Assembly (NCBI GenBank): GCA_023268615.1
Contig: JALQUC010000041.1
Coordinates: 1-48,179, forward strand
Length of the DNA: 48,179 nt
Reading direction: 5' to 3'
DNA from: Candidatus Altimarinota bacterium
GTDB taxonomy: Bacteria; Patescibacteriota; Gracilibacteria; BD1-5; JAGOOR01
Shown: one piece after another, positions 1-48,179 of the stretch
Layout of the letters: each line of letters begins with the position of its first letter
How positions within the stretch are numbered: the stretch's first letter is position 1
Notes under the pieces: model-generated
What the model was told of the DNA's origin: nothing
Database searches by the model: none
What the model saw: the letters and a program-made list of their open reading frames with translations, nothing else
Translations under genes and position numbers: made by a program

Positions 1-1
1 C

Positions 2-160
2 GCAGACTCCGCAAATTTAACTGAATACAGAGACAATATTTCCTCTATCATTTGAAGGAATAAGAATTTAGATACAATGTACGAGTTATGCATGAAGATA
101 TGTTCAAGAAACTCGTGAAAATGATGAAGATTTTTAACAAACAACTACTCTAGACCCTAA
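2..160 (+). CDS. C-terminal end of an unidentified gene (cut by window edge)
   Basis: With UGA read as Gly, the frame entering from the left edge is open for 52 codons and stops at TAA 158-160. It contains several in-frame TGA codons. I do not recognise the protein. The visible tail is polar, with two Cys and a basic Gly-rich end. Its last 30 codons lie inside a perfect 92-bp segment that recurs inverted near the other window end, so the left edge may be a chimeric join. Codon composition does not clearly distinguish a real gene tail from chance. Confidence 0.4.
69..160. repeat. 92-bp perfect inverted repeat, left copy
   Basis: Positions 69-160 are identical to the reverse complement of 47004-47095, with no mismatch across 92 bases. 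On the left the copy is followed by the CYTH gene. On the right it sits directly upstream of fbaB. Identity ends abruptly on both sides. Two widely separated perfect inverted copies at opposite ends of a window, one of them fused to foreign DNA, are typical of chimeras from multiple displacement amplification or of mis-joined contig ends. Confidence 0.9.
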
Positions 161-180
161 TGAAAAATGAAGGATTTCTG

Positions 181-186
181 TATAAT
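181..186 (+). promoter_or_regulatory. -10 element of the CYTH gene
   Basis: A perfect TATAAT lies 32 bases before the ATG at 218, which predicts a leader of about 25 nt. It argues for the start at 218 and against the in-frame ATG at 167, which lies upstream of the hexamer. No convincing -35 hexamer is visible. Confidence 0.5.
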
Positions 187-217
187 ATCCAGAGCCTTTA
201 CCTTAAAACTTCTCACC

Positions 218-913
218 ATGGAAATCGAAACAAAAATATTTGATATCAAAAAAGTCCGAAAAGTCCTCGAAAAAAAGGATATACAGCCCAAGAGAATCTG
301 TGACATTACGGATTTCTTTTTCCTTATAGGGGATTTCTCAGCGGATAACTGGAGATACACTCTCCCAGCAGGGAAGAAATCAGGACTTCTGGGGCTAGGA
401 AATATTTCTGTCGAAGTACCTGATACTGATGTCCTCATGCAGATACGAGATTTCGCTGAGAGGGGATTTGCCAAATGATCTAAGGTTCGCCTTCGTACGG
501 TCGACAGTGTGCCCTATATCACGATAAAATGACCAAAAAAGACCCAAAAAGGTATAAAATCACGAGAAGAGATAGAGACTCGCATCGGCTCGCTCTCATC
601 GATGATGCAGATACTCCTGGATTCAGGCGTCGAGCTCGATAAGTCTCTCGGAAGAATTCGTGAGATTTATCATCTACCAGGATACAAAAATGTGGAACTC
701 GTGATTGATTCGTTTCAATCAGCGCATGGTATCCTCGAATATGCAGAGATAGAGTGTAGCTCGGAGGAAGAGCTCGCTGTTGTCCTCAAAAAAGTCTTCA
801 AAATGGATATCGCTGATATCTCAGATGAGGGTATCACGGGTCTCCACAGTAAAAAGATGGAGAAATCAGTTTCTCGTCGGATTGAGGTCCTCGAAGAACT
901 CATTGAGGACTAG
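218..913 (+). CDS. CYTH domain protein (triphosphate tunnel / class IV adenylate cyclase-like)
   Basis: 231 residues. The N-terminus carries the CYTH signature E-x-E-x-K (EIETK, residues 2-6). Further on are alternating acidic and basic strand motifs typical of the tunnel fold: VRLRT, a YITIKGP strand, a REEIET strand and a YAEIE strand near residue 175. CYTH enzymes bind triphosphates with divalent metal; thiamine triphosphatase, polyphosphatase and cyclase activities all occur, and the sequence does not choose between them. Two in-frame TGA codons (476-478, 530-532) must be read as Gly; the second falls in the conserved IKGP turn. The gene converges on the coupling ATPase, with 143 bases between their stops in which I see nothing else. 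Confidence 0.85.
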
Positions 914-1056
914 AAAGAAACGCGGAAAAACTTCGTCTCACTGTGTCACTGCACTTTCTTGTCTCGGTCATTCACAAGCGTGAACTCCCTTCGACTCGAA
1001 AGTTTGTTCCTTGTTATACTCGTTTTTGCTCGTTTCTTCAGAGTATCGGATACATT

Positions 1057-3312
1057 TTATATAACTGGCTGAGAGAAGTCGCCTTCGATTTTGAGATTCT
1101 CCATAGTTTTCATGGTATCCGCATCACTTCCAAATATTTTCTCTTCGACTTCTTTTCGCGGTCGTGCATAGACTTTTCGAGATATACCCCAGATGTCCTG
1201 ACTATAATCATAGGGGAGTTTTGGCACATTCATCGTCCTCGCTGAAAATGCTTCTGTATTTTCACCATCGACATTCATCTTGAGGTACATCTCTCGTACA
1301 CCGAGATTCATGATATCTGGTACGGTAAAGACGGGTTCGTATTCTTTTGCGAGGATGGCAGCGTCTTCTGCTCCGACACGGAAAGAGATGATATTGGCGA
1401 CATTACCAAATATGGTTCTTCTGAGGCTCGGACTGAGCTGATCCATGTACTGATGGGCGACGGTGATATTGAGCTTGTACTTACGGACTTCTGAGAGGAT
1501 ATTTTCAAATGTATCAGTCGCGAAGTTCTGAAACTCATCTATGTAGACTGAAAATGGTACACGGTCTTCTTCTCGTTTTTCTGCTCGCATCATAGCGACC
1601 TGGTAGATACGGGTGATCATCATGGCTCCTATGAGATTGGCATTTGACTCACCGAGCTGACCCTTTGAGAGTTTCACGAGGAGGATTTTTCGATTATCCA
1701 TGATATCAGCGAGGTTCATCTTGTTATTCGTCTGACATACGATATTACGGATCATAGGGGAGCTGACGAATTGGGCTACTTTATTGAGGATTGGCATGAT
1801 AGCTTCACTATCGAATTTTTCGCTCCATGCTGCGAATTCATTGGTCCAGAAGTTTTTGACTGTCTGATCATTGAGTTGCTTGATGATAGACTGACGGTAG
1901 TCACGGTCAGTGAGGAGCTTGATGATAGAGAGAACAGTCGCACCTCAGACCTCGAGGAGGGCGAGGACACAGAAACGCATCACATGCTCGAGTCGCGCAT
2001 TCCATGCCTGACCGAAGAGCTTTTTGAATATTTCGAGGAATGAATTGGTGAATTCTTGTCGGTATTCCTCAGGGACTTCTTCGAGAGGGTTAAATCCTAC
2101 AGGGAAATTCAAATCTGTCGGGTCAAAGATAACAACATCTTTTTTTCGTTCTTCAGGAATAAATTTGAGGATATTATCAACGAGGTCTCCGTGCGGATCG
2201 AGGAGAGCAAAACCACGACCATTGACGATATCAGAATAACCGAGGAGCTCGAGGAGTTTTGATTTACCAGAACCAGATTTACCCACCATATAGAGATGAC
2301 GAGCCTTGTCTGCTGTCTTGAGACCAAAGGGAATTCTTTGACTGCGGTAATTGGTGATACCAAATTTTACGAGTTCTTTTGTAGGAGTGTTTTCAGAAGT
2401 AGGGAGTCCGAGAGGTGGACGAGCTTTTCGTGAGAGGATACGCAGGATATGTGGCACTTTGTCCTTCAGTTGTGGAAAATGCCAGAGAGTTGCTATTTCT
2501 TCAGCACTGAGGAGGTACTTTCTCTTTCAGAGAACAGGTGCGAGAATGTTTTTGACATCTCCATCATGCATAGGCTTCACATCAAATACTATCTGATTCT
2601 GATGATTCTCGAGGTCGTAGAGATTCTTGAGGAGAGCGAGTATTTTTGCGCGAGCAAGTGCCTGCGAGGTGGACTGTATGTAGCAGGTGAGTTTTGCGTA
2701 GTAGAGATTTTCGTGATTTTTGTGCTCGTATTTATGCTGAGCGTCATGACTACGGATATTTACTTTTGTATCGAGATAACGGCGCTTGATGTTAAAAGAA
2801 TTCTTGAACATATGCCATCTGTACTGGATCTTTCGTGAGAAATTCCATATTGTATTGTGAGTGTGAGCTGGCATAAGTGCTATCTGAAATGTACACTTAT
2901 CCGTGAGCTCGAGATCGCTCGTTTGCGACAGAATCTTCTTCAATACGCTATCCCCACCATCGAGATAGGTCTGAATTGGGAAAAAATCATGTTCACGCAT
3001 ACCAATAGAGGCCTTCACAGAGTTTGCAGGGTCGTAGTGCATAGGACTCTTCACTTCCTCTATTTCGATATCCTGAAATGTAGAATAGAGTTGATTTTCG
3101 ATAATTGATTTCTCATCATGACTGACCTGGAGACTGAAAAAGAGCTTCCGTCCAATAATATGGAAATCGAGGCTAAATACTGAGTGTCCGAGGGTCGGGT
3201 GGAGTGCTTCGAGCATTTCGGCGACTTCTTTTGGCCCACCAGAAAAATCCGAAGGAATTCGAATAATGAGCGTGATGTCAGGATTGTGGTGGTGTCAGTG
3301 TCCGTGCGACAT
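1057..3312 (-). CDS. VirD4/TraG-like coupling ATPase (copy 1)
   Basis: 751 residues, joined through several in-frame TGA codons. Walker A is GKSGSGKS near residues 344-351, followed by DPHGD near 372; Walker B IDEF lies near 590 and the Q-rich sensor segment VAHQY follows. The C-terminal half matches the TraG/VirD4/TrwB family of hexameric ATPases that pass DNA or protein into a type IV system. The N-terminal 280 residues are a separate polar domain shared in style with the second copy at 12812-15262. The start opens with a His-rich MSHGHG leader and has no transmembrane segment, unlike copy 2. No VirB channel genes are present nearby. The upstream sequence has a TATTATAAT-like -10 but no Shine-Dalgarno. 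Transport substrate unknown. Confidence 0.82.
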
Positions 3313-3368
3313 GTTGATATTATAATACAGAACCAGAAAAATACAAACTGATACTTACCCTACCATGA

Positions 3369-5107
3369 CTAGTAGACCAGTCGTTGATAACAGGCCTCAC
3401 AGACTATTCTCTCTGTTCTCTCAGGGGAATAAGTCGTGATGAGATGAGCTCCACACTCAGCACAGGCTCTCTCATGGAGTTTTCGGGGGTTTCTCCTATT
3501 CATTCTCTCATTATGTCTCTGGTCAGGATGTTTCTTTGGTAAGGGGATATGATTTTCTATACAAAAAGCGAGCTCTTGCTTTATAATCTTAAATGGTTTT
3601 TTGGTGTCCTCACATTTGATGATTCCTGCGAGGAGTTCATCAATATTTCTCTGAGCTACATCATATCCTACGATTTTTTCATCGTATTCTTGAATATTGT
3701 GTGGCTGATAATAGCTCCCGTGATACGAAGATGTCTCTTCATTGTTTTTCCAGTTCCATTTTTTTGTTTTTGCCTCGGACTCATTTATCGGAAAATATTC
3801 CTGAGCAACAGTTTCGTCATATCCGAATGGCGATAGATTATGCGGGAAGAATTCTCACCATTCTCCTGTTGACTTCATATGGTCTACAATTTTCGCACAC
3901 AAAGATTCATACTCGTACACTGAATATGTCTTATTGAATACTGTGTTCTTTGCTTTGCGTAGACTCACGCATCCAAAGCTATTTTGTAGATTGAGGCAAT
4001 TCATGCTGTAGAAAGTCTGTGTACATGTCCAGCCAAAATTGCAAAAATAGTTGCCGTATCCCCCATATCATACACTTATACATTCGTAAGCATCTTGTTG
4101 CTCAGTGGTATTATTTACATCATGCATATCTTTTACATCAAAAAAAGAATTTACATACTTTGCATTTTCTCATTTATTTCCATCAAAACATAAAAAACAT
4201 CAATTCGAATTTTCTATGTTATTTCCAAGACAATTTTCGCATGATAACATGTTTAGATTCTTCCGTACATTTTTGCCTTTTATTACTTCAAATAGTTTTT
4301 CACAAACCTCTTTATTTTTTGCATATATATTTAGAAATTCTCTCTCTTTTTTCTATATTCAAATTCTGTATATTGTTCGTTCTGTATGCAGAATTTTTTA
4401 TTTCTCAGTCAGCTACACAGTATACAGTTATGGCAATTTTCACAGTCAAAAATATATCTGCAATCTCTACAATTTTTACAGAATTCAGATTCACATAGAT
4501 TATAACTGTTTACTATATCAATACAGTTCATGCAATATTCACAGTCTTTTGTTTCCGTACAATCTATACAATTTTTTGATTGAAATGCGTGATCTACATA
4601 GTAACAATCTTGACAATAATCACTTGCAAATATCAGATAGCAATTTTTGGAATATCATGTTTGTTGCACGTATTCACTGTTTTCGTTATTTCAGGCATTA
4701 AGCGATAGAAGTGGAACTTTTTCCATCAGCTCTCTGAACTGTTCAAAAAACGGTCGGGAAAAATCAAAATCAGAGCTATAATCAAAAGGCGACCAGTCGT
4801 CGCTCCACCAGACTTTTTGATCATATACAGTAAAAGGCTTATCGGGCGAATATATAGAAATTATTTGATTGCCAGTTTTATCACATTTTCTGTGGTAGAG
4901 TTTTCTTTCATTCCGAAAAGCAAGCCTTCTTCTTTGCCTCTCATCAGGACACAATGCCGGACTCGGTATCAGATATTTCTGCCCAGCAAATAGAGGGGAA
5001 ATCTTATCATAAAACTCTAGATCACGATCTGTCACAAAAAACTCCTGACCACTGATCCGGCAGATCTTTTTTTCGATTATTTTTTCGTTAGGAGGAATGA
5101 AGGACAT
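3369..5107 (-). CDS. Cys-rich multi-zinc-ribbon-like protein, copy A (frameshifted)
   Basis: Paralogue of the gene immediately upstream (copy B, 5117-6862). The N-terminal 138 residues are about 75% identical, followed by many C-x-x-C and C-x-N-C pairs and a C-terminal short zinc-ribbon with CxxC motifs ending at a TAG. The frame is broken once. Downstream of a T6 run (A6 on the coding strand, 4347-4352) the original frame meets TAA at 4331-4333, while the -1 frame is open to the end and matches copy B. Total length is exactly one base short of a whole number of codons. This is either a sequencing error in a homopolymer or a recently broken gene. Similar large CxxC-rich proteins occur in CPR genomes, but I know of no function. 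Only 9 bases separate it from copy B. Confidence 0.7.
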
Positions 5108-5116
5108 GAGAGAAAA

Positions 5117-6862
5117 TTAATAAACAAGTTTTCTGTAACATTTTTCGCAATAGATATTTTCGCTTCTTTCTGGGCTATAGGTGGTAAATATTTTCTCACT
5201 GCACCCAGAACAAAGCCTTTCATAGAGAGTTCTCGAATTTCTCATATTCATCCTGTCTTTGTGCCTCTGGTTGGGGTGTCTCGTTGGTATTGGAATAGAA
5301 TTTTCAATATAGAAGGCGAGTTCTTGTCGAATGATCTTGAAAGGTCTTTTTGTTATTTCACAGAGAAGAATTCAGTTCAGGAGCTCGTCAATATTTTTTT
5401 GTGCTGTCTCATAGCCAACTATTCGCTCATCATAGTCTCCTATAGCTCGAGGAGTTATAAAAGGTCCATGATACGAAGATGTTTCCTCTTCGCCTTTCCA
5501 CTTCCATCATTTTTCTCTCACATCATCTTGAGAGAGAGGGAAATATTCGTTTGCTACCGTTTCATCATAGCCAAAAGGGGAGAGCCATGTTGGGAAGAAT
5601 TCTCACCACTCTCCTGTATTTCTCATGTGATCGATTATTTTTCCACAGAATTCTTCATACTCATTTACTGAATAAGATTTGTTGAGTATACAGTGGTCAT
5701 GTTTTTTGAGAGAAATGCATCAGAAATTATCGTGTGAATTGAAACATGATATGCAGTACAAATCATTACTACAAGTCCAGTTTTGTATGCAGAAACTATT
5801 GTTGGAAGAATTTATCCCATTGTTTATGCATTCATAAGCCCAATCAGAGTCGCGACCAACGGTCGAAACATCCATATTATTCCTAGAGTTCCTCCATATA
5901 TGTTCAGCATATTTACAATTTTCCGCATCATGAACATGGAAACATTCAACACAGTTTTTTCCATTCCTGATATAATCACCTATGCAGTTTTCACCCTGGA
6001 GGATATGTCCAAATTTCTTTGGGAGGGATTCTGTCAGTTCTTTTTGTTTTTTGAGATAGTTTTTTTGAGTTTCTGCGTCAGAATTGAGAAATTTTTGAAT
6101 GAATGTATCAAATTGTTCTGGAGTTACTTCTCGATTAAATATATGATGAGATTTATTTATGAGATTGACGCATCAGAAACATTTATGACACGAGATACAA
6201 CTTGAGAGGTAGTAGCTCTCGCGACAATTATCACAATTTTGGCTCCAGAAAAGAGAATGACAGTTGTAGCAGTCACTTATCTCATAACAATACTCACATT
6301 CGTGTATGTAAGCACAGTCGATACAGTGATTGGATTTCTGAAACCAGCAACCATATTCACAAAATTCATTATTGGATGATTCGTAGATCAGGTAACAGTT
6401 TCGACAGTTGGCAGTGAGATTGGTAAATTCACAGTTTTCATTTTGAGAAGTAACAACATTTATCTGAGGAACACGATGATGAAGCTCTCATAATTGTTCA
6501 AAAAAAGGACGACTAAAATCAAATTGCGAACCATAATCAAGCGGATTCCAGTCATCGCTCCACCACACTTTTTGGTCATAGACAGTATATGGTTTATCAG
6601 GTGAATAAATAGTTATCAGAGAATTTCCTGTTTTGGCACATTTTCCATGATAGAGCTTTCGTTCATTTCTCCATGAGAGCCTTCGTCGCATTCTCTCATC
6701 AGGACATAAAGTCGGACTCGGTATCAGATATTTCTGCCCAGCAAAAACCGGAGAGATTTTCTCATAAAAATCCATGTCTTTATCTGTCACAAAAAATTCT
6801 TTTCCAGATATTCTGCATTTTTTTGTTTCGATGATGTTCTCTCCAGGGGGTATGAAACTCAT
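5117..6862 (-). CDS. Cys-rich multi-zinc-ribbon-like protein, copy B (intact)
   Basis: 581 residues, complete from ATG 6862 to TAA 5117-5119 with TGA as Gly. An N-terminal domain of about 130 residues contains a conserved WRNERKLYHGKC-type segment and a YSPDKPYTVYDQ strand. It is followed by about 200 residues dense in paired cysteines (C-x-x-C about every 6-10 residues), a helical linker, a second Cys-rich block, an HMRNTGEWGEFFP motif and a terminal CxxC ribbon. The Cys spacing suggests several structural zinc sites. There is no signal peptide or membrane segment, so it is probably cytosolic. It is the first gene of a two-gene tandem duplication. The family looks conserved in CPR bacteria, but I cannot assign a role. 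Confidence 0.75.
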
Positions 6863-6993
6863 AAATATGATAAAATAGAGAAAATTGAGCTATTCGTGAA
6901 ATGAATACAATCCCTCATTCTAGGACAAAACTCTCAGAGTCAAAACAATGCTGGTGAAAAAATTTTCCACCTCACCATTTACATTATAAAAAA

Positions 6994-7002
6994 TGGTATA
7001 AT
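6994..7002 (+). promoter_or_regulatory. Extended -10 promoter giving a near-leaderless mRNA
   Basis: The sequence TGGTATAAT (TG-n-TATAAT) is a perfect extended -10. Transcription would start about 6-7 bases after the hexamer, around 7009, only about 3 bases before the ATG at 7012. The mRNA would be essentially leaderless. No -35 hexamer is needed for an extended -10 and none is obvious. Confidence 0.6.
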
Positions 7003-7011
7003 ATATAAATA

Positions 7012-7530
7012 ATGGTAGAAATTATCCCTTGATTACCCGATAGCTCTCATCCAGAGTCCACAGTACAATCGCGAGCTCCTACTGAATTAGTAATTGATAT
7101 GTATGAATTTGATACGCAGAGATTGATCGAATTTGTAGAGGAGTATGTGGGATGAGTTTTTAAATGTTCATTTAATAGTGTCGTAGCAGATTGAACTGTG
7201 AGTGCTGATTTATTTGATAATTTTCTTAGTATACCAATAGCTATGAGTTTATCGCGTACTGTTAGAGAATTCATACTTCAGTTAAGAGAATTACCACGAT
7301 ATCTTCAGTTGTTGATTTTGAGAGATATTTCCTCTGCAAGAGGGCTTGCTGACCAGGAGAGAATTATTGATAATGTATTTACCTATGCAGAAATGCAAAG
7401 ATTGGAAATAAAATTCCCCTGAAAAATAACTATTGATGACTATATCTATGCCCACGAATGATCGTCAGATGGATTCTACAGAAATGTTGACCATGTAAGA
7501 GCAAGACTTGAATGAGAAGTATTATTTTAA
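7012..7530 (+). CDS. Hypothetical protein, 172 residues
   Basis: Open from ATG to TAA with about six TGA-Gly codons. No family recognised. The protein is acidic and mainly helical in the middle (an R-x-x-R-E-F-I-L-Q-L-R-E-L segment near residues 85-100), with no signal peptide, membrane span or Cys pairs. It is noticeably AT-richer than the neighbouring housekeeping genes. It is the first gene after an extended -10 promoter and is followed 10 bases later by a TrmB-like regulator, so the two are probably co-transcribed. Confidence 0.6.
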
Positions 7531-7540
7531 ACGTTTACTT

Positions 7541-8296
7541 ATGTCCACACTTATAGATACACTTTCAGAGATGGGATTGACCGATGAGGAAGCCAAAGTA
7601 TATCTGGCTGCACTCTCCGTATGAGCCAATCCTGCATCTACTATAGCCCGGACCTGTAATCTCAAACGAGAGACCTGTAACTATACCCTCAAAAAGCTTG
7701 TTTCCAAAGGACTTGTCTCGACGGTGTTCCGAGAATGAGCTACTTTCTATACCCCAGAACCTCCCGAAAAACTTGTTACTATTGCCGAATCACGCCTTCT
7801 CACAATCTCTCGCACCGTTCCTCTTCTCAATCAGATGATGAATCAGAAGGGAAATAAACAGGCAAAGGTAAAGATGTACCAGGGGACGAGCGGTATTGAA
7901 ACTGTTATGGAGGATGTACTCAAGGCTCCAGGTGAAGCACTTACTTATACCAATCTCGGTGCTATGCTGGCTATATTTGGCGATAAAGTGACTGAATTTC
8001 GTCATAAGAGAAAACAATCTCAGGTGACCTCTCGTACTATCTCTACCTATTCTCCAGAGGCAAAAGCGTATGTCACAGGAGGGACACTGTTTGAGGGAGA
8101 ACAAATACTCTTTGTGAATAATCAGGAATTTATATTTGGTTCAGATGTCCTCATCTATTGAGACAAGGTCGCTATTATCTCGCTTGAAAAGGATGAAAAT
8201 TATGGATTTATCGTCGAAAGTGCTTCATTTGCACGAACACAGCGAGCCATATTTGATCTCGCTTGGATCGGTGGAAACATGTTTGTGGCACAATAA
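7541..8296 (+). CDS. TrmB-family transcriptional regulator
   Basis: 251 residues. The N-terminal 70 residues form a winged helix-turn-helix typical of TrmB/MarR-like CPR regulators: GLTDEEAKVYLAAL, then a recognition helix around residues 35-60 (KRETCNYTLKKLVSKG). The rest resembles the TrmB effector-binding/PLD-like domain (strands such as KVKMYQGTSGI and YGDKVAIISLE). The ligand cannot be predicted. It is co-directional with the small unknown gene upstream and ends about 60 bases before the tRNA-Gly terminator, which is on the opposite strand. Confidence 0.75.
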
Positions 8297-8353
8297 AAAC
8301 AAAACCGGAGATATGCCTGAATGACATATCGAGTGGCAATTGGGTTCGAGGTA

Positions 8354-8379
8354 CAAAAAAATCACCCGAGATGGATGAT
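8354..8379 (-). terminator. Intrinsic terminator of tRNA-Gly
   Basis: On the minus strand a 7-bp stem (ATCATCC with GGGTGAT, one G-U) with a 5-nt loop is followed directly by a run of seven T. It starts 16 bases after the tRNA 3' CCA, so it fits as the tRNA terminator. Confidence 0.75.
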
Positions 8380-8394
8380 TATAAATGCTTTGAA

Positions 8395-8471
8395 TGGAGC
8401 GGACGATGGGACTCGAACCCACAACAACCTGCTTGGAAGGCAGGAGCTCTAGCCAATTGAGCTACGTCCGC
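8395..8471 (-). tRNA. tRNA-Gly(UCC)
   Basis: A complete cloverleaf is visible on the minus strand. It has a 7-bp acceptor GCGGACG/CGTCCGC, an anticodon stem CCTGC/GCAGG with loop CTTCCAA (anticodon UCC), and a T-arm with GTTCGAGTC. The discriminator is U followed by an encoded CCA (8395-8397), as in bacterial glycine tRNAs. It reads GGA/GGG. It is not the UGA-reading tRNA-Gly(UCA), which was not found in this window. Confidence 0.95.
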
Positions 8472-8557
8472 ATAACAAAGTAGGGGCATTGTAACGAGAG
8501 AGCGGATTGTGTCAAAAAATTTTCGTAAATGCGTATTTTTTCATATACTCCGATTCT

Positions 8558-9961
8558 ATGGGACAAAAATGAATAACACTCGAAAATATCCTCGTTGAGA
8601 AATTGATTCTCTGAGGTATAGGACTTGGTCGCGATACAACAGGGAAAAAAGTACTCATTTCATGAGGTGCTATACCAGAAAGTGTGGTTGATATTCGCGT
8701 CCTCAAAAATAGATCAAATCGTATAGAAGGGCAAATTCTCCGCGTCGTCAAAAGATCTCCTCTCGAAGCGAGACTTCCTGAACATTTTCAGGTGTATGGC
8801 GGGTGCCGATGGCTCCCAATACCACACGAAAAACAACTCGAGATAAAAGAACAACAAATGCGAGAAGTTTTCACACACCATCCAGAGATGGTTGAGGGGG
8901 TAGCATGGCACCCTATTGTTGCCTCTCCAGAGGTCTATGGATATAGGAACAAGGTGGAATTTAGCTGGTGAAAATACATCTCCGCTCGCGAAGGAGTCCA
9001 TGATGACTATCGTTTCGGTTTTCATGAGTCTGGGCAATTTGACCGTATCGTGAATTGTACCTATTGTGTCCTCGGAGATGAAGTGGTCAATGATATATTT
9101 ACAGCTTTTAATGCATTTGCCCGGGAAAATCGTATCCCAACCTATGATGTCAAAACAGGTGTAGGATTCTGGCGACATCTCGTCATCCGACGCAGTAAAA
9201 AAACAGGTGAGACTATGGTCGTAGTTTCTGTGAATATCAATTATCTCGGAGACGATCAGCAAGTAGAATTCAGAAAAGCACTCAAAAAATTTATCGGCAT
9301 GATTCCTGTTATTACTTCTGGATACCTCCTCCACAATACCGGGAAAGCAGATATCGTACAAGGATTTTTCGAACATATAGCTGGTACCAAAACCATTACA
9401 GAAAAACTCTTTGATCTCGAATTTGAAATCAGTCCCAAGAGCTTCTTTCAGACCAATACCCTCTGAGCAGAAGAGCTCTACCGGGTCACAGGGGAGATGA
9501 TTCGCACCAAAAATCCAGTCGTTTTTGACCTCTATGCAGGGACAGGAACTATTGGCATGGTCCTGGCGAATCGCGCTCGAGAAGTCTATTCAGTGGAGAT
9601 TGTCCCAGAGGCAAGTGAGGATAATATGAGAAATCTCACAAAAAATAACATCAAAAATGTGACAGTCATCAATGCTCCCGTCGAAAAACTCCTCGAAGAA
9701 TGGAAAAAGGAAGGCAAAACTCCTGATGTCATCGTCATTGATCCTCCACGAGTTGGTATGCATCCAGATGCTCCAGGAATACTCCGAGACTTCAACCCAG
9801 AGGAAATCATCTATGTCAGCTGCAATCCCGCCACGCTCGTACGCGATATAGCACTGATAGCACCCAATGGGGAATATCGTATCACAGATATCACTCCTGT
9901 TGATATGTTCCCGCATACACACCATATAGAGGCAGTTGTTCGCATGGAGCGAGCCTCATAA
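8558..9961 (+). CDS. 23S rRNA / tRNA (uracil-5-)-methyltransferase, RlmD/TrmA family
   Basis: 467 residues. An N-terminal TRAM domain (about residues 5-65) is followed by a central domain and a C-terminal SAM-dependent methyltransferase with DLYAGTGTIG (near 327-336), IDPPR and the catalytic-nucleophile motif VSCNPATL near residue 425. These enzymes methylate C5 of uridine using SAM and a covalent Cys adduct. The usual four-Cys iron-sulfur site is incomplete: GGC and NCTYC are present, but the two upstream Cys of the typical CxxxxxCGGC are not. In-frame TGA-Gly codons include one in the TRAM domain. There is no Shine-Dalgarno before the ATG. RlmD-like or TrmA-like specificity cannot be decided. 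Confidence 0.9.
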
Positions 9962-10020
9962 TTGCATAAAATCATTCTCTGTCTATACTGAGAGCGTATT
10001 TTATTTCTTCTCTCCACTTT

Positions 10021-10821
10021 ATGGATGCTATTTTTATCATAATGGGTTCTCTGGTACCATTTCTCTTGATTGCTCTCGTAGTACTCGTCGCTATGTCTAT
10101 AAGGATTGTTAACCAGTATGAAAAATGAGTAGTCTTTACTCTCGGTCGATATTCTCGTACAGCTGATCCAGGACTGCGATTCATCATACCATTTATCCAG
10201 ACTTGTACCAAGGTGGACATGCGAGAGAGGGCAGTCGATATTCCTTCTCAAGAAGCTATGAGCAAGGATAATGTCTCTCTCACTATCAACGCTGTTCTCT
10301 ATTACGCTATCGATGATGCGATGAAATCAGTCGTCAATGTCCGGGCTCTCGAATATGCTATCATGCAGTTTGCTATGACGACTATGAGAAATATTGTGGG
10401 ACAATTTGAGCTCGACGAACTCCTCGCAAACAAAGAAGAGGCCAGCAGAAAAATCAAAATCATCGTCGATGAGAAATCTGATTCATGGGGTGTGAATATT
10501 CATTCAGTTGAATTAAAGGACCTCAATCTCCCAGAATCTCTCAAGCGTACTATGAGTAAGCAGGCGGAGGCTGAGCGAGAAAAGAGAGCAAAAATTATTG
10601 ATGCAGATGGGGAACTTCTTGCCTCTGAGAAGCTCGCACAAGCAGCCGCTATGCTCGGGACAACACCAGGAGCACTCCACCTACGAACACTTCAGTCTAT
10701 CAATGATATCTCGTCTGATCAATCAAACACAACTATATGGATGGTTCCTGTGGAGACACTTCGTGCTATTGATGGGCTCAATAACCTCCTCCCAAAGATC
10801 GCAGAGAAGATGACTAAATAA
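10021..10821 (+). CDS. SPFH/band 7 (stomatin-like) membrane protein
   Basis: 266 residues. A single N-terminal membrane span (about residues 5-28) is followed by the band 7 fold: an NQYEKGVVFTLGRYS-type entry strand, DPGLRFIIPF, then the long helical region with LNLPESLKRTMSKQAEAEREKRAKII, and a short C-terminal tail. Family members scaffold membrane microdomains and partner with proteases such as NfeD-type proteins; no NfeD gene is adjacent here. It is followed by a strong terminator. Confidence 0.9.
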
Positions 10822-10835
10822 TCAAATTTTTACCT

Positions 10836-10871
10836 AAAAAAAACTCTCCACGACCGTGGAGAGTTTTTTTT
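10836..10871. terminator. Bidirectional intrinsic terminator
   Basis: A 9-bp perfect stem ACTCTCCAC/GTGGAGAGT with loop GACC is flanked by a run of A on the left and eight T on the right. It can terminate both the SPFH gene on the plus strand and the cytochrome b5-like gene on the minus strand, which converge here. Confidence 0.92.
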
Positions 10872-10879
10872 GAGAGAGA

Positions 10880-11290
10880 TTATGATTTGAGTTCGCCTAT
10901 ATAAAACTGTGCTTTCATTTCTTTTGCACTTTCAGGATGTCTTGCAAACATCTGTGTTGCGTCCCGACCACATCCTTTGAGAATAGCATCGTTAGGATGT
11001 TTTGATATAAATGCTGTCACATCATAGACTTTGTTATCGAGGATGAGCCAGCATGAGAGACCATTTTTATGTGTTGCTACTTCTGCTGCTGTGTATGATT
11101 TTGCTGTGCTTGTGCCTTCAACCTTGTTTACATCAGTTGGTACCACCTGAGGAATGGTTATCGTTGGAGTCTCTGTAGCCTGCTGTGTTGTAGGTGATTC
11201 GATTGATTCTTCTGTTTTTGGTGTTATGACCTTACCACAAGAAGAGAGGAGACACGCTGAGACCAGGAGAGGGATGAATACTTGTTTCAT
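10880..11290 (-). CDS. Cytochrome b5-like heme-binding lipoprotein
   Basis: 136 residues from the second of two close ATGs (an upstream ATG at 11302 adds four residues). The signal sequence ends in a lipobox, LLSSC (Cys about residue 18), so the mature protein is probably lipid-anchored. A 50-residue Thr/Pro/Glu-rich linker leads to a cytochrome b5 fold with SYTAAEVATH, CWLILDNKVYDVTAFISKHP and FARHPESA. The two His expected to bind heme, in KHPND and ARHP, are both present. The classical HPGG is altered to HPND. Heme would have to be imported or scavenged, since no heme synthesis gene is nearby. Electron-transfer partner unknown. Confidence 0.85.
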   Translation of the reverse strand: MKQVFIPLLVSACLLSSCGKVITPKTEESIESPTTQQATETPTITIPQVVPTDVNKVEGTSTAKSYTAAEVATHKNGLSCWLILDNKVYDVTAFISKHPNDAILKGCGRDATQMFARHPESAKEMKAQFYIGELKS

Positions 11291-11367
11291 AAAGAGAGAC
11301 ATAAGAGATAAACAGAAGGATTATAGTTGTGTGAATTCTTTTGCAATTACAGAGTACTTGACGATAA

Positions 11368-11400
11368 AATAAAAAAAACTGCCCCAGAAGGGGCAGTAAT
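11368..11400 (-). terminator. Terminator of the RRM gene
   Basis: An 8-bp stem ACTGCCCC/GGGGCAGT with loop AGAA is followed on the minus strand by a run of eight T. It lies about 20 bases downstream of the RRM stop codon. Confidence 0.9.
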
Positions 11401-11420
11401 TGAGATGATTGTTCGGAGAA

Positions 11421-11750
11421 TTACCAACGATTTCCACCACCGTTATCACGATTTCCACCACCATTGTAACCACCTGAAGGACGCTCTTCTTTTGGACGAG
11501 CTTCATTAACAGTGATAACACGAGGTCCGCGGTCATCTGAGATCTCTGTGACTCCGTTGTGTGCTGCGATAGCTGCATTTGCTTCTTCGTCTGTAGACAT
11601 CTCTACAAGAGCGAAACCACGAGGTCGTCGTGTCTCTCTATCGAGAGGAATAAATACATCAACTACTTCACCATTCTGAGAAAAAATTTCTCGGAGCTGG
11701 TCTGCTGTCACACGGTACGGAAGATTTCCGACAAAAAGGCGTTTGCCCAT
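11421..11750 (-). CDS. RRM-type glycine-rich RNA-binding protein
   Basis: 109 residues. One RNA recognition motif has RNP2 LFVGNL (residues 5-10) and RNP1 RGFALVEM (about 45-52). A Gly/Asn/Arg-rich tail follows (GGYNGGGNRDNGGGNRW). This is the standard bacterial RbpA/cold-responsive architecture, binding single-stranded RNA in the cytoplasm. It is a monocistronic unit with its own promoter, a leader of roughly 80 nt and a strong terminator. Leaders of this kind often carry thermo- or auto-regulation in RRM/cold-shock genes; that is an inference here. Confidence 0.92.
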   Translation of the reverse strand: MGKRLFVGNLPYRVTADQLREIFSQNGEVVDVFIPLDRETRRPRGFALVEMSTDEEANAAIAAHNGVTEISDDRGPRVITVNEARPKEERPSGGYNGGGNRDNGGGNRW

Positions 11751-11838
11751 AACTGAAAAAAAGAAAAAATAAGTATCGACCCTGTACGCCTCTTCGCGGT
11801 AAACCCACTACTAACGACATAACACTGACGATGAGCAC

Positions 11839-11866
11839 AGTATAGGATACCTTCCACAAAAGTAAA
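11839..11866 (-). promoter_or_regulatory. Promoter of the RRM gene
   Basis: On the minus strand TTTACT (11866-11861) and TATACT (11844-11839) are separated by 16 bases. The predicted start near 11832 gives a leader of about 80 nt before the ATG at 11750, longer than most leaders in this window. Confidence 0.5.
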
Positions 11867-11880
11867 GAAGAAACGCTATT

Positions 11881-12807
11881 TTATGCATTTAATTTCTCCG
11901 GAACACCGTCAGCACTTTGTGCATTATAGACGAGTTTGACGAGTCTTTTGAGCGTTTCGACGATACCACGATTGGTCTTCTTGCTTTCATCAGCCTGATT
12001 ACTCATGACTCCGAGGAGTATATGAGGAGGATAGGCTCTCTCCTGGTCTTCATAGAGGGATAGAGCTGTGTTCATGGTTCTCTCTGAGAGTTCGAGCTCG
12101 GCTGCTACCTTGTTATTGTAGCTCCCCAGAGCATCACTCCAGCCTGATACAGTCCTGATAGATTTACCAGTTCAGAGAATCCCTATATTGTTCTGGGCAT
12201 TTTGATCGTAGTAATTGAGGTACATATTGTATCCACATTGTTCGTATGTCATGGAATCGAGGAGATTTTTGTAATTATAGACTTTATCTCCATCCCGGGA
12301 GGGGATACACTTCTCTTCTTTCATCTTTTTCTCTATTGTTTCATTTGCTTTTGCGAGGACTTTTTTTGATTTTTCAGGGATTTTATAGTCCTGTATGAGA
12401 GACTTGTGGAGCTCATATTTTGATTTGAGAGTCGCACAATTCATGATGTTGTTTTGTGTTTTTTCGTAGATTTTTCTGAGGTCTTCAAAGCTCGGAGCTT
12501 TTTCCTTTGAGAGGTCGGGATATTTTGTTGCATCGTGCTTTTCTATGAGTTGTTTATCGGCGGTGAGATAGTTGAGAGGGTCTGCACCTGGAGCTTTACC
12601 GAGACAGAAATTCTCAACATTGCACTCATACGAATATTTGCCTTTGCTATAGCAGGTGTATCCCAGGGGGTCACTCTTGGGATTACAGCTCTTGTCTGGC
12701 TGGCACGCAGCAAACGCCATATTTCCCAGTACAAAGTACACAGTACAAATCCCAAAAGAGAGGATTTTTTTTGAAGTACCAGAGCATGAGAGGAGAGAGT
12801 GAATCAT
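11881..12807 (-). CDS. Secreted Cys-containing protein of unknown function
   Basis: 308 residues. The signal peptide is clear (hydrophobic stretch about residues 15-33, ending NMAFAA before a Cys). The mature N-terminus has about eight Cys within 60 residues (CQPDKSC, GYTCYSKG, YECNVENFC), suggesting disulfides, and the remainder is helical and Lys-rich. An in-frame TGA-Gly lies at 12172-12174. The start at 12807 is chosen because it lies 4 bases after the stop of the upstream coupling ATPase, so the two are translationally coupled. That makes a role in the same surface or secretion apparatus plausible. No family recognised. Confidence 0.7.
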
Positions 12808-12811
12808 AGAT

Positions 12812-15262
12812 TTATGGAGCACCAATTCTAAAGAGGATTTCACGATTGACGAATTCTTTTTCACGACCGTATTTGAGACGAGAGAGCTCCATGTAGGCGC
12901 GCATGAGCTTTGGATCTCATTTCTCGAGATGAATATTCTCGGGTATCAAACTAAATGCTCGAGAGACTTGACCATCTATCATGAGACGCATGACCCCTTT
13001 GAATTTATCCATATTTACGAGATCGCCTCCAGAGAAATTTGGTGCAAATTCTTTTTCCAGTTTTTCAGCATCCTCAGCGCCGACTTTGTAGCTCATCATT
13101 GAGCCCACATTACCAAATATTGCATTTTTGAGATTCACAGAGCTCTTCGTGAGAGCATCTGATTGCTCGAGCTGGGAGAGGTATTGATGAGCGACATTGA
13201 GAGAGAGGCGGTATTTACGAGCTTCTGAGAGGATGGACTCGATAGAGTCTGTGACGAAGTTTTGGAACTCATCCATATAGAAGAAGAAATCTTTTCGGAG
13301 TTCTTTGTCGATTTTTTGTCGTGCCATGGCCGCTCCCTGAATTTTTGTCACAAATATCATACCCAGGAGTTTTGAATTGAGATCACCGAGGATACCCTTT
13401 GAGAGATTGATGAGGAGTATCTTTCCAGTATTCATGATGTCATCGACCTGAAAAGAGCTCTTCGTCTGACCGATAATATTTCTGAGGAGCTCGTTGGTGA
13501 TGAATCCTGAGAATTTTGCCTGGAAATAAGGAATCATCTCTTTTTTCTCTCGATCACCCATGGCCGCATAGGTATAGTCCCACCATGATTTGACGATCTT
13601 GTTTTGCAGTGTTCGGCGTCTCTCCATCTGGAAATTTTCATCTGTGAAGAGTCGGACGATATCCGTGAGCGCACCACCTGCAGGGTATTCCATGAGTGTG
13701 TGGACACCATTGAGGAAGTAGTCCTGAATTCGTGGTCCGAATACTTCATTACCAAACAACTTGATCATCATCTTCGTTGCATCTTGTGCTACAAATTCTC
13801 TTTCTTCGGCGTCGCGAGCTTCGAGGAGGTTGAGACCCATCGGACGAGCTGTATCACTCGGATTGAAATAGATGACATCATCAGCACGACTTCTTGGGAT
13901 ATGGGGGAGGAGTCCACTTGCGAAATCACCGTGAGGGTCCATGACAGCCATACCGTGTCACATTTTTGCATCCTGTCGTGCCATCGCTTCGAGAATCGTT
14001 GTCTTACCTGTACCAGTCTGACCTATGACATAAAAATGTCGCATACGGTCTTCTGCTTTCATATAGACAGGGACTTTCTTCCCTCGGTAGATATTATGTC
14101 CGAGGAGGATTCATTCTTTTGGGAGATTGTCAGGCGCTTTGACGATTTTGAATTTCTGCCACTTTATCTCTGGAGTGAGGTTGTATTTGGAATGAGGGAA
14201 GTGAAATATAGATGATATCTCCTCGACATTGAGAATCATAGGTTTCCATTTTTTCCAGCCTGGTCGTGAAAATGTCCTGTAGAGCATATTTCTGACTGTA
14301 CGAGCACTTGCATGTTCGTGTGAGTCATGGAAATAGTTGGTATCAGGACTCTTGAATTGTTCAAATGATGAGAGAATATTCTTCATCTGTATCTCACAGG
14401 CATGATGGTCGCGTGCGACTGTCATGATACGGATGATTGCGTCATATCCAATTTTCTTACTCTTCTCATCGATGAGTTTTACTTCTTCTGATTCGAGAGC
14501 ACTTGGTCCTTCTTTTTCTTCATGTTTTCCATCTTCCTTGGAATCTGTTTTCCAGAAATTGATAAATCACTTTATGAGACTCAGAGGACTCAATCCTCCT
14601 CCATGGTGACCGTGTTTCTGCATGTGGCTCGCGTGCTTGCTCGCATGTTTCTGCCAGTGATTATCAGTCGGCCTGAGCATGATCTGTATCATGCATGACT
14701 CATCTTCATCGAGTTTGGAGAGAGCATTGGTGATATTGTTGATAGGGTCTGATTCGAGCTTCTGGTGAGTCTTGATAGGGAATATGTATTCGTGTCCAAG
14801 TGTCAGGCATTCAGTCGCATAGTGCAGGTTTTCTCCTTCAAAGAGATTGAATTCTTCGACTTCTTCGATAACAGCATCAGAGAAAAAACTCGTCACTTGT
14901 TTCTCTACGAGAGTCTGGTATTTTCGAGGGACGACCATGTGAAAATAGAGCTGATTCTGGTAGGCGATGTATTCGAGAGAAAAAGTGTGTTGCCCACGGA
15001 GCTTGTTCATAAATTTCCCAGAATACAGTGAATTCATGGCTGCGAGGAGCTGTTCCATGAGTCCTATGTAGTCCTTGAAATCCTTGGTATTATCATTTTT
15101 TGCATCAGCGTCAGAATCCTTTCGTGGTATGAGGATCTGGAGATGGACCTTGTCGAGACATCGAGCCTGATCGACATTTTTCTTGATCAAAAAAACAACT
15201 GCCATTCCAACAATTGGGAAAGCAATGAGAAGAAAGAGGAGGAAAATCAGTTCGAGAGACAT
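12812..15262 (-). CDS. VirD4/TraG-like coupling ATPase (copy 2, membrane-anchored)
   Basis: 816 residues. It has an N-terminal membrane span (residues 4-27), an N-terminal domain similar in layout to copy 1, a His-rich loop near residues 215-228, then the ATPase. Walker A GQTGTGKT is near 414-421, DPHGD near 442, Walker B MDEF near 664 and VAHQY after it. Membrane anchoring plus the TraG/VirD4 ATPase is the usual form of a type IV coupling protein. It is paralogous to 1057-3312 but only clearly alike in the ATPase half and the N-domain strand pattern. Four TGA-Gly codons join the frame. It is followed at once by a secreted Cys-rich protein; no VirB4, VirB6 or pilin genes are in view. Confidence 0.85.
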
Positions 15263-15411
15263 GTGTATATAGGTTGTATTATACTCTTTTTTTCTCGTAC
15301 ACGAAATGCAGAAATACCCAAAAGAGCCCTATATAACTAGACTTATATGAAAAATAGTGAAAAATTCTGGAAAAATCGTGATTTTATGACTTTTTTCTTT
15401 GTACTTTTCTC

Positions 15412-15417
15412 TATAAT
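15412..15417 (+). promoter_or_regulatory. -10 element of tRNA-Arg
   Basis: A perfect TATAAT ends 10 bases before the first base of the tRNA, so transcription would begin only about 4 bases upstream of the mature 5' end. The -35 region is weak. Confidence 0.6.
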
Positions 15418-15427
15418 GTCGACACAC

Positions 15428-15501
15428 GCCCTGATAGTTTAATGGAAGAACGGCTCACTCCTAACGAGCAAATACAAGTTCGATTCTTGTTTGGGGCACC
15501 A
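15428..15501 (+). tRNA. tRNA-Arg(CCU)
   Basis: Acceptor GCCCTGA pairs with TTGGGGC (two G-U pairs), the T-arm ACAAG/CTTGT holds loop TTCGATT, and CCA is encoded at 15499-15501. The anticodon loop CTCCTAA gives anticodon CCU, with A37. The anticodon stem GCTCA/CGAGC has one A-C mismatch next to the loop, and the D-loop is short (AATGGAA). It reads AGG. The mismatch and short D-loop slightly lower confidence in the identity. Confidence 0.8.
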
Positions 15502-15508
15502 AAATGTT

Positions 15509-16319
15509 ATGAACCAAATTAAATTAGATACTTTTGAATCAGCTATATTTTTTAATACGGTATTGATTGAAAATATGACAGATAATGAGGCTGGAACTTG
15601 ATTTCTTGTTAGCAGAAAAATACAATGATCTACAAATCTACAAGTTATGCTATTTTCAAATAAACATGTTTTCTTTGGAAAAAAAAGATCAAAACACGCC
15701 AAATATATCAAAAAAGATAAAAATTACCTGGCATCTACTAAATGAAGACGGTACATACGAATTGTGAAAAACCCACGATTATACTTTTAATTTAGATCGA
15801 AATCACGAGCTATATAAAGAAAGCCAAGATGAAGATGCATGAGCTTTAGATGTATCAAATTTTATTATACCAAGAGGATTTAAGTCAGGAATGCGTCATA
15901 TGAATATGGCTCAATTTCTAGATTATAATTATGAAGATGTTCTTTGCGGACAGGAAATAACTTTCGTTGGATACCCATCCATTTTTTATGATAAAAAAAA
16001 TTATTTACCCGTTATGAGAAAATGAAGTATTGCCAGTATTCCTGTTGTTGATTTCGATTGACGCAAAAGGTTACTTGTTGATGCTCAGGTATTCCCCTGA
16101 TCTAGTGGCAGTCCAGTTTTTTTCTTGGATAATCATTCTCAATACAGACTTTTATGAATTATGAGTGAGGCGGTAAGGAAAGAATTGGATTTTGTAAAGA
16201 TTATACCTGCCAGTAAGCTCGAGGAAATAGCAAATATCCCAATTGAATGGATATGAATTGGTTTAGTTATTAAAAAAGAAATAATAGAGAGTATATGTGA
16301 AATGCATTTAATTTCTTAA
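15509..16319 (+). CDS. Trypsin-like serine peptidase (one frameshift)
   Basis: About 269 residues once a single base is corrected. The first frame gives AGTGFLVS and the catalytic-His motif SNKHVFFG near residue 57. Right after it, an A8 run (15679-15686) shifts the frame, and with seven A the reading continues into the second frame to TAA 16319. That second frame holds the catalytic-Ser motif GSSGSPVFF and a typical DGRKRLLVDAQ strand. The split catalytic triad across the two frames shows one gene, and the length is one base over a multiple of three. No signal peptide: cytosolic, Trypsin_2-like. Homopolymer error, slippage or true inactivation are all possible. The gene begins 8 bases after tRNA-Arg. 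Confidence 0.75.
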
Positions 16320-16320
16320 C

Positions 16321-16989
16321 TTACCACTTAATCTCTGTTATACCATGCTCTCTCAGGAGAGCATTTGTTTTGCTAAAGTGTCCACAGCCGAGAAATCCAC
16401 GATGAGCTGAGAGGGGAGAGGGGTGAGGCGCTTCAAGAACTACATGTTTTTGTGTATCAATCAGAGATTTTTTCTTCTGAGCATGACTTCCCCAGAGGAG
16501 GAATATGAGAAATTCTCGTTTATCCGAGAGAGTTTTTATGATGGAATCCGTGAAGTCTTCCCATCATTTTCCCGTATGTGACATGGGCTGTCATGCACGG
16601 ACTGTGAGTGTGGTATTCAGGAGGAGGACTCATTGCTCTGCCCAGCGTGATAGGTCACCATTATGAGGAATTGGTGTACCTATATCACCCTGTATTTCTT
16701 TAAAAATATTCATGAGAGAAGGTGGATTTCGTACTCACTCCTGCACGGAAAAGGCGAGACCATGAGCCTGTCCTGGTCCGTGATAGGGGTCTTGACCGAG
16801 GATGACTACGCGTACCGTTTCAAACGGGGTCATATCCATCGCAGCAAATATATTTTTTGGATGGGGGTAGACTCGCTGACCACTTATTATCTCGTCTTTT
16901 ACAAATTGAGAGAGTTGTTTGAAATACGGCTTCTCAAATTCTCCCTGAAGCGCATGTTTCCAGCTCTCATGGATTTTTATTTCTGTCAT
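16321..16989 (-). CDS. ung: Uracil-DNA glycosylase
   Basis: 222 residues, family 1 UDG. It carries GQDPYH with the catalytic Asp (residues 65-70), the NPPSLMNI box, the LLLNTTLTV strand and the [11 protein letters not shown] loop with the catalytic His. It excises uracil from DNA to start base-excision repair. Four in-frame TGA codons are read as Gly, including the invariant glycine just before the PPSL box. Its start overlaps the end of the upstream PH-domain gene by 13 bases, making it the last gene of the cysS operon. Confidence 0.95.
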
Positions 16990-17546
16990 GGTGCATCGAG
17001 AGAATGTCGATATTCATCTATGAATCCATGAATAATTCTCGAAGTCTCAATCGGATTGGGAATATGTGTCATATTAAAATCTGAGATATTGCTCGCTGAA
17101 TCACTCGCAGTGCGTACCATCATATTGCCATAATGGAGGAGATTTCAGAGGAGTCCTGATGTGGAAGCATTGACTTCTTGCACGAGATCAATGGTTGTCT
17201 GTGACATTTTTCTATCGAGAAATTTGACCTGATCATAGGCTATGATTCGACGATTGGTGATGATGAGGAGATCGAGCTCATTATTGACCCAATGAACAAA
17301 TATATACTGTATAGAAATCATAATTATCCCTACCACAGTAAGAAGAGTGAAGAGCGCTGGAATTCGTGCAAAATTTCCAATAAAATATATGCCAGCAGAA
17401 ATTGCACAGAGAATCAAGACAAGTCCAGCTGTTTCAGCCAGAATAATCCAGTGTTTACGAATAACGAGATAGAGCTCCTCGTTTGACTCGAGACTGATGC
17501 CGACGCATTCACGGATTTTGCTATGGAGGAGTTCTTTATGAGCCAT
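16977..17546 (-). CDS. PH-domain-like membrane protein (bPH2 type)
   Basis: 189 residues. Two membrane spans lie at about residues 32-55 and 62-84, followed by a bacterial PH-like domain with the characteristic ITNRRIIAYDQVKFLDRKM strand pair. Such proteins are integral membrane proteins of unclear function. A TGA-Gly joins a C-terminal tail of about 55 residues. It overlaps tsaB upstream (11 bases) and ung downstream (13 bases), so it sits in a tightly coupled operon. Confidence 0.75.
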
Positions 17547-18120
17547 TTGATTTGAGGGTTATATTTGGGTCTTTTGCGTAGAGTGGCTGGATTTTATTTT
17601 GTGGATTTTTCAGAGCGAGATTTGCTATCACACGAGCATGATCATCTCTTGTTTGTATTGTATGTTTTGGAGAATCAAAGTCAATTGGTGCGAGCGTGCT
17701 ATAGATACCTTCGGGGAGATCACTCATCTGAGAGAGAACGGGATTTTTCTGATCTTGCCAGAGGAGGACTTCTTTTCTCGTAATGGCAATCATCCATGGC
17801 AGAGGTGCATCCTGATAGGCAAAAAAATCTCAGACAGTGAGAGCGAAGAGGGGAACGCCAAATGAATAGGCGAGGCTATTTGCTACGAGCGTGGTCACAC
17901 GAGTCCCAGTAAATCCTCCAGGTCACACCATCACGACTATACCAGAGAGCTGTTTATAGTGTATTGAATTTTTTGAGAGAAATTCGTCTATTTTTTCACT
18001 CAGAGTATCGAATTCTTTTTGTTTTCCGGGCCAATTCTGACTATCAATAATATTTCTTTTTTCATCAAAAAGAGCCAGATATGAAGGTTCGGAAAGTGTG
18101 TTTATGAAGAGGTAGTACAT
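17536..18120 (-). CDS. tsaB: tRNA threonylcarbamoyladenosine biosynthesis protein TsaB
   Basis: 194 residues. An ASKHA-fold N-terminal half shows the signature GPGGFTGTRV near residues 66-75 (usual form GPGSFTGLR), whose first glycine is a TGA. TsaB is the dimerisation partner of TsaD in making t6A37 of ANN-decoding tRNAs. The C-terminal half is shortened and divergent, as often in CPR. It starts 2 bases after the aminotransferase stop, so the genes are coupled. Confidence 0.85.
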
Positions 18121-18122
18121 CT

Positions 18123-19046
18123 TTAAAGAGTAAAGCGGGTAATGAAGGAACTATATTTTTCATTTTCTCAACGCAAAACTCATTTGTATATATTTTTAAG
18201 TGAGAAAGTGATGTCACCACATGTCCCTTTACCAACTTTTCTTTTATCTATTTCAATAATTGGAACGAGAGATGCAGATGTTCCACAGGCAAAAATTTCA
18301 TCTGCTATATAGAGTTCTGTGCTATCAATATTAGATTCGATAATTGGTATATTTTCCGAGCGACATATTTGGATGAGTGTATTTCTATTTATGCCTTCCA
18401 GAATATCGGAGGTACGAGAAGGAGTAAATACGGTACCATTTTTTATCATAAATATATTTGCCGCACTGAGCTCGGATACTTGTCATTTGTGGTTGAGAAA
18501 AACACAATCATCACATCCATGATCCAGAGCTTCTTGTTTTCCAAGTGCTGAATTTATATAGGAGCCATTTATTTTAGCTCTTGAGGGTATAGAGGTATCC
18601 GGTGTTCTCCTCCAGTGACTGGTTATGATTCGTGCACCATTATCGGGCAATATAGGAGAGGCCTCATAGAGAAATATGCTCAGAACTGTTTTGAGTCATC
18701 GTGTCCGAATACCAGGAATTTCTGCATCTACATGGACCGTTACTCGTGCAAATACATCTACATTTGGTATGTTTTTTTGTATTAATTCTTCGATAGTTCA
18801 TAAGAATTTTTCGTAATTCCATTCATGTTCAAAAGTATCAATTCACAAAATTTTAGCTGAACTTATGAGTCTCTGAAAATGATCTCTGAGCCGGAAGCTA
18901 CTCCATCCACTCTCCTGTGAAAAAATAGGAAATACTGAGTAAACACTGAGTCAGTAGAGAACAGCTGACGATGCTATGCTGAGATTTGCATCTCAGATTG
19001 GCACAATTTGATTTTCAAAATAGGCAAAAGGAAATATGTGAGACAT
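18123..19046 (-). CDS. Class IV PLP aminotransferase (branched-chain / D-amino-acid type)
   Basis: 307 residues, fold-type IV. SRAKINGSYINSALG holds the PLP lysine near residue 160, QVSELSAANIFMI and EIFACGTSASLVPI complete the cofactor pocket, and the N-terminus has a FENQIVPIGDANLSI entry. It could be IlvE, D-alanine transaminase or aminodeoxychorismate lyase; the overall length and the motif EIFACGTSA favour the branched-chain type. At least five TGA-Gly codons. The UGA after NIYK is read through to TAA at 18123-18125. No other branched-chain biosynthesis gene is present, so interconversion of scavenged amino acids is a likely role. Confidence 0.8.
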
Positions 19047-19063
19047 AAGGGAGTAAGAGCAGT

Positions 19064-20512
19064 TTATTTTTTCTCCAAAGTAAAACCTTCTTTTGTGTCT
19101 ATGAGGGTATAGCCAGCATCTTCTATTTGTTTTCTGATTGCATCTGCGCGAGCGAAATCTTTGTTTTTCTTTGCTTCCATTCTCTCTTCTGCGAGGGTGG
19201 TTATCTCTGCAGGTATGACTGCTTCATTTAGGAGATTCCAATCCATCACGCCCATCACCATGTCCCATGATTTGAGAATTTCTATGACGGATGATACTTC
19301 TTTTGTCGTGAGGGAGAGATCATCTATATCGCGATTGACTCGTGTTATAAAATCAAAGACACTTGCCAGAGCATTGACTGTATCGATATCATTTTCGAGA
19401 GCCTCGACAAATACTCCCATAGATTCCTGTATCACATCACGAAATTCTCTGCGTACTTTGGTATTTCTCGGTGTGTAGGATTTGATTCTCTTGAGCGTAT
19501 TATCGAGAGAAGAAATAGTTGACATAGCACCCTCGAGACGATCAAATGTGAAATTGAAATTCTCACGATAACGATTCTGCAGACACATCATGCGAAACGC
19601 TCGATAGAGAAGAGGTTTCTTGTCTGGGTATTTTTCTTCGAGATCATGTAGGAAATAAAAATTGCCGAGTGATTTCCCCATTTTTTTCCCATCAACGAGG
19701 AGGTGACCAGTATGCATCCAGTAGTTGCAGAACTTTTTTCAGGTAATTCATTCTGTTTGAGCTATTTCATTTTGATGATGAGGAAAAATGAGATCGATTC
19801 AGCCCATGTGTATATCGATTTGTTCTCCATGTCACCACATATTACATGCACTGCACTCAATATGCCAACCTGGTCTTCCTTTGAGAATTTTTTCTCCATC
19901 CTGAGTCTGAAATTTCGCCTCCCAGTAATTTGCACCATCAGCTTTATCATAGCCTTTCCAGAGAGCAAAATCTGCAACACTTTCTTTTTCATATTCATCC
20001 TGCTTGACGCGTGCGCCAGCCTTCATGCCCTTCATGTCGAGATGAGCGAGATTACCATAATTTTTGAAACTCTTGATGTCAAAATAGACAGAACCATCGT
20101 CGCTCACATAGGCGTGTTTTTTATCGATGAGCTTCTGTGTCATGGCTATCATTTCTGGTACGAGTTCAGAGATAGGCTTGTGCCGAGTGAAGCTCTTAAT
20201 TCACAACTTCGCGAGATCCTGAAAAAATAAATCAGTGTATATCTGAGTGAATTCCCGAAGTGTTTTATGTTCCTTCTGGCTGTCACGGATAGTCTTGTCA
20301 TCTATATCTGTCAGGTTCATGAGTGCATCGACGCTGTACCCGAGAAATTCGAGACTGCGGATCACAATATCATCAAAAATATAGCAGCAAAGATTTCATA
20401 TCTGTGCATGATTATACACCGTAGGACCACAAGCGTAGTACTTGACCTTGTCGTCATTGAGAGGTTTAAATGGTTCCATCGAACGGGAGAGGGTGTTGTA
20501 GAGGTGGAGCAT
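19064..20512 (-). CDS. cysS: Cysteinyl-tRNA synthetase
   Basis: 482 residues, class I synthetase. It has [15 protein letters not shown] (HIGH-type box near 28-42, zinc Cys), the ECSAC zinc motif, [10 protein letters not shown] with the zinc His, and the KMSKS-type loop as KMGKSLGN near 277-284, where the central Ser is replaced by Gly (GGG codon). The C-terminal anticodon-binding bundle is complete. The glycine of the HIGH-type box is encoded by TGA, strong evidence for UGA=Gly. A TATACT lies at 20528-20523, so the leader would be only about 4-5 nt. First gene of the cysS-aminotransferase-tsaB-PH-ung operon. Confidence 0.95.
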
Positions 20513-20570
20513 AGTGAGAGTGAGTATATTCGATTATTTTTCTGTTCGGGGTCTTTTTTTATGAATGTTG

Positions 20571-20598
20571 TTGACAGGTTTAGATTATAATTTAGTAT
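20571..20598 (+). promoter_or_regulatory. Promoter of the giant coiled-coil gene
   Basis: A perfect -35 TTGACA (20571-20576), a 16-base spacer and TAGTAT (20593-20598). The predicted start near 20605 gives a leader of about 28 nt before ATG 20633. No Shine-Dalgarno is visible in that leader. Confidence 0.55.
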
Positions 20599-20632
20599 GA
20601 TTTTAATACAAATCGTTTTCTGAATTTTTTAC

Positions 20633-23600
20633 ATGGCACAATTTTCTCATACTAGCCAAACATCTCAGAATATACGAAAATGCCGCGAAAATATTTCTGC
20701 GAAGAGATTTTTGATGGGAGTAAAAAACGCCACTGTAGCAATGGCTCTTGCTCATAGCTCTGTTCAGTCCGACGAACTCACCCTTCCTGTAGGTGTATCG
20801 ATCATTCATGCAAATGCGGAGCAATCAAATCTCATCAGACAAAATGCACAAATGTGTCACGAACTCTGAGAGAGCAGCCAACATGGCTACAAAGTCTTAT
20901 TTGTCATGACTGATACACCACAAACTATTACCGTCCGTGCATGAGAGGAATTCCCCGTCTATTATTATGGTGATCAAGATCGATTTTTTGCACGATTAAA
21001 TCCTCAGAATACCCCAGAAATTTCAACAGATTTGAATCACTGGGAACAGTGTAGTGATGAAAATAGGATACCAGTTTTTCGTGAAAATCCTGAAATATTA
21101 TCTGATGTGAATTCTCAAATAGAAGTTTTGGCTGACCTGAATGCAAGTGAACAGTCTCTCGTAACTGCTCTTTCAGAAGAAGTCATTGAATTGGAACAAT
21201 TAGGTGAATCGCTCAATACTTCTCATGCAGAGCTCAGTCAGCTCGATATACAGAGAGATGAAGTCTTTTCCGTATTGGATCAAGAGATTTCGGAACAGCA
21301 GGTTCTTGAGGCAACTATGATTCCAGAGGAACAACTCCGAGAAGATATCCATCCAGTTGTATCTTCTTCAGCAATGAGCGATGTTGATAAAAATGATGAG
21401 ACTCAGGTAGCCCTAGATACATACCGCCAAAATGTAATTAATCCAGCTGAATTGTCACCTTCAGAATCAGGCGTTAACACTATTCCTGAGCTTGCGAACA
21501 CCCAACTCACCATTTCATATCTTACTCAAGAGCTTACGAGAATACATTGAAGTATTAATACAGTCGATGCTCAGATAGCAACCAAACAAAATGATATCAA
21601 CACTACACAAAATACGATTCAGTCTCTCCAAAGTTCAATAAATCAATTAACTACTCAGATTACACAATACGCTAATAATTACACTTATTGGAGAGATGAA
21701 TACAATAGAATTATTGCTCTGATTACGAGCTACAATGCTGAGGTTACAGCACAGTCGACTAATTATTCCAATAGTAGATCAGTATTGATGAACGCATGAA
21801 GAAATGATGTACCAAGTGATATAACAGCATATAATCTATCAACACTTCTCTCAAATCTCAAAAACACAATTCTAAACGAATATAATTCTGTACCATATGC
21901 ACAGAATACATGACCAGTCTGAACTGATTATAATCTCCCAGATGAGACATCTTCTATTCGTGACTATCTGGGCTCTCAGTATTATTATGTGGTTGATTTC
22001 CCATCTTCTGGCAAGAGCTGGCCAGCGACGCTCAGACTCTATGTGAAACTCCTAGGAGCTACGAGTTTTACACAACTGAATTCGTACCCAGTACAAAATA
22101 GAACTCATGCTATTAACATGTTTAATGGCACAGCAAAGCCGCAAGCAGAAAAACTCGCACAGTACAAGTATGTTGATGATGTGCTCGAGAGACATTATGA
22201 ACTCTATCAATCTGCAAAGAATAGTGCCGAGCAACAATATGGTCCTCGTGATACTGCTAAGACAAATCGTGACGCTGCAAAGAGTCAGCTCGACATAGCT
22301 TATACACTTAATGACCAGAAACAGGCCGAGATGTCAAATCTCCAATCTCAGCAGAATCTCCTTGTTCAACAGAAAGCTGAACTGGAAAATCTCAAGTCTA
22401 TAAAATCAAATCTCCAGGCTCTCTATAATCAAGTCCAGGTTATTCTCAATAATCTCAAAAATCATATTGTCACTCACGAGCAAGTATCCTGAGAAATACA
22501 AAATTTGCTTACACAGTACGGTATATTGGAAGAGCAAATAGCGGATTTGGTAGAAGTTGTAGAATCAAAAATTGTTGCCACAAATGCACAGATAAAAAAA
22601 GTGGAATCAATGACTATGACTCTGACAGGCACGACGGCTCAGATAACAACACAAACAAACGATCTTGCCAGTTTATTTGAGAGAAATTTTGTTATAAAGC
22701 CTCGAGATTGAATCAATAGTCAGGCTCTCACTTATTCGCAGGTTGCTGAATATTTCAGCTACGCATATCGTACGAGTATGTGACCTGTTTCCGATGGCAT
22801 GTTAAGGAGTCGCGCAATTGTTGAGTATCTCGATAATTGAACAAAGGAAGACCTCTATCCTGCTCGGTTATCCTATGAATATAAAATTAATGGAAAAGTT
22901 TATTTTACGCCCCAGGTAGTGATCAATAATCTCGAACATAAATGAGTTATTGCTGAGTTATCCAAGATTGCATTATCAGAATTGTCATCATGTTTGTGAG
23001 AAATTTCAAAATGATCTGATCTCAATGATGGTATGAGAAAAATGTGGGATACGATTAGGTTAAAAATTCTGTCCACTACTTCATCTACAGATGAAAATGC
23101 TCGCATCCGTGAATATGAAAATCTCAAAAAGAAAACTATAGAAGATGTTATTTTATCTGGATGATCACAGGCATTTTTTGATCATTTATTGCTACATGAG
23201 CAGAGTTTTCGCCAGAGAGTGGAACAGCTGATCAGTTCTATCGCACAGAACCAATGAGTAGAAGAAGGAACTCATGAATATGAAGAATTACACAAAACTC
23301 TCGTCCAAATTTTTGCTCAAGATTTCTGAAAATCATTGACGGAGATTGGATTCTCAGGCCTCACAACATACACAAATTTCAGACTTTTTGCTGATTCTCA
23401 TATCGCTATGATGGCAAATGAATTTTCTGCAAACAGCATTGTTCTTGATATAAATGATAATTGGAGTACTGATGATCATGGCAATAAATATAAGTATTGA
23501 TTGTGTAGTTTGAATGGAGACAATTATCCAAAATATGTATGGATGTCCTATTCACCAGACGGTATCTCTGTTCAGACCGTTGGTCCTGTCGTGGTCAATA

Positions 23601-24493
23601 ATTTGTGAGAGTTATTTCAACAGAAAGAGAGGTGGAGAAAAAACTTACTTCAATCAAAAGTGTCTCACACAAATTATAGCGAATGAGCTTATGATATTTT
23701 TCAGTGATGGAGTGATGAGGGGGAGAGGGTGTGGTGGGGGCAATATGTATATTGATCTGTAAAACAATGAACACCGTTTAGTGAATCCTTAGCTTGATTA
23801 GAAAAGGAAATAAGGAATGTGATGAAGTCATCTTCTGACTTGAGTGTCAGATATGATTTTATAAAATATGTGTATAAAGGAAATTTGTCTTACAGTCTTC
23901 TTCAGCAAATTTACGCAAGCTGACAGACCGTTGAGCAATTTATAAGTTCACATGATGCCACAAGCAAACTAAATTCACTAATTCAGAAATTAGAAAATGA
24001 GCTTACTTATTGAAATTTCACAAGATTCGAGAAACTTGTTTGAAATTGATGAGATTGTGATGTTAAAAGAAATCCAGATTTTGAAAGTATATCATTTTTA
24101 GATCCAGATAATAATGAGTCATCAGTTTTTGTAAACTGAACAGTTGTATCCAGGTCACAGTTATGAAATTTCCTCGTAGGATATTGAGGAAAAGAAATTG
24201 GTTTAAATTTTCCATTAATCTGCGCAGGCTCTCTTTATAAACAGTTTGAAACATATAATTCAAATAAAATTAGTTATGGTCTTCAGAGGCTCAATAGAGA
24301 ACATATTCTTCAGCTAGCTGAACTTAATGAAAAAGAAGATAGATTTTTGTATCTAGCAGGTTATTCATACAATTGAGCATGATCTGGTGAAGAAATTCAT
24401 GCTTATATTGAATATATGAGAGAGTTATCTCTAAAACAAGCGTTAAAAGATTTTAGTGAAATTAATAGATTAAAATCTTTAAATGATTTCTAA
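20633..24493 (+). CDS. Giant secreted/surface coiled-coil-rich protein, 1286 residues
   Basis: One uninterrupted frame from ATG to TAA if more than 30 TGA codons are read as Gly. With the standard code it would be dozens of fragments. The N-terminus has a long basic leader and a hydrophobic stretch (about residues 27-41) ending in an AxA-type site (MALA), so export is likely. Residues about 150-300 and 300-370 and the segment about 530-700 are heptad-like coiled coils rich in Gln, Asn and Leu (for example TQNTIQSLQSSINQLTTQI). Between and after them lie globular regions with Trp/Tyr-rich strands (YVWMSYSPDGISV near 970). No known domain recognised. The size, export and helical rods suggest a surface or fibre protein. 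It heads an AT-rich cluster of small membrane-protein genes. Confidence 0.7.
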
Positions 24494-24503
24494 ACACATT
24501 TTT

Positions 24504-25158
24504 TATGTACAAAATGATTTTGCTAGGTATATTTTTAGTTCATAGTTATACATATATTTCATTTTGAGATATAGTTTGATTTGTAACTTATAAATTTGAA
24601 GGTGATTTTTATTTTATGAGCACCGAAGTGGAGAATGATAATTCCTCTCTATCTACTTTTGCTAATGAAGTTATTAATAAAAAAATGCAAAGTTGAGATA
24701 TAGTGGAAATAACAAGATTAACTTGTTCCTCATGAGATTTATATTGTTATAACCAGGGCACAGAGATGGTTAAATGAAAAAAAAATTTAGTTGATTCAAT
24801 TGTGTTGAATAGTAAGGAAGAGCTCTTAAAAATAGCTCTTTTAGTTTACGCCAAGTACTTTTTTACTGTTCTTTTGATTATTTTTTGAATAGTATTTATT
24901 CTAAAATGAGCTATTTTCAGTAGTAAAGATAAGAAAATTTACTTAACCCTAGTTGTCCTACCAATCCTTATCTTATTTTTTGATATTATCTTGTTTTACC
25001 TAAATTTACACCCAGTATTTTTTGATTTAGGTTTTAGGATTTTCAATTATGTTAGTTGCATGGTATTGTTTTTTTTATTGTATGTAGTTTTTGACTTAAT
25101 GATTACTAAAAAATTAACACAGAGATCGCTAACAGGTCAGTCCAAAAATTCCCACTAA
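24504..25158 (+). CDS. Small membrane protein, probable 1-base frameshift near its start
   Basis: The main frame (24541-25158) is open to TAA and coding-like. It has a soluble region with GDIVEITRLTCSSGDLYCYN followed by three membrane spans (about residues 105-130, 140-165, 175-200), and ends in QSKNSH. Its best ATG in that frame is 24616, but the sequence upstream of it (YISFGDIVGFVTYKFEGDFYF) still looks coding. A hydrophobic leader MYKMILLGIFLV begins 11 bases after the giant gene in another frame (ATG 24504). Dropping one C of the CC at 24540-24541 joins the two. AT-richer than the core genes. Position and form would suit an accessory or immunity-type protein, which is inference only. 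Confidence 0.5.
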
Positions 25159-25400
25159 AAATCACTTGTGAAGATTATAAAATCCAGTACATTAGGAGCA
25201 TATGAAGATTACTAGTCTCTTTCTCGTCATCCTCACGATATTTTCGGTATCGGTGTTTTTTTGGTTGCAAAAAGAAAATCACTGTATCGTTGCTTCGAGT
25301 CGTGGAGACTGGATATTTGAAGTGGCTCGTACTCGTGAAGAGCATATGCGAGGACTCATGAATCGGACAAATATGTGTGACAGGTGTGGTATGCTCTTTA
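25137..25400. repeat. 264-bp direct repeat, copy 1
   Basis: Aligns without gaps to 26340-26603 (offset 1203), with about 20 mismatches (about 92% identity). The first 60 bases, covering the last seven codons of the preceding gene, its stop and the intergenic spacer, are identical. Most differences are in the DUF192 coding part and many are silent. The divergence shows a real ancient duplication and not an assembly repeat. Confidence 0.92.
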
Positions 25401-25405
25401 AATGA
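25202..25405 (+). pseudogene. Truncated DUF192 gene (5' portion only)
   Basis: The first 66 or so codons match the intact DUF192 gene at 26405: signal peptide MKITSLFLVILTIFSVSVFFW, then WIFEVARTREEHMRGLMNRT. Homology stops at 25400, before the central FWMKNT region. With UGA as Gly the frame drifts on to TAA 25658-25660, but that extension is out of phase with the more protein-like frame there. It is a duplicated leader left at the edge of the inserted cassette and possibly still expresses a short secreted peptide. Confidence 0.75.
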
Positions 25406-25406
25406 T

Positions 25407-25772
25407 GGGAGAAATCCATATATGTTATGATGAAGGGTATATTTTTTGGGTCAGCCAATTGATTTAGCAGATGCATGAAATGTTCTCTTGGGGTACAACG
25501 CAGAGAAAATAGGATTAAGTATCTCAGAAACAGTTTTGGGGTGACTTATTGCCCAATGATGAATTGAATCCCTGAGATATTTAGGCGTTGAATACGATGA
25601 GTGGTCTGAAAAGGGAGGAGATTTATCTGGTCTTATTGAGCTGATAAATTGATTACCTAATTCAGCCATGAATGCAGCATATCAAAATGAAGCAACAGAT
25701 AGAATTCTTTATTTAAAGTGATTTAATGCTGTAGATATATCTCCAAAAGGTATTCTTAATTTAATTAGGTAA
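25407..25772 (+). pseudogene. Orphan C-terminal fragment, possibly toxin-tail like
   Basis: A frame different from the truncated DUF192 start is open from the end of the repeat to TAA 25770-25772, about 121 residues. It begins with NPYMLGGRVYFLGQPIDLA, then DAGNVLLGYNAEKIGLS, an AQGG segment and a PNSAMNAAYQNEATDRILY helix. D-x-GN-x-x-x-GY followed by A-Q reminds me of the C-terminal tips of polymorphic toxins (type 44-like). That is a weak resemblance, not an established match. There is no start codon ahead of the conserved part that would give a complete domain, so it looks like the 3' end of a gene brought in by recombination. The next gene starts 1 base after its stop. Confidence 0.4.
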
Positions 25773-25773
25773 T

Positions 25774-26361
25774 ATGAAAAAAATATTTTATATAGTGGGC
25801 GGTATTTTGTTTATAATAACAATATTAGCACTTAAATTTTTTTATCTCGATTTGCCTTCCAGAAGGTTTGAATATCAAAAATATATACTGGAATTAACAG
25901 CAATTTCCAAGGAATCAGTCAATATTTTAAATAATGATGAAACTGTTCAAAAGTTGTCAAAAAATCATCTTGTATTTTCAGATTGTTGAGTTAATGTCAG
26001 TTGTGAAAAAGAAGCTGATTCTTACTTATTTACTAGACAAAAAATTCCTGAAAAAATAGCATTTTATAGGTGTGATTCAATATTTTGAGCTTTATTTGTC
26101 CGTGAAGAAAAAAATAAATTCTTAGAAAATTACATTTTTTCTTATCATGTGTACTCGTCTTCTCCATGAAAGATACAGCTTACAGGAATTTCATTCAGTA
26201 AAAATTCTGATAGTTGGCTTGAGTATGACCAGTATTTTGATTTATGAAAATATGACCCATGCTACCCATGGAACAACCTAGAAAACTATTGGAAAATATA
26301 TGGCAAAGCGACACCAGAAGAGATACAAGCTGTCATAGATCAGTCCAAAAATTCCCACTAA
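25774..26361 (+). CDS. Membrane-anchored hypothetical protein (candidate immunity partner)
   Basis: 195 residues. One N-terminal membrane span (about residues 4-24) is followed by an extracytoplasmic domain with four Cys (FSDCGVNVSCEKEAD, YRCDSIF, DPCYPW) and Trp/Tyr-rich strands. It ends in QSKNSH, the same tail as the gene ending at 25158, because the direct repeat begins 22 bases before the stop (third base of the codon before QSKNSH). It starts 1 base after the orphan fragment, the usual toxin-immunity spacing. No family recognised. AT-rich like the rest of the cassette. Confidence 0.6.
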
Positions 26362-26603
26362 AAATCACTTGTGAAGATTATAAAATCCAGTACATTAGGA
26401 GTGTATGAAGATTAGCAGCCTCTTTCTCATTCTCATGACGATATTTTCGGTATCGGTATTTTTTTGGTTGCAAAAAGAAAATCACTGTATCGTTGCTTCG
26501 AGTCAGGGAGACTGGATATTTGAAGTGGCTCGGACTCGTGAAGAGCATATGCGTGGACTCATGAATAGGACGAGTATGTGTGAGAGATGTGGTATGCTCT
26601 TTA
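26340..26603. repeat. 264-bp direct repeat, copy 2
   Basis: Second copy of 25137-25400. Here the repeat runs into the intact DUF192 gene, so this copy or its precursor is probably the ancestral location. The segment between copies (25401-26339) holds the orphan fragment and the membrane-anchored gene. Confidence 0.92.
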
Positions 26604-26836
26604 TGTTTGATACTGAGAGCCCGCAAGTTTTTTGGATGAAAAATACTTACCTCCCGTTGGATATGTATTTCTATGATGCCCAGTGAATGCTCGTGGATGT
26701 AGCTCGAAATATGCGACCAGAAGGGGAGACAGGAGAGCCTATGATCTATAAATCAAAACCAGCACAGTATGTCGTTGAAGTGCTTCAATGAAGTATATTC
26801 CCAACTGATTCTGTGGATATCCTTCACTGTAGATAA
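26405..26836 (+). CDS. Secreted DUF192 family protein
   Basis: 143 residues. Signal peptide or anchor MKISSLFLILMTIFSVSVFFW, then the DUF192 fold: FEVARTREEHMRGLMNRTSM, CERCGMLFMF, FWMKNTYLPLDMYFYD and QYVVEVLQGSI. DUF192 proteins are small exported proteins of unknown function, widespread in bacteria and archaea. A CxxC in the loop (MCERC) is a CPR-type addition. Two TGA-Gly codons join the C-terminal half. Its 5' third is duplicated at 25202. It is followed after 2 bases by the RlmL-like gene. Confidence 0.85.
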
Positions 26837-26838
26837 TT

Positions 26839-27933
26839 ATGACCAATTTTGTAGCGACATGTATCAGCGGGGTAGAATCCCTCGTTCGGGGAGAGCTGGA
26901 GAGGCAGGATATCCAGATTACCTATGGCCAGGATAAGATGGCAGCCTTTGAATGAGATATGATGACGCTCACTCGAGCGAATATCTGGTCTCGTGTAGCG
27001 AATCGTATCTATATCGAGGTAGAGAAGGTCGATGTGACATCTCTTGAGATGCTTTTTGCTGTGGTGGAGAGTATTGATTGGTCGCAGTGGATACCACTCG
27101 GGACGCCTATTATCGTCTCAGCTACGACGAGTCGGTCCGTCGTCACACATACTCCGAGCATGCAATCACTTGGTAAAAAGGCTATCATTCGTTCGCTTAT
27201 GAAGGGGGATGATTTCTGGAAAGAAAACGAACATTCTCACCCTATCGAAGTATTCCTCCTCCTCGTCAATGACGAGCTCCATGTCCTCATCAATACCTCT
27301 GGTGATGCATTGCACAAGAGGGGATACAGGACTGAGGCAGGGGAGGCACCACTCAAGGAATCTCTCGCAGCAGCACTTGTTCTCTTTAGTGGATGGAAAT
27401 TTCGCACACCACTCTATGATCCGATGTGCGGGAGCGGCACTATACTGATCGAAGCTGCTATGATAGCCAGAAATATTGCACCAGGCCTTCAGAGAGAATT
27501 TGATTACCTCTATTTTCCCTGGTACGACCTCCCATATCACGAAAAGGCTATCAAAGAAGCTCGCGAAAAGATATTTGCCAAATCATATCAAATCTTTGGA
27601 AGTGACCGAGATGAGTATATGGTCGATATAGCGTGTAAAAATGCCTCCCGGGCAGGCGTCCTCGATACTATCCAGTTTCGTGAAGGCGATATGGGGAGCG
27701 TTTCATTCATCCCAGATTCACACATTATCACCAATCCTCCATATGGAAAACGCCTCTGAGATGAGAATCTCGAGGAACTCTATGAGACCCTCGAACAGCA
27801 AATCCTCTCAAATAACCTCTCTGGATGAGTCATTACTTCTGTGGAGTATTTCCCAAAAAACCAGAAGAATTGGACCAAAAAGAACCTCATGAATGGGGCA
27901 GAAAAATGTCAGTTTTGGAGAAAGGGAATCTAG
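26839..27933 (+). CDS. THUMP-domain RNA (guanine-N2) methyltransferase, RlmL/TrmG-like
   Basis: 364 residues. An N-terminal ferredoxin-like/THUMP region (residues 1-160) contains the LHKRGYRTEAGEAPLKESLAAAL hallmark start of the RlmL/Trm14 methyltransferase domain. SAM motif I is DPMCGSGTILIEA (194-206) and the catalytic motif IV is NPPYGKRL near 299. It methylates N2 of a guanine in rRNA or tRNA. The C-terminal rRNA methyltransferase module of fused RlmKL is absent. TGA-Gly codons join the last 60 residues. It overlaps nothing and starts 2 bases after DUF192. Confidence 0.88.
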
Positions 27934-27967
27934 TAAAAGAAAAAGTAAAAGTAAAAGAGCGGAATTT

Positions 27968-27996
27968 TTGCTTATTGAGGGAAATTGAAGTATAAT
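27968..27996 (+). promoter_or_regulatory. Promoter of the MBL nuclease gene, with two 9-bp repeats downstream
   Basis: TTGCTT (27968-27973), 17 bases, TATAAT (27991-27996). The roughly 46-nt leader contains the 9-mer TAATTGATA twice (28016-28024 and 28037-28045), start to start 21 bp apart, that is two helical turns on the same face. A regulator or RNA-binding site is conceivable. Confidence 0.5.
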
Positions 27997-28048
27997 TTCT
28001 CTGTGATCAAACTCGTAATTGATAATTCATAATTCTTAATTGATACTT

Positions 28049-29512
28049 ATGCAACTCGAATTCGTCGGCGCAGCACAGACAGTCACTGGTTCAAAACATA
28101 TCCTCCGTGTGAACGGCAAGACCTATCTCCTGGATTGTGGTATGTTTCAGGGTCGCAGAAAAGAATCTGATGAGGCAAATAGATTTTTCCCACTCCGGGT
28201 CGAAGAACTCGATGCCCTCATACTCTCACATGCTCATATTGACCATGCGGGACTCATACCTCTCCTGGTCAAAAAATGATTCACCGGTCCTATCTACTGT
28301 ACTCATGCGACACGAGATCTCTGTTCTATCATGCTCCAGGATAGTGCGAGAATTCAGACCCATGATGCCGAGCATGTTTCCAAAAAAACAGGAAAAGTCG
28401 TCGAACCACTCTACACCGAAGAAGATGCAAAGACTGCACTGATGCAGTTCCGCTCTGTTGGTTATGAACAAAAAATCCCGCTTGCTCCAGGTGTTTTTGT
28501 GACATTTCACGATGCAGGTCATATCCTCGGTTCTGCCCTCGAGGAATGGGAGATAGATGACCGAGATACAGGCGAGCATATCCGATTCTGTTTCACAGGT
28601 GATCTGGGGCGCAAGCATCTCCCTATCCTACGAGCACCAACACAACTCGAGAACATAGACATTATGATCACAGAGTCAACCTATGGTAATAGGCTTCATG
28701 ATGAGCTCGAGGCAGTCGAAGAAAAACTCACCAAGGTTATCAATGACACGGTAAATCGAGGAGGAAAGATATTTATTCCAGCGTTTGCTGTTGAGCGTAC
28801 TCAGGAGATACTCTATGTCCTCCGACTCCTCATGCACCAAGGAAAGATCATGAAGCTCCCGATTTATGTTGATTCACCACTTGCTACGAGTGCAACAGAG
28901 ATTTTCAAGATTCACTCTAATTGTTTTGACGAAGAACTCACAAATGCGACAGAAGAGTGATTATTTCCATTTCTCGAGTGAGAGGGTGTGAGATTTACTC
29001 GGAGCGTCGAAGAGTCAAAAGGCCTCGATCGTATCAATTATCCAGCCATCATCATCGCCGCTTCAGGCATGGTAGAGTTTGGTCGTATAGTCCACCATGT
29101 TGCCAATAATATCGAAGATGAGAGAAATCTCCTCCTCTGTATAGGATATATGGCAGAAAACACGCTCGGACGAAAACTCGTCGAAGGTGCTACAGAGGTC
29201 AATATTTTTGACGAACCAAAACAAGTAAAGATGCAGATTGCTACATTTAATGCCTTCTCAGGGCACGCTGACCGGCATGGTCTCCTCGAATATGCTGCAC
29301 ATTGTGGCACTCCGAAACAGATATTCCTCGTCCACGGTGAACAAGAAGCTATGGAAGCCCTGAAGACTGGCATGCACGAATTGCCAAATCTCAAGGATAC
29401 TTCTATTGTGAGCCCAGCACCTGGAGATATCTACGATGTCGTCGCCGGCAAGCTCTGTAAGAAATCTCCTGAGAGAAATATGCAGTGTAATGGGATAGTG
29501 TGTAAGATTTAG
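28049..29512 (+). CDS. Metallo-beta-lactamase / beta-CASP RNA-processing nuclease
   Basis: 487 residues. The MBL motif HAHIDH (residues 61-66) plus CFTGDLGR and FHDAGHILGS supply the zinc ligands. The beta-CASP part has ITESTYGNR, IPAFAVERTQ, AASGMVEFGRIVHH and FNAFSGHAD. This is the CPSF73-like/RNase exonuclease group found in bacteria (YSH1/Epr-like), distinct from RNase J by its shorter C-terminus. Three TGA-Gly codons (28277, 28958, 28979) join the frame. It has its own promoter. Confidence 0.92.
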
Positions 29513-29525
29513 AAAAATTGTTTGT

Positions 29526-30509
29526 ATGGAAGAAGATAATCAACTCAAAGTAAGATCGCCTAAATATATTTCCCAGGGAGAATATTTTACCATCGGAGAA
29601 TCTCTACCATTTATTATCTCTGGAACTCGTGAGAGTGTTTGGGAAAAATTGTCAGGACTTAATCCACTTGAGACTGTAGCATTTCGATCTCTCTATGAAC
29701 TGCGATATAGGATGGATAAAAGTATCGATTTCTGGAAAAGTATTGACTGAATAGAGTGTGCTGATGTGATGTGTTGAGCAGGAACTGTTGGATATTTCCT
29801 CCATAAATATTTGGAAAACCACGGAGTAAAGCACACAGTGGATTATATAGATTGATCTCAGTCTATGCTTGATCTGGTGAATCGAGAAGGAGATAATTCG
29901 AGTCTTATCCTCGCTGATGTCAGGAAGATAGACATGCTGGATAAGAAATATGATATAATAACTGTCCGATTTTGATTCAATAATCTGACGAATTTCACTG
30001 AATGGGAAAACGCCATCAATAGCTGTTTGAAATTATTGAAACCTCAATGAAGACTCTTTATCATTGATCATTTTTGAGCATGAGAAGTCGCTAACCTTGG
30101 CGTTAATAGGATTGAAGAACTTGTCGCAAAATTAGATGGCAGAAACAAGATGCCGATTTTCCCCAGTAGTGATCAAATGAGGAAGTCTCTCGATAAATCC
30201 AGCAATCTACCGAGTATGAATCAGGAGGAACAGTCCAGTTGTGCTATCGAATCGTGGTGAAACAGTTTTTTCCCAGCAGAGTTTAGGCTCCACGATAGAA
30301 TTTGTGAGAAAAATAGGAGAGGACAGTATGAGCCACCTCTGACAGATGAAGAGATAAGAGTTTTTGTGAGTGAAGTGCAGAATGAAATTCAGGAAAAATT
30401 TTCTACCACTAATGCTTTTGTATCAGTGCCAGGATATATCTGTCTCTATGAAATGCTACGATCTGATACACCGAATTCAGAAGTTCAGCATTGGTTTTCA
30501 ATGATCTAG
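29526..30509 (+). CDS. Class I SAM-dependent methyltransferase
   Basis: 327 residues. SAM motif I is DVMCGAGTVGYFL (near 80-92), an acidic strand-2 end lies in YIDGSQSML, then TVRFGFNNL and LKPQGRLFIIDHFG, the UbiE/type-11 arrangement. The substrate is unknown. The N-terminal 70 residues and the C-terminal 110 residues are not familiar. It contains more than ten TGA-Gly codons. It starts 13 bases after the MBL nuclease and converges on obg (3 bases apart). Confidence 0.8.
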
Positions 30510-30512
30510 GTA

Positions 30513-31847
30513 TTACCGGTAATCCTGAAATTTAAATACAGCGTCTCAGATAAGTATTTTTCCATCGACAGTATACCAGAGACTCGAGGTGTCAGCGAGA
30601 TTTTTTCGTTCATCATCTTCGGGGAGTTCTTGTAATACACAGCGGATGACTTCATTGGTAATTCTTCTCTTGCCCATGACATCCCAGACACGGTCTACTG
30701 CTTCTGGATACTTCATAGGAGTCATTCGAACTATTTGTTCTATACGGATACCTGTAACACGATAGGTGTAGTTTCATTCGGGAGTGACGACAAAATCATT
30801 GTCATCTTTTTTATCCCTTAGATCGATAATTACTCGTTCGTCAGGTTTTGGGACAGATATTTCTTTTTGTATGATATGCTTGATGAGCTCATTTTGGAGT
30901 TCTTCCAATCCTTCACCAATAGGTGCCGAGATAGGAAATACCTTCTTTCTTGTCTTTTTTTCAATCTGAGATTTTAAATCCTCGACCATGTCTGCATCGA
31001 GGAGATCTGTTTTTGAGAGGACGATTATTTCTTCTTTTTCGAGCATAGCAGGATTGAAGAGTCCGAGTTCATTTCTGATAGCATCATAATCAGCAATACA
31101 ATCCTCGTATTTACCAGCATCGAGCAGGTGACAGAGGACACGAGTACGCTCTATATGTTTGAGAAATTCTATACCGAGTCATTCACCACGATGTGCTCCT
31201 GGTATGAGACCTGGGACATCTTCGAGGACCATATTTTGACCCTTGTATTCCATGACTCCGAGATTGGGTATGAGCGTCGTAAAAGGGTAGTCAGCGATTT
31301 TTGGTCGTACAGAGGTGAGGCACGATATGAGTGTTGATTTGCCAGCAGAGGGTATACCGATGATACCCACATCTGCGACGAGTTTGAGCTCGAGATGGAC
31401 ATCCATGCGTGTACCGACATCACCATTTTCAGCGAAGCGCGGAGTGCGACGAGTCGCTCCCACAAAATGAGCATTACCATATCCGCCTCGACCACCGATA
31501 CAGAGTCGGACCATTTCTCACGGCTTTGCGAGGTCATGGAGGAGGTTGCCTTCCATATCATAGATGAGGGTTCAGACGGGGAGTTTGACGATTTTATCAG
31601 GAGCATTTGCACCATGCATGAGCTGGATACCTCATCGTTCACCGTCTTCTGCGGCGACTTCTTTGACATAGCGGAAATTGGAAAGCGTATTTTCGTTTGG
31701 ATCAGCGACGACGATGAGATCTCCTCATTTACCACCATCGCCTCAGAATGGTCCACCCTTGGCAATGCGCGCTTCTCGCCTCCAGGAAACAATACCATTT
31801 CCTCCATTTCCTGCTCGGAATTTCACATCTACAGCATCGATAAACAT
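30513..31847 (-). CDS. obg: GTPase ObgE/CgtA
   Basis: 444 residues, complete. The N-terminal Obg glycine-rich fold (1-155) is followed by the G domain with G1 GIPSAGKST near 164-172, G3 DVPG and G4 SKTD, and the C-terminal OCT domain (RIEQIVRMTPMKYPEAVDR) after residue 360. It is a late 50S ribosome assembly and stringent-response GTPase. It has eight or so TGA codons, several at the invariant glycines of the Obg domain (GGPFGGDGGKGGD: two of these are TGA), which is direct evidence for UGA=Gly. Divergent from the NUDIX gene over 56 bases. Confidence 0.97.
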
Positions 31848-31882
31848 TTTGACAATCTCTGATAAATATATAAAGTTAAGGC

Positions 31883-31889
31883 TATTATA
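31883..31889. promoter_or_regulatory. Overlapping divergent -10 elements (obg / NUDIX)
   Basis: The near-palindrome CTATTATAG (31882-31890) provides TATTAT on the plus strand for the NUDIX gene (leader about 9 nt) and TATAAT on the minus strand for obg (leader about 30 nt). The two promoters therefore share the same DNA and should compete for polymerase. Confidence 0.45.
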
Positions 31890-31903
31890 GGGATATTTTT
31901 ATT

Positions 31904-32392
31904 ATGTCGACAGAATTTACTCCTGATACAATCGAAACTGCTACTGTGGCCATTTTTCCCCCAGATATGCGAAGAGTGATAGTTATTGTGAATGAGAAAA
32001 TGGGCATGATATTGCCGCCAGGATGAGGCAGGGAAGAATGGGATATAGATATATTGGCAACAGCAATAAGAGAAGTGAAAGAAGAAATCTGACTCAATCT
32101 CCGAGAAATACCAGGTAATTTTCTTGATTCCTCTTGAAGCAATGTAGAAGACCCCGTAGTTATCCACCAAGAAAATTTCATTTTTCCTCATAATCAAAAA
32201 AGAGCCCTCAATTCTCTCTATTTTTTCCGGCTTGCAGAAAATCTAGACGAATCTCAAATGATTGCAGAACTACAGTGAATGAATTATACAAAATCACAGA
32301 TATCTCAAAAATCTATCCGAATCTGAGAGAGAGAATATGTCATCCTCGACCCAACAACAAAAGAACTTATTCTCGGAGTTATGCAGAATTAG
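31904..32392 (+). CDS. NUDIX hydrolase
   Basis: 162 residues. The NUDIX box GREEWDIDILATAIREVKEEIGLN (residues about 41-64, Gx5Ex7REUxEExGU form) is intact, with the preceding PPGGGR in which one glycine is TGA. These enzymes hydrolyse nucleoside diphosphates linked to another moiety, using Mg2+. The substrate cannot be told. The 3' end overlaps the convergent UbiB-like gene by 14 bases. The last 40 residues follow a TGA-Gly. Confidence 0.88.
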
Positions 32393-33596
32393 CTTTGGTG
32401 TATTCTACGAATTTTTCAATAAGAGGTCTCACATCTTCCATGAGTTTTGTTTCAGGATTGCAGGTACGAGCCATACCATCGAGATACATAAAGCTCTTGA
32501 TAATGGGGTACATTCATCGTTCAAAAGTATATCCAGCATGGACAGCCATCTTGATAGATGCCATCATCTGTTGCGTGAGGGATATTTCTCGCAGTGTTTT
32601 CTTTGAAAAATCAGTATAGAGTGAGATAAAATTCTTCTCATATACTACAAAATTCTTCTTATTTTCTTCTCTATTCTGGGCCATGAGTATGAGTGAAGAG
32701 GCAGCTTCGGGTATCCTATCGTGCGTGAGATTATCAAAAAATCGTGTGAGACCATGACGGAGATTGGGTGAGGCAAATCAGATAGAGCCATTATCGAGGA
32801 GGTATATTTTATCGTCCTGGAAAAAAATATTGCCACTGTGGATATCCTCGTGAAAATACCCGTCATAGAGCATGCAGAAAACATGCTGAAAAAAGAAATC
32901 AATCAATACAGGATAGGGAAGTGTATGATTTTCGAGAAGTTCTCGGAATGATTTTCCTGTGAGCCGTTCTGAGACGAGTATTTTTTCACTAGAGAGTTCT
33001 GGCATGAATTCTGGAAATGAGAGATGGTGGGATACAGTATTTGAGATAAATTCTGCATTTTTATCGAGTGTTTTCTGGAGTATCTCGACTCCTCGTATCT
33101 CATTTCTCAGATCGAGCTCTGAGAGTGTCATTCTCTCCAGATCTTCGAGCGTACCGACAGGGTCTGCTACTCGTGCGAGCTTTGGGTAGAAAAATATCAT
33201 GAATTTGAAATATTTTTTCAGACGCGTGACATCGGTGATAAATTTGTGACGAAAATCTGATTTTATCACTTTGATAACGAAATCCCTTCATCAGAGTTTT
33301 GCACCATATACTTTTCCGATGCTTGCTTCTGAAAATGGTGATTCCTCGACTGAATCAAATTGATTCTTGAAGCTTTCTTCGAAAACAAAAGGTGTCGCTG
33401 TTCTGTTGTTTTCAAAATTTTTCTCGTAGAGTTGAGTGAGAATCGTTGCTCTCTCTACATCGATAAAATCAGCTCTGAGAGCATACAGTTGTCCTATTTT
33501 TGTTGCAAGGAGTCACTTTTTTCTGATGCTATCTAGGTCTGGTTTCTTGTTTATGAAAATCTGATATATCAATCAGAGGAAAGAGAAAAATGACAT
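32379..33596 (-). CDS. ABC1/UbiB-family atypical kinase
   Basis: 405 residues. A KxGQ-like N-terminal motif (LATKIGQLYALRADF), ASIGKVYGAKL with the Ala-rich-loop equivalent, the lysine in FVIKVIK, ERLTGKSF, the catalytic loop HEDIHSGNIF (near 249-258) and DNG in place of the usual DFG. UbiB/ADCK proteins are ATPases that assist isoprenoid-quinone and lipid metabolism. No ubiquinone genes are visible. The gene starts 11 bases after a CrtI-type desaturase, so a lipid or isoprenoid context is probable. A short N-terminal hydrophobic segment could contact the membrane. Confidence 0.85.
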
Positions 33597-33607
33597 AATG
33601 ATAGGAA

Positions 33608-35122
<1,515 letters not shown>

Positions 35123-35197
35123 CTAACTCATCTGTGAGATAGTATGAAGACATACTCCAGAGAGCTTCTGTATTTTGCAAGTTTTTTCTCTTGCAAA
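35123..35197. promoter_or_regulatory. Cluster of three inverted repeats in a divergent intergenic region
   Basis: Three hairpin-forming repeats lie in 75 bases between the divergent crtI and HTH genes. CTAACTCA/TGAGATAG (35123-35130, 35135-35142) has one mismatch and a 4-nt loop; GTATG/CATAC (35142-35146, 35151-35155) has loop AAGA; TTTGCAAG/CTTGCAAA (35174-35181, 35190-35197) has a T-rich 8-nt loop. Operators for the adjacent HTH protein, or a structured leader, are both possible. Confidence 0.55.
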
Positions 35198-35244
35198 CAA
35201 AATCATGCTCCTAGAATCATACTCATTATTCTCCATTATTATTT

Positions 35245-35808
35245 ATGGTTTTCACTCTTACTCGAGAAGACGCTTCAAAGATGATAGGCGTCTCTACACG
35301 CACAATCGACAGATATATACAGTCTGGGAAGATTCGTACCAAGAGAGATGGCAAGGTCATCATGCTACACAAAGAAGATGTCACTCAGGTCAAATGATGA
35401 GGTGCTCAGACAGATTATGAAGTCATAGCACCAAAGCCGACACTCGTTGCAAGCACTGGCTATGATCCTCGAGAAGCACAGAATGAAATCCTCCGGACAC
35501 TTGAGAAAATAATTCGAGATAAGGATGCACTTATTCAAGAGCTGACATTCAAGCTCGGAAAGATGGAAGCTGAAATGACCAATACTGTCCCAAGGCTAGA
35601 ACACAAGAAAGCTATGCTCGCTCTCGAAGAAGCTAACTCGAGTCGTCTACATGATCTCGATATGCTCGCTCAGACCAAGAGGGATATTGAGTCAAAATAT
35701 CAGAGAGAAAAGCTCATATCCACTATCCTTATGATAGGGGTTTTTGTTCTCCTATGCGCGTGTGCTTTACTAGTATTCCATTTTTTTAGTATACGAGGTG
35801 TGAGTTAA
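35245..35808 (+). CDS. Membrane-anchored MerR/excisionase-type HTH protein
   Basis: 187 residues. The N-terminal 55 residues form a MerR-like HTH (TREDASKMIGVSTRTIDRYIQSGKIRT), followed by a flexible part, a coiled coil (about 85-150, ILRTLEKIIRDKDALIQELTFKL), and a C-terminal membrane span (about 157-180). A DNA-binding domain tethered to the membrane by a coiled coil suggests a membrane-linked regulator or a DNA/membrane organiser. The hairpin cluster just upstream could be its binding site. It is followed 12 bases later by a polytopic membrane protein. Confidence 0.78.
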
Positions 35809-35820
35809 TTTTTCCCAATT

Positions 35821-36516
35821 ATGTTCGACGGACTTACTAACTCAGCAGATGGACTTTTCATACTCCTCTATGTCATAGCTCTTGTTGTATTTTTCTTGTT
35901 TGGTCCACACAAAGTCTATGAATCACTCTTTTGAGCACTTTTGGGCCTTGGTTTGTATCTTTTTATTCACGAGCTGACTTTTGTTTTCCCCGAAATAACA
36001 CGAACTGTCTTTTTCTGAAACTGGTTAGTGGATAATAGAGGCACACTGCTCTGGCTCGCCAAATGATCTGCCTTGATACTTTTTTTTGTCACGCCAATCA
36101 CTCTCTGACTCAATGTATCCGGTGTGGTTCGCGGAACATTTTGGTTCTTTTTTAAGACAATAGTGCTCTCCGCATTTTTTATCTGTTTTGCGATAGTTCT
36201 ATTTTCTCTTCTCTCCGGTGGTGCTGGAGTCTTCGGTGATGTGACGCTCATGCCGCGCCCTCTCAGCGAATACACATACTTCCAGAACTCACAATTTTTT
36301 GTTTGGCTCAATGGTAAAACAGCAGCAGTGATTTTGTTTTCTTTTTTGCTGGCATTTTATAAGATTATTTTCTCACACTGGATCAGTCGTATGCTTCTCA
36401 TTGGCTGAATCGTCTATGCTAAATCCAACGAGCTATTTGCCAAAAAGAACCTCGACTCAGTAATACCACATGAATCCCATGAGGAAGATCATGGACATGG
36501 AGATGAGCACCACTAA
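35821..36516 (+). CDS. Polytopic membrane protein with His-rich tail
   Basis: 231 residues. About five membrane spans (roughly residues 13-35, 38-55, 80-100, 107-135, 160-182), then a cytosolic or external tail ending HESHEEDHGHGDEHH, which would bind metals such as Zn or Ni. In-frame TGA-Gly codons at several points. I do not recognise the family; CPR genomes hold many CvpA-like or uncharacterised proteins with this layout. Co-transcribed with the HTH protein and facing a TroA-like protein across 5 bases. Confidence 0.65.
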
Positions 36517-36521
36517 AATCT

Positions 36522-37358
36522 CTAATCGTAGGTATCAAAGGCTGCGACAAAATCGTTCATCATCTTTTCTGAAAATCGTATATATCCCCACCGAGAAGTA
36601 TCATCTTGGAGCTCAGGAGTCAGGTAGACTGTAATATCTGGATATTTTTTACGAATTTTTTTGACCTCTCCTGGATCTTTGCTGTTTGTCGCAAATATAT
36701 AGTTTACACTCTTTTCTTTTATCAGTTCAGGGGCGTCTCTATCGAGGAGAAAAGAGTTTATATTGTCGTAATTCTTCACTCTGTAATTTACTATGCCAAT
36801 TCCCTGTAAAAAATTATTCAAATTATCTCCAATAGTGACGAAATGGGTTGGTTTTAATTTTTCTATTCTTGTTTTAAATGAGGCAAGTGTAGTGTTGAGT
36901 AGGTGAATATAGTTTCCCGCATTATCATAATAAAATCACCTCAGAGAAGGATTTACATCAGAAAGCGTATCTCTCACGAGTTCTATTTGGGCACTCAGGG
37001 CCTGTATAGAATGAGTTTTTGTTGTTGATGTATCGGAGGGGATAGTTATGTAGAGTCACTTATAGCTCTGGAGTTCTCGGCCCATATCACTCTCAGAGAT
37101 AGGTTTAGAACTGAGTATGATACTTGATGTATTTAATTCATCTATGTCATTTTTGGAGAGTTTTTCAGATTTGGCGATATATATATTTTCATCGCTGGCT
37201 GTTATCATCTTTGCATGGATACCGAGGAGGGGTTCTCGAGTAAAAATTGTAATATCATTTTGAGTGTTTTCTGGGGGGTTTTCCCTTGAAAAAGTGTATA
37301 CAAAAATGAGAGATAAAATAATCAAAATATTTCCGAAAATAAGTACTTTTTTGTTCAT
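36522..37358 (-). CDS. Possible metal-binding TroA/ZnuA-like protein, membrane-anchored
   Basis: 278 residues. An N-terminal hydrophobic anchor (residues 4-21) without a lipobox, then an extracytoplasmic domain. The pattern VRDTLSDVNPSLRGFYYDNA, a long helix, KPTHFVTIGDNL and VNYIFATNSKDPGEVKKI, ending in strand IRFSEKMMNDF, resembles the second half of ZnuA-type solute-binding proteins. The His ligands of true ZnuA are mostly missing, so metal binding is uncertain. No ABC permease or ATPase is adjacent. The neighbouring His-tailed membrane protein makes a metal link attractive, but this is inference. Confidence 0.45.
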
Positions 37359-37552
37359 AAATTGAGTTTAAAAATATGCAGGAGTATAATTATTTTTCAT
37401 GAAAATACATTTTTTGTTTTTCAGGCTATTGTATTTTAGATAATTATACAATTTATTGTATTTATTAAAATCAATTATTTTTATGTCAATTTTGAAAAAA
37501 TACCTTGCGCAAAGGCAAAGGCATATACCTACAAAATCAAGACCTTTTTTCT

Positions 37553-37580
37553 TTGACTTTAGTTTTTGAAAAACAATAAT
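37553..37580 (+). promoter_or_regulatory. dnaA promoter (apparently leaderless)
   Basis: TTGACT (37553-37558), 16-base spacer, AATAAT (37575-37580). The expected start falls at or next to the dnaA ATG (37587), giving a leaderless message. The surrounding 37359-37586 interval is very AT-rich but holds no DnaA box I can identify with confidence. Confidence 0.5.
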
Positions 37581-37586
37581 GGGTAC

Positions 37587-39011
37587 ATGACACACCTCTC
37601 TGAATTACCACAACTCCAGAATTTTTGTCAACTCCTTATAGGTGCACTGAGAAAGCAAGACTTTCTCACTTATTTTCAGAAGATTAGTCTTGTTGAATGC
37701 CAAGGTGAAACTGTTGTCCTGGGTGTGGTATCAGAATTTATACGAGATAATATGAGTTTCCGATTCTCAGATATTCTCACGAGTACAGCAGTCCAGGTCT
37801 GGCCAGAGGCAAAAAAAGTCGAAATAGTTGTAGATGTGAACATAGAGAACCCCTCGTATACACAAGTGATAGACTGTAGGAAAGTATTTCGCGGTGTCCA
37901 AACACAGAATACAAAAGAAAAGAAAGAACAAACAATTCCTGCGCATCAAGGCAAAGAAGATTTCTCATCACGATTCGATCTCAATCATTTTGTAGTTTGA
38001 CCGAGTAATCAACTCGCTTATTCGGCATGTGATGCTGTCATTCGCAAACCTGGATTGAATTACAACCCTCTTTTCCTCTACTCTGAGGTAGGTCTCGGTA
38101 AGACTCACTTGCTCCAGGGTACGGCTCTCGAGATAAAAAAGAAATATCCTGATAAAAAAGTCGTATACATCACTTCAGACCAATTCGTGTCTGAATATGT
38201 GAATGCTGTGAAGGAGAGAAAAATAGACCAGATGCGTGCTCGATTTCGCACTATTGATGTACTTCTCGTTGATGATATACAATTCCTCGCTGGGAAAAAG
38301 GGCACTCAAGAAGAAATCTATACCCTCTTCAATATCCTCTATGATGCAGGAAAACAGATTATCCTGAGCTCAGACTGTCCTCCAAAAGAACTCACAGAAA
38401 TAGAGCCTCGCCTCGTGAGTCGTTTTGAATGGGGTATCATGGTAGATATTGATACACCTGATTTTGAAACTCGACTTGCGATACTTCAGCAAAAAGCACG
38501 AGAACGAGAATTTATCGTCCCGCAAGAAGTAGCAGAATATATAGCCTACAATCTCGGGAGAAATGTCCGTGAAATAGAGGGCATTCTCAATCAGATGGTC
38601 GCTGAATACGAGCTCGATGGATGTCTCCCAACTATTGATTCTATTAGCTCTCGATTCAATCGACTCTGAATCAAGCATTCAGAAATAGGACGAAAAGATA
38701 ATGGTATCAAAAATATCCTCCGCTCTGTTTCCTATGATGAGGTAATCAATGCTGTAAGTGAGTATTTCGGTGTTGATAGTGATGCACTCTTGGGCAATAG
38801 CCGCTCTCGAGACCTCATGATTCCGAGACAAGTTGCTATGTACCTCCTCAAAAATAAACTCAGATATACTTATGAGAGAATAGGAAATATATTTAACGGG
38901 AGAGAGCACTCTGCTGTTATGTACTCATGCAAAAAACTCGAGCTTCTCCTCAAGAAAGATCAACGCCTCATGAGTGATATATATTCACTCCGCGAAAAAT
39001 TAGGAGTTTAG
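37587..39011 (+). CDS. dnaA: Chromosomal replication initiator DnaA
   Basis: 474 residues with all four domains. Domain I is followed by a short Gln/Lys linker, then AAA+ domain III with Walker A EVGLGKTH (near 166-173) and Walker B LLVDDIQF (near 228-235), and DNA-binding domain IV with MIPRQVAMYL and FNGREHSAVMYS (normally GGRDHSTV). It binds DnaA boxes and opens oriC. The start ATG 37587 is preferred over upstream non-ATG codons and fits the promoter. The Walker A lead residue is Glu where most DnaA have Gly. TGA-Gly codons occur twice (37998, 38667). Convergent with rsmA by a 4-base overlap. Confidence 0.96.
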
Positions 39012-39844
39012 TTTCCTTTTCTCAATCATTCGTGGAGATGAACCCAATTATCCAGAGAGAGTTCTTCAGCACGAATATTTTCAGATAATCATAATTTCTC
39101 AAATAGGAGGCCGAGAACTACTTTATCGTATCCATTTTGCGAGAGGTTGGTTATGAGCTTTTTTCTTTTTTGAGAAAATCCTTTTTTTATAAGAGAGAGT
39201 ATATTATTTGCTTCGTTTCGATCGACTTTGTTAGTGGTAAAACGGAGGCAGGTGGACCAGACTTTTGGCGCAGGGATAAAATTATTCGGACTAATATCAC
39301 ATATTTTCTCTACATGAGAAACGAGCTGGCAGGCGAGAGACAGGACAGAGTGGCTCCCATCTCGTGCGAGTATCCTATCGGCTACTTCCTTTTGCATGGT
39401 AAATATTGCACAATCAGGCACAAGGCTGACATCGTAGAGGAAATGATGGAGAATAGGGGAAGTGATGTAATAGGGGATGTTTCCATAGACATGGTATGAT
39501 GGCAGATATATCTTTGTGACATCTATGAGTACTTCAATTCATGTATTTTGACCGACAGAATCACCCGATTCTACATCCATATGGAGGACATCCTGGTGAT
39601 ATATCTCTAGAGTAGACCCACTGAAACGATTCTCGAGCAGAGGTATCATATCCTGATCGAGTTCTATCAGGTGCAATGTTTTAGGTCTCCGTTTTAGTAT
39701 TTCAGCAGTGAGGTCACCAGGACCTGGTCATACTTCTATTACATGAGTCTCATTGAGAGGAGCATTACCTACTATCATCTCGAGAATTCGTGTATTTTTG
39801 AGAAAATTTTGTCAGAGATGTTTTTTTGCTTTTATACCATTCAT
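39008..39844 (-). CDS. rsmA: 16S rRNA A1518/A1519 dimethyltransferase
   Basis: 278 residues, KsgA family. KKHLGQNFL (7-15) with its invariant glycine encoded by TGA, the SAM loop EVGPGPGDLT (35-44) again with a TGA glycine, and the catalytic NIPYYITSPI. It dimethylates two adenines in helix 45 during 30S maturation. Last gene of the minus-strand cluster; its start overlaps the previous gene by 13 bases. Confidence 0.96.
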
Positions 39845-40479
39845 CAGAGAAAGATTTCTTTTGTGAATGCTTGGACCGATTTTGCCCAATTGCTGACAGA
39901 TTTATTAAAACTACTCATTATACCAGAGAGTTTATCCCATTTTTCGTGGGATTTTTTGAGGTATTCGTAGTTTGATGATTCAATTGCTTTTGAGTGATAG
40001 CGAGCGACTTCTTCTCCAGCGACTTCTTTGTAAGCAGTGATATAGCTCTCAGCCAGAGTAGGACAGCTCGTATAGCTAAATCCTATGAGTTCAGCACTGA
40101 CAGCCCCTGGCCTTTGTTTTTTCTCAATTATTTCCTTGGTTTTTGTGCGAGCCTCTTCACATGCAGACAGAAATCTCCCATAGAATGATTTTTCATCACA
40201 TTCGCCAAAATATCCACGACAATAGACATTTCCAACATCAGTAATCATCTCACCTATTTTCTTTCATTTTGTATCTCGGATACCGAGTATATGTTTTTTT
40301 ATATCTTCATGTATAGGGTTATTGAGGAGACAGAGTTGGTAGGCATATTCGTAATTAAACTGTCCTTCATTGCTCATCTCGAGCTGATTATTTTTTGGAT
40401 TACGCAGATATTCACAATCTTCTGCATATATTCACAGAGAGAATAGGGACAGGAATACGATGATATATTTTATTTTCAT
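39832..40479 (-). CDS. Secreted protein of unknown function
   Basis: 215 residues. Signal peptide KYIIVFLSLFSLGIYA, then a mature protein with Cys pairs (ECDEKSF, SCPTLAES, CEYL, QLCLL) and long helices (ARTKTKEIIEKKQ, WDKLSGIMSSFNKSVSNWAKS). The layout resembles the secreted protein at 11881-12807, without clear alignment. Starts 9 bases inside the preceding small membrane gene (10-base overlap) and overlaps rsmA. No family recognised. Confidence 0.65.
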
Positions 40480-40643
40480 AGAAAGATATCAAAAATACTT
40501 CTGAGGAGGGAGGTTTTTTGTTTTGGGGCTTCTTCTCGTTTTTTCTTGAGTCAAAATGCTCCAGCTATGATAGTACCGAGGACAATACTCGTAATCAGTA
40601 TATCCATTTTCTTGATTTTTTCCTTTGATTTTTTTGGAAACAT
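40470..40643 (-). CDS. Small single-pass membrane protein, 57 residues
   Basis: A short coding gene between hsp20 (4 bases upstream) and the secreted protein (overlap 10 bases). It consists of a Lys-rich start, one membrane span (residues 14-32, LITSIVLGTIIAGAFGL with a TGA-Gly) and a basic tail. Coupled spacing on both sides supports it. Function unknown. Confidence 0.6.
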
Positions 40644-40647
40644 AATT

Positions 40648-41091
40648 TTATTCTTCGATATCTTCTATGTGTTCTACCTTGACCGTGCGAGCATCGACGA
40701 TGAGGTAGGGGATAGTGATGATGAGCATACCCCTCTCAATAGTTGCACGAATGGTATCGAGAGCGAGATTCTCTGGGAGTATGATTGAGCGTGAAAATGC
40801 CCCATAGAAACATTCTTTCACGGGGATTTTGTATGCTTCCGCATAGATATCTGGTTCAGGTCTATTTCATGATATTGTGAGGACATTTCGTGAAATAGTC
40901 ACATCAACATCACTTCTTGGTACGCCTGCGAGAGGCGCTATCACGAGATATCATTCCTGAGTCTCCAGGATATCAACAGCTATCTGTCATACATCTTCGC
41001 CATGAGGCTCTTCGGTAGACTCGATAGGTATATCTCTATCATTGTTGTGACCGAGGTCGTGGTCTTGTGGTTTTTTGAGGAATTCAAACAT
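40648..41091 (-). CDS. Small heat-shock protein (Hsp20/alpha-crystallin)
   Basis: 147 residues. An acidic N-terminal arm is followed by the alpha-crystallin domain (about 40-135): QIAVDILETQEGYLVIAPLAGV, DVDVTISRNVLTISG, FYGAFSRSIILPENL and IERGMLIITIPY. The usual IxI tail motif is replaced by a more acidic end (HIEDIEE). It is an ATP-independent holdase. It is embedded in the prfA-rsmA cluster with no separate heat-shock promoter that I can see. Confidence 0.9.
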
Positions 41092-41116
41092 AGAGAGATT
41101 ATAGTTTTTTTCCGCA

Positions 41117-42199
41117 CTATGCAACATCAGAGCCCGATACTTTTTGGAGTTTTTCAGTCTGTTCATGGGTTGCCAGCATCATCACGATATCATCTATATT
41201 GCCCATCATGATAGATGGGAGATTTGAGAAATTTTCACCAATACGATGATCAGTCACACGATCCTGAGGAAAATTATAAGTACGAATCTTTTCACTTCTA
41301 TCACCAGTTCCGACCTGTGCGAGTCGAGCTGCTCCGAGCTCTTTATTGCGTTTTTCTTCTTCATGAGCGTAGACACGAGATCGGAGTATGCCAAGTGCCT
41401 TTTCTCGATTTTTGAGCTGTGATCGCTCATCCTGACACTCTACGACTATGCCTGTAGGAATGTGCACCATTCGTACAGCTGATTCAGTCTTGTTGACATG
41501 TTGTCCACCAGCACCACCAGCACGACTCACTGATATGTCGAGGTCTTCATCGCGAATTACTACTTCGAGCTCGTCTACTTCGGGCAAAATAGCGACCGTG
41601 ACTGTACTTGTATGAACTCTACCCTTATTTTCTGTTTCTGGGATTCGCTGCACTCGGTGAGTACCTCACTCAAATTTGAATTTTGAATAGGCACCTTCTC
41701 CTATTATTTTCATGACAACTTCACGAAATCCCCCAGCATCACTACGAGATTCTGATAGTATTTCAATTTGGAATTTATGCTTTGCAGCAAAGAGTTTGTA
41801 GCATTCGATGAGTTCTCCTGCAAAGAGTCCAGCCTCATCACCCCCAGCTCCAGCACGCACTTCCACTATGACATTTTTGTGGTCGTTTGGGTCTGGTGGT
41901 ATGAGTGCTATTTTGAGTTTCTCTTCGAGGAGTGGGATTGATTCTTCGAGAGTAGATACTTCCATTTTTGCCATTTCTCTGAGCTCCTCATCTGATTCAT
42001 TTTGGAGGAGTTTTTTTCCTGCTTCGAGGTCATCATTTGCCTTCTGCAGTTCTCTATAGAGTGTCACAATAGCATTGAGGAACTTCTTGCGAATCATAGT
42101 TTCGCGGAGTTTTTTTTGATCACTAAAAATACTCCCTTCAGCTAGGAGAGCTTCTATGGATTTACTTTCTTCAACGAGGTTTGTTAGGTCAAATTTCAT
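41117..42199 (-). CDS. prfA: Peptide chain release factor 1
   Basis: 360 residues. The codon-reading tripeptide is P-E-T (near 187-189, in [13 protein letters not shown]), the RF1-type P-x-T, and the hydrolysis motif is GGQ (near 231-233). It terminates at UAA and UAG, both the only stops used here. RF2, which reads UGA, is expected to be missing in a UGA=Gly organism. A TGA-Gly falls in the FEGGTHRVQR segment where other RF1 have SGGxHRVQ, at a conserved glycine. Starts 13 bases after the kinase gene. Complete. Confidence 0.97.
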
Positions 42200-42212
42200 T
42201 GACCCATACTAT

Positions 42213-42899
42213 TTAATTTTTGGGAAAATCAAACTTACCACGCAAGTAATTGATGACAATATCGACCATTTTTGGTTCTTTTCATTCGCGTATCCATTCA
42301 TTGTTATCAACGACGAGGTCAGCGAATTCCCTGCATGGTTCGACATATTTGTGATACCCAGCCTGTACAAATGTTATATAAAAGAGGATATCGTCGGCCA
42401 TTCCAGGCTCTCCCATGTCGGATCGAGTCTGTCATCGACCCCAGTCACGAATCATACGACGAGCCATACGATTGACTGCCGAGAGCTCGATAAATATGCT
42501 CACATCCGTGAGTTCTCTCAGCCTCGGGTCTGTCAATCCAAAGAGTCCATCGAGAATGAGGAACTCTTTTGGTTGTATTATTTTACCAGACTTTCTCTGA
42601 GATTTTCCAGTAGGGTTATTGCCAAAATCGTATTCTGGAATTTGCACTTCCTGACCATTTTTGAGTGTCTCAATATGTTTGATCAAAAGTGGTATTTCGA
42701 GGGCATCTGGAGTATCAAAATTCTTAAAATATTTACCTTCAAATTCGACATGGAGATTCTTTGGAAAGTCAGCATCAGGATAGTAATACATATCCATCGG
42801 AATTGTTTCTACTCTATCAGCTCCGAGTAACTCGATAATTTTTTCTGCGAGATAGCCTTTTCCAGAACCGCTTCAGCCAATGAGATTAATGAGGTACAT
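42213..42899 (-). CDS. Uridine kinase / phosphoribulokinase-like P-loop kinase
   Basis: 228 residues. Walker A IGGSGSGKG (residues 7-15, one Gly is TGA), substrate segment TIPMDMYYYPDADFPKN, NNPTGKS and the FLILDGLFGL strand match the Udk family. It phosphorylates uridine/cytidine for pyrimidine salvage. Placed after a nucleoside hydrolase, consistent with scavenging. Two TGA-Gly codons join the C-terminus. Confidence 0.85.
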
Positions 42900-42902
42900 A
42901 AT

Positions 42903-43850
42903 TTATAAGAAATTGAGAAAATCCTGAACCATTGATTCCATAAATCGGTCACGATCTACATCAGTGACAACAAATGTATGGGTATTTGGTTGGGCGACAT
43001 TGCGGAGGTCTGTGACAGTCTGTCCACGGGTCAATTCTCATTTTGTTTCCACTCGAACAGGGAGGAATTGCCCTCGAAAGAGATGAGGATAGATGAGCAT
43101 GGCTATGACACTCGCATCATGGACAAGGAATCACTCCATTCCTGCAGTTTCACGAAATGCCATATTGGTCTTGAAAGTATGAAGTGTGAGAGCTTCGAGG
43201 AATTTCGCTTTTTTACCTTTTAAATCAGAGAGAATGGTATTCATCTCATGACGAGTGAAAATGAGCTGACTCGTCACATCGAGCGGGAGGAGAACTGTAT
43301 GATTGGCATTGGTAAATACAGCGTCTGCTGATTCTGGATCATAGGCGATATTGAATTCTGCGACAGGCGTGACATTACCAGGGACCCTGACTGCACCACC
43401 CATCATGATGATACGGGTAGGATGTATATCTTTCTTCAGGAGTCTGGCAATATTTGTGAGTGGTCAGAAGGTCAGTATCTGTGTTTCTGGATGTTTCTTG
43501 ATAACAGTTTCGAGGAGGGCATCACTCGAGAGTGAGATTTTTGGTATTTTTACTTTTGGGAGATATTTACTGGCATTTCAGAGACCGTCTGCTCCATGGA
43601 TATGGCTCGCATCTGGACTCTTGACGATAATATCTGATTTTCCGACTGGTACATCGATGACGCCCAGGAATTCACAGGCACGGAGCGCATTCTGATAGGT
43701 TATTTCTGCTCCTACATTGCCACCTGTAGTCGTGATGGCGAGGATTCGAATTGTTTTCTTTTTGTGGAGTCCGAGAGCCCAGAGAAGGGCAAAGAAATCA
43801 TCAGCACCGGGGTCACAGTCGATAATTACATGAGGTATTTTGATATTCAT
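42903..43850 (-). CDS. Inosine-uridine preferring nucleoside hydrolase
   Basis: 315 residues. The calcium-binding motif DCDPGADD (residues 11-18) is followed by LTFGPLTNIA and MMGGAV, and the C-terminal HDASVIAM holds the catalytic-loop His/Asp. It cleaves the N-glycosidic bond of ribonucleosides into base and ribose. Operon with a uridine kinase (3 bases apart). TGA-Gly at three points. Confidence 0.92.
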
Positions 43851-43942
43851 GTCTTCATGATGCCATATTCTACTCTAAGATGCAAGTAAAAGATATAGAT
43901 GTAGATGTAGAAAATAGAAAGGATTTTATTTCATATTCCGCT

Positions 43943-44203
43943 CTATCTTCTATCCTCTATTCCTACCTTCTTGAAACGGCTTTTTCCATCCGGTAAAATA
44001 GCCATGAAATCCTCTATTGTACGCACAAAAACGGGGTCTTTTGCAAATTCTTCTCCCAAATCCGAGATAGGGTAGAGGGCGCGATACACGATGAGATCCT
44101 GAAGTGTTTCCTTATCCTTGGCGAGGCACACGATTTCATACTCTTTTTCACTATTTTTGTAGTGAGTATAGTGTTCTCCGGCTTGAGGAATTATTCTTGT
44201 CAT
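43943..44203 (-). CDS. DUF1653 protein
   Basis: 86 residues. The DUF1653 pattern is clear: IPQAGEHYTHYKNSEKEYE, DLIVYRALYPISDLG, VRTIEDFMAIL and a PDGKSRFKK end. Function unknown; the domain is often found alone in bacteria. It overlaps tpiA by 13 bases. Followed by a 92-base gap with an AGATATAGATGTAGATGTAG-like short repeat and no gene. Confidence 0.85.
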   Translation of the reverse strand: MTRIIPQAGEHYTHYKNSEKEYEIVCLAKDKETLQDLIVYRALYPISDLGEEFAKDPVFVRTIEDFMAILPDGKSRFKKVGIEDRR

Positions 44204-44838
44204 AGAGCGATAGAGAGAGCGAGGAGGCTAGAGCTTTTTTGGCTTGCTGTACCTATGAGTACACCATCTGTGATGGTTAGTATTTGAGCTATATTTGTGT
44301 CGTTGACGCTCCCGCCATAGATGATGCGCTTATTTTCAAATGTTTCGAGGGCTTTCATGAGTATATCCATTACTATTTCTATATCCTCGAGTGTCATAGT
44401 CTTTCCTGTTCCTACTGCAAATCCTGGCTCATAGGCTATGATGATTTCTCTTTCTCGTGGCCAGTTCTCGAGCACTGTGAGTTGTTCAGTTAGGACAGAG
44501 CCGAGAGTATCCTCTTCATGAAGTGGACCAACACAGAGAAAGGGGATTGTCGACGCCTGCTTTACTGTTTCTATTTCTCATCTGATTGCCTCATCTGTTT
44601 TACCAGCGAGTCTCTGTGACATATGACCGATGAGACAGTAGGGAAGTGTATTTTCTGATAGCATATTCTGTGTCCCGAGGGGGAGTCTGGTCGTGAGAGT
44701 AGGGAGGAATTCATCGCCAGGAAACACAATCCACTCGTAGTCAGGATATATATTTGATACATCCTCAGTGGTTTTGAGAAGATTCTGCGCAGATTCCTGA
44801 GTCTGCGTATCTTTCCAGTTGAGTGCGATTATTTTCAT
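44191..44838 (-). CDS. tpiA: Triosephosphate isomerase (divergent, short)
   Basis: 215 residues (typical length about 250). Catalytic Lys in LNWK (residue 8), catalytic His in IGHMSQRL (usual form GHSERR), catalytic Glu in AYEPGFAVGTGK (usual AYEPVWAIGTGK), and the phosphate loops IIYGGSVND and VLIGTAS are present. It interconverts DHAP and GAP. Several loops are shortened. The TGA at 44200-44202 is read as Gly, and the true stop TAA follows two codons later. Grouped with fbaB, which acts just upstream in glycolysis. Confidence 0.88.
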
Positions 44839-45422
44839 AAGATTTCATTGAGGGGTATTTCACCGAGTGAGTGTATGATATTTGTTCATGACTTGGTATT
44901 GGCACGATTCATCTCGTAGATCGTGATAGGCGTGTCAAAATGAGATTCCGAGAGATTGATTCTGTCGTCGACGAAGATTGTTTTGTCAGGATTATATTTC
45001 TCGATGAGAGTTTTGATATGTTTTATCTTATTTCTCTCGCGAGTGATATAGATTTCCGAGACGAGCGCGTCCATTCCCGTGATGTGCGTTTTGATCTTCT
45101 GAAATTCTTCGTCTCCTGTTGTTAGGATGACAGTTTGTATTTCTGGATACTCTCTGAGCTTGATAAAAAATGGCACAACATCATCATAGAGTTGCTCCGA
45201 CATGCCAGCATTGATAAAAAAAGCCTGTGGATCAGTGATTCCATATTCTTCGAGGAGTTTCGGATAGACGACGATATCGTCAGATCATCTCCGATATTTT
45301 TCATAGATTTCTGTTGCCTTGGCTACATCGGGAAGTGTTTTGGTGCGAAAAATATTCCCTTCACCATGAGGACCGTAGGTATCACCGAGCGTATTATCAA
45401 AGTCAAAAATAAAGAGGATCAT
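44829..45422 (-). CDS. HAD-superfamily hydrolase
   Basis: 197 residues. HAD motif I is DFDNT (residues 6-10), motif II TTGDEE near 115, motif III lysine in KIKHIK, motif IV VDDRINL. An aspartate-nucleophile phosphatase of unknown substrate. Two TGA-Gly codons; overlaps tpiA by 10 bases. Confidence 0.8.
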
Positions 45423-45433
45423 AAAAAAACTTA

Positions 45434-45943
45434 TTATCAAAGCACAAGACTAAAAAATTCTCAGAAAATTTTGTCATCGTAAGATGTAGGTATGGTATCT
45501 TTGATCATCTGGGCAAGATTTTGAGCATTTTTAATTTCTTGTGTATTTCAGCGACGAGTTCGATATTTAAAATTATCCATAATGTCGGCACATTTTATTA
45601 TGAGTGCATCTTCTGTTTGAATGCATCTATTTATCATATCCTTATTTCTCTCTTCTTTATCTGCAATATTCATGTTTTTTGTATTTGCCAAAACTAATGT
45701 AAATACCTCTATTCAATACATTTTTTTTAGTTCTTCTTCTGTCACATCTGTATCTTCAATTATGTCATGAAGTAAGCCAGCAAGACAAATTACTTCACTG
45801 TATCAATTTTCATAGAGATATGTTCCAACCCTAATTGAATGAAATGCTGTCGGCTTGATTAATTCACGAGCATCAGGAAATCGTGGCACCAAAAAACGAA
45901 TTGCATTTTCCAGGTTTTCTTCAATAGATATACCTTGACTCAT
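45434..45943 (-). CDS. HD-domain phosphohydrolase (RelA/SpoT-hydrolase-like)
   Basis: 169 residues. His of HSIRVG (35), the GLLHDIIEDT motif (HD 59-60 and ED 63-64) and ALIIKCADIMDN match the HD domain of (p)ppGpp hydrolases (MESH1-type). A stand-alone hydrolase with no synthetase fused. It starts 4 bases after the aldolase stop. The stop is TAA 45434 after a TGA-Gly. Confidence 0.8.
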
Positions 45944-45947
45944 AGTA

Positions 45948-46997
45948 TTAAACAATAGTAATTTTCTCGTCCAAATACACATCCTGAATTGCCTGAATCA
46001 GCTCTACGCCTTCCTGCATCGGTTTTTGAAATGCTTTTCGTCCTACGATGAGTCCGTGTCCGCCAGCGCGTTTATTGATAACAGCGGTTCTCACGACCTG
46101 AGCCAGGTCATCATCACCGACACTTGGACCACCAGAATTGATGAGACCGACACGACCCGCGTAGCAGTTCATGACCTGATAACGGCACATATCGATTGGG
46201 TGTTCTCCGATATGTTTTTCGTAGGCATTTTTGTCTTCTTTTCCGATACCGAGATTTTTGAATCCTCCATTGCAGTCAGCCATTTTTTGTTTGATAATAT
46301 CTGCCTTGATAGTCACGCCGAGGTGAACTGCCTGGCTCGTGAGATCTGTCGCTGTCTCATAATTCACACCGTCTTTTTTAAATGCATTATTTCTCACATA
46401 GCACCAGAGAATCGTTGCCATACCGAGAGAGTGTGCTTGTTCAAAGGCTTGAGCAACTTCTATGAGCTCTTCTCGACTCGTCTCAGATCCGAAGTACACC
46501 GTAGCACCCACAGCACTAGCACCCATATTGTAGGCTTCTTGCACGCTACCAAACATGATTTGGCGTGGGACTTGTGGGACACTCATGAGCTCGTTGTGAT
46601 TGATTTTGATGATAACGGGTATCTGTCATGCAAACATTCTCTGTACTATACCCGCTGCACCAAATGTTGTCGCCACAGCACTACAGCCAGCCTCGATAGC
46701 GAGTCGAAATATATTTGCCGGATCAAAATAGAGAGGGTTCTTCGTAAATGAAGCATTCGCAGAATGTTCTATTCCCTGATCAACAGGCAGAATTGAGAGA
46801 TATCCAGTATTTGCGAGTCGCCCGTGACCATAGAGTTTTTTGAGATTCTGGATGACCTTTTCAGATCGATCAGATTGTTCAAATGACTGCATGAAATTTT
46901 CCCCCGGGAGAATGAGAGATTCTTTTGATATCTTTGGTGTGAAATCCCCCAGAAGTGTCTCAGCTTCTGTGCCGAGAAGTTTTTCAATATTTGTCAT
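45948..46997 (-). CDS. fbaB: Class I fructose-bisphosphate aldolase (FbaB/DhnA)
   Basis: 349 residues. The Schiff-base region IKADIIKQK and the downstream CNGGFKNLGIGK, LINSGGPSVG, INKRAGGHGLIVGRKAF and IQDVYLDEKITIV match E. coli FbaB closely. It splits fructose 1,6-bisphosphate into DHAP and GAP, directly linked to tpiA in the same cluster. One TGA-Gly joins the halves. It is the first gene of the minus-strand operon; its start lies 7 bases from the 92-bp inverted repeat copy. Host sequence to the right of it is uncertain. Confidence 0.93.
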
Positions 46998-47003
46998 AAT
47001 AGT

Positions 47004-47095
47004 TTAGGGTCTAGAGTAGTTGTTTGTTAAAAATCTTCATCATTTTCACGAGTTTCTTGAACATATCTTCATGCATAACTCGTACATTGTATCTA
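47004..47095. repeat. 92-bp perfect inverted repeat, right copy
   Basis: Reverse complement of 69-160. On this side the repeat stands between fbaB and a piece of foreign kinase-like gene. The frame of the kinase runs through the repeat to the same TAA as the left copy, probably by chance. Confidence 0.9.
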
Positions 47096-48143
47096 CCATC
47101 GTATCTGGCATCGCCATTGAATGAATCGCCGGTGTTTGGGTCGCGTCATCGACTGCATCCCCTGCATTGACTACATTGATGGGTTGGCTCGGTGTGCCTC
47201 TTTGACTGTTAGCCTGAGTATTGAGCGATTGCTCAAGCCGACGATTGTTTGCCAATGTTTCATCATCCATCAAACCGCTCAAAGCCGCGCTTGGCTGCTG
47301 ACTTGGGTGATTTGCGGCAGTGGACGCTACAGAAGCACGGGTGGGCGTGGTCTGCCAGACGCTGGTTGTCGCTGCAGCGCTGATTGCAGATACAGGCGTG
47401 ACGGACGTGGTTAACGGGTTATTGGGTACGGTTAAAAACAGACAGCGATGACAGGGTTTACCGACAAAATGAATGTGGCTGGCATCATTGGGATAATTTT
47501 CACAAACTTTAAACTGGCGGTGTTGAACCAATCCGCGTAGATGATTTTCCCACTCGGCGGCGCTTGGGCGATCAGTTGGATGGGTCGATAAAAACGCTTT
47601 ATCAAACATCGCACGGGTTTGGTCATCCCAACACACATGAATACTGTTTTTTAGCGGTGCAATCTCTGGCTGTGGCTGCAAGCCGTAAGCATATAGCCGC
47701 TCTTTGATAAATTGGTCGGTGTTGCGATGGGCAGCATTTTTTAATCGGTCTGACACAGGGATAAAATAAAATGGATGAATACCATTGTTTAAAATTTTAA
47801 ACAGCTCAATCGCCAGTACAAAACGGTCGTGTTTTTCATCCAACAAACCAATATCTTTGTGTTCATGATACTCAGGACTGGTCATTTCAGGGGATATAAC
47901 AGGACTGGGATAAACGCTGCCATCACTGGCAGTAATACGGTAGCTATCACAGTCGATAAACCCAACGATAAAGCCTTTATAATCATCGTCCATGCCTGTG
48001 CTTGGCTCTGGCATCAGGCGCATATTGGCTTCTTTAAAATCAATAAAGGCATGCCCATGCCCATGTAAGTCCGCCATCAAGGCGCTGATATTGGCACACA
48101 GCTGCACGCGATAATTGAGACTCTGCTGATACTGATGTAGTGT
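47004..48143 (-). CDS. Foreign protein-kinase-like fragment fused at a chimeric junction
   Basis: Only 47096-48143 is foreign. The reading has the kinase-type pattern HAFIDFKEANMRLM, GFIDCDSYRI, a VISPEMTSPEYHE activation-type segment and SAAEWENHL, followed by a Cys pair (KPCHRC) and a Ser/Thr/Ala-rich tail. The N-terminus is missing: an in-frame TAA lies at 48144-48146 just beyond HQYQQSLNY, so a second junction is near 48143, and the last 36 bases belong to something else. It is GC-richer than the rest, its own Trp codons are TGG and it needs no TGA. The style is gammaproteobacterial, perhaps Moraxellaceae-like, an impression only. Most likely contamination or chimera. Confidence 0.6.
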
Positions 48144-48179
48144 TTATACCTACTCTACCTATTATCCACATGGCTACTG

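What the first reader, a model, noticed from the sequence alone, without database searches (positions are those of the whole stretch)
20633..24493. 1286-residue exported coiled-coil protein of unknown family
One open frame with over 30 TGA-Gly codons, a probable signal peptide and several long heptad segments alternating with aromatic-rich globular parts. It heads a cluster of small membrane genes. In host-dependent or predatory CPR cells such a protein could act in surface attachment. It would be invisible to standard-code annotation.
Basis: partly seen in the sequence, partly recalled or inferred. Interest (0 to 1): 0.6.

Follow-up and report, generated by a model that had tools for sequence, protein, structure and literature searches.

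The report
Swappable toxin with immunity gene remnants
The long coiled-coil protein ends in a small bacterial-toxin-like domain, is followed by its likely protective membrane protein, and sits next to the broken remains of an older toxin and that toxin's still-intact protector, so this tiny host-dependent bacterium probably fights close relatives with a toxin whose tip can be swapped.

Summary
The open frame is real: 1286 codons with 33 TGA-Gly, shattered under the standard code, and it has long coiled-coil helices. The signal peptide is not convincing, and the attachment idea has no support. The last ~187 residues are a divergent relative of the polymorphic-toxin domain Ntox44. They keep its DxK and GNxxxG motifs, the third motif is NxxxD instead of DxxxD, and the score is below Pfam's cut-off. 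Directly downstream lie a four-TM protein (imm1), then a 267-nt direct repeat carrying the start of a DUF192 gene, a truncated second Ntox44-like tip, an intact membrane-anchored protein (imm2), and the complete DUF192 gene. Both putative immunity genes end in the same six codons at the repeat edge, the footprint expected when an incoming toxin-immunity module displaces a resident one. A genome of the same genus has the empty site: cysS and DUF192 are 86 bp apart there, against 5.9 kb here. In five other genomes of the class, the gene after every Ntox44 tip that could be checked encodes a 3-4 TM protein. Best reading: a polymorphic toxin on a platform with no detectable relatives, delivering an envelope-acting tip against kin or neighbours. 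Toxicity, immunity and export are inferred, not shown.

The parts
20571..20598 (+). promoter-like site TTGACA-16-TAGTAT
   Evidence: highest-scoring + strand match in 20400-26900; the number of matches in the region is no more than in shuffles, so weak
20633..24493 (+). 1286-aa putative polymorphic toxin, code 25
   Evidence: open frame with 33 TGA-Gly; chance control
20633..23929 (+). platform, aa 1-1099, no detectable relatives
   Evidence: no relative in 147 related genomes, viral contigs, plasmids, phages or GTDB genomes
21089..21313 (+). coiled-coil helix aa 153-227
   Evidence: AlphaFold single-sequence model
21482..21793 (+). coiled-coil helix aa 284-387
   Evidence: heptad measure
22247..22687 (+). 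coiled-coil helices aa 539-614 and 620-685
23930..24493 (+). C-terminal Ntox44-like toxin tip (CT1), aa 1100-1286
   Evidence: PF15607 E 0.0013-0.0018, 19-20 bits against a cut-off of 24; only PF15607 match in the whole genome; start set by similarity to an Rhs-borne tip from residue 1101
24505..25158 (+). putative immunity protein imm1, 217 aa, N-terminal hydrophobic segment plus 3 TM
   Evidence: hydropathy; position directly after the tip; 3-4 TM genes follow related tips
25134..25400 (+). direct repeat copy 1: last codons of imm1, intergenic DNA, 5' part of a DUF192 gene (broken)
   Evidence: 267 nt, 92% identical to 26337-26603; DUF192 match E 2.4e-6 over half the profile
25401..25772 (+). 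orphan truncated second Ntox44-like tip (CT2), 5' half missing
   Evidence: BLASTP to CT1 E 3e-5, 28% over 97 aa; GNxxxG and NxxxD kept; top of all window ORFs and 6000 shuffles with a small Ntox44 HMM that includes the L007 tip
25774..26361 (+). putative orphan immunity protein imm2, 195 aa, one N-terminal TM, Cys-containing outer part
   Evidence: intact frame, hydropathy; shares the terminal QSKNSH with imm1
26337..26603 (+). direct repeat copy 2: end of imm2, intergenic DNA, 5' part of the intact DUF192 gene
26405..26836 (+). intact DUF192 gene, right border of the block
   Evidence: PF02643 E 2.7e-24; 80% identical to L055:139 onward
19064..20512 (-). cysS, left border of the block
   Evidence: tRNA-synt_1e E 9e-89; its first bases match L055:1-52

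Best explanation
The gene encodes a polymorphic toxin. A long coiled-coil platform carries a replaceable C-terminal Ntox44-like tip, and the next gene (imm1) encodes a membrane immunity protein that protects the producer. The locus has changed tips. A resident toxin with tip CT2 and immunity imm2 stood between the platform and DUF192. DNA from a related code-25 strain brought CT1, imm1 and the start of its own DUF192 gene. It recombined in the platform upstream and joined illegitimately inside CT2 downstream, leaving CT2 truncated, imm2 intact and the DUF192 start duplicated. Because both immunity candidates face or span the membrane, the tip most likely acts on the envelope (membrane or wall) of competing kin or neighbouring cells. 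Shown: anatomy, tip similarity (sub-threshold), repeat, orphan tip, empty site, TM linkage in relatives. Inferred: toxicity, immunity, export route, target and the order of recombination.
For: (1) PF15607 matches the C-terminus at E 0.013 (whole protein), 0.0013-0.0018 (tip alone) and is the only match in the genome. DxK and GNxxxG, two of the published Ntox44 motifs (PMC3482391), are present as DVK and GNFLVG. (2) A second, truncated copy of the same domain lies 0.9 kb downstream and is followed by another membrane protein. (3) A 267-nt, 92% direct repeat starts inside the last codons of both immunity genes and runs into DUF192, so both modules once sat at the same place. DUF192 copies are 91% identical to each other and 79-81% to the congener, so the incoming DNA came from a lineage closer than G001. 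(4) In a same-genus genome the 5.9 kb block is absent: L055 joins the cysS start (1-52) and DUF192 (139) with 86 bp between. (5) GC falls at the tip: platform 0.378 (GC3 0.31), tip 0.289 (0.155), imm1 0.264, imm2 0.292, DUF192 0.417. (6) A same-order code-25 genome carries a related tip (31% over 99 aa, E 0.002) as an orphan Rhs module, also with a multi-TM gene behind it. Four other genomes of the class with above-cut-off Ntox44 tips have 3-4 TM genes next. The background rate of such genes is 13.5%, so 5/5 is about 4.5e-5. (7) Displacement with retention of old immunity genes is described for Vibrio T6SS arrays (PMC5361080).
Against: The Ntox44 score is below Pfam's curated cut-off and the third motif is NxxxD, not DxxxD. 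A small profile-profile comparison was weak (hhalign probability 14%, E 0.002), and an HMM from three standard-code tips alone did not separate CT1 or CT2 from shuffles. No known trafficking domain and no convincing signal peptide was found. Structure models are poor (mean pLDDT 45-49) and no solved fold matched. imm1 and imm2 match no known immunity family. Misassembly of strain variants cannot be excluded without reads.
Confidence: 0.75

Rival explanations
1. Host-directed weapon: the same protein is used by an epibiotic or predatory cell against its bacterial host or prey, and the downstream membrane proteins protect the producer from its own envelope-acting tip.
For: A cultivated relative kills its bacterial host on contact and encodes predicted secreted cell-wall hydrolases (PMC8080830). 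Immunity candidates face the envelope.
Against: Orphan tip plus retained immunity gene and presence/absence within a genus are the pattern of kin competition. A weapon aimed only at a distant host gives less reason to keep old immunity genes.
Confidence: 0.2
2. Surface adhesin or attachment stalk: coiled coils hold the cell to its host and the C-terminus has no enzymatic role.
For: Long coiled coils; aromatic-rich globular parts; host-dependent lifestyle of the clade (PMC11452946).
Against: No membrane anchor or canonical signal peptide; Ntox44-like tip and a second copy of it with its own putative immunity gene; block absent in a congener.
Confidence: 0.07
3. Ordinary local duplication: DUF192 and neighbours were tandemly duplicated and decayed; the protein is an unrelated coiled-coil protein and the Ntox44 similarity is chance.
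For: Ntox44 scores are below the cut-off; short duplications are common.
Against: The duplicated part starts in the last codons of two otherwise unrelated genes, and CT1 and CT2 are related to each other and to an Rhs orphan tip.
Confidence: 0.08
4. Chimeric assembly of two strain variants carrying different modules.
For: Fragmented genome (44 contigs); the congener's contig starts 138 bp before DUF192, close to this junction.
Against: The DUF192'-CT2 junction lies at the edge of the repeat, not inside a long identical stretch that would mislead an assembler. Even so, both modules would exist as alleles, which keeps the polymorphic-toxin reading.
Confidence: 0.1

Closest known systems
Ntox44 / Bacterial toxin 44 (PF15607) polymorphic toxins
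   Same: C-terminal position, DxK and GNxxxG motifs, mostly helical tip in a low-confidence model, module found on different N-terminal platforms, orphan copies
   Different: Sub-threshold score, NxxxD in place of DxxxD in all three code-25 members (CT1, CT2, L007), platform is not Rhs, LXG/WXG or PAAR; the 2012 survey listed no immunity partner for Ntox44
Rhs toxin with orphan Ntox44-like tip in same-order genome G003 (L032)
   Same: Code 25, related tip, multi-TM gene behind each tip, orphan module next to the main toxin
   Different: Rhs shell with a hydrophobic Sec-type leader; the orphan keeps a piece of Rhs core; no DUF192 repeat seen
Vibrio cholerae T6SS effector-immunity arrays (PMC5361080)
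   Same: New module displaces the old effector while the old immunity gene stays; homology-facilitated illegitimate recombination proposed
   Different: No T6SS part seen here; the old toxin remains as a fragment and the duplicated anchor is the start of a neighbouring gene

Membership tests
Ntox44 (PF15607) | score above curated cut-off (24 bits) | tested here: not met
   19.1-19.6 bits on the tip
Ntox44 (PF15607) | DxK motif | tested here: met
   DVK in CT1 aligned with DIK/DLK of above-cut-off members; lost by truncation in CT2
Ntox44 (PF15607) | GNxxxG motif | tested here: met
   GNFLVG in CT1, GNVLLG in CT2
Ntox44 (PF15607) | DxxxD motif | tested here: not met
   NEKED in CT1, NEATD in CT2, NEIDD in L007: last D kept, first D is N
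Polymorphic toxin system | C-terminal toxin domain shared by different platforms | tested here: met
   related tip on Rhs in G003; sub-threshold similarity
Polymorphic toxin system | immunity gene directly downstream | tested here: inconclusive
   position and TM linkage fit, no match to a known immunity family, function untested
Polymorphic toxin system | orphan toxin-immunity cassettes / tip exchange | tested here: met
   CT2-imm2 with direct repeat; whole block absent in congener
Polymorphic toxin system | recognisable secretion or trafficking domain | tested here: not met
   no Pfam or NCBIfam trafficking domain; signal peptide unconvincing
Polymorphic toxin system | toxicity neutralised by the cognate immunity protein | not testable with these tools
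   needs expression

The most novel reading that the evidence does not exclude
A new class of polymorphic-toxin platform, built on coiled coils and private to code-25 CPR bacteria, delivers Ntox44-like tips that act on the envelope and are countered by membrane immunity proteins. Because the tips and immunity genes use TGA for glycine (including the invariant Gly of GNxxxG), exchange would be confined to code-25 cells, making the altered code a barrier that keeps the arms race inside the clade.
Probability: 0.35. Interest if true: 0.72.

Novelty: new variant of a known kind. Interest (0 to 1): 0.55.

Why it matters
Antagonism systems of host-dependent CPR bacteria are poorly known; one metaproteogenomic study of Gracilibacteria does not mention toxins at all. 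If right, this shows that tiny epibiotic cells compete with kin through swappable toxins, that these are hidden from standard-code annotation, and that Ntox44, for which no immunity partner was listed in the 2012 survey, is paired with membrane immunity proteins in this class, pointing to an envelope target.

Tried and rejected
Platform relatives: whole protein in 147 related genomes, residues 688-1286 in 380 genomes of the phylum, the N-terminal 161 residues in 192 genomes of the class, viral contigs, GTDB contigs, plasmids, phages: none credible; the best weak hit (G336) was not supported on inspection and was dropped. imm1 and imm2 in 341 genomes each: only weak, mostly TM-driven matches; the imm1 match in L101 is to a small, unrelated-looking TM protein. 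Relatives of the tips by degenerate pattern: none. AlphaFold of aa 681-1286 with six tips: pLDDT 49; Foldseek against PDB: nothing at E<=0.001. SMC-type NCBIfam and PADLOC hits are generic coiled-coil similarity far below cut-offs. PDB sequence searches: nothing meaningful. Alternative start 20597 with a hydrophobic leader: disfavoured by the promoter position, weak evidence.

Full report
Observation. The frame 20633-24493 is open under code 25 with 33 TGA codons and is broken into pieces of at most 172 aa under table 11. Twenty simulated windows gave no stop-free run above 378 codons. TGA is read as glycine in this genome: TGA codons fall on conserved Obg glycines of the window, several shared in position with the same-genus genome G001. 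The genome has 966 kb in 44 contigs. Coiled coils are supported. The signal peptide is not: the putative leader is weakly hydrophobic and interrupted by Lys.

What it is. The only domain signal outside coiled coils that recurs in every form of the search is PF15607 (Ntox44) at the C-terminus, below the curated cut-off, and it is the genome's only PF15607 match. The published motifs are DxK, GNxxxG and DxxxD (PMC3482391). The tip has DVK and GNFLVG; the third motif reads NEKED. The same N substitution appears in the two other code-25 members, CT2 and L007, so it looks like a subfamily trait rather than decay. BLASTP links the tip from residue 1101 to an Rhs-borne tip in same-order genome G003 (31% over 99 aa, E 0.002), which places the platform/tip border near residue 1100.

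Surroundings. After the stop come imm1 (217 aa, hydrophobic N-terminus plus three TM segments) and a 267-nt direct repeat that recurs 1203 bp further on at 92% identity. The repeat begins in the last codons of imm1 and of imm2, whose proteins otherwise share nothing but a final QSKNSH, and continues into the 5' part of a DUF192 gene. Copy 1 of DUF192 breaks off at 25400 and runs into a fragment, 25401-25772, that matches the second half of the tip (E 3e-5). imm2 and then a complete DUF192 gene follow. The DUF192 copies are 91% identical to each other, and each is 79-81% identical to that of G001.

Empty site. In G001 the first 52 bases of contig C34 match the start of cysS (window 20463-20514; cysS identified) and DUF192 begins at base 139. 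Eighty-six bases there correspond to 5.9 kb here. The block is therefore present or absent within one genus. Direction (gain here or loss there) is not decided; the low GC of the tips and immunity genes (0.26-0.34 against 0.38 platform and 0.42 DUF192) suggests the tip modules came from elsewhere.

Mechanism. The layout fits replacement of a toxin tip by an incoming module: recombination upstream in the platform and an illegitimate join downstream, leaving the old toxin truncated and the old immunity gene intact. This is the route proposed for Vibrio effector-immunity arrays (PMC5361080). Natural uptake is plausible, since a relative encodes ComEC, ComEA and type IV pili (PMC8080830), but was not tested in this genome. 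Tips and immunity genes use TGA for glycine (9 of 16 in CT1, 7 of 12 in imm1, 8 of 18 in CT2, 4 of 8 in imm2), so their last carriers were probably code-25 cells; this is an inference.

Target. In G087, G090, G309 and G310 the gene directly after an Ntox44 tip scoring above Pfam's cut-off encodes a 3-4 TM protein, and so does the gene after the G003 tip, which is itself sub-threshold. The G261 tip runs off its contig and could not be checked. Against a background of 13.5% such genes the five cases have probability about 4.5e-5 (simple hydropathy and a rough gene set, and the cases are not fully independent). With imm1 the count is six of six. imm2 has a single anchor and a Cys-bearing outer part. 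Membrane immunity implies an envelope target, as for CDI pore-formers or wall-acting effectors (general knowledge); the chemistry is unknown.

Limits. The family link is sub-threshold, profile-profile comparison was weak, an HMM from three standard-code tips alone did not separate CT1 and CT2 from shuffles while one including L007 did, structures are low-confidence, and no fold match was found. The platform has no relative in anything searched. Export, toxicity and immunity are untested. Because one motif and the score threshold fail, it is described as Ntox44-like and not filed as an Ntox44 member; that it works like a polymorphic toxin rests mainly on locus architecture.

Noticed in passing
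L032 9596-16834 (-), 9199-9603 (-), 8548-9198 (-), 8195-8539 (-): Same-order code-25 genome G003 has a 2412-aa Rhs protein whose tip reads like a lysozyme/transglycosylase (my reading, no Pfam hit), a 134-aa multi-TM gene, then an orphan Rhs-core/Ntox44-like tip and a 114-aa multi-TM gene.
   Followed up: partly
L033, L035, L036, L037: Ntox44 tips in four standard-code members of the class are each followed by a 3-4 TM gene; three of the four tip proteins carry a hydrophobic Sec-type leader (the G309 contig is cut before its start).
   Followed up: yes
L055 1-138: The congener's contig starts 138 bp before DUF192, so the empty site is seen with only 52 bases of cysS on its left side.
   Followed up: yes
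window 26405-26836: The DUF192 gene serves as the right anchor of the exchange; whether it is a recombination anchor elsewhere in the clade was not checked.
   Followed up: no
window 8395-8471: tRNA-Gly with anticodon TCC; no tRNA-Gly(TCA) that would read TGA was found in this window.
   Followed up: no
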